The notes under the pieces: generated by a model | What the model was told of the DNA's origin: nothing | Databases searched by the model: none | What the model saw: the letters and a program-made list of their open reading frames with translations, nothing else | Shown here: piece after piece, positions 1-64,000 of the stretch | Position numbering within the stretch: the first letter of the stretch is position 1 | How the letters are laid out: every line of letters begins with the position of its first letter | NCBI RefSeq assembly: GCF_041381155.1 | Contig: NC_091147.1 | Span: forward strand, 10,872,837 to 10,936,836 | From: Argopecten irradians | Taxonomy: Eukaryota > Mollusca > Bivalvia > Pectinida > Pectinidae | Direction: 5' to 3' | DNA length: 64,000 nucleotides | Program-made: the position numbers and the translations under genes

Positions 1-3000
1 TTATTTAAGGATCAATTGTTGTTGCGGGACGCTATTGATTTGTTTTTTCTGGGCTACATAAGGGATTAATGACTGGGATATTCTCGTTGTTGTCTGAGCC
101 AAAGATGGGGGTCACTAATCTTTCGGAGGGAATGGGTCTAGCTTGTATTCTTCATCTCGGTGCGTGGGGCTGTAATTGAAGGGGCAAGTCTATTGAAGCG
201 CTTCGACGGATTATACTAGTGCCATATATAAGTAATGCGTGCCCCTCATTAAACATAAAACTTTATTCGGGGAACGGCACTTCCAGCCAAGGTCCATGTA
301 TCGGTTTCTACTCTCGTTCGATTTAATTTCTATTGTATGATTTAAACTTCCAATGTATCACACTATCTGAGACTTATTATAAAGGTTGAGTGTTATATTA
401 ATAACTTTATATATTAACAAATGACATTATTTAGTTGTTTTAAAGGTTCAAGGGTTACTGGTTCTGTGCAGTTCAGTTTGTTCTAGGTTCACTTAGTCGT
501 CTTATATATACATTGAATTGCTCGGGTTCACAGGTTACTCACATTGAAATTCTTTGTTTTACGGTGGTGAGTTAGCTTGTTTTTGCTCATTGCACTAGGT
601 TTACCGGTCTTGCGTGGTCAACGGTCAATTTTACTTCTCTCGCTCTCCTGAGTAAATATTTGATATTATTGTTGTTTTTCACCCCTTTGACATAGATTGT
701 GATTTGTGTTACGATTTGAAATGGATTTTAGTTAATTTTTAAGTATGTACAGTGTGAATGGGTGAGATAGGTAAATGTGGAGTACATCTAAGGTGTGTAC
801 AATTAAATATTGCCTTTACAATCGATAGGTATGTACAGGTAATAAACTGGAGTACATCTTAAGGTGTGTACAATTATAAATATTGCCTTACAGCATAGGT
901 ATGTACAGGGTAAACTGAGTACATCTAAGGTGTGTTTACAATTAAATATTTGCCTTACATCCATAGGTATGTACAGGTTTAAAACTGAGTACATTTAAGG
1001 TGTGTACAATTAAATATATTGCCTTACATCTTAGGTATGTACAGGTAAACTGAGTACATCTATAGGTGTGTACAATTATAAATATTGCCTTACATCTTCA
1101 GGTAAGTACAGGTTGCTCATGGGATTGGCGAGTACATCTAAAAAAAAATGGTTGTACATAACTTTATTATTGCCCTTACTTCCACAGGTATGTTACAGTT
1201 GAATGTGGATTTACATATTATCTTGATTCAGGTGTGTACATTTTTTTAAATATTTTGTATTACATCATTGGTTATGTATAGGTATAGAATCATTGAATTT
1301 TGCCAAATTTTTTAATCATTATGGGTTCTATGTTTTGAAGTAACAACAAAAAAGGTTACCACCCTTTTATATAGTACTGATTACAATACCAAACAGGTTT
1401 GGTAATTTGGGTGCTTGGTCTATGCATAAAGGCACCTATTCTTAATATGATATTAGGGATTACATTATTGCAGATTTCAAACTCTTACCCAAGGTGGTTT
1501 CGAGTTGAGTAAGTTATATTTGTATAGGGTGTATTGTTTTAGAGGTCAATTATTCAAAATTCATATTCAATGGTTTGGAACAAAGGATTTTTCTTTATTT
1601 ATCACTTAGTTCAGATGAATGGGTTCCAATTTAAGGACGCCATTTCCAATGGCTCGAACAGGGCCAAGCCCTAAAACATATAGGGGCTGTTCGCAAGTCA
1701 ATGAGGAGCCAAACAGGGACCACTGTGGGGATCCAAAACTCAACTGTTAAATGGAATCACAAATCTGGGACAGTCACCAATTTTTCCTACTGACATGAGT
1801 AATTAGCATCGGAATCTAATGGCCAGGCAATTCTTGTAAATAAAGGAGGTGTGTGGCTAACGGTGTTTGCTGGTGCCTCATTGCCCCTTCAATTTCATAT
1901 CAGCCCAGATGTAGGAGAACCATCCTTCGGCCGCCACTGGGGGCCTCACCCTGTGGAGTTCCAACTGCTGCGACTTCATCATCATTTTTGCTCTATCGAT
2001 GTACCTAACTGTTGTACCATACCTTCACTTACACCAACCTTTTCGGTAGTCCAAAGTTGCTTCCAGTTGTTACCCTAATGCCTTCACAGATGCATCCCAT
2101 TACGGCTTGCCTTGGGGGGCACCACTTTGTGGTTAACACAATTTGCAAACATTACATCTCAACTTTACCGCAACCCAGGGCTGTACTGCAACACCTGTTG
2201 TACAATGCAGGAGGACGAGGATGTTAATTAGGGTAGTTTCGCCACCTCTGTTGTATCAGGACACCATTACTGTCTGTTGTTTACAAAACTGAAAGGTGAG
2301 GGACTATATTAATGTGTCACTCTTTACAGCAGCATCTCCGTACCCTCTTGGGGACTAAACTTAGCATTCAATAAAATTGTGGTCAATAATTTCATTGGCC
2401 ATGAATTTGTTGACCTTTTGGGTATTTTGCTTTTTAACGGGCAATCAAAAACAATAAGAAATTGCCAACTACTCGGGCTTACACAGTGAAACCGAGATAA
2501 ATTTTCTGACGTTCCAATCAAAAAAAAGCATTTTCAAAAATTTCGAATATTACCATTGAACAATTGGCCTTCAATAGCCTTTTTCATATTTCTTTTTACA
2601 TTCAGTGTTACATCAATGAAGCCGATGGCTCACCAGAATAAGATAGTCTTACTAAAATTTATGCAGGTTCCACTATTTCAACACACTTGCTCGGATTGGT
2701 CTAGGATTTGATGCTTGCATTCTTTTATTGGATCACAAGTTTGGGTTTAATCTTGCAACCACACAATATGTTATTTTGGCACTGGGACGTAATCAAACCT
2801 GGTGTTGTATTTACCATGCCACTGGCTATAAGGTTGTAATACCTGTTCAGAGACAGGTGCCATTTTCATCAATCCCAGCCAATCCATATGGTAATGGAAA
2901 AACAAAAATTTAAAAGGGTCGGTGTTGATTGGGTAATTGTCATTGCAAAACAGGGTCATTTTTGCCAATATGGGGTCACAGGTGCATGTTCCTTCTATGT

Positions 3001-6000
3001 CTTGGTTGCATAAGTGTGGGGGGTAACCACCCACGTCAGACAAATGTAGGGTGGAGGGGCATACAAAACACCTAAACAAATTCAAGCCATTAACCCAACA
3101 TTAAATAATTGGGGGGACTTCACCTTTACACTCAGGGCTACACCGGGAGCTCCCAAAACAATACCACTAGGGCAGACAAAAAAAACGCCTCTCAAAACAA
3201 TCAGGGGGGTCGTTTCGGGATAAACCAGTTTCAAAACCTTTCCTTACGCCCAGTAAAGTTTGGAATTATATTTAAAACTGTATTTGGGAAGGGATTTTGT
3301 ACTCTGTGATAGATGATTGATGCTTACAAAAAAATGGTTTTGAAAAGGGATTTTCTATAACAAACTTTCAGGGTTGAAAGAAGCTTTCGTGAATCTAGAA
3401 ACCTTAAAAATCTAGCAGGAACAAAATCCTGTTTATTCTGAAAAACAGAAAAATTGGACTAAAGAAGTATTCAACTAGGTAGGATCGGCGGGCGGGGGGC
3501 CTTATGTTTCTTCCTCCATTCCTACAAAATTCTTTAAGGTAATCTTCCTTTGTGGGTTTAAGTTCCTAAAATAAGAGGAAAAAGGGGAGTATACAGCTTA
3601 TACATCACTTATCCGTTACCTAAGGGGATCATCCAATAAACTGATGGGATTTCTCCTGAAGATTCCATCGGTTTCAATTATCAGGTCACCCTAATCAAGA
3701 TTGCTATTGGTTTTTGGTTAAATATTTTGGGACTGGGGGGGGGGACATTACTTGCCAAAAATGATATTTTGAATGCCTTTCGTATTCTTCCCCATATCCC
3801 CGAGATGATTACGAACTCTTGGGTATGAAAATGGGTGGGAAATTTTACTTTGATCAAAGTTCTCTCCGATGGGGCTGTTCTATATCCTGTAAAACCTTTT
3901 TTGAACAACTAAGCACAGCTTGGCAATGGTCTATGTCCAACCATTTTCAAGCTGCAGGGAGTTCTAGTGCATGTACTAGATGATTTATTATTTGCCGGTC
4001 CCCAGATTCGGAATAAATGTAAATGATTTTTGGTTGTGTCATTCCTTGCATTATGTCAATAGGGTAGGTTTTACCCATCAAAACTTTACCAAAACAGTAC
4101 AGCCTACAAACCTGTCATAACCTTTTTGGGAGTTGAAATCGATACAGTTCAAATGGAGGCACTCGTTTACCACCCGATAAAGTTGAGAAAATTTAATTCT
4201 CTTTGTCAGCTTTTTGGTTCACGCAAAAAAGGCTTACACTTAATGAACTCCAATCTCTGATAGGCCTCCTCAATTTTGCATTGCTGTGTTGTACGTCCAG
4301 GGCGCCCTTTTTTTACGCCGCAAGGTCTCTTCAACCTTACCCAAAGGAATAACTAACCAGTACTTTCGCAGTCGTTTGAATACAGAAGCAGGTTTAGGGA
4401 CATTCGGTGCTTGGCAGGAATTCATTGCATCCTTCAATGGGGTTTCTCTTATCTTGGCAGATAGATGGGAAACATCAAATCATCTTCTTTTCTATTACTG
4501 ATGCTAGTGGACTATGGTTTTGGGGACGGGGCCGTTTTTAACGATAAGTGGTTTTATGGGGTATGGCCGTTCAAACATGGACCTGTCATCATATTAACTA
4601 TTAATAGAATCTTTTTTTTACTATAGTCATTGCAGTAGTATAATATGGGGGCGGACGATTTTGAAAGAATCAAATTGGCATACTGTTTCACAGTGGGACA
4701 ATGCAGATGTTGTTTCTATTATTGGGTACATATACATTACATGCAAGGACACAGTTGTCATATGGAAAAGACATTGTACGTTAGGACTAGTTGGTAAAAT
4801 CATTTACAGTGCTGGAATTTTCCTATTTCTGTTTGCAGAGCATATATTGGGTATACAAAGAATATATCTGGGAGGATTTTTTGGTCTCGATTTGCAGGAT
4901 CACTGCATTCAAAGAAATTAGCTCCTCTCACATGGGACGAAAGGGGGGGGGGGGGGGGAAACCCCCCTGTTACCCAGTCCCAGCTCATATGTTGCACATT
5001 TGGATTACAAATAGTGCATCATATAAAGATGACCTTGCACATAGATCCCTCATCCAGAAAATTCTACATGTGGGGCTTCGGTTCAAACTTCAAGAGTTCG
5101 CTAAGTACACTTTTATAATTCTATAGCTTGCTTACCCAACTAAAGTGGACCTGCTGGTCTACTTCATTGCTCATATTGTATAGTAGAGAACAAGTCTTCA
5201 GCAACCATTTAAGTCTTATGTTGCTGCGGTAGGGTACATTTAATAAGTTAGCTGGCTATGCCTGGACCCAGCCCAGTCCTTTATTATCACAAAAGTTTTT
5301 TGGCAGCCATTCAAAAGAGGGAACATATCAACCAGACTCTCGTTTACCTATTACTCCCAGATATTTTGCGGAAAATTGGTTGGGGCATTTACCTAAAAAA
5401 ACATTATTACCACAATACCCCAAACAGTGTATGCTACGAGCAATGTATCTTTTTAGCTTTCCATGCCTTCCTGCGCGTAGGTGAAATGACAGTTAAATTA
5501 CGTTTTAGTAATTGTCTATTACATTGCTATATATCGTCATAGCAATTTATTCCTGATTTGCCTTGGCCATACAATTAAAATTAGAACAAATCTACTTTTT
5601 GATCACTTTAAAAAGGCTATTGCAAATATACGTCCTTTTGTTCTATACATAGTGAAAAGCAAGCAAGATACTTCCAATTCTTGCCAGTAATTGGGGAAAT
5701 AGTTCCAATTTGTGACCCCTTACGAGGGGGCACTTAGAATCCTGCGTTCTCCATTTTTTCTGTTACACAAACATATTCAATACCCAGTGTCTTAATCACG
5801 TTTTTTTTTTGTCTTACATGTCTGATAACCAATCGCTTATGTGCAGCTTGGCTTAGTTTCTAAATGGGCTATTCTAGCCCACAGTTTTCGAAGCAGGGGG
5901 GCTGCTAGTTATGGCTTTGACAGCTCTAGGTGTAAAACGATGAGGGTCATCAAACACTATGGGTTTAGGATTGGAAGTCACTGGCTTTTAAACGCTATAT

Positions 6001-7836
6001 ACGTTTACCAACATTTTTTGACAATGCATAGAAAAGATTTGTACTTTTGAAAGACATGGGAAGTTTAAATTCCATACTGAGGTTATGCTGTAAATGTGTA
6101 TTGGAGGATTTTTGTCAATTTGGGCATTGGGTCGAAGTTGAATACTGCTTTGTCAAAGTTTAATATTGTATTCTATCATATTAGGTCAGTTCCTTTGTTT
6201 TAATTGAGGTCAACTTGGGCATAGGGTCGAAGTTGCACTCAATAAGACAAGATAATATTTTGTGCATATGTATATTAATGTGTTACATTGATAAGACTTT
6301 TAATTGCTGTTATTTCAATGAGGGTATTTATGGTATGTGTTTTATCAACTTGGGCATTGGGTCGAAGTTGTATGGCATGTTGTACATTACCTTTTGATTT
6401 TTGAACTTTGTTTTACTGAATTACTGAAGTTGTGTGGCATGTTGTACATACCTTTTGATTTTTGAACTTTGTTTTACTGAATTACATGTACCCTGGTACT
6501 CGCTTTCGTAGAAATTAGTACTATAATAATAATAAAAATTATTATTATTTATTTATCAACTTTGGCATTGGGTCGAATTTGATCTTGTTGATGTACTTGT
6601 AATGTTTACATAATGTATATTGTGATACTGTTTTGGTGGCTGGATATGGTACAAATGAGGAAAGATAACCATAACTGGATAATGAACGTGTTTTATGATT
6701 TCACTGTTTCCAAGGAACTATCATATGCTATGCGCTTTTGTGACAGTGTACCTCATCAAAGTGAAACAATTATCTACATATGGATGATGACTCGATACAC
6801 TTTTGAGAATAAAGGAACTAACATATTCATGAAAAAGGTTACACCATTCCATCCAACATGGTTTGAGTATGTTTCTTTTGACAGATACATCTGCTGTTAG
6901 CTCGGGCATAGGGTCGGAGCTATTTTTTGCCTAATATTGAGAATAGTTGAAATTTTATTTATATTTCTTGTTCATATGTTCAAATGATAAGAAAGATCGT
7001 CGTGAGGGCTTCGGGTGGGGTATGTTGTTGCAGAACAACATTGTGGCGTTTTTTATCCCCACCTAGAACCAAATGATGTCTTGTGGGGTCAATTTGTTTT
7101 TATAATAACTTGAAAAGTAAACATCTTCAAGTCCGGCGTTTATATTTAATAAACAGCCAATTTCAATCAGAACAAGTCTCTGCTTTGTTTTTGCATGTAT
7201 TTGGTTCAACAAGCTCGCCCTCACGACGGTCATGTATAAATGATAATTAAAATAACATTTTAATGTACTTTATACATGCTAGGAGTTGTCGTTAAACGTA
7301 ATCGTAAAGTAAGCTTTAAGTGTAAATGTCATTTTAAATTTCGCGGTTTTTTTTCGGTGATACAGAAGGGGGAGATGGGTAGGAGATTTATAATAGTCAT
7401 TACGCATGCGCATCAGAGCTGCGACAGAGAAACAAAGAGAAGAAGGACGTTTTTCAAGGTCAGTCAGTTTTTTGATTTGTTACGTTTTTAACAAATTGAA
7501 TTGAAAGCCGCCTCCACCCCCTCCTCCTTCCAATTTGGTTATTGAGATTTCTATATTTTTTTTTTTTTTTTTTTTGTATTTTTTACATGTTAAGTATTAT
7601 GTTAATGTATCTTGTATTATGTGAATGTGTCCATAAAATGGGGCGTTTTTATCCCCACCTAGAACCAAATGATGTCTTGTGGGGTCAATTTGTTTTTATA
7701 TTAACTTGAAAAATAAATATCTTCAAGTCCGGCGTTTATATTTAATAAACAGCCAATTTCAATCAGAACAAGTCTCTGCTTTGTTTTTGCATGTATTTGG
7801 TTCAACAAGCTCGCCCTCACGACGGTCATGTATAAA
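1..7836 (+). mobile_element. Ngaro/DIRS-type retroelement, copy 1 (5' end outside window)
   Basis: This is the first of three head-to-tail copies of one tyrosine-recombinase retroelement. The window opens inside its hydrolase ORF. Recognisable parts follow in the same order as in copies 2 and 3: minisatellite (about 745-1270), gag-like region (about 1615-3310), reverse transcriptase/RNase H region (about 3400-4990), tyrosine recombinase region (about 5000-6050), hairpin-bearing 3' region (about 6125-6925) and B-A-B terminal repeats ending at 7836. It is broken in every ORF, with many tens of small length differences from copies 2 and 3. These are concentrated before about 6100; after that the sequence is almost identical to the other copies. 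The element is a fossil here, and part of the damage may be a sequence-quality effect. Confidence 0.85.
745..1270. repeat. 63-bp minisatellite of Ngaro copy 1 (irregular)
   Basis: These are about seven units of the tandem repeat that lies between the hydrolase and gag ORFs. The units are recognisable by the recurring words GTACATCTAAGGTGTGTACA and TATGTACAGGT. They are much less regular here than in copies 2 and 3. Confidence 0.75.
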
Positions 7837-8107
7837 TGATAATTAAAATAACATTTTAATGTACTTTATACATGCTAGGAGTTGTCGTTAAACGTAATCG
7901 TAAAGTAAGCTTTAAGTGTAAAAGTCATTTTAAATTTCGCGGTTTTGTTCGGTGATACAGAAGGGGGAGATGGGTAGGAGATTTATAATAGTCATTACGC
8001 ATGCGCATCAGAGCTGCGACAGAGAAACAAAGAGAAGAAGGACGTTTTTCAAGGTCAGTCAGTTTTTTGATTTGTTACGTTTTTAACAAATTGAATTGAA
8101 AGAAAAT

Positions 8108-8711
8108 ATGGAGAGGATATCGGTGCTTATTATGGGTCATAGTTTCGTGAGACGTTTAGAAGGTCAGATGTCAGGGTCGTGGTATAACCTTGGTTTTGAT
8201 GAGTCATTAAGGCGATCCATTGTTGTGGTCGGGGTGGCGGTAAAGTAGGTCACCTTCTCCAGTCTGATATGTCTCGAGCTCTCGCGCGACATCGACCCGC
8301 TGTAGTAGTGTTACAGATAGGTGGCAATGACCTTGATTCACCTTTGTGCGAGGATCTTTCTGGGCGATTGGCTAGAGATATATTTTCGATCGCATCATGG
8401 ATGGTCAGTGGATTTGGGGTGGCCAGTGTTTGTGTTATGGAACTCATGTATAGGTATAAGACCCGTCACGCACCAGTGGACAAGTATAATAGTGCTGTGG
8501 ATGTGGTGAATGCTAATTTACGGACATTGTGTGCGGACTCTAGTGATTGTTTTTTCTGGCGACATAAGGGATTAAAGACTGGGATATTCTCGTGTCTGAG
8601 CCAAGATGGCGTCCATCTTTCGAGGAAAGGGTCTCGCAAGTATATATTCTCTCGGTGCGTGGGGCTGTACTGAAGGGCAAGTCATTGAGCGCTTCGCGGA
8701 GTGCCATATAA
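8108..8711 (+). pseudogene. SGNH hydrolase-like ORF of Ngaro copy 2 (broken)
   Basis: This is the same coding region as the intact version at 15824-16426. The conserved blocks of SGNH/GDSL hydrolases are recognisable: the nucleophile block GHSF, the GGND block, and a C-terminal DGVH block carrying the Asp and His. It carries one or two breaks. It lies directly after the A1 repeat and upstream of the minisatellite and gag. SGNH hydrolase ORFs are known in some Ngaro elements, where an esterase-like role has been suggested but the substrate is unknown. Confidence 0.8.
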
Positions 8712-9159
8712 GGTAAGCGTGCCCTCATTAACATAAATTATGCGGGACGGCACTTCCGCCCAGGTCATGTATCGGTTACTCTCGTCTATTAATATCATTG
8801 TATGATTAACTTCAATTTATCACAATCTGAGACTTATTAAAAGGTTGAGTGTTATATAACTTTATATATTAACAATGACATTCTTTAGTTGTTTAAAGTT
8901 CAAGGTTAAGTTATGTGCAGTTTGTTTACGTCACATGTCGTCTATATATACATTGTATTGCACGGGTCAAGGTTACTACATAGAAATTCTTTGTTTACGT
9001 TGGAGTGTTAGCTTGTTTAGCATTCAATAGGTTACGGTCTAGCGGTCACGGTCAATTTTACTTCTCTCGCTCTCCTGAGTAAATATTTGGAATATTGTTG
9101 TTTTCCCCTTTGACATAGATTGTGATTTGTGTTTCGATTTGAAATGATTTTAGTTAATT

Positions 9160-9645
9160 TTTAAGTATGTACAGGTGAATGGTGAGATAGGTAAATGTGG
9201 AGTACATCTAAGGTGTGTACAATTAAATATTGCCTTACATCATAGGTATGTACAGGTAAACTGAGTACATCTAAGGTGTGTACAATTAAATATTGCCTTA
9301 CATCATAGGTATGTAAAGGTAAACTGAGTACATCTAAGGTGTGTACAATTAAATATTGCCTTACTCATCATAGGTATGTACAGGTAAACTGAGTACATCT
9401 AAGGTGTGTACAATTAAATATTGCCTTACATCATAGGTATGTACAGGTAAACTGAGTACATCTAAGGTGTGTACAATTAAATACTGCCTTACATCTCAGG
9501 TATGTACAGGTGATCATGAATGGCGAGTACATCTAAAGGTGTACAACTTAATATTGCCTTACATCACAGGTATGTAAGGTGAATGTTGATTACATCTCAT
9601 GATCAGGTGTGTACAATTATATAAATATTTTGTCTTACATCATAG
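9160..9645. repeat. 63-bp minisatellite of Ngaro copy 2
   Basis: About six tandem units of 63 bp, the outer ones degenerate. Each holds GTACATCTAAGGTGTGTACA and GGTATGTACAGGTAAACTGA. The array lies between hydrolase and gag. Every unit contains splice-like words (an AG followed by GTATGT and another AG followed by GTAAAC). Copy 3 has about one more unit. Confidence 0.85.
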
Positions 9646-9948
9646 GTATGTATAGGTATAAATCATTGAATTTGCAATTTTTAACAATATGTCTATGTAT
9701 TGAGTACCAACAAAAAGGTACCACCATATATAGTACTGATTACATTACCAAACAGGTTGGTAATTGGGTGTTTGGTTAATGCATAAAGCACCTATCTTAA
9801 TATGATATAAGGGATACATATTGCAGATTTCAACTCTTACCCAAGGTGGTTTCGAGTAGTAATATGTATCGGGTGTAATATAGGAAATATTCACAATCAT
9901 ATCAAGTTTGGAACAAAGGTTTTTCTTTATTTATCACTTATTTCAGAT

Positions 9949-11314
9949 ATGGGTCCAATAAGACGCCTACCAAGGCGACAGGCAGCCCTAAACAATAGGG
10001 ATGTCAGAGTTCATGAGAGCCAACAGGACACTGTGGAACCAAACTCAACTGTAAATGAATCAAATTCTGGACAGTCACAATTTCCTACTGCAAGAGAAAT
10101 AGCATCGGAATTAATGCAGCAAATGTTGGAAAAGGGTGTGGCAACGGTGTTGCCTGGTGCCACATTGCCTTCATTTCATACAGCCCAGAGTAGAGCACCA
10201 CCTTCGGCCGCACTGGGGGCACCACCTGTGGTACCAACTGCTGCGACATCATCATCAGCTGCTATCGATGCACCACCTGTGGTACCACCTACTACACCAC
10301 CTTCGGTAGTCCAAAGTGCTCCAGTTGTACCAATGCCTACGATGCCTCCATCGGCTGCCTTTGGGGGCACCACTTGTGGTACCAATTGCAACATCATCTC
10401 CTCCCGCAACCCAGCTGTCTGCAACACCTGTAGTACAATTGCAGGACGAGACTGTTAATTTGGTAGTTTCGCCACCTTGTAGTATCCAGCCACCATTACA
10501 GTCTGTTGTTAACAACATGACAGGTGAGACTAATAATGTGTCACCTTACAGCAGCATCTCCTTACCTCTGGGGCTAAACTTAGATACAAAAATTGTGTCA
10601 AAAATTCATAGCCATGAATTTGTTGACTTTGGGAATTTGCTTTTACCGGCAACAAAAACAAAAGAATGCCAACTACGGCTTCAAGGAACCGAAATTTCTG
10701 TCGTTCCAAAACAAAAGCATTTTCAAATTCGAACCATTGAACAATGGCTTCAAGCTTTTCATATTTTTACATCAGTGTACATCAAGAGCCATGCTCACCG
10801 AATAGCTAGTCTACTAAAATATGCAGACACTATTCAAACACTTGCCCGGAGGTCAGGATTTGCTGCTGCAATCTTTTATGATTCACAGTTTCGGTTACTC
10901 ATGCAACACAATAGTAATATGGCATGGGACATAATCAACCAGGAGTTGTATTTACATGCCCTGGCTATAAGTTTGAAACCTGTTCAGAGACAGGTGCCCT
11001 TTCCATCAACCCCAGCCCAACCATATGGTAATGGAAACAAAATTAAAGGTCGGTGCTGGGAATTCATGCAAACCGGTTCATGCAACTATGGGTCACAGTG
11101 CAGGTTCCTTCATGTCTGTGCCAAATGTGGGGGTAACCACCACGTCAGACAATGTAGGGTGCAGGGCAACAAACACCAAAACAAATCAGCCATTAACCCA
11201 AATAATGGGACTTCACCAAACACTCAGGGCAACACCGGGACCTCCCAAACAAACACCTCGGGCAGACAAAACGCCTCAAACAATCCCAGGGGTCGTTCGG
11301 GAAACAGTTCATAA
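9949..11314 (+). pseudogene. Gag-like zinc-finger ORF of Ngaro copy 2 (about one break)
   Basis: The product begins MGPIRRLPRR and has a long low-complexity Pro/Ala/Thr/Val-rich N-terminal half with repeated APPVVP-type words. A conserved central region without recognised motif follows, and then a C-terminal zinc-binding part: a CCCH-type finger (C-WEFMQTGS-C-NYGSQ-C-RFL-H) followed at once by a CCHC-like knuckle (CAKCGGNHHVRQC). The tail is Asn/Gln/Thr-rich. This layout fits the structural (Gag-like) protein of DIRS/Ngaro elements that packages element RNA. A splice-acceptor-like tract ends just before the ATG. It looks broken about once; copy 3 is open throughout. Confidence 0.8.
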
Positions 11315-12881
11315 CCTTCCTACGCCAGTAAAGTTTGATATATTAAAACAGTATTTGGGAGGGTATGACTCTGATAGATTGATGAGCTTACAAAAAGGTT
11401 TTGAAAAGGGATTTTCATTACAACATCAGGGTGAAAGAAGCTTTCGTGAATCTAGAAACCTCAAATCAGCAGAACAAAATCCTGTTATTCTGAAACAGAA
11501 AATTGACAATGAAGTATCACTAGGTAGGATCGCGGGGCCTTATGATTCTCCTCCATTCACAAATTTTCAGGTATCTCCTTTGGGTTTAGTTCCTAAAAAA
11601 GAGAAAAATTAGTATAGGCTTATACATCACTTATCCTACCCTAAGGGATCATCAATAAATGATGGGATTTCTCCTGAAGATTCATCGGTTCAATATCAGT
11701 CAATATCAGATGCTATTGGTTTGGTTAAATATTTTGGGACTGGGACATTACTTGCCAAAACTGATATTGAGAATGCCTTTCGTATTCTTCCCATATCCCC
11801 GAATGATTACGAACTCTTGGGTATGAAAATGGGTGGGAAATATTACTTTGACAAAGTTCTTCCGATGGGCTGTTCTATATCCTGTAACCTTTTTGAACAA
11901 CTCAGCACAGCTTTGCAATGGTCTATGTCCAACCATTTTCAAGCTGCAGGCGTAGTGCATGTACTAGATGATTTTTTATTTGCCGGTCCCCCAGATTCGG
12001 ATAAATGTAAAAATGATTTAGTGTCATTCCTTGCATTATGTCAAAGGGTAGGTATACCCATCAAACATACCAAAACAGTACAGCCTACAACTGTCATAAC
12101 CTTTTTGGGAGTTGAAATCGATACAGTTCAAATGGAGGCACGTTTACCACCCGATAAAGTTGAGAAAATTAATTCACTTTTGTCAGCTTTTGGTTCACGC
12201 AAAAAAGTTACACTTAAAGAACTCCAATCTCTGATAGGCCTCCTCAATTTTGCATGCTGTGTAGTACTTCCAGGGCGCCCTTTTTTACGCCGCCTCATCA
12301 ACCTTACCAAAGGAATAACTAAACCATACTTTCGCATTCGTTTGAATACAGAAGCAAGGTTAGACATTCGTGCTTGGCAGGAATTCATAGCATCCTTCAA
12401 TGGGGTTTCTCTTATCTTGGCAGATAGATGGGAAACATCAAATCATCTTCATTTCTATACTGATGCTAGTGGACTAGGTTTTGGGGCCGTTTTTAACGAT
12501 AAGTGGTTTTATGGGGAATGGCCGTCAAACATGACCTGTCATCATATAACTATTAAAGAACTTTTCCCTATAGTCATAGCAGTAGAAATATGGGGCGACG
12601 ATTTGAAGAACAAATGCATACTGTTTCACAGTGACAATGCAGCTGTTGTTTCTATATTGAATAAACATACAAGCAAGGACTCAGTTGTCATGAAACTTGT
12701 ACGTAGACTAGTTGTTAAAACATTACAGCTGAATATCCTATTCTGTACAGAGCATATAATGGGTAAAAGAAATATCTTGGCAGATTTTTTGTCTCGATTG
12801 CAGGTTCACGCATTCAAAGAAATAGCTCCACACATGACGAAAGACCCTGTACCAGTCCCAGCTCATCTGTTGCACATTTGA
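11025..12881 (+). pseudogene. Reverse transcriptase-RNase H ORF of Ngaro copy 2 (about one break)
   Basis: The frame differs from gag and overlaps its 3' end. After a linker come reverse transcriptase blocks, including LAKTDIENAFRILPI and the catalytic box VLDDFLFAG (a V-L-D-D variant of YxDD), typical of DIRS-type elements. An RNase H domain follows, with FYTDASGLGFG, an ITIKEL block and HSDNAAVVSIL, ending with GKRNILADFLSR. The ORF's stop overlaps the start of the recombinase ORF by four bases (ATGA), which suggests coupled translation. There is no integrase or protease domain. About one break is present. Confidence 0.85.
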
Positions 12882-13804
12882 TTACAATAGTGCAACATCT
12901 CCTGATGACTGCAATAGCATCCCAAACCAGAAAAAGCTACATGAGGGCTTTCGGTCAACTTCAAGATTTCGCTAGTACACATTTTTATTCTATAGCTTGC
13001 TTACCAACTAAAGTGGACCTGCTGGTCTACTTCATTGCTCATATGTATAGTGAGAACAAGTCTTCAGCAACCATTAAGTCTTATGTTGCTGCGGTAGGGT
13101 ACATTAATAAGTTAGCAGGCTATGCAGACCCAGCCCAGTCCTTTATTATCAAAAAGATTTTGGCAGCCATTCAAAGAGGAACATATCAACCAGACTCTCG
13201 TTTACCTATTACTCCAGATATTTTGCGGAAATTGGTTGGGGCATTACCTAAAACATTATTACCACAATACCAACAGTGTATGCTACGAGCAATGTATCTT
13301 TTAGCTTTCCATGCCTTCCTGCGCGTAGGTGAAATGACAGTTAATACGTTTAGTTGTCATACATTGCAATATAACGACATAGCCATTATTCCAGATTGTC
13401 TTGGCCATCCAATCAAAATAGAAATTACTTTTAGATCCTTTAAAAGCAATTGTAATATACGTCCAATTGTCCTATCCATAGAGAAAAAGCAAGATACTTC
13501 CATCTGCCCAGTAATGGCATTAGTCCAATTTGTGACCATACGAGGCACTAATCCTGGTCACCTTTTTTCTTTTCCAAACAATCAACCAGTGTCTTATCAG
13601 TTTTTTACTACATGTCTGAAACAAACGCTATGTGCAGCTGGCATAGATTCTAAAGGCTATACTAGCCACAGTTTTCGAATCGGGGCTGCTAGTACGGCTG
13701 CAGCTCAAGGGGTACCAGATGAGGACATTCAACACATGGGTAGATGGAAGTCACTGGCTTTTAAACGCTATATACGTTTACCAACATTTTTTGACAATGC
13801 ATAG
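12878..13804 (+). CDS. Tyrosine recombinase of Ngaro copy 2
   Basis: A 308-residue product that replaces the DDE integrase of ordinary LTR elements. The N-terminal half is a SAM-like core-binding domain (QTRKSYMRAFGQL, VDLLVYFIAHMY). The C-terminal half carries the catalytic tetrad of the phage-integrase/XerD fold: Arg in FLRVGEMT, His and Arg in HSFRIGAAS, His in DIQHMGRWKS and Tyr in FKRYIRLP. It overlaps the RT ORF by four bases. The enzyme is expected to integrate circular element DNA by site-specific recombination without target-site duplication, which fits the clean B2/A1 junctions between copies. The ORF looks whole. Confidence 0.9.
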   Translation: MITIVQHLLMTAIASQTRKSYMRAFGQLQDFASTHFYSIACLPTKVDLLVYFIAHMYSENKSSATIKSYVAAVGYINKLAGYADPAQSFIIKKILAAIQRGTYQPDSRLPITPDILRKLVGALPKTLLPQYQQCMLRAMYLLAFHAFLRVGEMTVNTFSCHTLQYNDIAIIPDCLGHPIKIEITFRSFKSNCNIRPIVLSIEKKQDTSICPVMALVQFVTIRGTNPGHLFSFPNNQPVSYQFFTTCLKQTLCAAGIDSKGYTSHSFRIGAASTAAAQGVPDEDIQHMGRWKSLAFKRYIRLPTFFDNA

Positions 13805-13887
13805 AAAAGATTTGTACTTTTAAAAGACATGGGAAGTTTAAATTCCATACTGAGGTTATGCTGTACATGTGTATTGGAAAATTTTGT

Positions 13888-14631
13888 CAACTTGGGCATT
13901 GGGTCGAAGTTGAATACTGCTTTGTCAAAGTTTAATATTGTATTCTATCATATTAGGTCAGTTCCTTTGTTTTAATTGAGGTCAACTTGGGCATAGGGTC
14001 GAAGTTGCACTCAATAAGACAAGATAATATTTTGTGCATATGTATATTAATGTGTTACATTAATAAGACTTTTAATTGCTGTTATTTCAATGAGGGTATT
14101 TATGGTATGTGTTTTATCAACTTGGGCATTGGGTCGAAGTTGTATGGCATGTTGTACATACCTTTTGATTTTTGAACTTTGTTTTACTGAATTACATGTA
14201 CCCTGGTACTCGCTTTCGTAGAAATTAGTACTATAATAATAATAATAAAAATTATTATTATTATTTATCAACTTTGGCATTGGGTCGAATTTGATCTTGT
14301 TGATGTACTTGTAATGTTTACATAATGTATATTGTGATACTGTTTTGGTGGCTGGATATGGTACAAATGAGGAAGATAACCATAACTGGATAATGAACGT
14401 GTTTTATGATTTCACTGTTTCCAAGGAACTATCATATGCTATGCGCTTTTGTGACAGTGTACCTCATCAAAGTGAACAATTATCTACATATGGATGATGA
14501 CTCGATACACTTTTAGAATAAAGGAACTAACATATTCATGAAAAAGGTTACACCATTCCATCCAACATGGTTTGAGTATGTTTCTTTTGACAGATACATC
14601 TGCTGTTAGCTCGGGCATAGGGTCGGAGCTA
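13888..14631 (+). other. Five repeated hairpins in the 3' region of Ngaro copy 2
   Basis: Five short stem-loops share the loop GGGCATWGGGTCG, at about 13888-13912, 13983-14007, 14118-14142, 14269-14293 and 14607-14631. The first three have the stem CAACTT/AAGTTG. The fourth is slightly degenerate. The fifth has a different stem, TAGCTC/GAGCTA, that still pairs fully. Loop conservation with compensatory stem change is a sign of selected RNA or single-strand DNA structure. The set recurs in copies 1 and 3 (about 6126-6924 and 21433-22147). Role unknown; possibly packaging, export or 3'-end function. Confidence 0.7.
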
Positions 14632-14753
14632 TTTTTTGCCTAATATTGAGAATAGTTGAAATTTTATTTATATTTCTTGTTCATATGTTCAAATGATAAG
14701 AAAGATCGTCGTGAGGGCTTCGGGTGGGGTATGTTGTTGCAGAACAACATTGT

Positions 14754-15553
14754 GGCGTTTTTTATCCCCACCTAAAACCAAATGATGTCTTGTGGGGTCA
14801 ATTTGTTTTTATATTGACTTGAAAAGTAAATATCTTCAAGTCCGGCGTTTATATTTAATAAACAGCCAATTTCAATCAGAACAAGTCTCTGCTTTGTTTT
14901 TGCATGTATTTGGTTCAACAAGCTCGCCCTCACGACGGTCATGTATAAATGATAATTAAAATAACATTTTAATGTACTTTATACATGCTAGGAGTTGTCG
15001 TTAAACGTAATCGTAAAGTAAGCTTTATGTGTAAAAGTCATTTTAAATTTCGCGGTTTTTTCGGTGATACAGAAGGGGGAGATGGGTAGGAGATTTATAA
15101 TAGTCATTACGCATGCGCATCAGAGCTGCGACAGAGAAACAAAGAAAAGAAGGACGTTTTTCAAGGTCAGTCAGTTTTTTGATTTGTTACGTTTTTAACA
15201 AATTGAATTGAAAGCCGCCTCCACCCCCTCCTCCTTCCAATTTGGTTATTGAGATTCTGTATTTTTAATTTTTTTTTTTTTTTTGTATTTTTTACCATGT
15301 TAAGTATTATGTTAATGTGTCTTGTATTATGTGAATGTGTCTATAAAATGGGGCGTTTTTTATCCCCACCTAGAACCAAATGATGTCTTGTGGGGTCAAT
15401 TTGTTTTTATATTGACTTGAAAAGTAAATATCTTCAAGTCCGGCGTTTATATTTAATAAACAGCCAATTTCAATCAGAACAAGTCTCTGCTTTGTTTTTG
15501 CATGTACATGTATTTGGTTCAACAAGCTCGCCCTCACGACGGTCATGTATAAA
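14754..15553. repeat. B1-A2-spacer-B2 split direct repeats, copy 2/3 junction
   Basis: B1 is 14754-14949 and A2 is 14950-15214. A spacer with a poly-T tract is 15215-15351, and B2 is 15352-15553. B2 is followed directly by A1 of copy 3 (15554-15820). The junctions B1/A2 and B2/A1 read through the same bases (CATGTATAAATGATAATT). The same set is at 7045-7836 for copy 1 and 22269-23960 for copy 3. This A1-body-B1A2B2 layout matches the split direct repeats of Ngaro elements, except that a spacer separates A2 from B2. Confidence 0.75.
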
Positions 15554-15823
15554 TGATAATTAAAATAACATTTTAATGTACTTTATACATGCTAGGAGTT
15601 GTCGTTAAACGTAATCGTAAAGTAAGCTTTAAGTGTAAAAGTCATTTTAAATTTCGCGGTTTTTTCGGTGATACAGAAGGGGGAGATGGGTAGGAGATTT
15701 ATAATAGTCATTACGCATGCGCATCAGAGCTGCGACAGAGAAACAAAGAAAAGAAGGACGTTTTTCAAGGTCAGTCAGTTTTTTGATTTGTTACGTTTTT
15801 AACAAATTGAATTGAAAGAAAAT

Positions 15824-16426
15824 ATGGAGAGGATATCGGTGCTTATTATGGGTCATAGTTTCGTGAGACGTTTAGAAGGTCAGATGTCAGGGTCGTGGTA
15901 TAACCTTGGTTTTGATGAGTCATTAATGGCGATCCATTGTTGTGGTCGGGGTGGCGGTAAAGTAGGTCACCTTCTCCAGTCTGATATGTCTCGAGCTCTC
16001 GGGCGACATCGACCCGCTGTAGTAGTGTTACAGATAGGTGGCAATGACCTTGATTCACCTTTGTGCGAGGATCTTTCTGGGCGATTGGCTAGAGATATAT
16101 TTTCGATCGCATCATGGATGGTCAGTGGATTTGGGGTGGCCAGTGTTTGTGTTATGCAACTCATGTATAGGTCTAAGACCCGTCACGCACCAGTGGACAA
16201 GTATAATAGTGCTGTGGATATGGTGAATGCTAATTTACGGACAATGTGTGCGGACTCTAGTGATTGTTTTTTCTGGCGACATAAGGGATTAAAGACTGGG
16301 ATATTCTCGTGTCTGAGCCAAGATGGCGTCCATCTTTCGAGGAAAGGGTCTCGCAAGTATATTCTCTCGGTGCGTGGGGCTGTACTGAAGGGCAAGTCAT
16401 TGAGCGCTTCGCGGAGTGCCATATAA
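15824..16426 (+). CDS. SGNH hydrolase-like ORF of Ngaro copy 3
   Basis: An open frame of 200 codons from the ATG at 15824, just after the A1 repeat. The product begins MERISVLIMGHSFVRRL, with the nucleophile Ser in the GHSF block near residue 12. The oxyanion block GGNDL lies near the middle, and DGVHLS near residue 175 supplies the Asp and His. There is no signal peptide or membrane segment. SGNH/GDSL hydrolases cleave ester bonds, and Ngaro elements of animals are one of the known mobile-element carriers. A GGTAAG donor-like word follows the stop, and an acceptor-like tract lies before gag, so the ~1.3-kb region with the minisatellite could be an intron. The substrate is unknown. The ORF looks whole. 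Confidence 0.87.
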   Translation: MERISVLIMGHSFVRRLEGQMSGSWYNLGFDESLMAIHCCGRGGGKVGHLLQSDMSRALGRHRPAVVVLQIGGNDLDSPLCEDLSGRLARDIFSIASWMVSGFGVASVCVMQLMYRSKTRHAPVDKYNSAVDMVNANLRTMCADSSDCFFWRHKGLKTGIFSCLSQDGVHLSRKGSRKYILSVRGAVLKGKSLSASRSAI

Positions 16427-16879
16427 GGTAAGCGTGCCCTCATTAACATAAATTATGCGGGACGGCACTTCCGCCCAGGTCATGTATCGGTTACTCTCGT
16501 CTATTAATATCATTGTATGATTAACTTCAATTTATCACAATCTGAGACTTATTAAAAGGTTGAGTGTTATATAACTTTATATATTAACAATGACATTCTT
16601 TAGTTGTTTAAAGTTCAAGGTTAAGTTATGTGCAGTTTGTTTACGTCACATGTCGTCTATATATACATTGTATTGCACGGGTCAAGGTTACTACATAGAA
16701 ATTCATTGTTTACGTTGGAGTGTTAGCTTGTTTAGCATTCAATAGGTTACGGTCTAGCGGTCACGGTCAATTTTACTTCTCTCGCTCTCCTAAGTAAATA
16801 TTTGGAACATTGTTGTTTTCCCCTTTGACATAGATTGTGATTTGTGTTACGATTTGAAATGATTTTAGTTAATTCTTAA

Positions 16880-17425
16880 GTATGTACAGGTGAATGGTGA
16901 GATAGGTAAATGTGGAGTACATCTAAGGTGTGTACAATTAAATATTGCCTTACATCATAGGTATGTACAGGTAAACTGAGTACATCTAAGGTGTGTACAA
17001 TTAAATATTGCCTTACATCATAGGTATGTACAGGTAAACTGAGTACATCTAAGGTGTGTACAATTAAATATTGCCTTACATCATAGGTATGTACAGGTAA
17101 ACTGAGTACATCTAAGGTGTGTACAATTAAATATTGCCTTACATCATAGGTATGTACAGGTAAACTGAGTACATCTAAGGTGTGTACAATTAAATATTGC
17201 CTTACATCATAGGTATGTACAGGTAAACTGAGTACATCTAAGGTGTGTACAATTAAATATTGCCTTACATCTCAGGTATGTACAGGTGATCATGAATGGC
17301 GAGTACATCTAAAGGTTTACAACTTAATATTGCCTTACATCACAGGTATGTACAGGTGAATGTTGATTACATCTCATGATCAGGTGTGTACAATTATATA
17401 AATATTTTGTCTTACATCATAGGTA
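16880..17425. repeat. 63-bp minisatellite of Ngaro copy 3
   Basis: About seven units of 63 bp, five or six of them near identical, followed by two degenerate ones. The unit contains self-complementary TGTACA words and splice-like AG/GTATGT and AG/GTAAAC words. The array sits in the leader between hydrolase and gag. Confidence 0.88.
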
Positions 17426-17724
17426 TGTATAGGTATAAATCATTGAATTTGCAATTTTTAACAATATGTCTATGTATTGAGTACCAACAAAAAGGTACCA
17501 CCATATATAGTACTGATTACATTACCAAACAGGTTGGTAATTGGGTGCTTGGTTAATGCATAAAGCACCTATCTTAATATGATATAAGGGATACATATTG
17601 CAGATTTCAACTCTTACCCAAGGTGGTTTCGAGTAGTAATATGTATCGGGTGTATTATAGGAAATATTCACAATCATATCAAGTTTGGAACAAAGGTTTT
17701 TCTTTATTTATCACTTATTTCAGA

Positions 17725-19092
17725 TATGGGTCCAATAAGACGCCTACCAAGGCGACAGGCAGCCCTAAAAATAGGGCTGTCAGAGTTCATGAGAGCCAAC
17801 AGGACACTGTGGAACCAAACTCAACTGTAAATGAATCAAATTCTGGACAGTCACAATTTCCTACTGCAAGAGAAATAGCATCGGAATTAATGCAGCAAAT
17901 GTTGGAAAAGGGTGTGGCAACGGTGTTGCCTGGAGCCACATTGCCTTCATTACATACAGCCCAGAGTAGAGCACCACCTTCGGCCGCACTGGGGGCACCA
18001 CCACCTGTGGTACCAACTGCTGCGACATCATCATCAGCTGCTATCGATGCACCACCTGTGGTACCACCTACTACACCACCTTCGGTAGTCCAAAGTGCTC
18101 CAGTTGTACCAATGCCTACGATGCCTCCATCGGCTGCCTTGGGGGCACCACTTGTGGTACCAATTGCTACATCATCTCCTCCCGCAACCCAGCTGTCTGC
18201 AACACCTGTAGTACAATTGCAGGACGAGACTGTTAATTTGGTAGTTTCGCCACCTTGTAGTATCCAGCCACCATTACAGTCTGTTGTTAACAACATGACA
18301 GGTGAGACTAATAATGTGTCACCTTACAGCAGCATCTCCTTACCTCTTGGGCTAAACTTAGATACAAAAATTGTGTCAAAAATTCATAGCCATGAATTTG
18401 TTGACTTTGGGAATTTGCTTTTACCGGCAACAAAAACAAAAGAATGCCAACTACGGCTTCAAGGAACCGAAATTTCTGTCGTTCCAAAACAAAAGCATTT
18501 TCAAATTCGAACCATTGAACAATGGCTTCAAGCTTTTCATATTTTTACATCAGTGTACATCAAGAGCCATGCTCACCGAATAGCTAGTCTACTAAAATAT
18601 GCAGACACTATTCAAACACTTGCCCGCAGGTCAGGATTTGCTGCTGCAATCTTTTATGATTCACAGTTTCGGTTACTCATGCAACACAATAGTAATATGG
18701 CATGGGACGTAATCAACCAGGAGTTGTATTTACATGCCCTGGCTATAAGTTTGAAACCTGTTCAGAGACAGGTGCCCTTTCCATCAACCCCAGCCCAACC
18801 ATATGGTAATGGAAACGAAATTAAAGGTCGGTGCTGGGAATTCATGCAAACCGGTTCATGCAACTATGGGTCACAGTGCAGGTTCCTTCATGTCTGTGCC
18901 AAATGTGGGGGTAACCACCACGTCAGACAATGTAGGGTGCAGGGCAACAAACACCAAAACAAATCAGCCATTAACCCAAATAATGAGACTTCACCAAACA
19001 CTCAGGGCAACACCGGGACCTCCCAAACAAACACCTCGGGCAGACAAAACGCCTCAAACAATCCCAGGGGTCGTTCGGGAAACAGTTCATAA
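17725..19092 (+). CDS. Gag-like zinc-finger ORF of Ngaro copy 3
   Basis: This is the open counterpart of 9949-11314. The frame is open from 17623 through 19092. It has the Pro/Ala/Val-rich N-terminal region, the conserved central domain (around residues AFHIFTSVYIKSHAHRIASL), the CCCH finger plus CCHC-like knuckle, and an Asn/Gln/Thr-rich tail. The N-terminal frame differs from copy 2 over the first ~50 bases, so the natural start is uncertain. Its likely role is the RNA-binding structural protein of the element. Confidence 0.8.
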   Translation, partial: YGSNKTPTKATGSPKNRAVRVHESQQDTVEPNSTVNESNSGQSQFPTAREIASELMQQMLEKGVATVLPGATLPSLHTAQSRAPPSAALGAPPPVVPTAATSSSAAIDAPPVVPPTTPPSVVQSAPVVPMPTMPPSAALGAPLVVPIATSSPPATQLSATPVVQLQDETVNLVVSPPCSIQPPLQSVVNNMTGETNNVSPYSSISLPLGLNLDTKIVSKIHSHEFVDFGNLLLPATKTKECQLRLQGTEISVVPKQKHFQIRTIEQWLQAFHIFTSVYIKSHAHRIASLLKYADTIQTLARRSGFAAAIFYDSQFRLLMQHNSNMAWDVINQELYLHALAISLKPVQRQVPFPSTPAQPYGNGNEIKGRCWEFMQTGSCNYGSQCRFLHVCAKCGGNHHVRQCRVQGNKHQNKSAINPNNETSPNTQGNTGTSQTNTSGRQNASNNPRGRSGNSS

Positions 19093-20670
19093 CCTTCCTA
19101 CGCCAGTAAAGTTTGATATATTAAAACAGTATTTGGGAGGGTATGACTCTGATAGATTGATGAGCTTACAAAAAGGTTTTGAACAGGGATTTTCATTACA
19201 ACATCAGGGTGAAAGAAGTTTTCGTGAATCTAGAAACCTCAAATCAGCAGAACAAAATCCTGTTATTCTGAAACAGAAAAATTGACAAAGAAGTATCACT
19301 AGGTAGGATCGCAGGGCCTTATGATTCTCCTCCATTCACAAATTTTCAGGTATCTCCTTTGGGTTTAGTTCCTAAAAAAGAGAAAAAATAGTATAGGCTT
19401 ATACATCACTTTTCCTACCCTAAGGGATCATCGATAAATGATGGGATTTCTCCTGAAGATTCATCAGTTCAATATCAGACAATATCAGATGCTATTGGTT
19501 TGGTTAAATATTTTGGGACTGGGACATTACTTGCCAAAACTGATATTGAGAATGCCTTTCGTATTCTTCCCATATCCCCGAATGATTACGAACTCTTGGG
19601 TATGAAAATGGGTGGGAAATATTACTTTGACAAAGTTCTTCCGATGGGCTGTTCTATATCCTGTAACCTTTTTGAACAACTCAGCACAGCTTTGCAATGG
19701 TCTAGGCCTATGTATGTCCAACCATTTTCAAGCTGCAGGAGTAGTGCATGTACTAGATGATTTTTTATTTGCCGGTCCCCCAGATTCGGATAAATGTAAA
19801 AATGATTTAGTGTCATTCCTTGCGTTATGTCAAAGGGTAGGTATACCCATCAAACATACCAAAACAGTACAGCCTACAACTGTCATAACCTTTTTGGGAG
19901 TTGAAATCGATACAGTTCAAATGGAGGCACGTTTACCACCCGATAAAGTTGAGAAAATTAATTCACTTTTGTCAGCTTTTGGTTCACGCAAAAAAGTTAC
20001 ACTTAAAGAACTCCAATCTCTGATAGGCCTCCTCAATTTTGCATGCTGTGTAGTACTTCCAGGGCGCCCTTTTTTACGCCGCCTCATCAACCTTACCAAA
20101 GGAATAACTAAACCATACTTTCGCATTCGTTTGAATACAGAAGCAAGGTTAGACATTCGTGCTTGGCAGGAATTCATAGCATCCTTCAATGGGGTTTCTC
20201 TTATCTTGGCAGTTAGATGGGAAACATCAAATCATCTTCATTTCTATACTGATGCTAGTGGACTAGGTTTTGGGGCCGTTTTTAACGATAAGTGGTTTTA
20301 TGGGGAATGGCCGTCAAACATGACCTGTCATCATATAACTATTAAAGAACTTTTCCCTATAGTCATAGCAGTAGAAATATGGGGCGACGATTTGAAGAAC
20401 AAATGCATACTGTTTCACAGTGACAATGCAGCTGTTGTTTCTATATTGAATAAACATACAAGCAAGGACTCAGTTGTCATGAAACTTGTACGTAGACTAG
20501 TTGTTAAAACATTACAGCTGAATATCCTATTCTGTGCAGAGCATATAATGGGTAAAAGAAATATCTTGGCAGATTTTTTGTCTCGATTGCAGGTTCACGC
20601 ATTCAAAGAAATAGCTCCACACATGACGAAAGACCCTGTACCAGTCCCAGCTCATCTGTTGCACATTTGA
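18803..20670 (+). pseudogene. Reverse transcriptase-RNase H region of Ngaro copy 3 (broken)
   Basis: The domains and order match copy 2: linker overlapping gag, reverse transcriptase with the VLDDFLFAG box, RNase H with FYTDASG and HSDNAAVV blocks, and ADFLSR at the end. It overlaps the recombinase start by four bases. It carries about two to three breaks and is otherwise nearly identical to copy 2, so it decayed recently. Confidence 0.85.
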
Positions 20671-21410
20671 TTACAATAGTGCAACATCTCCTGATGACTG
20701 CAATAGCATCCCAAACCAGAAAAAGCTACATGAGAGCTTTCGGTCAACTTCAAGATTTCGCTAGTACACATTTTAATTCTATAGCTTGCTTACCAACTAA
20801 AGTGGACCTGCTGGTCTACTTCATTGCTCATATGTATAGTGAGAACAAGTCTTCAGCAACCATTAAGTCTTATGTTGCTGCGGTAGGGTACATTAATAAA
20901 TTAGCAGGCTATGCAGACCCAGCCCAGTCCTTTATTATCAAAAAGATTTTGGCAGCCATTCAAAGAGGAACATATCAACCAGACTCTCGTTTACCTATTA
21001 CTCCAGATATTTTGCGGAAATTGGTTGGGGCATTACCTAAAACAGTATTACCACAATACCAACAGTGTATGCTACGAGCAATGTATCTTTTAGCTTTCCA
21101 TGCCTTCCTGCGCGTAGGTGAAATGACAGTTAATACGTTTAGTTGTCATACATTGCAATATAACGACATAGCCATTATTCCAGATTGTCTTGGCCATCCA
21201 ATCAAAATAGAAATTACTTTTAGATCCTTTAAAAGCAATTGTAATATACGTCCAATTGTCCTATCCATAGAGAAAAAGCAAGATACTTCCATCTGCCCAG
21301 TAATGGCATTAGTCCAATTTGTGACTATACGAGGCACTAATCCTGGTCACCTTTTTTCTTTTCCAAACAATCAACCAGTGTCTTATCAGTTTTGTACTCT
21401 ATCATATTAG
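20667..21410 (+). pseudogene. Tyrosine recombinase of Ngaro copy 3 (partial)
   Basis: Near-identical to the start of the copy 2 recombinase. It contains the core-binding domain and the first catalytic Arg (FLRVGEMT). The part of the catalytic domain that would carry the remaining tetrad residues is not present, so this copy cannot be an active recombinase. Confidence 0.85.
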
Positions 21411-22827
21411 GTCAGTTCCTTTGTTTTAATTGAGGTCAACTTGGGCATAGGGTCGAAGTTGCACTCAATAAGACAAGATAATATTTTGTGCATATGTATA
21501 TTAATTTGTTACATTAATAAGACTTTTAATTGCTGTTATTTCAATGAGGGTATTTATGGTATGTGTTTTATCAACTTGGGCATTGGGTCGAAGTTGTGTG
21601 GCATGTTGTACATACCTTTTGATTTTTGAACTTTGTTTTACTGAATTACTGAAGTTGTGTGGCATGTTGTACATACCTTTTGATTTTTGAACTTTGTTTT
21701 TACTGAATTACATGTACCCTGGTACTCGCTTTCGTAGAAATTAGTACTATAATAATAATAAAAATTATTATTATTATTTATCAACTTTGGCATTGGGTCG
21801 AATTTGATCTTGTTGATGTACTTGTAATGTTTACATAATGTATATTGTGATACTGTTTTGGTAGCTGGATATGGTACAAATGAGGAAAGATAACCATAAC
21901 TGGATAATGAACGTGTTTTATGATTTCACTGTTTCCAAGGAACTATCATATGCTATGCGCTTTTGTGACAGTGTACCTCATCAAAGTGAACAATTATCTA
22001 CACATGGATGATGACTCGATACACTTTTGAGAATAAAGGAACTAACATATTCATGAAAAAGGTTACACCATTCCATCCAACATGGTTTGAGTATGTTTCT
22101 TTTGACCGATACATCTGCTGTTAGCTCGGGCATAGGGTCGGAGCTATTTTTTGCCTAATATTGAGAATAGTTGAAATTTTATTTATATTTCTTGTTCATA
22201 TGTTCAAATGATAAGAAAGATTGTCGTGAGGGCTTCGGGTGGGGTATGTTGTTGCAGAACAACATTGTGGCGTTTTTTATCCCCACCTAGAACCAAATGA
22301 TGTCTTGTGGGGTCAATTTGTTTTTATATTGACTTGAAAAGTAAATATCTTCAAGTCCGGCGTTTATATTTAATAAACAGCCAATTTCAATCAGAACAAG
22401 TCTCTGCTTTGTTTTTGCATGTATTTGGTTCAACAAGCTCGCCCTCACGACGGTCATGTATAAATGATAATTAAAATAACAATTTTAATGTACTTTATAC
22501 ATGCTAGGAGTTGTCGTTAAACGTAATCGTAAAGTAAGCTTTAAGTGTAAAAGTCATTTTAAAGTTCGCGGTTTTTTTTCGGTGATACAGAAGGGGGAGA
22601 TGGGTAGGAGATTTATAATAGTCATTACGCATGCGCATCAGAGCTGCGACAGAGAAACAAAGAGAAGAAGGACGTTTTTCAAGGTCAGTCAGTTTTTTGA
22701 TTTGTTACGTTTTTAACAAATTGAATTGAAAGCCGCCTCCACCCCCTCCTCCTTCCAATTTGGTTATTGAGATTCTGTATTTTTAATTTTTTTTTTGTTT
22801 TTTTTTTTTGCACAAGTTTTAATTTAA

Positions 22828-23712
22828 AGGTAGGTTTCGCCCAACCAAATAAATATTTTTTTGTGAAATGCGATAAGCGGAAGAAAAGATGAAAAATACA
22901 TATTAAAATATCTCAATTTAATTTCTTTATGTGTTTGAGATTGAACAAATGTGTCTTGAATACAAAATTGAAGGAAATCCTTGATTTATTACGGTGTCCG
23001 TCAGACAAAATAATATGCAAATGAAGCTGCGATGGATTGTGTTGTCGAAGTTTGGCGCATGCGCATTGTCACGCACTAAAAGTAAACAAAATGGCTGAAC
23101 GAAAGTGTGTGCGATGAAAAAAATATATCTGAATCGGCAACAAAGTGGAGGAAATTATAATGGATTAGTTAGCACCCTAGGATATCGATAGGGAATTAAA
23201 TTCAGAGATGGCATGTAGCAATAGAAGAAACAGAAGCCACATCTCAAGCGGAACTTGCCGGGATCTGTTGGGACTCGTGTAACGGCATTGCACGTGGTGA
23301 GTTAAATTTCAACACATATGCCACCGCACAAACAGCCGCAGACTAACTACGTGTATATTTGGTGTACAAAGTTAGCGAGCGTATGATATGATATGTATAA
23401 ACAGTCCCTCGCACTTCGATTTGTTGTTGTTGTTTTTTAACTAAACATGCCGTGGCAAGACTGTCACTTCTATCTGACATTTTGTTGCACGCTTCCGTTT
23501 GTTGCTGCGGCCTCGTTTTGGAAAAAATACGTCATGTTCTATGTAAAGCTTGACTTCGCTCTATTTTTAGAGGAGTATTTTCCTGGTCAAGCTAGGCAAC
23601 TGACCACCCATATTGTTCGCTGTATGCATTGAAAATGATCTGAAGATTATATCTATGTATAGGATAAATTTCAATTTCGTAGTCTTTATATTTCATTGGG
23701 CGAAACCTACCT
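22828..23712. mobile_element. 885-bp TTAA-flanked non-autonomous DNA transposon
   Basis: The terminal inverted repeats AGGTAGGTTTCGCCCA and TGGGCGAAACCTACCT are flanked on both sides by TTAA. The equivalent spacer in copies 1 and 2 reads GTTAAGTATTATG with a single TTAA, giving empty sites. The interior holds no ORF that I recognise; a 61-codon frame at 23447-23632 shows no known domain. A TTAA target is typical of piggyBac-type elements, but these termini do not begin with the usual CCY, so the superfamily call is tentative. It inserted after copy 3 separated from the other copies. Confidence 0.75.
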
Positions 23713-24007
23713 TTAAGTATTATGTTAATGTGTAATGTATTATGTGAATGTTTCTATAAAATGGGGCGTTTTTTATCCCTACCTAGAACCAAATGATGTC
23801 TTGTGGGGTCAATTTGTTTTTATATTGACTTGAAAAGTAAATATCTTCAAGTCCGGCGTTTATATTTAATAAACAGCCAATTTCAATCAGAACAAGTCTC
23901 TGCTTTGTTTTTGCATGTATTTGGTTCAACAAGCTCGCCCTCACGACGGTCATGTATAAAATACTAATACCGTTCAGTAACTGATTGAACCATTCACCGT
24001 TACACTG

Positions 24008-24030
24008 TATATATATATATATATATATAT
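24008..24030. repeat. (TA)n microsatellite
   Basis: About 11-12 uninterrupted TA units, ~50 bp beyond the right edge of the Ngaro array. Confidence 0.95.
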
Positions 24031-24209
24031 GTTTGAGTTACTCCCCTTATACTACACTGAATTTCAGAATCTTTGCAAGATTCAGAAATTAACATTAAAA
24101 TATAAGCCACTTTTAATTTGCGATTTTACTATCACAAAACATATTCCAATACTAAGCTGAAAACGTTATTCAAGGAAGATCTTTATATTTTCTTTTTCGT
24201 TTTAAAACC

Positions 24210-24226
24210 GAAAGTGAAAGTGAAAC
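24210..24226 (+). promoter_or_regulatory. ISRE-like IRF-binding array upstream of MYND gene 1
   Basis: GAAAGTGAAAGTGAAAC is three GAAA cores at 6-bp spacing, a full match to the GAAANNGAAANNGAAA form bound by interferon regulatory factors. It lies about 180 bp upstream of a TATA-like word (24406-24417) and ~245 bp upstream of a consensus splice donor. A related array sits at the equivalent place before the paralogous gene (35328-35356). Function is inferred from the motif and its repetition at the paralogue. Confidence 0.6.
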
Positions 24227-24405
24227 GTTTCTGAGAAGTGTTGGCTGTACCACAATTACACAAAACATGGTATTGATTTTGTAAACTAAAGGATTCTTGC
24301 TTACTAGATAAATCAACAAACATTTTAAACGCAGAATATTGGATGGTTATTACATGTAAAACCATAGACTTTTGTGATGTACTTATTGTGTTTCGCCTTG
24401 TCAGC

Positions 24406-24471
24406 GATATATATAAACAGGTAGTCTGTGACCTTCCTAAGCCACCTAATTCAATGTGTAGTCGTATAAAG
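24406..24471 (+). promoter_or_regulatory. TATA-like word and untranslated first exon of MYND gene 1
   Basis: ATATATATAAAC at about 24406-24417 resembles a TATA box. About 55 bp further on, the sequence ATAAAGGTAAGTATAA gives a strong splice donor with the exon ending at 24471. A first exon of about 24437-24471 would splice to the acceptor TTTCAG ending at 28533, ten bases before the ATG. The exon is predicted from signals only. Confidence 0.45.
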
Positions 24472-25064
24472 GTAAGTATAATACGTCACGTGTTGTTAGT
24501 AACCAACTGATTGTCATAATGTCTCATATTTTAGCTTTTAACGATATTTACATTATCATTTACAACAATATAATTTCTCTGTGGATAGATAGCGATGTCA
24601 TGCAGTTAACCAATGTATTTAAATGTAAGTGGTGTGCACAGGGACCTGGCACGAATTTTTTTTAACCAATAGTATATATATGTATATTATAGTATCAAGG
24701 GTATGAACTCGGCGGTCGAGAAAAACGGACCTATTTTTTTAAAACCGTGATTATTTTAATAAATGGGTTCTATACAACATTGACGGATATCTTACCTTAA
24801 AGAGAAATAATTAATCTTTCCATTGAGTGCTTGATGAACAAAATTGGCCAAGTATTGACGAAGTTATGGCTTGATGAATCGGGAAATTTACGAAAAATAT
24901 GCTAGGTAGACATTTCCCTGTCCGGTCGAAATGTCGTCTCGGCTCTAATGGGTACCTCAAAAACCAAGCCAAAATCACAAAATCTACGCTTGTGGTGGTA
25001 AACAGTACCCATAACTGTGTTCATCCACAATCTCCTTTGGAGGTGTCATGACCCGTACTTTGTA

Positions 25065-25283
25065 GAAACTCCATTTAAACATCGTGTAGCTCACTTACTT
25101 TAACCGTCACCGCCATGTTCATTTTTCTCTCGGAACGCTTCTCGACTTTACATATCGTGACTACATTATGCAAATTATGTTATGTTGTGCTTGTGGGTAA
25201 ACTCGAGAAGCGTTCCGAAGAACAAATGAACATGGTGGTGACGGTTAAAGTAAGTGAGCTACACGATGTTTAAATGGAGTTTC
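25065..25283. repeat. Foldback repeat with ~80-bp arms
   Basis: The left arm starts GAAACTCCATTTAAACATCG and the right arm ends with its reverse complement. The arms also share GAACATG and CGGAACGCTTCTCGA words in inverted order, with a ~50-nt centre. It is probably a foldback/MITE element in intron 1 of MYND gene 1. Confidence 0.8.
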
Positions 25284-25284
25284 G

Positions 25285-25527
25285 CGCTCAGCATTAAGGG
25301 AATAGGGCAACCGGCTCGCCCATCGTTAGTATAATATGACCGATTGCGTGTGTTGCTTGGTGTCTCCAGTGACATGCTTCAGTAATATACAATACAGCAC
25401 TTAAAAAGGGCAAGAGTTCAGACTATTCCGCAGTTTCCCAAACACACACCATGAACAGGGCAGGCCGTCCTTACATGACCATGGCTGCTAATAGGACGTT
25501 GCTTCATTCAAACAAACAAGTATTTTG
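25285..25527 (+). mobile_element. SINE-like repeat, copy a
   Basis: It shares a core with 30290-30540 (GTGTGTTGCTTGGTGTCT, AAAAAGGGCAA, GCAGTTTCCC) and a 3' word with 48515-48600 (CGTCCTTA-ATGACC-TGGCT). It ends in CAAACAAACAAG, a simple-repeat tail as in SINEs. It has no coding potential. The family name is not determined. Confidence 0.55.
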
Positions 25528-25686
25528 AATTATATTTCCATGATATGTACTGATGTACCAATGACATGTGTATGTTTTGATTGTTATAACGACTTTAAAA
25601 TCATATTACTATATATATCCGGTCTCAGTCAATATTTACCGGTGTATTTACTGGTAAAAACTTGATATGATAATTGAAGATATTTT

Positions 25687-26214
25687 CATTTCAACAAATT
25701 TTATTGACAAAGATGTTACAGGTCAAATGGATTAAATAACAGGCAAAGCCTATATAAATTCTCTCCAATGGTGGCAAAAGTAATAGTTTAAACTTACATC
25801 AATTATAGATTTTATATTTAAGTTTTGAAATGAAATTTTACAACAGATAAAGGGAGATAACTCTTTTGCATACTCCATTCACATAACACACATAATACAA
25901 ATACAGCTATTATTTTAATACAAGAACATGTTATATTACTAATTAGACCAAATGTTACTCAGATATTGACAAACAATGACCAACAGTCCATGTGTATATA
26001 TATACACTTGTCATTGCTCTCAATACTGTTAAATTTCCTGCAAATAATTGAAAATATACATGTATATTCTTTTAGTAAGATAAGTGTATGCTGTATATAG
26101 AATAAAACAAAGTAACCGTATTAAAACAACCATGCTCAACAAAATACTCCAAGTATATCTTTATCAGAGGATAATTAGAGTAGAATTTATACAACGTTAT
26201 TCAAATGTTGTTGG

Positions 26215-26247
<33 letters not shown>

Positions 26248-28327
26248 AATCTTAAAATTTCAAAAGCTTATTTCAAAAACTTATGTCAAAAACTTATGTC
26301 ATGGCTAATTTAAATCATATAGAGATTAAAACGTCTAGATTTACCTATATATAGGTGAACATCGTGAAGTAACTGTCTGTTTATAGTTTTATCACAGTCA
26401 GGACAGCCTTGAAGAAGAATATTGATATCAATATGGTTATGATTTGCATAACTACTAATGGAGGTGAACAGGGAAAGTCTATGTTGGTCATATAAAGGAC
26501 ATTCGAGAAAATAGTGGGATATAGTTTCATTTTCAAAAGAACAAGCACAAGATGTATCATCAGATAGATGGTCAGTATATAGGTGGGAATTAAGATTACT
26601 ACACAAATTTCTAAGTTGACAAAGAATAATATTAGCTCTTCTATCACCTTCTGTTTTAAAAATTTTGGTCGATTCAATTACAACTGGAACATCTTTATTA
26701 AGTTGGTGTTTAAAGGCTGAGAGAGAAGGAGAGTTAAAGAGATTGTTATCAGAAGTGTTTATAGTGCGACACATTAGTGGGATGAAACTATCAAAATAAT
26801 TATTAGTTCTGCATATTGGTGGATTAAATATTCTTGTTTGTCTGAGAGCATAGCCATTATTGTTTTGATTGTTAATGTTATTGAAAGGATTTAGGATATC
26901 TTGTAAGTATTGTGGTGATAGGCCATGCATTATTTTGTACATCATTATTAGTTTGTGTTTGTGTCTTCTTACTGATAGTGTTTCCCATCCAAGTTCTGTA
27001 TTTTTATTGTGAGATATTCCAGACCTAAGTCCTGTAATAATTCTGGCTGCTTCTAATTGGACAGATTCTAAAAGGTCTTTTGATTATTGCGTGCAATTAT
27101 CCCATATTATATCTGCGTATTCTAAGATTGGCCTAATAAATGCTGTGTAAATTTTAATTAATGACTGACGATTTACTTTATTTTTAATGTAACGAAGAAT
27201 GTTTAATCTACTGTATGCTTTTTCATATATGTTAAGGATATGTTGTTTCCATGATGCATCGTCCTTTAGTGTAAGCCCTAAGTGTTTGTGTTCAGATGTG
27301 TCAGTAATTTGATTGTTTTGGAAGTTTATTGGGGGGCTGTTTTTGTTATGTTTTCTGGAAAATAGTACTGATTTAGTTTTGTTAGGGTTAAATTTGATGT
27401 CCCATGTTTTTGCCCATTCACTAATGTTAGAGAGGTCAGTTGTTAGTGCTTGAGCTGCTTGTGCTGGGTTTTCATCTATAATTACGTACAAGGAGGTGTG
27501 TCATCTGCAAAAAGTTTGATATTAGTTGAAAGATTATCAGTGATATCGTTGATGTAGAGGAGGAAAAGAAGAGGCCCGAGTACTGATCCCTGGGGTACCC
27601 CAGCATTTACAACCTTGAACTGTGAATAGTAGCCTTCTGTGGTCACTCTTTGTAATCTATCAGATAGGTAATTGTCGAACCATAGAAGTAAATTTCCATT
27701 TATTCCATACATCTGGAGTTTATGTAAAAGACCTTTATGCCATACTCTGTCAAAAGCTTTACTTATATCACAAAAAATAAATCGAAGTTCCTTACCCTGG
27801 TCCATATTGCTAACAATTTCATTATAAATAAACAATAGTTGATTAACAGTGGAATCACCTGGTATGAAGCCAGACTGATGCTTAGATAATATAGAGTTGT
27901 CCATTAGATAGTTGTAGAGATATTTAAATACTATTTTTTCCATTATTTTACTGAAACAAGAGGTTATCGAGATAGGTCTATAATTTTGAACATCATTAGA
28001 TGACCCATTCCCTTTATATATAGCATTTACATTTGATTGTTTCCAACTAATTGGAATTATTCCTGAATCCAGAGTTTTATTAAATAGAAGACTGAGAGGG
28101 AGAATAAGTGAGTTACACAAATGTTTTACTATTTTAGGAACTATACCGTCTGGTCCAGGGGGTTTATTTACATTAAGATTACTAATTTGGTCAGATACAT
28201 CTTGTTGAGTGATTTGAATATTAGTAAGTGAGTAAGGTATATAGGGCTGTGCTAACTGAGGTAATTCAAGGTTTGGTGAAGATGTAGAAATATAACTAAA
28301 ATGATTATTCAGGATTTCTGCTTTATC
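25687..28327 (-). mobile_element. 5'-truncated CR1/Jockey-type LINE with 14-bp target-site duplication
   Basis: The direct repeat ATTGAAGATATTTT lies at 25673-25686 and 28328-28341 and brackets the insertion. On the - strand the element starts in the reverse transcriptase N-terminal part (KAEILNNHF, then NKPPGPDGI). It continues through NYRPIS, SGFIPGDSTVNQLL, the FCDISKAFDRVWH block, GVPQGSVLGPLLFLLYINDI and the catalytic LFADD. A thumb/C-terminal region with a Cys/His cluster (ETISHYFLECPLY) ends at 26310. A ~600-bp 3' UTR with an internal A-run ends near CAATAAAATTTG. There is a one-base frameshift just after FADD (near 27490) and an in-frame TAA after WDNCTQ (27084), so it is dead. It lies antisense in intron 1 of MYND gene 1. 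Confidence 0.88.
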
Positions 28328-28542
28328 ATTGAAGATATTTTACTCGTTAAATATTATAAATACACCAAGGACCCAAACAATCGGTAGATATATTTTCATT
28401 TTTCTTTCCTTTTTCGTAATGTACGCGAAATCCATAAAGGAATCATTCAACATGAAAATGTAAAAGCGCAACTGTATCATACTCTAACCATGTGATTAAC
28501 TCGATCTAAGTCAAGACATATTTATCGTTTCAGGTTTAAAAA

Positions 28543-30867
28543 ATGGAGAATGAATGTGGATATTGCGGTAAGAAACCATTAAGTCTCCGGCGTTGTTCGG
28601 CATGTAAGGAAGTGTACTATTGTTCCCCAGTGTGTCAGCGATTGGACTGGAAAGGTCAACACAAGGTCAAATGTGAAGAAATACAATATCGCAGAAAGTT
28701 AGAGTATGTAAACGTATCAGATGACACTCCTTTTGTTCCAAAAAGAGAAAATAAAGGAGGAACTGTATTATACCCTACCAAGTCAATAGGTGGAAACGCG
28801 CAGGAAGTGTACATTGAACAAGAGAGACAGGCAGGTCGACACAATTTATATGCTTTGAGTGATATGGTATCGGGTCATTTGAATTTCTTTGCGGACATGG
28901 AGGGAGGAAAGAATAAAACACAACACAAAACATGTACTGTATGTGGGAAATTAGGCGCGGAAGTTAAGACTTGTGCTCGATGCAAAATGGTAGATTATTG
29001 TTCGAAAAATTGTCAAAAGAAAGACAGGAAAAAACACAAATTAGAATGTAAAGAGGCGAAAGAGGAAGATGTTAAAACAAAACCTAAAGGCGGATTCGGG
29101 CAGGAAACTAATGCTTCAGCGAAATCGACAAATGCCAATAGAGATACAAGTTCTCGTATACATTCCAAACCGACTGTGAGAGATCTTTCTGTCCGTCTAT
29201 ACGCTAAACCAGTGGCGATGGACAAGGCCAAGAGTCTGGCATGGAAGGCTTTCCCTGGGTGTAACATATTGGACTTTATCAGGGAGATTCCACCGGAACT
29301 GTTCGGTATGAGGCCACGCAGTACCTCTAACGGGGTCGTAGGATTTATATCACGGTTTCATGAGTATATTTTTCGACACTGCATTTTCCTACAGGTAACT
29401 TACCTTTTGTATTGACTAGGATATAAAAAACTATTATAATACTGTTAACCAACTTTCTTTCGGGGCTACAAAATTTCGCGATTTCTATTTCGAAACAAGT
29501 TCGCGAAGATTAATATTCGCGGTTTTTAAAATTAAATGAAAAATGGAGTACGAGTGAAATTACTTGGATCTCAAAATTCGCGAAATTACATCGCACGCGA
29601 AAGAAATTTGGTTTAAAGTATGTGTTCATTAAACCATGTTGCAAGCCATAGCCAAAACAAAAAATATATATTGCTACCTTTTAAACCGCATTTTTGTTTA
29701 AAATTCGATAAGTAATAATAACCCATCCTGTCTAAAGCATACAGCAGTATGCAATGATTAAATACAACATTTATTTTACCTTGGAAAATTCTATATTTAT
29801 TCCATGCACTTAAATTGGGGCTCCATTTTAACATCTCAATACTCACCTGTCTTGACATGTCCTATTACATTATAAAACATGGTTGGTCACAGTTTACATT
29901 GACGATATGGCGAAGGATGAGTGGTTATCTTGTTCCGACATCTTATCACTTGCTTTCCTCTTTTAGGTACTGAGTTTGACATTCTCTTGAGCAGCTATTA
30001 TCATAACTGGCTGTGGACATGAAACAAATGAACTTAAACCTTAGTACGAATGTATTATAAATTAGCACATATAATTGTTTGGTATTTTTTTTTACTAGTA
30101 GATACAATGTATACTCAAGAGAAACTGGTTTGATGATATCAGTCACTGTTATTTGATACAGATTTTATGGATGTCACGTGATGGTATAATCTCTTACTCC
30201 GTCTTTATATATTACATATGTCATGTGAAGGTATAATCTATCACTCAGTCTTTATATATTACAAAGTTGTCGCCTCTGCGGGTAAGTTTCGCCTGTTGTA
30301 TAATGTGAACGGGTGGGGTGTGTTGCTTGGTGTCTTCGGCAACATTCTTAAGGGATGTAGCTATAAAAAGGGCAAAAGAGTTTATACTGCAGTTTCCCCA
30401 AACACGCACCTTGTACTTCACACACACGAGCTAACGTGTCATTCTCTGAAAAGTATGGCGTCACGCTCACCAGCACCTGACATAATAATCAATACCTACG
30501 TATATCCGCAACGGTAGCTACATGTAAGTCTGTAATATGGAAATACTGGGTACAGAATAGGAGTTATCGCAATAATTGTGTCGAAAGTTTTGGTTACTTG
30601 TCGAAATTAAAATAGACCACTAACTATCTACCATATCCGTTATATGTATACTCTACTTTTTTTTATTATTCACAGGACAAAGATGGCGATGAGGTATATG
30701 TTGCCTTCTACTTCGAGCGTGACGACCCCAGTCCGTATTTCCAGTGGGAGGACGTTGTTCCGGGACGGTACATCTGTATAGAAGATCCGTATATCCATCC
30801 CTTTAGGGACGAATCTGTGGGGATCCCAGTAGACAGTCCGTCTTCCGTTCGGGTGTTCTCTATTTAA
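28543..30867 (+). CDS. Double MYND zinc-finger protein, gene 1 (347 aa, 2 coding exons)
   Basis: Coding exons are 28543-29394 and 30676-30867, joined in phase 0 (CTACAG/GTAACT donor, TTCACAG acceptor). The product is 347 residues. MYND finger 1 uses C5, C8, C18, C21, C27, C31, H40 and C44. Finger 2 uses C131, C134, C144, C147, C153, C157, H165 and C169. A basic Lys/Ser-rich linker follows, then a conserved C-terminal region (LAWKAFPGCNILDFIREIP, GVVGFISRFHEYI) and the exon 2 module (WEDVVPGRYICI..PYI). MYND fingers bind proline-rich peptides in partner proteins. No SET or other catalytic domain is present. The C-terminal module is unfamiliar to me but is shared with gene 2. An upstream untranslated exon is likely, because an acceptor (TTTCAG) lies 10 bases before the ATG. 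The upstream ISRE-like array suggests immune-type induction. The exon join is confident; the function is not known. Confidence 0.85.
29455..29615. repeat. TTCGCG-rich dispersed repeat in intron 2 of MYND gene 1
   Basis: Recurring words such as AATTTCGCGATT, GTTCGCGAAGA, ATTCGCGG and ATTCGCGAAATT stand out against the AT-rich intron. A shorter related stretch is at 46125-46150. It is non-coding and of unknown family. Confidence 0.4.
30290..30540 (+). mobile_element. SINE-like repeat, copy b
   Basis: It shares GGTGTGTTGCTTGGTGTCT, ATAAAAAGGGCAA and GCAGTTTCCCCAAACAC with copy a. Its 3' part (ACATAATAATC..TAC, GTCTGTAATATG) also resembles 35215-35270 upstream of MYND gene 2. It lies in the intron between the two coding exons of MYND gene 1. 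Confidence 0.5.
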
Positions 30868-30974
30868 CAATGGCACTTTCAGTTTTGATTTTGTATGCCG
30901 TTCAGTTGTACAACTTGTTATTCGATTAGCCATGTGTAAGTAATGCTACTGTAGAAGAACAGGAAAAATACACA

Positions 30975-31055
30975 TTCCTGTCGAGTGCCCCGACTAGGAA
31001 TCGAACCTGGGTCTCCGGCGTGGAAATCTACGGCTCCACCGACTGAGCCTAAGAT
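30975..31055 (-). mobile_element. tRNA-derived SINE head / tRNA-like pseudogene
   Basis: On the - strand the sequence has an RNA polymerase III A-box-like TAGGCTCAGTCGGTGGAGC and a perfect B-box GGTTCGATTCC at tRNA-like spacing. The T arm is recognisable, and TCGGGGCAC follows where an acceptor strand would be. The 5' side does not pair with it, so this is not a functional tRNA. It is most simply a tRNA-derived SINE head just downstream of MYND gene 1. Confidence 0.65.
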
Positions 31056-32997
31056 AACACTATTTACAAACCACACCGACCCGCTCCTTTCACACAACGA
31101 AAGAACTCCAAATGCAACAAAACTCACAAGGGAAATCGGATTAGGACAACACATTTTTCTGAAATCTTCACAATATTAACTTCAGATAAGGAGACACCAT
31201 TTAAGAAATATGTTTGTGCACTCAAACTGGATGTGGATGAACTGTATTTGTTAATAATTGTATCTGTTACATTTTACCTACAAATTTGAGATTGTGATAT
31301 TTAATTATTTATGCTCTTGAGAAAATAATATACGTAGATCGACGACGAAAAAAAAACATGATTTTACACCATTTTGATTTAGAAAAAGGAACCCTGCTTA
31401 ACACCTCTACTGTGCAACATTAATTTCGGGGTCAAGTGGGAAAAGGTTCGCTAGGTGTGGAGCATATTCACGTTATCGTCTTGACGGATATACAACAATC
31501 GGAACACCTCGCCCACTTCTTCGAACATAGGCTCGGACTAACTGTATGGTGATCCGCCGGACAATGGCCAAATTACCGCTACCTGTAGGACCATATCGAT
31601 ATCATCGAGGGTTACCTCCCTTATGAAACATAAAGCGTTATTTCTGTCTGCTTCAAAGCTGTACCACAAAGAAGAACTTGAAACAAACTCCCTGATTTAT
31701 ACTATCTAAATTTGTGTTTTACAATACGTATGAGATATATTTATGAGAATGAACATGAATGCTCGAACAACAATCATCAGTCGAAAATATTTTCTTCTAA
31801 CTATGAAATGTTTTAGAAAATTCATCTAACGGTAACCTTTTATGAATGGAATATATGACTTAATACATTATACTTCCTTGAAGAAGGTTCATAAATTGTA
31901 CCTCAGTTCGCGCGTTATTTAAACCATTAAAAATACTTTATCGCTGACCAATGGTATTTTTTCTATTGTATAAAAAAACAGGAGCGGACGAATCAAGGTT
32001 TTTTTCCAGTTACAAAAGTTACTTACTTAACACCATTACCGTCATTGAAAAGTTTTAGCTTCTTATTTTACTTCAAAATAAAAAATGTCAGAAATAATTG
32101 ATTGCTTTCCAAAAAAGTCCATAGCACTATGTCCTATATGGAATAAAGTATTGATTACGCGTGTACCATTTAGCAAAATATACTATTTTACATATTTTTT
32201 GTGTTAATTAGACATACATTAAGGTGAGTGAACACCATTTTTTTTCAGATTTAAGTATCGTTAATTCTCTGTCGGCACTGGAGCATCTTAAAACATATTT
32301 GTACCGAAATATTCATTTATTTGTGTGGTTACCAATCAGATAAGGTACTGGTTTTTTTCATATGAAAACGATATAGACGATAATCTAATTTGTTTACATG
32401 CTTCATCCGTGATTTCGGTCGCGTGGCATCATCAGTTCAATAAATATATCATTAAAAAATTAATTCTCCATAGCTATAAATTTTATTCCGCAAATAAGAA
32501 CAGAAAATGATATATAAATACAATGTATATATATATACACACACGTGAAGATTTACAATCTAGGAAACTTTATCGTAATTATTACAAACTCCTTTTCTGA
32601 TTTCACTTATCAGTCATTATAATCATAAATGTACAAACAAATTTACTTATACTGCAGCTATTAATATACCGCTAATTTCATTAATTTGTAATCATGGTTT
32701 TAAAGAATTTCATAGAATATACATAACCTTTTGAATGATATTCTCAATAATCATTTTAAGAATTATTAAAGATAAAACAATTACATATTACAAGACATTC
32801 ACTTTTAACAAAAATGGTGATGTCCATTAAAAACACATTTTGAGTCCGATATCGCTGTTTAAAGTAGCAATACATAACGCATTCCTAGCATCAAAGTATC
32901 ATAAAGACGCTAATTGATTACCACTTCGTGTTTAGTTTTAGTTTTGTGTGACTAAGTCATATTAAATCTAGAAATATACCTGTCTCTCCTATCCCTA

Positions 32998-33063
32998 AGG
33001 CCCAATAGTCCGAAGGTCAGTTAGTCCTAATGCCCGTTAGTGCGAAGGTCCGATAGTCCGAGA
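32998..33063. repeat. Degenerate short tandem repeat (AGTCCGAAGGYCC words)
   Basis: Words of the form TAGTCCGAAGGTC and TAGTGCGAAGGTC recur four to five times at ~14-18 bp spacing. Confidence 0.65.
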
Positions 33064-34040
33064 ACAGATAATGTATTTGGAATTTATGCGAACACGGTAC
33101 TCAAAATAAGACAAAATTCTTTGTAGTAAACTTGCTAAGATATAAGTTACCCGGAAAATGATATTAAAAACGAAATGTAGTGAATTTTAAAAATTGCGAA
33201 AAAGAGCATAACCTTGAAATACGTAAACGTTTATGATGTTAAAAAGTGTGTACATGTACTTTTAAAATATTTTAAACAAACTTTTTATAGCATATTTTCT
33301 CTATCATTCCTCCTAGGGTAGATTTTCTAAAGCAACTTTGCGAAAATTTCATGAACTTGTTCACTGGATCCCCTCCAATGGGCGAAAATGATAACGAAAC
33401 ATTTATTATTATCATACTACCGCTAGATAAAATTCAATTCTAGACATTTAGATACATGTATATACTTTTTTATTACATAATTTGTTTACACCAATCTATA
33501 TATGAAGAAATATAATATTTTCGACTATTACACCGACCGTTCAATAAAACCTTGTTATATTGCACGGTTCGAAGATATATTGCACGCTTCCATGGAAACG
33601 TTATATTGCACGGTTCGAGATGTTATATCGCACGGCGTCAGGAACACCTGTTGTTGTCTAGTTTTGTGGAAAACTTCCGAGGAATTGCGAGTAACAGTGA
33701 GTTACGTTATTATGACGTCACAAAGGTTCACGCTCAATTTCGCGCTGGTTTTATAGATCTCGAATCAAGCACGTCATGTAGACGTTTACTGTACCGAGTA
33801 AAGGACGGACACGATGAATGTATTAGATCAAAAGGCTGCAAGCAGGTCTAATAATGTGATTACAGACAATAAGACATTCAAAGCGGAGTTACAACGTGAC
33901 GTTCGTGGGCTATACATCAATCTTCAATAGGATATTAAGGGTTTTTTCCGTACGGTACGGTGTTGGTGATTTTGTTAAGTGATTGTCGTATTCGTTTTAT
34001 AAAAAAAATATTCAACTGAAAAACTGGTGATTATGTAATA

Positions 34041-34220
34041 AAACAAATATTCCATGGTTACTGTGCTCTAGTTCATAATATTTACCCCTCGGTGATGGTA
34101 ATCAACAAATGTTATATTGCACTCGGCCTTTGGCCTCGTGCAATATAACATTTGTTGATTACCATCACCTCGGGTTAAATATTATAAACTAGAGCACAGT
34201 AACCCATGAAATATTTGTAT
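34041..34220. repeat. Foldback repeat, ~80-bp arms
   Basis: A near-complete palindrome centred near 34133 (CGGCCTTTGGCCTCG). The arms share GTTACTGTGCTCTAGTT, TGATGGTAATCAACAAATG and TTATATTGCAC in inverted order. GTTATATTGCACGGTTCG-type words also recur at 33555-33640, so both may belong to one foldback element. Confidence 0.85.
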
Positions 34221-35327
34221 AATATTGTATAACTTTGAAATATAGAACGTAAACGGTTGAAAAATGAATAAACAACAAAGCCGTAATACGTTTCTTGAAT
34301 TTTAATAGAAACAGTACCATTGTGAGTAATTATGTTACATTGACGACTCTAAATAACGGAACTGTTTCCCCTGGACCTTTTGAACCAAGGTCGACTGCTT
34401 GACCGTACACCGCCCAAAAGAGAGCGACTGAATCATTATCAAAATGAGGCAATTAATCAAATTCCTAGTTATGATTTATATACAAAATCAAAGAAACCGT
34501 CATCTATAATCCATGTACAGTAGATTTAGATGCAGTCGAGGAATAAATACCTCTTATCGCAAACTGTTTACATTGAAGCTGTTACCATGGGCGCCGCTAT
34601 ATTTTTCCGAAAGTAGTCCAAAATGGTTACTACTTACCTCCAGCCTAGTTTCGGAGAAAATGACGAGGTGATCCGATTGGGATATACAAGTCAGTAGGTG
34701 CAGCCGTTGCAGGATAAATAATTCGTTGTTGTTGTGTTCTTCTGTATATCAAGAAAATCGAACTGAGGCGATATCAAGAGAAAATCGAAGTGAGGCGATA
34801 TCAAGTTTCTATATGCATGCGATATTGGTCAAGTTATTCCTCAACACATGCCGTCCGGTATTCTGTACATGTATCATCAGTCCATGGGTGGCTATGACGA
34901 CAAAGATAGTAAGCCCAAGATAATCCATGGTTGTCATATAATGTTGTATTTGATAATATTAACGGTAAGCATACCATCGAGATTTACAAGACATGATTAA
35001 AAGTATATGACATTAACATTTCTTTAACTTCCTTTTGCTTTAGGGTTCATTATCGCGTCCAATGAACAACAAAGTTTTGTTTAGTATCGTATCGTCTCAG
35101 CATATTATAGAGATATCTGCCCTTGCTGGTAGGTATTGATTGTGACGTTATGTGTTTGCGATTGTAACGTAATACTTTTCGATGAAAAAGACGTGAACTG
35201 TGCTCACTAAATAACGACATAATAATCGATACATGCCCACAATGGAGCTAGCTCTGTAATATGCAAAGACGAATACGTTAGTAAGCGTGTACAAATATTA
35301 TATACTGTGCAGTATTATGCAACAGAA

Positions 35328-35356
35328 CGAAAACGAAACTGAAACTGAAAGAAACT
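35328..35356 (+). promoter_or_regulatory. ISRE-like array upstream of MYND gene 2
   Basis: The stretch reads CGAAAACGAAACTGAAACTG then AAAGAAACT: four to five GAAA cores at close to 6-bp spacing, as bound by interferon regulatory factors. It lies ~415 bp upstream of the predicted first-exon donor. It is the counterpart of the array at 24210-24226, although the surrounding promoter sequence has diverged. Confidence 0.6.
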
Positions 35357-35719
35357 ATCAGCACGTAGATATATTTTTCGGAAAAAACAGGGATGTGGTC
35401 TTACAGAATTTGCCATTGTTGTAATGATAAATAAATATTTATTTGTTTACATTGTCATTATATGTGCAGATAAGAGCTTAAACAATTGATATTTATCTTC
35501 ATATTTACGTAAATAATTATCACATCGATCTAGATATCATAGGAAACATATACAGGTTATTTATAACCACTTTCGATATATGCATGTATTGACATTTTGT
35601 ATATTTTTAGCTAACATGACATCGGAATTCCAGAAAACATTTTCTGTAAATAGAAAACCGACGTAGATAAGTCGATCTGAAATAATAAATAGTTGGTAGT
35701 CGTATTAGCTTATCATTGC

Positions 35720-35771
35720 ACCACAGATCGTTTCGGATAAACACATCTTGCATCTAGTTTACCAGTGAAGG
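35720..35771 (+). promoter_or_regulatory. Predicted untranslated first exon of MYND gene 2
   Basis: AGTGAAGGGTGAGTACA provides a good splice donor with the exon ending at 35771. The acceptor TTTACAG ends at 37176, eight bases before the ATG. The transcription start is not visible and 35720 is only a guess; an AATAATAAATA word lies ~80-95 bp before the donor. Confidence 0.4.
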
Positions 35772-36649
35772 GTGAGTACAATGTCATTATAATATACAGT
35801 TGAACACATGTGTGATAATTGTACTCTGGCGTGAGATTAAGTCTTCAGCTAGCTGCTAAAACTAATCATATGATTAAATGTAAGGTACATTGTATTTTGA
35901 GCAAAGTTAAGTTAGACAGTTATTTGTTACACTAGTTATTCAGAATAACACATAGCTGTCTAACTTTACTTTTGGCTGGGTATTTTGACAGCGTTGGTGA
36001 TAGACTTAATGTATATGCTTATGTTACGGTAGACTTATATATAATGAGTAATGACTATTCGACATCGTCATTTTACACGGTGAAAATTGGTGTACAAAAT
36101 TATAATAGTATGTCCTGTGTCTCCTTCGATTTTCGATTTTTTGAAATCGAACCAGTACTTAGTTGCTTCCTGGCCTGCCTCGTTGTTCCGTTGTCGATCT
36201 CCTTTTCATTTTCTTTGGCTCTACACAGATTGATGGTGTAATATTCAGGTTTATGGGTAAATAACATTTTTTACTCACCTCAATGTCATGGTTTGTTGAT
36301 TAGATAATAATGATAATAATGATATCAAGGAAGTATAAAATCAAGTATTACCTTGCCTTATTTCATTTGCTCATATATATTGATATGGAAGTCAGATTGT
36401 GGTAATTAATAACGCTATAATTGTTTTTCTTATTAGTTTTTATACTAAATCCGACTTTCTGATTGGCAGATTCTTTTTCGTCTTGTACTATGAAGAAAAA
36501 AATTGGAAATGCCGCGAAAACCCGGCATTATTGTAGCGTCACAATAGAGACGTCGACGTTGCGTATTGATTTAGAAAAAAAATATGCATTAGAAAATCAA
36601 TAGATTTGTACGGGTAAACGTATTTTGTGTTATCAAGTAGTCTGAAAAA

Positions 36650-36820
36650 TTAGTTATAAGCATTGATGCAGCTATTTTCAACCTCATCGGGTTATGAAAT
36701 AATTTGTTTTTGTAAATTTTTGTGAGACACGCTACGCGGATTCAAATAGTTCGCAAACAAAATTTCTTTCATACCCCGATGAAGTTAAAAAAATAGTGAC
36801 ATCAATGCTTAATCAATTCA
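36650..36820. repeat. Foldback repeat in intron 1 of MYND gene 2
   Basis: The arms AAGCATTGATG..CTATTTT..CCTCATCGGG and their inverted counterparts CCCCGATGAAG..AATAG..CATCAATGCTT surround a centre with ACACGCTACGCGG. It is imperfect and ~170 bp overall. Confidence 0.75.
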
Positions 36821-37184
36821 ATCATACAATATTTTCACAGTCTGTGTATCTGATTGGCTGAGTCCATTAACAAAATTACACTTTGATATTTGTGTTATAT
36901 CCCGGGAACATCGACACAAACTTCCGAAAAGTAATGATTGTTAATCGCCATTATTATTGAAAATGTATACCGTCAAAAGAAAAAAAGACACGAATAATGA
37001 CTAATTTGTGTCAATATTTATCTACTGGTTAGTGACAACACAAATTTTAGCAAAACGAAATACAAAACTTAAATAAAACGCCTACATGTGTAATAAATTC
37101 AAACTGAATATATTGATGAATGATAAGACCAAATCACCTATAATCAATACTTAGATTTACAATCTTACATTTACAGTTAAGACC

Positions 37185-38178
37185 ATGGCAAATATCTGTG
37201 AATATTGTGGACTTCAAGCTTTGGGTCTGCCTCGATGTGCTAAATGTAAACAGGTTTACTATTGCTCTAACGAGTGCCAACGGAGAGACTGGAAGGCTAA
37301 GCATAAGAGCAAGTGCAAAGAGTTCCACAGTCGCAAGGAAAACGTCTTTTCACAAACGATGGGAAGACAATTACCAATGAAAAAGGAAAAAAGGCATGGC
37401 AACAATCCATGTTCTCCTAAAAATCAGTGTTACACAGATGATGATAAAAATAGATCGAAGACACGTGGCAAATGTGCAGAATGTGGAAAGACCATTTCCG
37501 TAACGTTTACATGCAGGCGTTGTCAAAAAGTGAACTATTGTTCGAGAATGTGCCTACGTAAGAATTGGAACGAACATCGATTGTATTGTACATCTATCGA
37601 GGAGGAATGCTACGAAATAATAACAACCGAGGGGTTCCGCAGGGAGGAGGCTTATGCATCAAGAGTTAACAGAAGGGCTGGATTCCGAAGGGCTGAGAGT
37701 CTTAGTCTGAAAGCGTTTGTCATGTCGTCCCTAGTACTCTACATCAGATATATCCCACGAACTATGGGATTTTCTGACCGACACTTTTCATCTGGACTTT
37801 TTGTTGGTTTTATATCTCGAATGCATGAACGCATTTCCAAGGGTATTTATTTGCAGGTAATCCACTGATTTATATTCTCTTTCTTGATACAAGCGTAAAA
37901 CTATGTATATTTTAAACTGTACAAACATATAAAACTGTTTTCCTTATGAGTTAATACATTTTAGCTGCATTTAAATAATATTGTACCGTTTACAGGATGA
38001 AGTTGGAGACGAGGTACAGGTGATGTTTGCGCTAAAGAAAGATGTCAGGCAGGCTAACTTCCGGTGGAATGACGTAGTTCCGGGACGATTCCTCTGTATA
38101 AAGGGTCCATATATTGAACACTTTTCGAAATTGATGCTAGTAAATGACTTTTCCGCGGTTCGTGTTTTCGATGTTTAG
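37185..38178 (+). CDS. Double MYND zinc-finger protein, gene 2 (284 aa, 2 coding exons)
   Basis: Coding exons are 37185-37856 and 37996-38178, joined in phase 0 at the same place as in gene 1 (TTGCAG/GTAATC donor, TTTACAG acceptor). MYND finger 1 has C5, C8, C18, C21, C27, C31, H40 and C44 at exactly the spacing of gene 1. Finger 2 has C97, C100, C110, C113, C119, C123, H131 and C135. The linkers are shorter and unrelated to gene 1 except for basic character. The C-terminal region matches gene 1: SLKAF, YIRYIP, FVGFISRMHERI, then in exon 2 FRWNDVVPGRFLCIKGPYI and VRVF at the end. It is a tandem paralogue of gene 1, ~8 kb downstream on the same strand. No catalytic domain, signal peptide or membrane segment is visible. 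The likely role is a protein-interaction adaptor. The ISRE-like array and untranslated first exon suggest shared regulation. Confidence 0.85.
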
Positions 38179-41100
38179 CGAGCGCGGATGCAGGAGTATA
38201 ATACAAATATTGACGATACTACGTATCTATTCCCCAAATTCGATATAAAAATCATATAATGATATCTAAAATCCAAAGCAATTTGATTCATGTTTCATGA
38301 TGTACATGTACATAATCAGCAAAATATTCCGTGAGCTTTTATTCTGAGTAACACAGTTGTAAATTATCATGTATTTGTATTGACATTCGCCACACATCAA
38401 TTCGTGGTATTTGGTATACATGTATACGCATTGAAATCACCTTTTTGTCACGAAAAAGAATGGTCCACAATAGAAATGAATACAGACACACTAATAGGAA
38501 TAGTTTGGTAAGCTCGTGAAGGTGTTATATGTAAAATAGAACAATAGGTGGCATATCTCGGACTTATTCATTTTTAAGTTATTATGATATTGTGTTTCCC
38601 ATAAGCTCACAATATACTGTAAATAGTATGCAGTAAACCATATACGATCAGTACTTTTATCCATTAATTTATTAACATATCAATCGAATCTCGTCGTGAT
38701 CATAAATGTAGAATATAAAATTGTTTGATATAAATTTTCAAGTATACCAATATCATTGTTTTTATTTTCGCGAGATACTGCATCTGGTAGCGTTTCATAA
38801 TTTAAAAATTTAAGAAAAGGATCGATCACGGTAGTATATGCACACTACAATGTAAGGGACAAGGAAGTAATTCCAACCGTGTGGACAAAACAAAATTGTC
38901 AAATTTTCGAACCACCCATACATTCTATTGTTAACAGAATGTTGTTTTTTAAATGCAGCAGTAATATATCCACACGCAGCAATCAAATGGTCATTTACAA
39001 AATATGAAATGCTATGATATTTACATGGAATCTTGTGACTTAATATAACTCGTAATATTTTGTATATCATATCATTATTTAGTAGAATCGTTCCAAAACA
39101 TATTGGCCGTAACATAGATTGTAAGCGACCACACATTTCTTAATAAGCATGAACATATATGTTGCTCATACAGTTTTTTTTTTACAAACTTACATAATTA
39201 CAACTAAAAACAATACTTTTATTCAGAATATTTTAATAATACAAAACAAAACAATATATTCCTGCAGTTTGAACACGTGTAACTAATTCAAACCTGATGA
39301 GATCAATACTTCATAGAAAATGTATCAATGGGAACATTCAGTGGTCATCACCTATACTACATGGTTTAATATCACTGTCACGATATCCATTGATTTGCAC
39401 TATGTCATAGTAAAAATGAAGGCTGCTGAGGAGACAAAAGCCCGAACAATCACAGACCTGTTTTCCTTTACATATGACAGAAAGCAACGCCAAAATTCAA
39501 AGCCAAACAATCAGCGTTATTCAATTCCTTAGATGTACATCAAAGCACCATATAAAGACAGTGATAATAACCACTGGAATTTCGAGGATAATCAGTTGTC
39601 AGCATGGCACCATGTTGAGATAAAATTATCAAGTTTGATATTATCTCAGGGCAATGATATCTAACTCTATGTTATCGTTTTAAAGATACAAATGACTAAT
39701 TAATCTAAACGCGGTATTATACACCATATCTGTACCATGGTTAGCGAAATGCCTAATTGGTACTTTATATTAGTAATTATGAGGCATAATTATATTGATA
39801 TGTACATATATTGTATTAATGCTATTCTATCTGACTGGCATATCCATACACTACCATTACACTAAGAAGACAACAGCAAATACCACGCTCTACCCCACCA
39901 ATACAAATATGGTTGTTAAATTGTATTAGGAATATTGCTTGAGAAATTAAATGATTGGCATACTGAGAATGAATTGCTTGTAAAATGTATATTTCAATAC
40001 AACGAATACCTCAACTAACATCTCAAGTATACTTCACACATCATAAATAGCTGTCAATATGGCTTTTTCACTTATAGTTAAATACAGGGGAGGAACAAAA
40101 GACTTCTAATATTAACACCTTTAAATAAATAATACATTACAATAATACTTCGCTCCGCCTCAATGAAACTAGTAAACTCCGATCACTTCATTTCCCAATG
40201 AAGATGCTTGGTCACGCGCTGACCTCTGACCGGCGTGAGAATACATTTTGACATTGTTTACATTTTAACCTAGTTTTACGCCGCTTCAGTTTTGAATGAA
40301 CTTTCTGGGATGTGGCCTATCGCTGTACATTTAGAAACACAGACAGAAATGTTTGATAACGTGATATTAGAAATTGTAGTAATATGATATTACAGATATT
40401 TTACACGTATTTTGAAGAAACGATGACTTAGGCTCAAGCCCCGGAAAATGCTGAACATAGGCTACTGAGCGCAGCGATGTTCATCACTCATCGAAGTAGG
40501 CATAATCGAACGCAAATAGTTAGGATAATGTGTACAATATATAGATCTATATGTGAAACGGTGACATACATGTAAGCTTAGAAACGATAGATTCCATAAA
40601 AATACGCTCAAATACCAAACAGGCTGATTTCAGTGACATAAGCCTAACGAAACGATTCTGCGAGTGTCAAAACCCACGGCATTCGAGGGTCGTTGGAAAC
40701 CACCAACATTTCAAATCAATGTTTCTCTACTTACTTTATACAGAATTTTAATCCTAAAACTCCAGTTGACAGAGAAGTTATCACATTTCAAGAATAACAC
40801 ACAAGTCTTCCAGTGATCTGCGACTAAATCCCACATTTTAACACGTTTTATTGAGCCCCTGAAGCATGGTTCTTGGACTGCATCGCATACCTATAGACAC
40901 AGGGGTTGGATTTCACAACAGGTTTAGTTAATAAACATTTAACTGCCAGCTACAAACAATTACCAGACGGAAATACAACATTCAGGTACATTCTATAACA
41001 ATCGCAATTGATTTTTAAAAGATTTGATTATGTTTAGATACCAACTATTCAGCATTTTCACCACAATTATCATTTCTTCAAAACCGGACCCCTGCTAAAT

Positions 41101-41470
41101 CGAGCAACCGGATTACACGTTGACTGCACTGCTAAGTACTGCGCAGTATTTTTTTATTTGAAGCTACATGATCATGTTTTTATGATACAATTTAAGCCAT
41201 TAATTCCTGTACATGAAAACAATATTTCAAAATCGCCGTTTTGAATTGTAACAACGCGCAAAGAATGAAGTTATTTTCGGAAACTACATTTTATGTTGCC
41301 TTGATGACGAAAAGAACTGACTGGCGGCTGTTCCGTAGCTGTACATACATGTACGATAACTGGTACAATGTTGCAAATTGTATAATAATCTTATACCGAA
41401 TACATATAATTTGATTTTTTTCAAAAGCGGGATATTTAAATTGGTTAACGTAAATATAAGGATTGATTAT
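38179..41470. other. Intergenic region, no gene recognised
   Basis: AT-rich DNA with only short frames lacking recognisable motifs. The word CACCTTTAAATAAATAAT occurs at about 40117 and again at about 41610, so the ~1.5 kb between may be an insertion or part of a longer repeat. Confidence 0.55.
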
Positions 41471-41599
41471 CAATTTTGTTGCTTGCATTGACTGATGAAG
41501 AAAGTTAATCTCGTGCAAATGTTACATGAACTGCTTCGCAGTTCACTTCATTTGCACGAGATTAACTTTCTTCATCAGTCAATGCAAGCAACAAAATTG
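41471..41599. repeat. Perfect palindrome, 51-bp arms, 27-nt centre
   Basis: The left arm (41471-41521) and right arm (41549-41599) are exact reverse complements by direct reading. The centre contains GAACTGCTTCGCAGTTC, itself a stem-loop, so nearly all 129 bases can pair. It lies ~640 bp beyond the 3' end of transporter gene A. Confidence 0.95.
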
Positions 41600-42241
41600 A
41601 CATATTAGCACCTTTAAATAAATAATAAAGGACAAATATGACATTACAATAATATTCTTAAGACAAGACATTAAAGCATACCACGTGAATTTAATTCATG
41701 AAACGAATAAAACATGTAATTTTATAGTTTACAAAAAGGACTATGTATGGTTTTGACCCTTTTAGGTCCCCAAGTCCATCGAGTTTTTAAAATCAATTAT
41801 TAAGAAATGAAATTGTTGTATTTGAAATATTTAGTCCATCCCTGATTTGATAGGAATAAACATTTTCTTATTTCGCAGTCGAAATACCATAAATGAACAA
41901 AATATGACAATTTTGTCATTGTTTGCCTATTTATTTATTTTTTCTTTATCATTTAATTAACGTTTGTTCAAGGATACGCTCTATCGTTTTGAAATGAAAA
42001 ACCTGCATAATTATTGCATATTTAGGATGGTTACCATAGCAACTGCAGCTGGAATGATAGATAACTATAATATCTATTTCATCAAAGATGTACTTGATAT
42101 TTGATATTCAACAATTTAATCTCTACATAACAGATTTGAAAATTTGATAGATTTGGGGGCCAAAAAGCGCTCAAACGTTTACCATTCATAGCCCTTTGAC
42201 GGATCTTTGATTTAATCCTATTCAAAGTTATAAAATTACAT

Positions 42242-45200
42242 CTATATCAAAGGCGTGTTTTGAGGTATTTTATTCTTGGCCAACTTCCGTTCTTCATATC
42301 GTTTTGCACACGGCAGTAACAGCAATACCCCTCCACCAATCATAGCACAGCTCCCCATCACGTGGAATGATAGAACATAGGAACCCGTCAAATCCCGTAT
42401 AAAACCTGCAGTGTTCACAAAATGGTGGAAGGAATAGGTCAGATAGAAGAAACATATAAAAAGATGTCAGTATTGATTAACGGAAACAATCATGAACAAG
42501 ATACCCCAAACTCATCGTCGGAGACCCACGGGTGATCGCACTACACTACGCTACATTTATCACCCGTGGGCAAACTCCTCCTAAAATCGTCGTAAAATAT
42601 GCTAATTCATACACTAGAACTGACCAGTTAGTATACTCGATATATAATTCGGAACTCTTCAGAATGAAGGCTGGTTTATTAGCTTAGAGATAAACAGAAA
42701 ATGGCGGCGCCCATAAATAACATGTGAGTTTTGTATAAAAACGATCAAGGACAAATCATACAGATCTCTATCTTCCAAAACTATATCTTATGACCACATA
42801 AAGGTATGGCAGTATGGTGAGTGTGGAAGTATGACACCAAGGGTAGAATGCAGTTGTTGACCACGGTGAGTGTTAACCAGCTGTGTTTGGTTACAATGTA
42901 GGTCAAGGCGGTGTTGGCTCTGTGACGTTAAGCTACAACATACGTGTGCCCTAATTATTACATTATACCTACATGTAATAACATTAAGACTACATTTAAA
43001 TTAAAATAGCTATTTCTGCCATAATAAAGTATAATATTATTACAGAAATACCTAATAAAGTCCTATACTGCTATGAACGAAGCTAACAACGCTTTTGTTC
43101 ATAATTTACCTGACCAATAAACACACGTGTATACACCGCTCGTGCGCTCACAGTATCGTGTACCCAAACATTCGCCAGGTGCAAGTGTTGGTCAACTTTG
43201 TTGTGCTGCCGTATACTGTACATAACCCTTACTATGATTGGATGAAATCCCATCGCAAAATTGTACTGGAACCAATTAAATTCTTCATGGATATAAATTA
43301 CCTACGACGATTTTACCTGGAGTTTGCCCATGGGTGATAAGTGTAGCGTAGTGTAGTGCGATCACCCGTGGGTCTCTGACGATGCCCCAAACTATGATTT
43401 GTGTTTTTGTACGTTTATAAACAATTTATGTGTTAAACATACAACTAATCACTGTAATTTTAAAGTATCAATTAAGCAATGGCTATATTGAGTAATTATG
43501 CACAATTATTATAAAAAATAGCACACCAAATCAGTATTTAAAACGGTACATGTCTTTAAAGGGTGTAAATACACTTGGCTAACAAAAGTATGTTCTGTTC
43601 ACAACAACGAATATTGTGAAATTGCTATTTAATACGTACCGAATAACGGAGATGATGCTCCTATCACTATTCCCACACAACTACTAGATATACCATAGGC
43701 TTTCCTCATACGGTCGGCTCCTAGCAGGTCAACACATACCGGGGAGTATAGCGCTATCAAAACGCCACTGAATACTCCATATAGAGAAGCGAACATCACG
43801 AGTTTCCACATATTATCATACAGGTGCACGAATTGTGTGACAATCCCCGTAATGATTAACGATACGGACATGAGGACATGTCTTTCTATAAACTGAGCAT
43901 CGGCTAGCAGGCTAACCAGACATCTTCCTATGACCTCAGCTATCCCCACACAACCTGCAATCAGAGGGATTTGGCTATCGGGCACACCTCGGTCTTTAGC
44001 GTATGGAGGAATGAAAATGTGAGCGAGGGCACATTCAACCTGGCCAAGGCAGCCCCCAATTAATAGAATCAAAAACATAGAGTTTTTGAAAAGAGTACAA
44101 TCAAAAATCTGCGACAGAATTCCACATTTCGTTGCACAATTTGATTCATCTACGTCATCAGCAGTAGCATCATGCGTAACGTCACAACTAATTGAAGATT
44201 CTGGTATATGTGTTAAACTAATACAACTTCCGGAAAATGCATTGATATTCGTTTTTGATGTTATTTTCTCCGTAGAAACACCACACTCTACAGTCTTCTC
44301 TGAGTTGTGTGTTACTGCTTTAATTTCTACATTTCGCACCTTCTTATTTTTTTCCTGGTCGTGACAGTTCTTAGTTCCATCAAGTAATAATTCTTTATTT
44401 AGTGTCTTATATTGGTCTATAGGCCTCATCAATGTACCAGCAAAGGTACAATTTAATATGATACTTGATGTTATCATCAAGGCGCCATTAAGATTATATA
44501 TTTCTACTAATTCATGAAAAAGTATAGGTAATACCAGACCGCCTAAACTTCCGAATGAAATAGCAAGAGCGTTCGATAGTCCTCTTCTTTTGTCGAAATA
44601 TTTGCTGAGTATGACGATGCTCGGGCCGTGTATAAAGGCAGATCCAATGGCTGAAATAAAAAAAAGAAGTTTAATTATTGTAATATCCAAAGCAGACTAA
44701 TGTGTATCCTATTTTTTCATGGTCAGTGACAACGTATGCATTGTACCTTCACAACAATGCCAAATTAAAATGTTAAGTTAAAAAATACTATGTTGGTCGC
44801 GTTTGTAGCTATGCGTAGAGACCAATTATGTTTACTGAGATTGTAAATGGAAAAGCAGATTATCAAGTTTCCAGCTGCCGAATTGATCAGGAGCAGAAAA
44901 GTGACAACTTACCTTCCACGTATGCTTGGATATAAATATGTTTAACGTTTAACTAGTCTGGGCGAACGAATAAACTGTAAATCCATATCAGGTATTGTTC
45001 TTAATCGAAACGTTGAAATAATAACAAACGTTCTGGAGAACCTGTATTGACCTTACCAGTGAATATTCCTTGCGCCAGAATCACGATTTCTATGGAGGTA
45101 GCGAGACTTGACAGTAGGTAACCGAGAGCAAGGGACACCCCACCAACCATCACAGACTGTCGACAACTGATCCGTCCCAGGCCAAACGTTATCATAATCA

Positions 45201-47222
45201 ACGCTATAAATACATATACAATGGAGTTACAACAAGGAATGACGACAGCTTCTTCAAAATTTTAAATACAAGCCGGGTTACGACACAGACTACCGACCCT
45301 TATTTCCCATCCCATTCTGTCCTATCAGTGTTACATCTGTTCGTTTCCTTCTGGTCAGTACTGACGTATTATCGTATGCAATCTTATTTCTTTTGATTTG
45401 CTTTTTTACAATTCTATTCGCCGTACTGAAATAAGTGCCAGTACTAGTCATCCCACAATGTACAAATCCATTTATATTTGATTGGGCACACGGTAAATAC
45501 TGCATGACTGTTCTCCATCATTTCTATTAAGTCATAATAGGTTGATGTTGACATCGTGTGTTTTTTAGACATATGTCTGTTTAGGGTTATCCGACCAACC
45601 CTAATTTTTAACTCCCGACCCAGTTTTCTACGCAAAAAAAAAAGTCGGGATTTCGATCTCAGACTGTTCCGGCCATTATTATAGAGTGAAAGACACTTTT
45701 AAAAAAAAGGATAAAAATCCCGACCTACCGACCCTATTTTTGCCAATATGATCCTAAACAGACATATTTTTTTTTTGCCTTATGCATATAACGAGCTTTT
45801 TGTGGACGAATATAATTTATAAATGTACAGAAAATACTCTGATTTTGTATTATACAGATTAACAGAGGAAGGATCACTACCATATAAACCTTACCAAACA
45901 CGCTGTATCCCGCCAGGTATATACCAGATATCACTGACGTCATTGTAGCACTGGACCCAAATCTCTCAATGTACTCCACAAAAAATATACCAAATGATTT
46001 GTATAATCCCATTTCGAGAAACGTCGATAGCATTACCGCTGAAAAACGAGAGACAATCAATACTTAGGGTTTACTCGGTAAACATCTTATCAACTATACC
46101 ATTGTTGTTTATTTTTTGCGGGGGGGGTTATTTTCGCGATTTCGCGAGACATTGATAAGATCCCAAAAATATTTGCAATGGTTGAATCGTATAAACCCTG
46201 AACGCCAGCTCATGAAAATTAAATTATAAAATCGCAAACATCTTGAACCACGTAAAATAACAGATATACAGTAAAAATAAAGTATGTTCTGATCATTAAA
46301 GGTGGCATAATGACTAGTATGTGTCTCGTTGTAACACTAGTGTAATGCTACGTTTCAATTTCAACACTTACAAAAAGGGGTGAATTTGATATCAGAGCCT
46401 TCTCTAGCCACCTCTGCGTTGTAATTCCGAAACACATTTTTGGCAGGTATCAATACTGAGCGTAGGTCAGAGGTTTTTCTCTAAAATCTTTTGTTGAAGT
46501 GAATCTCTTAACATAGCATATTTTAACATTTAAGTAACCATAACCATTAAAAGGGAATTGAAGAAAACAGGGCCTTTCTACCCAAACACATTTTACATGT
46601 ATACAAATTGGCATGAATTGTTCCCTAGCCTCTCTGACTAGTATAGTAATCTTTTAATTGATTTTATTCTGTTCTGATATCGATCAATTCATACGCAGTC
46701 TTGATAATATTGAATTAAAATACTTTATCAATCACTTTTTTTCAGCAGGAGCTCATCGGAGAACCACTTTTTGAGAACAGGGATAAAATTGTATTTTACA
46801 ACACTGAATAAAATGAGCCATGGTAAAAGTTGGTCCCCTGATGCGTTCTGTGCAAGAAGTGGATTTTAAAGCGTGAAGCCGCTAAAAATATAGTAAATCG
46901 CGCGATGATTCAACTTTGTCAATTAATCAAACATCTACTGCAATAAACAAACTATTTATTTCCAAATAATACAATTTACATATTAGATGAAAATAATATC
47001 TAATCAGAAACTTTATATTTTGATACTTATTTTTGGATTTGGAATTGGCCGCTACTCAGGGGCCTGTCACGCAAGATTCAATTGCATTCCATTCATTTGT
47101 TTATAATAAACCTTAAACTAATTGCTACTGTCACATTATAAGAAACGGCACTTACCAACCATGACAACCCATGCCCACCCCCTGTCAATAGGGGCGGATC
47201 CACGACTCACTTCAATCGTCAT
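42242..47222 (-). CDS. Monocarboxylate transporter-like protein A (SLC16/MFS), 510 aa, 5 coding exons
   Basis: Exons in reading order on the - strand are 47222-47156, 46038-45895, 45203-45057, 44650-43640 and 42405-42242, all joined in phase 1 with GT/AG borders. The product is 510 residues with the 12-helix major-facilitator layout of SLC16. The TM1 signature is PIDRGWAWVVMV (near residue 12-23) and the TM5 signature is KYFDKRRGL (136-144). A long cytoplasmic loop of ~110 residues (about 196-304) lies between the two six-helix halves, and a short C-terminal tail ends in NTPLI. In the TM8 region the proton/substrate Asp-Arg pair of MCT1 is Glu358-Arg362 (AEVIGR). The family moves monocarboxylates or related solutes across the plasma membrane; the substrate here is not predictable. 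The start is the first ATG after an acceptor-like AG ~30 bases upstream, and a 5' untranslated exon is likely near 48375. Confidence 0.87.
42513..43384. mobile_element. 872-bp Mutator-like non-autonomous element with 9-bp duplication
   Basis: It is flanked by the direct repeat CCCCAAACT at 42504-42512 and 43385-43393. The terminal inverted repeats are ~87 bp and start CATCGTCGGAGACCCACGGG. Each terminal repeat contains an inner palindrome (CCCACGGGTGAT..ATCACCCGTGGG) around ACTACACTACGCTAC. No transposase frame is visible. A 9-bp duplication with long inverted termini is typical of Mutator-like elements. It is in intron 4 of transporter gene A. Confidence 0.85.
45570..45766. mobile_element. 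~200-bp MITE-like element
   Basis: The ends ATATGTCTGTTTAGGGTTAT and its imperfect reverse complement (ATGATCCTAAACAGACATAT) face each other. The inside carries repeated GTCGGGA/TCCCGAC and GGGTCGG/CCGACC words. It lies in intron 2 of transporter gene A. The superfamily is unknown. Confidence 0.6.
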
Positions 47223-48374
47223 AATGTGACCTTGGTGTGGTGACTATATCTGTATTTGTCAAACAAAGACAAAACGTTACGATGAAAGTTAAAAGTAATT
47301 ACCACATGGAAAACAGCAATCGTAAAATAACAGGGCAGACAATATATATATATAGTAAAGGCTTGTTATAATGCAGGTCGAAAACAAGAGTACAGATTAC
47401 AAGAAGGCTACTCGAAAGATCACAATGTAAATGATCTCAGGTTTCAGAAGTACACGTGTGTTCTAGTTTTTCGCAAGGGTTCAACCTCAGGTCATAGTGT
47501 TGGGTTTGCTAAAACAACGTCGGTCTACAGACCCACATACTCACCTCAGAGACATGATTGCTAGATAAACTATGTTCTAAAGTCAATGAATTATAACCAC
47601 TACAGAGAATGAGAATTGCATTAGATATCATTAAAATAAATAAGATAAAACTTGGTAATGAGTGTTGAAGTTGGCCAAGGTTTGCATGTCAATCACATTA
47701 TTTACATAAACACAAACATTCCAAATCACGTAATTAACAACGACTTCCCTTTCGTAGAAGCGCTCTGTCACTATTTTCTGTATCATATGTATACCCTTTT
47801 TGCCTAACCCGTTAGATCGCTTCTGTTCAAAATGAATAATGACATACTTAATCTTCAGTAAATTTGCATTTTATTATCACTGACATTAATCAATATTATT
47901 CTCTTGGTACTTTAAGTGTAGCTTGTAACCAAAGCTTCTGGAACGTGGCCACACTTTACAATTTACAATGTACACAACCTAGCGAAGACATCTTTATTGC
48001 AGACATGCGTAAGCTGATATCGAAATCGATAAATGATGCAACGCATGAAAAACTATTACATAAAGATAGAGATAGGATCTCAAGGTTATTGTGGAATCGC
48101 GATTAAGAACAAAATTCAAACTTATTTATTTCTACCGAAATTCAGTGTGCACAAGACGTGTAATATGCACTTACGCAAGCAACATTATTTAATAAGAAAG
48201 AAATGATGAATATACTCTTTCGTGTTCCATTGTACAAGTACACACATCTTCACAACAATGACGTCATGACAGTCAGATTGCAATTTGAGAATAAACCATA
48301 GAAAACCCTTTTTTCCTATACAATCAAGAGATTATACGGAAGTTTTAGAATGATAGTAAAATGAAGTGACTTAC

Positions 48375-48480
48375 TTTTGAGCGACAGGCGGCATGGGTAG
48401 GCATGGCGAGCATATCACTGTCTGTAAATAGTAACGTTAGGATACCACTTGTCCAGGAAAGTGACAACAAATGGCGGGAA
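48375..48480 (-). promoter_or_regulatory. Predicted 5' untranslated exon of transporter gene A
   Basis: On the - strand GCTCAAAAGTAAGTCAC is a strong donor with the exon ending at 48375. It would join the acceptor AATACAG ~30 bases before the ATG at 47222. The stretch upstream contains short ATG-starting frames that could act as uORFs. The 5' limit is a guess. Confidence 0.4.
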
Positions 48481-48514
48481 TAAAACAAGGTGTCACAGAA
48501 GTCTTATAGGTTAT

Positions 48515-48600
48515 ATTCACACAGATGTGTTACTTCACACACACTGCTCACCGCACACACGGGAGGACGTCCTTAAATGACCCTGGCTTTAATATGACGC
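48515..48600 (+). mobile_element. SINE-like repeat fragment, copy c
   Basis: GGACGTCCTTAAATGACCCTGGCT followed by TTAATATGACGCT matches the 3' part of the SINE-like repeat at 25455-25505 (CGTCCTTACATGACCATGGC). Only the 3' end is present. It lies just upstream of the predicted first exon of transporter gene A. Confidence 0.5.
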
Positions 48601-51600
48601 TAAATAACCAATCAACAATAGATACTACCCGTCACAACTCATTGTAAGCTATAGGGTATGCTTAACGATTTAACGGTTATACTTAGTTTGCATTAATGGC
48701 GAGGAGTTAAATTTGTGAATACATTTCACACACAAATAGGTCACATATATTGAATTCTAGTGTTAATTTTGATAGGTGTAGCTGTATGCCTTGTGAATGC
48801 GCTGTTGCGTCAAATTCTCAATTAAAATTGTAACTTTGCTGAAATCTACCGGGTACTGTACCTATCTACATTTGACACGGATACCATTAAAAGGTGGGAT
48901 ATGCTTACTTTTCAAAAGCGCATGATTACCTTGTTTACGATTATGCACGAGATTATAAATACATCAGAATGTATAGCATCGTTTAGCCTTGTAATACTGT
49001 TTTTGCCAATTACATCTGAACCATGCATTGGGCAAAACATGTTTTCACTTCATTAGTTGCATAACATTTCCTTTATCAAATATCAGAATGGCCTATCACA
49101 CTTTGTCTTTCTTGGGATACAATCAAGTCCATATTCAATTATTTTTATTTAAATGTTATTAGTATATTTCATGTTTTTATCAAACGATGCGCAATTTGGC
49201 CAAATTTATACATGCCTCCGCTGGAGACATATAGAATTCACGTTGAATTTTTTTTAAACGAAATTCACACATAACCTCAATTCATCAATCGAGTATTACG
49301 GATATTGCATCACATACGCTATTCTGGGGTAATATATGAAAAGGTTTAGTTATTGGATTGTATGGGGTGATAAAATAACATATGATTTCTATCTCTGCTG
49401 ATCTACATCTCATTTTCTTCTGCATGTTGTCGTTTTTGCGCACCATGAAAGGAACGCTTCCAGCTCAGATCATGTATGCGTGTGAAAATGAGAAAACGGT
49501 TGATATAGGTAAGAAATGAATATGAATGAATCCGTAAAATGAAAATAGGTAAGATTGAAAAACCTTTATTTGAACCAATGCGTTATAAATTAGTTTGTTC
49601 GACAATTTATCAAGATTACACCGTAACTCTACTCGCTTAAATCACTGTCTTTATCAGCCTTATTGAAAATGTTATTTCGGTCGCCAACAAACAAATCCTC
49701 CGCCGATAGATATATGCATACGCTGTACTTTACAAAAAAATAACCTTCATGACAAAAGTATTTCGTCGCTAACGTTTTCAGCCCTCCTGGGCATTTTGTC
49801 TCGATTGAGATTCGAAATTTATGCTGATATAATTTTGCTTTAATTTCATATAAGACTTTATGGAACTCCTTCCGAAGTTTTAATTTGTGCTCGACATGGC
49901 TGATAAAAATAATAAAAAAACAACTTACACTCGCTAAATAAGATATGAAATAAACACTCATATGAGATCCTGTATATACAAAGTACAACCATCTAAAACA
50001 GTACGGTATGCATATGTGGACCCTTGTAGGGTTATCATTAACCGACTACATCCTGTTGTCGCGGTGACGATATCCTGATCAATACATGCCGTGTCATCAA
50101 CCTTGGTCCTATATGTGCTGACTTAAGATAACTAGCGCTGTGGTAAAGTAAACAAATATGTATAACTGCATGTAAATGTATGTGGAAATTAAAGTTGATA
50201 ATTCGTAGACTAGAAATGATCAATTGCATGTCATTTAAAAAGCAGAAATTAGTCTAAGATATAAAATGTATCTTTAATCCTAACATTTCCATAAAAGAAA
50301 TGCACATGGAGACTTGACACATTAATTTTAATTCGGATATAAAAGAAATTACATTTATATCTGTCGATCTATCTTCGCTTGCGTAATCAAGTATTAATTA
50401 ATTAATCAATTTCTGTCTTATTAAGTGATTTATTAATACAATCATGTACATAATTAGGCAAGCAAGGAGATCGATAACAAAACTGCATTAAATTACGTGT
50501 ACAAGTTTCTCGCTGGTAATTAATTAGGTCATACTCACAGATATTGATTTATTAGACACTCAATATTGGATAGCCAATGTACGGTTCGTTAACATCCTCA
50601 GCCAGATTGGGAATGAATTTTCAACTTTGTTTCCTTATCAAAACAACAATATTCACAGTGTCAACACTAGATGACTCTCAGTGTTACATATGTATTGTCG
50701 CCAGTTGATCAGAACAAACCACTAACGGACGTTAGAACTTCTGGACTATGCTACTACTTTGGTATTCCCCCTGAGAATTGTTTAATACACACGTACCAGC
50801 TTCAAGTATACACACATACACTATACAAACCACAGCGCGTGCGGACAATGTGTTTTACTCAGGCCGAACCCAACAATTCTGTATCCACAAATCTACTCTG
50901 CAATATACATTGGTGTAGACGTAGGAGCTCAATACACACATTTATATTGTAGCTTGTATATCCGTTTGGATCACAGGGGAAGGACAGCAACCAATTCCAC
51001 AATTTATGCACAGTATCAATATTAATATTAATATAATATCGAAAGCTTTTAAATATAAATATTGGTGTTTTGATCTGTGCCCGAGGTTTATGATATAAGC
51101 TGACATCTGTTGACGACCGTAAATCCGTACTTGATTGTTATCTGCGCATTTAATCAAGGCTGTGGTATGTAGAATCTACCGTTTGGCAGTTATTGATGTG
51201 ATAAATATTATACTGTAAACAGACTTATTTTTTAGTGCGATTAGCTATGGCGTATTTTGCTGGCGGTATGCAATTGCTAACAATACATGGAAAGTAGAAT
51301 TTAGAAGGTTTCCATTGGGAAGTTAAATCGTCGTAAAAGACGTTATGGATATGTATTTTTTTATTTTGAGTTGCTAGGCTCGTTCACTATACGCAAATTC
51401 TAGCCGAATTTGTTAGCCATAACTGCATATGTGTATTATAAAACATGGACCGCCAGTAATCCATTTATTGACAGTAACGCGTCACCACAAATACATCGTA
51501 TCATTGAACACAAGTGAAGTTGTTCCGTATATCGATGAGTCTACCGTAGGTTATCACAGGGCTTTAAAGGATCAAATATCGTCAAATCAGACGACAATAT

Positions 51601-52349
51601 GAAACACATTGAGCGACTTGAACACCGTTTTTTGACATTTCGGTAAACTGTAACAAGGATTATTAAGTGAGACTCTCATATACGTCCTTGACTGTAAACA
51701 TTGACTGTAAAAAGCGTGCGTCAGCTTCGCCGTACGCGTTCTGCACAACGGTCACCGCGCGAGTTCAAACATATAGCCGAGTACAAATACTTTATGTAAT
51801 TACGCTATATATTAACTTTTACTAAAATTAAATACACATTTAAATATGTGATCTGACAAAATAAAATTATTACTGAAAGGTATTTTGTTTTTCATGTTTA
51901 TTTAAAACTAAAATATTGAACTTTTTTGTGGTATCGGATGAATAATTCTACCTTATGTGAAGAGTCACCGTTGGCTGTTCAACTGCGCAAGCTATTCGCA
52001 CTTATGACCTACTTTTATTGAATAATTACGTCATTTTCAAATGACGATTACATTGCATGAAATATGAATAAAAAGTTGCGCGAGTGTCTAACACGCCCCA
52101 TAGAATGTGTTCTTAAAGTAATTGTTTTAAACAACCATGGTTTACATACATGTAAAAGCGAAATCCAATCCCTGTATGAAACCGCGGAATCTATTTACAG
52201 TACTGACTTAACCTATGATGGAATCATACGACAAATTATACATAAACACAACACACTGAAATCTCTATGTACAATCAAATTTATATATATATATCTCTTA
52301 TTTTACGATAACGGTTCATTATTAAATTATAGCTAATGTACTGTTCATA
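48601..52349. other. Intergenic region upstream of transporter gene A, no gene recognised
   Basis: AT-rich sequence. The longest frame (49629-49988, - strand) shows a hydrophobic start and no family I recognise. No RNA gene or clear transposon end is visible. Confidence 0.5.
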
Positions 52350-53002
52350 CAGGGTGTCCCAAAAAACATGTCCCGACATAGACGGGTAATAAATTTTGCA
52401 ATACTAAACTTTTTTTGGAAATTTAAAATAATTTGGAAAGCAGGAGTATCAAAATTTAACTAAATTGGGTAAAAATATACAGATTACATTGCCATCATGT
52501 GTGATGACGTCATAATAGAAATGATGACATTATCGATGATGTCACATTTTGATGACTTTCTAGCACCATGAAGATTCAGACTGAAGTTATTAAAATCTAC
52601 AATGCGGTTGGGAAATCCCCTACTTTAGTAAATGAAATGTTTTGAAAATGTCACCCAGATATGCTGTCCATCTTCAGGAAGCAAATTTACAAAATTGTGA
52701 GGTGGTGAGGAATTTCAGGGTCAGAATTCATCATGTCATCGAAAAGAAGGGCGGACACCTCGCGCACTTTCTTTAACTAAAAAGTTATTGATTTCCTGAA
52801 CAAATCGCAAAAATAGCGAAGTATAACTTTATCTCGATTTTCAATGTAAGTATTAACAAAAAGATATTTGTCTGGGTTGTTATATATCGTTGTACAGAAC
52901 AGATCACTACCTTTCTAATGGTATATAGATCAAATTCCTCCGTCTATCAAAACCTTTTTTTATAAAGCGTCAAACTCGGGACATGTTTTTTTGGACACCC
53001 TG
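52350..53002 (+). mobile_element. Tc1/mariner-type DNA transposon relic with TA duplication
   Basis: Terminal inverted repeats of 27 bp, starting CAGGGTGTCC, match at 26 positions by eye and are flanked by TA on both sides. Inside, a frame starting at 52568 (MKIQTEVIKIYNAVGKSP) resembles the helix-turn-helix start of a transposase but is stopped after ~25 codons. The 653-bp length shows that most of the transposase gene is deleted. A second copy of the end (GGGACACCCTGTATT) lies at 53021-53035. Confidence 0.8.
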
Positions 53003-53035
53003 TATGATCAATCTGTCAATTGGGACACCCTGTAT

Positions 53036-55403
53036 TAGTTCAAATAACGTATAGCTGCATAATATAACTGTATTTGTAAAACTGTTTTTCAGATATGAAT
53101 TGTAACGACGGCAAATCTGTTAAATAGTGTTATATAAGATTAAATTGTAAAAACAAAAAGATTTAAAGTAAAACAATAAATATGCATTTACAAAATGTAC
53201 TTGTAATATACCAGCAATAACAAGTTGATTTTGAGTCTGGCCGCACCATCTACTAGAATAGAGCAAGAGCTAAAACGTATATCACAATGCTCTCATCTAG
53301 TAACTCATAAAGACATTTTAATGTCACCCTCAAAAGCTTTCCATTGCGCTAGTGTTCTCTCTTTGATAGCAGTTGATATCAGTGACTTATTTGGGACATA
53401 ATGTCTGCAATCTGTAGACTTTAGCAGACACTTATATTTATCATGCACATTTTAGTTGCATATTAATTATTTATCATCTCGTTAAAGTCTAGTATTATAC
53501 GAATATTTATTGAATTTAGTGATATCAAAAATGATTAACCAACATATGCATAATTAAACTCTTAAGTGGTGCAAGACTTCGCAAAACAATTATCATTAAT
53601 ATATATTGTTTATGCTAGGAACTCGAGAGCGACGTTCTGATTTAGCTACAACTAATATATATTCTACATAGCTTCACCGGTAGAGGCGTAAACAGGATAG
53701 CTACAATTGTGTTTTTACAAAGTCGGAAACAAAATTGTAAAAGTATATTTGTCAACTTGGTAGATTATTTCCCCAGCATACAAAATGTACAGCTCGAAAT
53801 CTTCTAATGGACACTTCCCAATGTCAATCATAAGTCCAAAATGCATGGAACAGTAGGATTTTGGTAATTCGACAGAAAATGGATGGCAAAAGTAAACCCA
53901 CTCATATTTTGTTCGTGTTGCTAAACGATGTTAAAACAATTAATGTACATCAAATTGATAACTTAATTATGATATTGGCAATGGATTTAAAAATATTTCA
54001 TTTTTTTTCCAACTCATTGATAATTTTCATTCGTTGGTATGTCGAGTAGTAGAGAGACACAAACGATAATTAATGTGCTTCTGGCTTAATAAGTTGTGTA
54101 TCCAATGGACAGGAGAAAGACTTTAAATGACTCAGTTACTAATCACCGGAGTCTTATTGATCGCTCCGAGAGCGGCGTAAGGGAAGGTATGTAAGGTATC
54201 GGGGACGTTTTACGTTGAATATAATGTTAAACGTGATTTGGGACCCGAGATAAACTCAAACAAGAAATAAACAACATTTGTATTTCAACTAAGGTGTTAA
54301 TCAGACAGGAGCTATATAAAGTGGAGCTTGGGTTTATTACCGAACAACAGCTGGTACGTGTAACATTTGTTTATCGAGGGACAAAAGGAGTAAATCTGAC
54401 CTTTTCAAATCATAAACGATATTATTCAGGTAACAGGTTCAAAATATTAAACATTATACTCTAATACAAGAATTAGATTCATTTAAACTTCTAGGTAATT
54501 ATAGAATATCAAAGAAAACAAAAACACGTGTAAAATATTGCTTTCACAAAGGTCGCAGCACCAACTATAAACCTGGTATATGTACATTCATTGGACATAC
54601 ATGACCATTTAATGTATCAATACTCACATTATAGGGTCTAAAAAGTCCTTGAAACAGATTTCTATTAATTAGAACAGGTTGTGTATATTAACCATTACAA
54701 GAGAACAACAAGTAGAGCTGCATCTCTTTATGCAGTGATTTCGGTAGATGTTGTGTTCATGTTAACACAATTTTTTTTCTAACGCCTTGTGTAATATTTT
54801 ATTCGTGAACCTTTCTTTTTTGAAAACCTACCCATTCATTTGTAACATGATTATGTCTTCTCTTCTATATCCCGACTGAGTTACAACAAAAGTCTTTGTC
54901 AGTGGTTAAGTAGCTGTAAAATTAGCAGATACACTCCATCTACTCCTCATAGCAATGTTATATGCACATACTCCTTCGAAAGAAAAAAATAAACTTGACT
55001 GGGATGAAAAATATTTTATTTGATATTCTTGAGTTTAAATGCACAAAACGCATCGCTTAACAATGCAAACATTACTTTGTGTACATATGAGACAATCCAC
55101 TTAGTCATTAAAACGACACCTGACAATAGGAAATAGGTATGAATGATACCGAGGACATCGTTTGTACATGTGTCCACCTTGTTCCTGATCACCTAAACTT
55201 GTTGGGGGATTACGACATACAGTTGTTGTAGTCGCAATCAAAATGGCGGAAACTCGTTCGGCTCAATATAGAAGAAGAATGCATCAAAAAACGACATACT
55301 ATTAACATATACATGTATAGCGAGGGCACTATCTATCAATTTCTTCAATATTCCAACGTCATGTCAAAACATTGTCTTACTTTGCATCACTACATACGAC
55401 ACA
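53036..55403. other. Intergenic region between the transporter genes, including 3' UTR of gene B
   Basis: No gene recognised. On the - strand, AATAAA at 55019-55014 lies ~390 bases beyond the stop codon of transporter gene B and is a plausible polyadenylation signal. The remainder is AT-rich with short frames only. Confidence 0.5.
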
Positions 55404-57451
55404 CTATAAGTCGGCTTGCATGTCCTCGTTCTTTCCCCTTTCTTCATATTGTCGTATTTTCGGTTCCAGGAACAGAAGGATTCCCCCAAACAGCATGAAA
55501 CCGCCCATGAGGTAGAAAGCGAGGTCGTACGAGAGGAAGTTATCACGTATAGCACCTACGGATAAACAATACACAAAGAAATAAAATAAAATTAAAACTA
55601 TCATTACTGATTTTGCAGTTCCATGCCTCATACACAATGTAACTGAACATTTGTATTGCTTGGGAAATTAAATTAAACAGCTATTAAATCTTCAAATTAT
55701 AAACATTAATAGAAGATTTTAAAATGTACTTATTGAATAATAACATTTTGTACTAATATGAAACTTACAGTCAGACTCACTCTAATCTATTTATCTTCTT
55801 ACATGCCTCTTGTAATTGTCCACTATTCACATAAATTAAAGACTTTATTGAATGAAAACATAAGAGAATATTTAAATGATAGCGATTATATGTGTATACT
55901 TTGCAAATGAACTCATATTTCACATTAATACATGTACATTTACAAAGGAATCTGTCATTAGCTTATAGTGGTGCCTTCAAAGCTTCTTATATATATTTAC
56001 ATATATTATGCATTTCACTCATTTGAGGATAAAGTCAAATTTTATTTTGCTATTATCACTTGATGGAATTGTACCATGAAATCAAAGACTAATAAAAACT
56101 TCTTGCGTAATTTTAATGTCAAATGAGTTGTTTACAGACTTACCGACAACAGGATTGAAGACGCAGATGGACACACCATGTGATAACATGGTGATAGCTA
56201 ACCCCTGGGATATATTGGCGATCCCAACAAAGTCTACCACTAACACTGCAAGCATAGCGAAAAACGTCCCATGAAAAGTTCCATAAATCACTGAGTAAAC
56301 AGCAAGCGACCAGAACTGGGTGCAGTATGGTATCAATATTGTTGCAATTGCCGTAATGATTAAGGAGGCTGCGACAAGGAAATGGCGTTTGATCTTTTTA
56401 TTATCGGCTATGAAGACTAGAATTAATTTGTTAAGTAAGTCCGTACAGCCAATAATGGTCAGTAATTGAGTGTTCTGTTGGTCAGTCAGGCCCACATCCC
56501 TTGCATGATGTGGTATGTATGTCACCACTAGCGCGAGACCAGACACGGAACACATTGAACTTGTCAAGTTCATTAAGAATAATTTGTTTTTCAGTAGTCT
56601 TAAATCTAGAACATTTCCTAGAACATTTCTGCATGTAAGTTTGTGACACCTAGAGACGCATGTATCCTCTTCATACACGCTGTCGTTATCATCATCGTCT
56701 GATGGCACAGAAAGGTGGATGTTACCAAGGGAGCCTAAAGCGTCTCCCAGACCCTGAGATAACTCTGTGCTTTTATGAAATCTGGATCTCAAGGCATAGC
56801 TTTCGGTTGTTACTCCAGAATCCGAAACCGTCCGCCGTCGTCCTGCCTGTAACATCTGATACTTGCGCTCCTGCCATGCTTTATTTTGTCCATTTGAGTG
56901 ACCCAAGACTAGACGGTCATAAGACTGTCCGACTGAAGCTGCAGTGTCCTTCACTGGTTTGTATATAACGTTATTAAAGTGTCCGTTTCTAACTGTTTTG
57001 CTTTCACTCTTTGTCACTTTCTTTTGTATTCGTTGTCGTTTAAGCGGACGAAGAAGTGCCCCTGTGACCATGATGTTTAGAAGGAGTGCCGCTGTGATCC
57101 AAAGTGTCCCCTGTAATAAGTACTCGTCCAGTAGTAATCGGAACAGATTCGGCAGGACGAGGCCGCCAGTACTTCCTCCAAAATTCATAAAAGCGTTGGC
57201 CATTCCCCGTTTCTTGTCGAAGTACTTTCCCAACATCACTGTGGCAGGTCCGTGGGCAAACGCCGCAGCAGATCCTATTGTTACATGTATAAAGCAAAAC
57301 ATCAAGCGTGAGTCGGGAATATTCAATGTCAATTCTAACGACTGTGATTACATCATTTAACCATATAATTAAACAGTTGGTAGATTACTTGTGAGAATAG
57401 AGTGACAGATCATAAATTTATTTATTAAATTATTTATTTATTTATTTATCT

Positions 57452-57488
<37 letters not shown>

Positions 57489-60400
57489 TCTATCTATCTA
57501 TCTATTTACTAATTCATTGATTCATTCGTTCAGCCTGTCAATCAATCATTAATTCAGTCGCAGTTCATACATCCATTTATTAATGCATTTATGTTTGTTT
57601 ATTCATTGAAGTATTAGCTCGTATATACCATTTCTCAATATTAGTTTGGGTGAATACGTTTAATTAATATAAATACCAAATACCAGTCCAATCGTCAATA
57701 TCAGGAGTTCTGCTTTCCTAACAAAACTGCTGAGGAAGTAGCTGAAAAAGGCCAGCAGTCCACCAATCATTACTATGGAACGGTGGGCATCTAATATCTC
57801 AGACATCGTCAGGGTGAAAAGAGCTACAAAACCAAAACAACGGTAATTATCAGTGTGCAACAAAAAATTTAAACGATTCAGTAAAATCCCAAAGTAACCA
57901 CAGATGCAACACAAATTACGCTGTAATATTTACATCTTCACTGCAGTCTCACTATGTAACCTTACCAAGCGCATTTGGAAGTCATATAGACAATAAAATT
58001 CAATCGCTTATTATGACGTCATTATAATTGTGACGTCACAATTGTCGTGCCAACGATCATGGAAAACGGCTGTTTAAATGGCTTTTCCATTCTAGATGTT
58101 AATGAATGATTAATTCACTATAAATGCAAAGTTCCTTGGCATTTCAACAAAAAAATGTTACGCAATGTAAATATAAGCATTGAACGTTTTCAGGTGGACA
58201 GAGGAAAAATCCAACTTGAAGCGCTAACGCGCTTCATGGAATTTGTCTCTGTCCAGTCGGCATTCATATTGGCTATAAATGCCAAGTGAAAGACGTTCAA
58301 TGCTTAAATGGTTCATGTTTTACAAGCGTAGTCATTGATTTGTGAATATGTTAATGCTACAAAATAATGACCATTTCAAAATCTCATTGAAATATCAATA
58401 AGCAGCAATACAATAAACAGATACGACGCAAAATACAAAACAGATCACTGTTACAATCAACAGGACAAAACATGTCAACACCACAGTTACGTTAGTCGGT
58501 GTATAACTAATAATATCAAATGAGAACAATATTAGTCGGTGTATAACTAATAATATCAAATGAGAACAATATTAGTCGGTGTATAACTAATAATATTAAA
58601 TGAGAACAATATAAGTCAGTGAATAAGTAATAGTACAACATGAAAGTTACCTAGGATACAAAACAGATCCATATCAAAGTTACCAAAAATACCAAACATG
58701 TTTTCATACCATTCAAAGTTATAAACGATAGGAATTGGATCAACGTGCAGACAGAGTTACTGCTGGTACAAAACACATTTTTCTATTACCGTCAAAGTTA
58801 CAAGCTATACTAAAGCGATCAGTGTATCAATAAGAGTTTTCAAAAAGAGTGAAAACAATAAATATATACAAGAAACAAAGAATACAAAAATGCGATCGTA
58901 ACGTCAGAGTTTTCAGACGAAGTGAGTGATTTAGTCACATAGTACTGACCTCAAAATGAAAAGCAAACTGCAAGGCAGGTAACTCTCTAATATGCATTTA
59001 CAGGGTAAAATACCTTTTGTCATAAAACATACGAACTGATATAAGTCGAATCTTATCGTTAAGACATCAATGAAATATAGGCTACCATCTAAACAAACAA
59101 AGCATTGGACAAAAATCCATTCTTAAGATCACAGCTCGCACGCACAGGATAACTCTTAGCATCATCTCCCGCATATATTTAGATAGATATTTATGTTTAG
59201 AAAGACTGAATAGAAAAACTACGACCAGTGTCAGGATTGACAAAATAACAAAGATCACCAAGGATAAAGTCAAACGAAATAATTAAAGTCATTATCAAGA
59301 TCACATTTCACACCGACAGAATTTGGCCGCAGTATAACACCATCTCTGATGGACATATGGCAATAATGTTGATATTACATGATGATTTACATCGGTTACT
59401 TACTGAGAACACTAAACACCAGCGTTTGTTCTGATTGCTTACTTACAAAGAACACTAAACACCAGCGTTTGTACTGATTGGTTACTTACTAAGAACACTA
59501 AACATCAGCGTTTGTACTGATTGGTTACTTACTAAGAACACTAAACACCAGCGTTTGTACTGAGTGGTTACTTACTGAGAACACTAAACATCAGCGTCTG
59601 TACTGAATGGTCACTTACTGAGAACACTAAACACCAGCGTTTATACTCAGTGGTCACTTACTGAGAACACTAAACACCAGCGTTTGTACTGAATGGTCAC
59701 TTACTGAGAACACTAAACACCAGCGTTTTACTCGTGGTTACTTACTGAGAACACTAAACACCAGCGTTTATACTCAGTGGTTACTTACTGAGAACACTAA
59801 ACACCAGCGTTTGCACTGATTGGTTACTGAGAACACTAAACACCAGCGTTTGTACTGATTGGTTACTTACTGAGAACACTAAACATCAGCGTCTGTACTG
59901 AGTTGTGACTTACCGAGAACACTAAACACCAGCGTTTGTACTGAGTGGTTACTTACTGAGAACACTAAACACCAGCGTTTGTACTGAGTTGGTTCTTACT
60001 GAGAACACTAAACACCAGCGTTTGTACTGATTGGTTACTTACTGAGAACACTAAACACCAGCGTTTGTACTGAGTGGTTACTTACTGAGAACACTAAACA
60101 CCAGCGTTTGTACTGAGTGGTTACTTACTGAGAACACTAAACACCAGCGTTTGTACTGATTGGTTACTTACTGAGAACACTAAACACCAGCGTTTGCACT
60201 GAGTGGTTACTTACTGAGAACACTAAACACCAGCGTTTGTACTGATATTGGTTACTTACTGAGAACACTAAACACCAGCGTTTGTACTGATTGGTTACTT
60301 ACTGAGAACTTAAACTGAGTACTGAACACTGAGAACACTAAACACCAGCGTTTGTACTGATTGGTTACTGAGAACACTAAACACCAGCGTTGTACTGATT

Positions 60401-63400
60401 GGTTTACTGAGAACACTAAACACCAGCGTTTGTACTGATTGGTTACTTACTGAGAACACTAAACACCAGCGTTTGTACTGATTGTTACTTACGAGAACAC
60501 TAAACACCAGCGTTTGTACTGATGGTTACTTACTGAGAACACTAAACACCAGCGTTTGTACTGATTGGTTACTTACTGAGAACACTAAACACCAGCGTTT
60601 GTACTGATTGGTTACTTACTGAGAACACTAAACACACAGCGTTTGTACTGATTGGTTACTTACTGAGAACACTAAACACCAGCGTTTGTACTGAGTGGTT
60701 ACTTACTGAGAACACTAAACACCAGCGTTTGTACTGATTGGTTACTTACTGAGAACACTAAACACCAGCGTTTGTACTGATTGGTTACTTACTGAGAACA
60801 CTAAACACCAGCGTTTGTACTGATTGGTTACTTACTGAGAACACTAAACACCAGCGTTTGTACTGAGAGTTGGTTTCTTACTGAGAACACTAAACACCAG
60901 CGTTTGTACTGATTGGTTACTTACTGAGAACACTAAACACCAGCGTTTGTACTGATTGGTTACTTACTGAGAACACTAAACACCAGCGTTTGTACTGATT
61001 GGTTAGTGAGAACACTAAACACCAGCGTTTGTACTGATTGGTTACTTACTGAGAACACTAAACACCAGCGTTTGTACTGAGTGGTTACTTACTGAGAACA
61101 CTAAACACCAGCGTTTGTACTGAGTGGTTACTTACTGAGAACACTAAACACCAGCGTTTGTACTGATGGTTACTTACGAGAACACTAAACACCAGCGTTT
61201 GTACTGATGGTTACTTACTGAGAACACTAAACACCAGCGTTTGTACTGATGGTTACTTACTGAGAACACTAAACACCAGCGTTTGTACTGATTGCTTACT
61301 TACTGAGAACACTAAAAATCAGCGTTTGTACTGATTGGTTACTTACTGAGAACACTAAACACCAGCGTTTGTACTGAGTGGTTACTTACTGAGAACACTA
61401 AACACCAGCGTTTGTACTGAGTGGTTACTTACTGAGAACACTAAACACCAGCGTTTGTACTGAATGGTTACTTACTGAGAACACTAAACACCAGCGTTTG
61501 TACTGATTGGTTACTTACTGAGAACACTAAACACCAGCGTTTGTACTGATTGGTTACTTACTGAGAACACTAAACACCAGCGTTTGTACTGAGTGGTTAC
61601 TTACTGAGAACACTAAACACCAGCGTTTGTACTGATTGGTTACTTACTGAGAACACTAAACACCAGCGTTTGTACTGATTGGTTACTTACTGAGAACACT
61701 AAACACCAGCGTTTGTACTGAGTGGTTACTTACTGAGAACACTAAACACCAGCGTTTGTACTGATTGGTTACTTACTGAGAACACTAAACACCAGCGTTT
61801 GTACTGAGTGGTTACTTACTGAGAACACTAAACACCAGCGTTTGTACTGATAAGGACAAGGACAAAATCGAAGCGTTTGTATTCAGTGTCACTAGGAACT
61901 CCACGAAGAATATCCCAAACGATCTGAGGAATCCCACTATCATAAAGCTCTCTATAGTGGCACCTGGAAGGATGAAATATAATATATCATATTCAGAAAA
62001 TGATGCATGGTCGATTGAGTATGATATGATATACAGAAATTGATGGATATTCAACAAAACGTAAGATATCTTATACAGAAAATTATAGAAATGCAATGCA
62101 AGGGACGTAACTCCCAGTTGTACAGTGTATAGATCTAATTCAGACTAAATTCGTCAACAAGTTTTGGGTTTGGGTAATTGAAATTTAATTTGGTGTCGCT
62201 ATTTAAATTGTATCAAGGGGTTTTAGTTAGGCGAGTATGCTACTTCATGTATACATAGTACAGTTGATCTCATTGTGACCAATTATAAATCGAGTTACGA
62301 TTATGCTAATGATTATATATATTTATCAGTGGCGTAGGAAGATGAAACGTAATGGGGGGGCAAAGGTCCTCAATATTTCGTAACCCCCCCCCCTCGCGCA
62401 CCCCGCACCCACAGGAGATACTTGATATACTTTTTTTTCATATATCATTACATATAATCCTTATACACATCTATAGACAGTGGCGTCGCTAACAGGAAAT
62501 TAATGAATACGCAAATAAGCGTGCGACTTTGGGGGTTCCGGGGTGTCCACTGGAAAAAATATTACGATTTAGAATGATTGTGATGAGTTTTACGATGCAT
62601 TTTGATGATTTTGCGAGCGCCGAAGGCGCGAGATTTTGGTGTTCGGGGGACGGGAGGTCTCCCCCGGGAAAAATATGTACGATTTAGAATGGCAGAGATC
62701 AGTTTTACGATGCATTTTGTTGATTTTGAGAGATTCGCTGGCGCGAGATTTTGGTGTTTGGGGGTCTGGGGGGTCTCCCCCGGGAAAAAAATTACGCTTT
62801 AGAATGGCTGAGATGAATTTTACGATGCATTTTGTTGAATTTGCGAGCGCCGAAGGCGCGAGATTTTGGTGTTGGGGGGGATTTAAGATTTAGAATGGCT
62901 GAGATGAGTTTTTTTGATGAATTTTGAAGGTGTGAGATTTTCTTGTTTGGGGGGTCTTGTGTTCTCCCCCGGAAAAAAATTTCGATTTAGAATGGCTCAG
63001 ATGAGTTTTACGATGTATTTTGATGAATTTGCAAGCGCCGAAGGCGCGAGAATTTGTTTGGGGGGGGGGGGGGTCCGGGGGTCTCCCTCGAGAAAAAAAT
63101 TACGATTTGGAATGGCTGATATGAGTTTTACAATGTATTTTGATGATTTTAAAGCTTTTTACGGTAATTTTTCGATTTAAAGTTACCCGCATTACTTGTG
63201 AGTTTCGTCATACCATTTGGTAACCCAGCTCGATCTGAACATACCGGATTCACACCATCGGCACATTGTTGTGTAACTCAAAATAATAATGAATTGAAGA
63301 TATATAAACAAATTAATATTTTTTTAAGAAACATTTTTTTTAAATAGTATAATCCATTGGTGGACATTTTTAGTGTAGTTCGTGTGTATTGAATTTTCAT

Positions 63401-63818
63401 TATTAAAGGTTTGAACATTAAATGCTTGAACGTTTTAGGAAACGCGCCGCGCAGCGGAAAATTTTCTAAAATGAAGTGCAAATATGTACAGGAGGACCCT
63501 TTTTTCTTTCAAATGTGCATTTTAGAACATTTCACTCGGCGAAAAATGGGGGGGGGGGGGCAAAAAGACATGTTTGCCTCCCCGTCCTGGGGAACGGGGG
63601 GGGGGGGCAATCCCCCCCCCCCCCCCCCCCCCCCCCCCGCCGTCCTACGCCCCTGTATATATACATAAGTTTGGTAGATGCTTCCTCAGATTACCTATAA
63701 GTACCATCCACGCCCATCCCTGGTCTGTTTGTTTATTAGGGTCGTCTTCTTCCCTTTCCTCTTCATCCTCGTCTTTTTCTTTCTCCTCGCTTTCTTTCTC
63801 TTCGCCACTTCCACCCAT
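55404..63818 (-). CDS. Monocarboxylate transporter-like protein B (SLC16/MFS), 565 aa, 5 coding exons
   Basis: Exons in reading order are 63818-63695, 61963-61820, 57823-57677, 57274-56144 and 55555-55404, all joined in phase 1. Exons 2 and 3 have exactly the lengths of gene A (144 and 147 nt). The product is 565 residues. An acidic N-terminal tail (about residues 5-28, Glu/Lys/Asp runs) precedes the TM1 signature TDQGWAWMVLI. The TM5 signature GKYFDKKRGM lies near residues 155-163. A longer cytoplasmic loop (about 215-363) contains Ser- and Asp-rich stretches. The TM8 pair is Asp417-Lys421 (TDLLNK), so Lys replaces the usual Arg. Exon 2 ends inside the terminal unit of a 43-bp minisatellite that supplies its splice donor. 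Intron 3 has a GTATTT donor, which is weaker than the others. It is a tandem paralogue of gene A. The substrate is not predictable. Confidence 0.85.
57415..57507. repeat. (TTTA)n/(ATCT)n microsatellite in intron 3 of transporter gene B
   Basis: Runs of TTTA units with occasional AATTA breaks, followed by four to five ATCT units. Confidence 0.95.
58172..58310. repeat. Foldback repeat in intron 2 of transporter gene B
   Basis: TAAGCATTGAACGT opens it, and ACGTTCAATGCTTA closes it. Inner arms GGACAGAG and CTCTGTCC are also inverted. The centre is GAAGCGCTAACGCGCTTC, a perfect stem-loop. A secondary hairpin (GGCATT..AATGCC) interrupts the right arm. Confidence 0.75.
58493..58632. repeat. 40-bp tandem repeat, ~3.5 units
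   Basis: The unit holds TCGGTGTATAACTAATAATA followed by TCAAATGAGAACAATATTAG. The first two units are identical and the last one is degenerate. Confidence 0.9.
59393..61850 (-). repeat. 43-bp minisatellite (~57 units) built from exon 2 end plus splice donor
   Basis: The + strand unit is GGTTACTTACTGAGAACACT followed by AAACACCAGCGTTTGTACTGATT. The total of 2458 bp gives about 57 units, most near identical, a few shortened by 4-8 bp. On the - strand each unit reads CAGTACAAACGCTGGTGTTT, then AGTGTTCTCA/GTAAGTAACC. The array's rightmost unit is continuous with transporter gene B exon 2 and encodes its last residues (SVQTLVFSVLS) up to the donor at 61819. The position and phase of that donor match exon 2 of gene A exactly. 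The array therefore arose by amplification of the gene's own exon-intron border into the intron. Confidence 0.9.
62327..63655. repeat. Composite repeat with G/C tracts and ~100-120-bp tandem units, possible DNA transposon
   Basis: CAGTGGCGTAGG at 62327 and the near reverse complement CCTACGCCCCTG at 63655 face outward, with AT-rich flanks. A second similar start (CAGTGGCGTCGCTAAC) is at about 62475. Inside, about six tandem units (62565-63150) repeat TTTAGAATGGCTGAGATGAG, a GCGAGCGCCGAAGGCGCGAG palindrome and a G-run followed by TCTCCCCCGGG. Long G and C homopolymers (63550-63640) may be poorly sequenced. It occupies most of intron 1 of transporter gene B. Confidence 0.6.
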
Positions 63819-64000
63819 GATGTCTGTATAACATACATGTATGTTATATGTCATAAGTAATTTAAACCTTATATAGTGTATACTGACCAATATATGCCAT
63901 TACCTAATACGGATGAACAATGTCATACGCATATATATAATGCCGATAATGAATTAAAGTTGTAGTCCTATCCTTGTGGTATACACTGTATATGACTGCA
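63819..64000. other. 5' region of transporter gene B at window edge
   Basis: The sequence upstream of the ATG at 63818 is AT-rich and shows no clear promoter element. The reading frame stays open for ~24 codons upstream, so a longer N-terminus or an upstream exon cannot be excluded from this window. Confidence 0.4.

Follow-up and report, generated by a model that had tools for sequence, protein, structure and literature searches.

The minisatellite of the human gene IFI6 (6-16, G1P3) reportedly begins where exon 2 ends and extends into the intron, in about 26 copies of a unit that is said to be 12 nt long and in frame, with leaky use adding four residues per unit. According to its title, the 1995 account by Turri, Cuin and Porter is of an IFI6 (6-16) minisatellite that "provides multiple splice donor sites", and the passage on this gene in PMC4526556 describes two downstream repeat units that serve as donors, giving three mRNAs. 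On these partial accounts IFI6 is a direct precedent for the locus described below, and the statement in an earlier sequence-only reading of that locus, that no case built in this way had been described, does not hold. In polyubiquitin UBC the word AGGT acts as both donor and acceptor between in-frame coding units of 228 nt, and the extract of PMC10809524 ties the splicing of repeat units to the tolerance of repeat growth. In potato, a tandem duplication over an intron-exon boundary of an RdRp gene resulted in the gain of an intron (excerpt of PMC4974935), and exon skipping and expression both correlate with the length of an intronic VNTR in ABCA7 (excerpt of PMC5954066). Earthworm metallothionein was also considered and, as far as the excerpt of its source describes it, offers no parallel to the array. 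A survey of the literature on exon-end donor arrays and neighbouring subjects, with most subscription journals outside its coverage, found no further case.

The window, by which we mean the whole 64-kb stretch of DNA that was analysed (C14:10872837-10936836 of the 845.8-Mb genome of Argopecten irradians), contains an array of 58 units of about 43 bp, which run from 61850 to 59394 on the minus strand, the sense of the gene, as deduced by wrap-around alignment. Tandem Repeats Finder placed the array at 59394-61851 with a period of 43 and 58.0 copies, and also gave a period of 129. Such head-to-tail repetition of many copies, with a unit size within about 10-100 bp, is that of a minisatellite. 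The sequence-only reading had counted about 57 copies; the array itself stands and the count was slightly off, the number of 58 being that of a single assembly. The consensus unit from the wrap-around alignment, TCAGTACAAACGCTGGTGTTTAGTGTTCTCA|GTAAGTAACCAA, consists of an exon end followed by a donor, and unit 1 is made up of the last 31 nt of exon 2 (61850-61820) together with the exon 2 donor, bearing out the proposal that the unit derives from the last ~30 nt of this exon plus its donor. GTAAGT is intact in 51 of the 58 units, again as proposed for most of them, and A|GTAAGT in 47; the array contains 45 sites reading CAGTAAGT and 41 reading CTCAGTAAGTAACC. The chief variable position is the last base of the linker (37 A, 16 C, 3 T and 2 gaps). 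A genome search with a two-unit query gave at least 31 matches, all of them inside this array; the unit was found nowhere else in the genome, and hence at no unrelated locus, in keeping with its tie to this exon.

Table 1. Features of gene B and of its array, in positions of the window.
Feature	Position	Strand	Basis
Coding part of gene B exon 1, 124 nt; phase 1 end, donor TATAG|gtaatc	63695..63818	-	
Gene B exon 2, 144 nt; phase 1 end, acceptor ccttccag|GTGCC, last 31 nt in unit 1	61820..61963	-	
Gene B exon 3, 147 nt	57677..57823	-	
Gene B exon 4, encoding most of the MFS transporter domain	56144..57274	-	
Probable last coding exon, GAIRDNF...MQADL, stop	about 55404..55556	-	frame translation read by eye
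Minisatellite, 58 units	59394..61850	-	Tandem Repeats Finder and wrap-around alignment
GTAAGT of unit 1, the sole frame-keeping donor among 51 GTAAGT	61814..61819	-	joined-frame translation
Units 1-12, consensus everywhere except the variable linker base	61335..61850	-	unit alignment
Units 46-58 (distal 13), 24 of the 33 counted substitutions	59394..59944	-	unit alignment

The host gene, gene B, yields an open frame of 515 codons when exons 1-4 are joined. A 483-residue query from these exons matched monocarboxylate transporter 1 (E 4.2e-29) in two stretches; in all, 13 distinct PDB sequences matched it at E up to 0.001, and MCT2, 8 and 10 were found as well. Exon 4 alone matched Pfam MFS_1 with an E of 1.3e-17. 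With similarity to MCTs across most of the predicted protein, gene B is, as judged by homology, an SLC16/MCT-type transporter. The protein encoded by exon 2 was then compared with the whole genome at E up to 10, which gave 11 matches, the query itself included. Seven of the ten others are SLC16-like by eye (L010-L016), with E values of 0.0016 to 2.7 that are individually weak, and one of these seven paralogue exons (L013) is the neighbouring gene A; the remaining matches (L017-L019) appeared unrelated by eye and were dropped. In an ungapped alignment, all seven paralogue exons carry GT at the exact position of the gene B donor and in the same phase. The end of exon 2 is therefore well supported by homology, and the unit nearest to the exon does appear to hold the real exon end, as had been proposed.

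The reading frame is kept open by donor 1 only. Each of the other 50 GTAAGT donors, when joined in frame, leads to a stop at codon 92 with the peptide end SVLSK*, so that the early stop predicted for use of a distal donor is found in 50 of 50 cases. This stop sits within the donor itself, because GTAAGTAA after an exon that ends in phase 1 gives xGT AAG TAA. Pairing energies were predicted against the 5' end of this genome's U1, ATACTTACCTG (L080), and were -7.2 kcal/mol for 44 of the 51 array donors, with the other seven between -6.4 and -9.3; the description of the donors as equal in strength is thus largely right, although it does not extend to these seven. For comparison, the predicted values are -6.8 for the exon 1 donor, -4.0 to -9.1 for the seven paralogue donors and -15.2 for the full consensus. 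The array donors are average in predicted U1 pairing and far below the full consensus.

The array is IFI6-like in that the units of a minisatellite carry donors for a single exon and, as is reported for IFI6, in that it begins at the exon end, with 31 exonic nucleotides in unit 1, and enters the intron. It departs from the IFI6 unit, said to be in frame and 12 nt long, in that its own 43-nt unit is out of frame and its distal donors all run into the stop; moreover, the unit carries 31 nt of exon-derived sequence. Its long, frame-breaking and coding-bearing unit, its built-in stop and its size set it apart. The dual-specific arrays of UBC are a more distant relative than IFI6. They share with this locus a splice signal in each repeat unit and many equivalent choices (extract of PMC10809524), whereas AGGT is absent here from the array in the gene sense (0 occurrences) and donors alone are repeated. 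As in the potato RdRp gene, the duplication spans a boundary and part of the copy is spliced out, but in the available text of PMC4974935 the potato case is one acceptor-side duplication that made a new intron, while here dozens of donor-side copies lengthen an old one. With the ABCA7 VNTR the locus shares an intronic tandem repeat, and a correlation of length with exon skipping and expression is described for ABCA7 in its excerpted source, whereas the present array is read from sequence alone.

Divergence is unevenly distributed along the array. Units 1-12 are unchanged apart from the variable linker base, with 29 of the 58 units changed overall, and a start of twelve clean units has a chance of 5.8e-5 if changed units are placed randomly. 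Substitutions climb with distance from the exon (Spearman rho 0.58, P 1.9e-6), numbering 3, 2, 4 and 24 in successive blocks of 15 units, the last block being of 13 units; indels do not follow this trend (rho 0.12, P 0.36), which counts against the explanation preferred below. As substitutions rise with unit number and units 1-12 are clean, the exon-proximal end would be the young or most often renewed end, and such a gradient could also arise by gene conversion without growth.

Substitutions were also counted by column, leaving out the rearranged units 36 and 37. Per cell, they are equally frequent in donor columns (4/392) and in exon-derived columns (19/1680; Fisher P 1.0, 56 units), and A|GTAAGT is altered in 10 of the 56 units. 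Of the deleted nucleotides, 18 lie in the donor and 6 in the linker, and the 30 exon-derived columns have lost 2; the donor deletions probably result from slippage in AGTAAGTAAC. Neither preservation nor purging of the donors is visible, and the column counts lend no support to selection on them. A run of 11 successive exon-derived columns without change was considered as a signal of constraint and set aside, random placement giving such a run in 8% of trials. Decay within units 2-12 is not visible, and constraint near the exon may therefore be at work.

Starting from the anatomy, the consequences for the frame, the divergence gradient and the homology of the exon end, all demonstrated above, we consider it probable that the array is a tolerated, neutral minisatellite that took its start from the end of exon 2, has been replenished from that side and is spliced at its first donor. 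The founding event would have been a tandem duplication over the junction of exon 2 and intron 2 of an SLC16-type gene, and later growth or renewal would have taken place mainly at its exon-proximal end, copying the coding and donor sequence of the exon. The spliceosome would pick the exon-proximal donor, whose distance of 144 nt to the acceptor of exon 2 is a normal one, and the remainder of the array would be removed within intron 2. The array would be tolerated because this first donor is used, which was the fallback offered by the sequence-only reading and gives the best fit, the use of the first donor itself being presumed. Likewise, the donors would look intact because recent copies stem from the copy that is kept by coding and splicing selection, and the array would have no function of its own. 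Some splicing perhaps leaks to donors 2 and 3, which would yield exons of 187 and 230 nt with an early stop, and nonsense-mediated decay would be expected to destroy such messages. The donor use of downstream units in IFI6 (passage in PMC4526556) also fits this account. An ordinary minisatellite is favoured because minisatellites are common in this genome: run on 152.6 kb from 46 loci, of which 6 surround U1 genes and the other 40 transporter-like or dropped matches, Tandem Repeats Finder gave 21 rows, several of them overlapping, with a period of 10 or more and no fewer than 2.5 copies. Classical competition experiments are reported to have shown that, among identical donors, the one nearest to the downstream acceptor can be favoured. 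A preference of this kind, if it operated here, would select unit 58 and not unit 1, and can count against the use of donor 1.

Were exon 2 to end elsewhere, the array would be an unrelated intronic or exonic look-alike repeat. The joined piece of exons 2 and 3, which taken alone has no Pfam match with an E of up to 1, would leave room for this; however, the GT shared by the seven paralogue exons and the exon 2-3 join, which reads through as MCT protein, make it scarcely credible. It is very unlikely that the array length of 58 units, or the flawless proximal part, is an artefact of assembly, produced by collapse or false expansion. Tandem arrays are hard to assemble, and in this single assembly neither a second haplotype copy nor a close paralogue was seen, none of the matches to exon 4 other than itself exceeding 49% identity; but substitutions, deletions and linker variants give many units a signature of their own, unlike the product of a simple duplication error, and an array of 2.5 kb fits within the length of long reads.

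Functional readings turn on what the repeated donors do. As a length-tuned dampener, the array would cause a fraction of transcripts, fixed or regulated, to be spliced past donor 1, to meet the SVLSK stop and to undergo nonsense-mediated decay, with array length, which might vary from allele to allele, setting the output of the transporter gene. The one stop at codon 92, built into every distal GTAAGT donor, and the identical donor sequences of the proximal units are consistent with such a role, as are the use of downstream units in IFI6 (passage in PMC4526556) and the correlation of VNTR length with exon skipping in ABCA7 (excerpt of PMC5954066). It is unlikely nonetheless, since the donor columns are without extra substitution constraint and A|GTAAGT is lost or altered in the 10 units noted above. 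The donors might also gather U1 snRNP, as a decoy or landing array that delays splicing or suppresses premature polyadenylation in this 4-kb intron. The array does hold 51 of the 67 GTAAGT on the transcribed strand of the window, and these are predicted to pair with the genome's own U1, but the pairing is moderate only (-7.2 against -15.2 kcal/mol for the consensus), the donors are unconstrained and no function need be assumed, all of which makes this highly improbable. Moreover, the predicted fold of the transcript of the first five units is no better than that of shuffles (z -0.53, with 54 of the 200 shuffled sequences folding as well), and with donor columns no better kept than the rest, the decoy, delay or regulator put forward by the sequence-only reading is left unsupported.

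Donor words in tandem were also sought genome-wide. Three copies of MAGGTAAGT separated by 18-48 nt gave 4810 matches, against 292 for the reversed pattern, while the single word occurs 32589 times against 24971 reversed. Two further scrambles of MAGGTAAGT in the same array pattern gave 851 and 736 matches, and the ratio of MAGGTAAGT array matches over the three control words is 5.7 to 16.5. Arrays of CAGGTGAGT gave 1895 matches against 306 reversed, CAGGTAAGT at 24-32 spacing 583 against 41, and the weaker AGTAAGT pattern 27277 against 11110. Because a long array contributes many times over, these matches cannot be treated as independent; one array, at C1:487315-493480, accounts for 84 of the 100 MAGGTAAGT matches listed. 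Distinct arrays were therefore counted by eye among the matches listed. The region C1:0-5.52 Mb holds five arrays of MAGGTAAGT, a density of 0.91 per Mb (95% interval 0.29-2.11), and C1:0-71.1 Mb holds 12 of CAGGTGAGT (0.17 per Mb). Again among the matches listed, the first control word gave 14 distinct arrays over C1-C4 (0.053 per Mb, with the length of C3 taken as the last C3 position listed); for the second, 10 were counted in C1, C2 and a part of C3, or 0.056 per Mb. Arrays of the full donor consensus thus seem to be enriched several-fold, the MAGGTAAGT density coming from one small region. None of the 21 Tandem Repeats Finder rows from the 46 loci has GGTRAG or GTRAGT in its consensus, which speaks against frequent donor arrays near such genes.

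One of the MAGGTAAGT arrays, at C1:5520078 (L090), is a candidate second case. The open frame upstream of it matches sepiapterin reductase (E 5.9e-11, over residues 12-63 of a 67-residue query) and Pfam adh_short with an E of 0.0098, below the family cut-off, and it ends in AAAG|GTTAGT at C1:5519973. Each of the units that follow, about 35 bp long, carries the exon end, less 14 nt, together with GTAAGT, and the local match between the last 80 nt of the exon and the unit was equalled in none of 2000 single-base shuffles. The exon's own donor, GTTAGT, is predicted to be weaker (-8.3) than the next one, GTAAGT (-12.2). As judged from these matches, L090 would be a second exon-seeded donor array, at a candidate sepiapterin-reductase-like exon, and the frame may be that of a pseudogene. 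A gene-sense start is visible in three of the five MAGGTAAGT arrays (L086, L087 and L090), the sequences of L088 and L089 stopping before the array start, and an exon lies at the start in L090 only. Among arrays of the AGTAAGT pattern, the starts of L050 and L054 were read, with no exon at either, and L053, of three copies only, was set aside.

Exon-end donor arrays may be a recurrent class, as seen from few readable array starts. The L090 case and the several-fold excess of full-donor-consensus arrays hint at a broader reading, which we put forward as possible but doubtful: minisatellites would nucleate at the ends of coding exons and regrow from the selected exon master, and leaky stops would tie output to array length in many genes. 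At the gene B locus, spliceosomal choice among dozens of near-identical donors, of which only the first gives protein, can be studied in a natural setting. If seeding at exon ends does recur across the genome, coding sequence would be seen to supply material for the growth of introns, and gene output could vary with the length of such arrays.

Tandem arrays with units that carry the full splice donor consensus, searched as three copies of the donor word MAGGTAAGT at gaps of 18-48 nt, gave several-fold more matches in whole-genome pattern counts than arrays of the control words, in which the donor word was reversed or scrambled. A second donor minisatellite seeded at an exon end was observed on another contig of the same genome (locus L090, C1:5519400-5520160), at a sepiapterin-reductase-like exon. 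Its unit is about 35 bp, and the donor of the next unit is predicted to be stronger than the exon's own.

On the same contig, a different, unrelated minisatellite immediately precedes, in the gene sense, the long donor-bearing array with a 48-bp unit. At locus L086 (C1:338080-338800), the palindrome AGGCCCATGGGCCT, reminiscent of a Helitron-like 3' end, is followed at once by the start of a donor-bearing array.

Within the window, 63-bp tandem repeats lie inside both retroelement-like copies, and introns 1 and 2 of the transporter gene (gene B) contain the further repeats listed below.

Coordinates of repeats, retroelement-like copies and U1 snRNA genes (window positions unless a contig is named)
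Feature	Position	Remarks
U1 snRNA genes, tandem array (G000)	C7:7837784-7877915	spacing mostly about 1.18 kb
Long donor-bearing array, 48-bp unit	C1:487315-493480; start region in L087 (C1:493380-494300)	84 three-copy matches among those listed
Retroelement-like copies, similar to each other	8203-13804 and 15803-21410	reverse transcriptase and recombinase-like frames, judged by eye
40-bp repeat, 3.5 copies	58492-58632	gene B intron 2, with the main array
115-bp repeat	62555-62879	gene B intron 1
Run of 27 C	63612-63638	gene B intron 1
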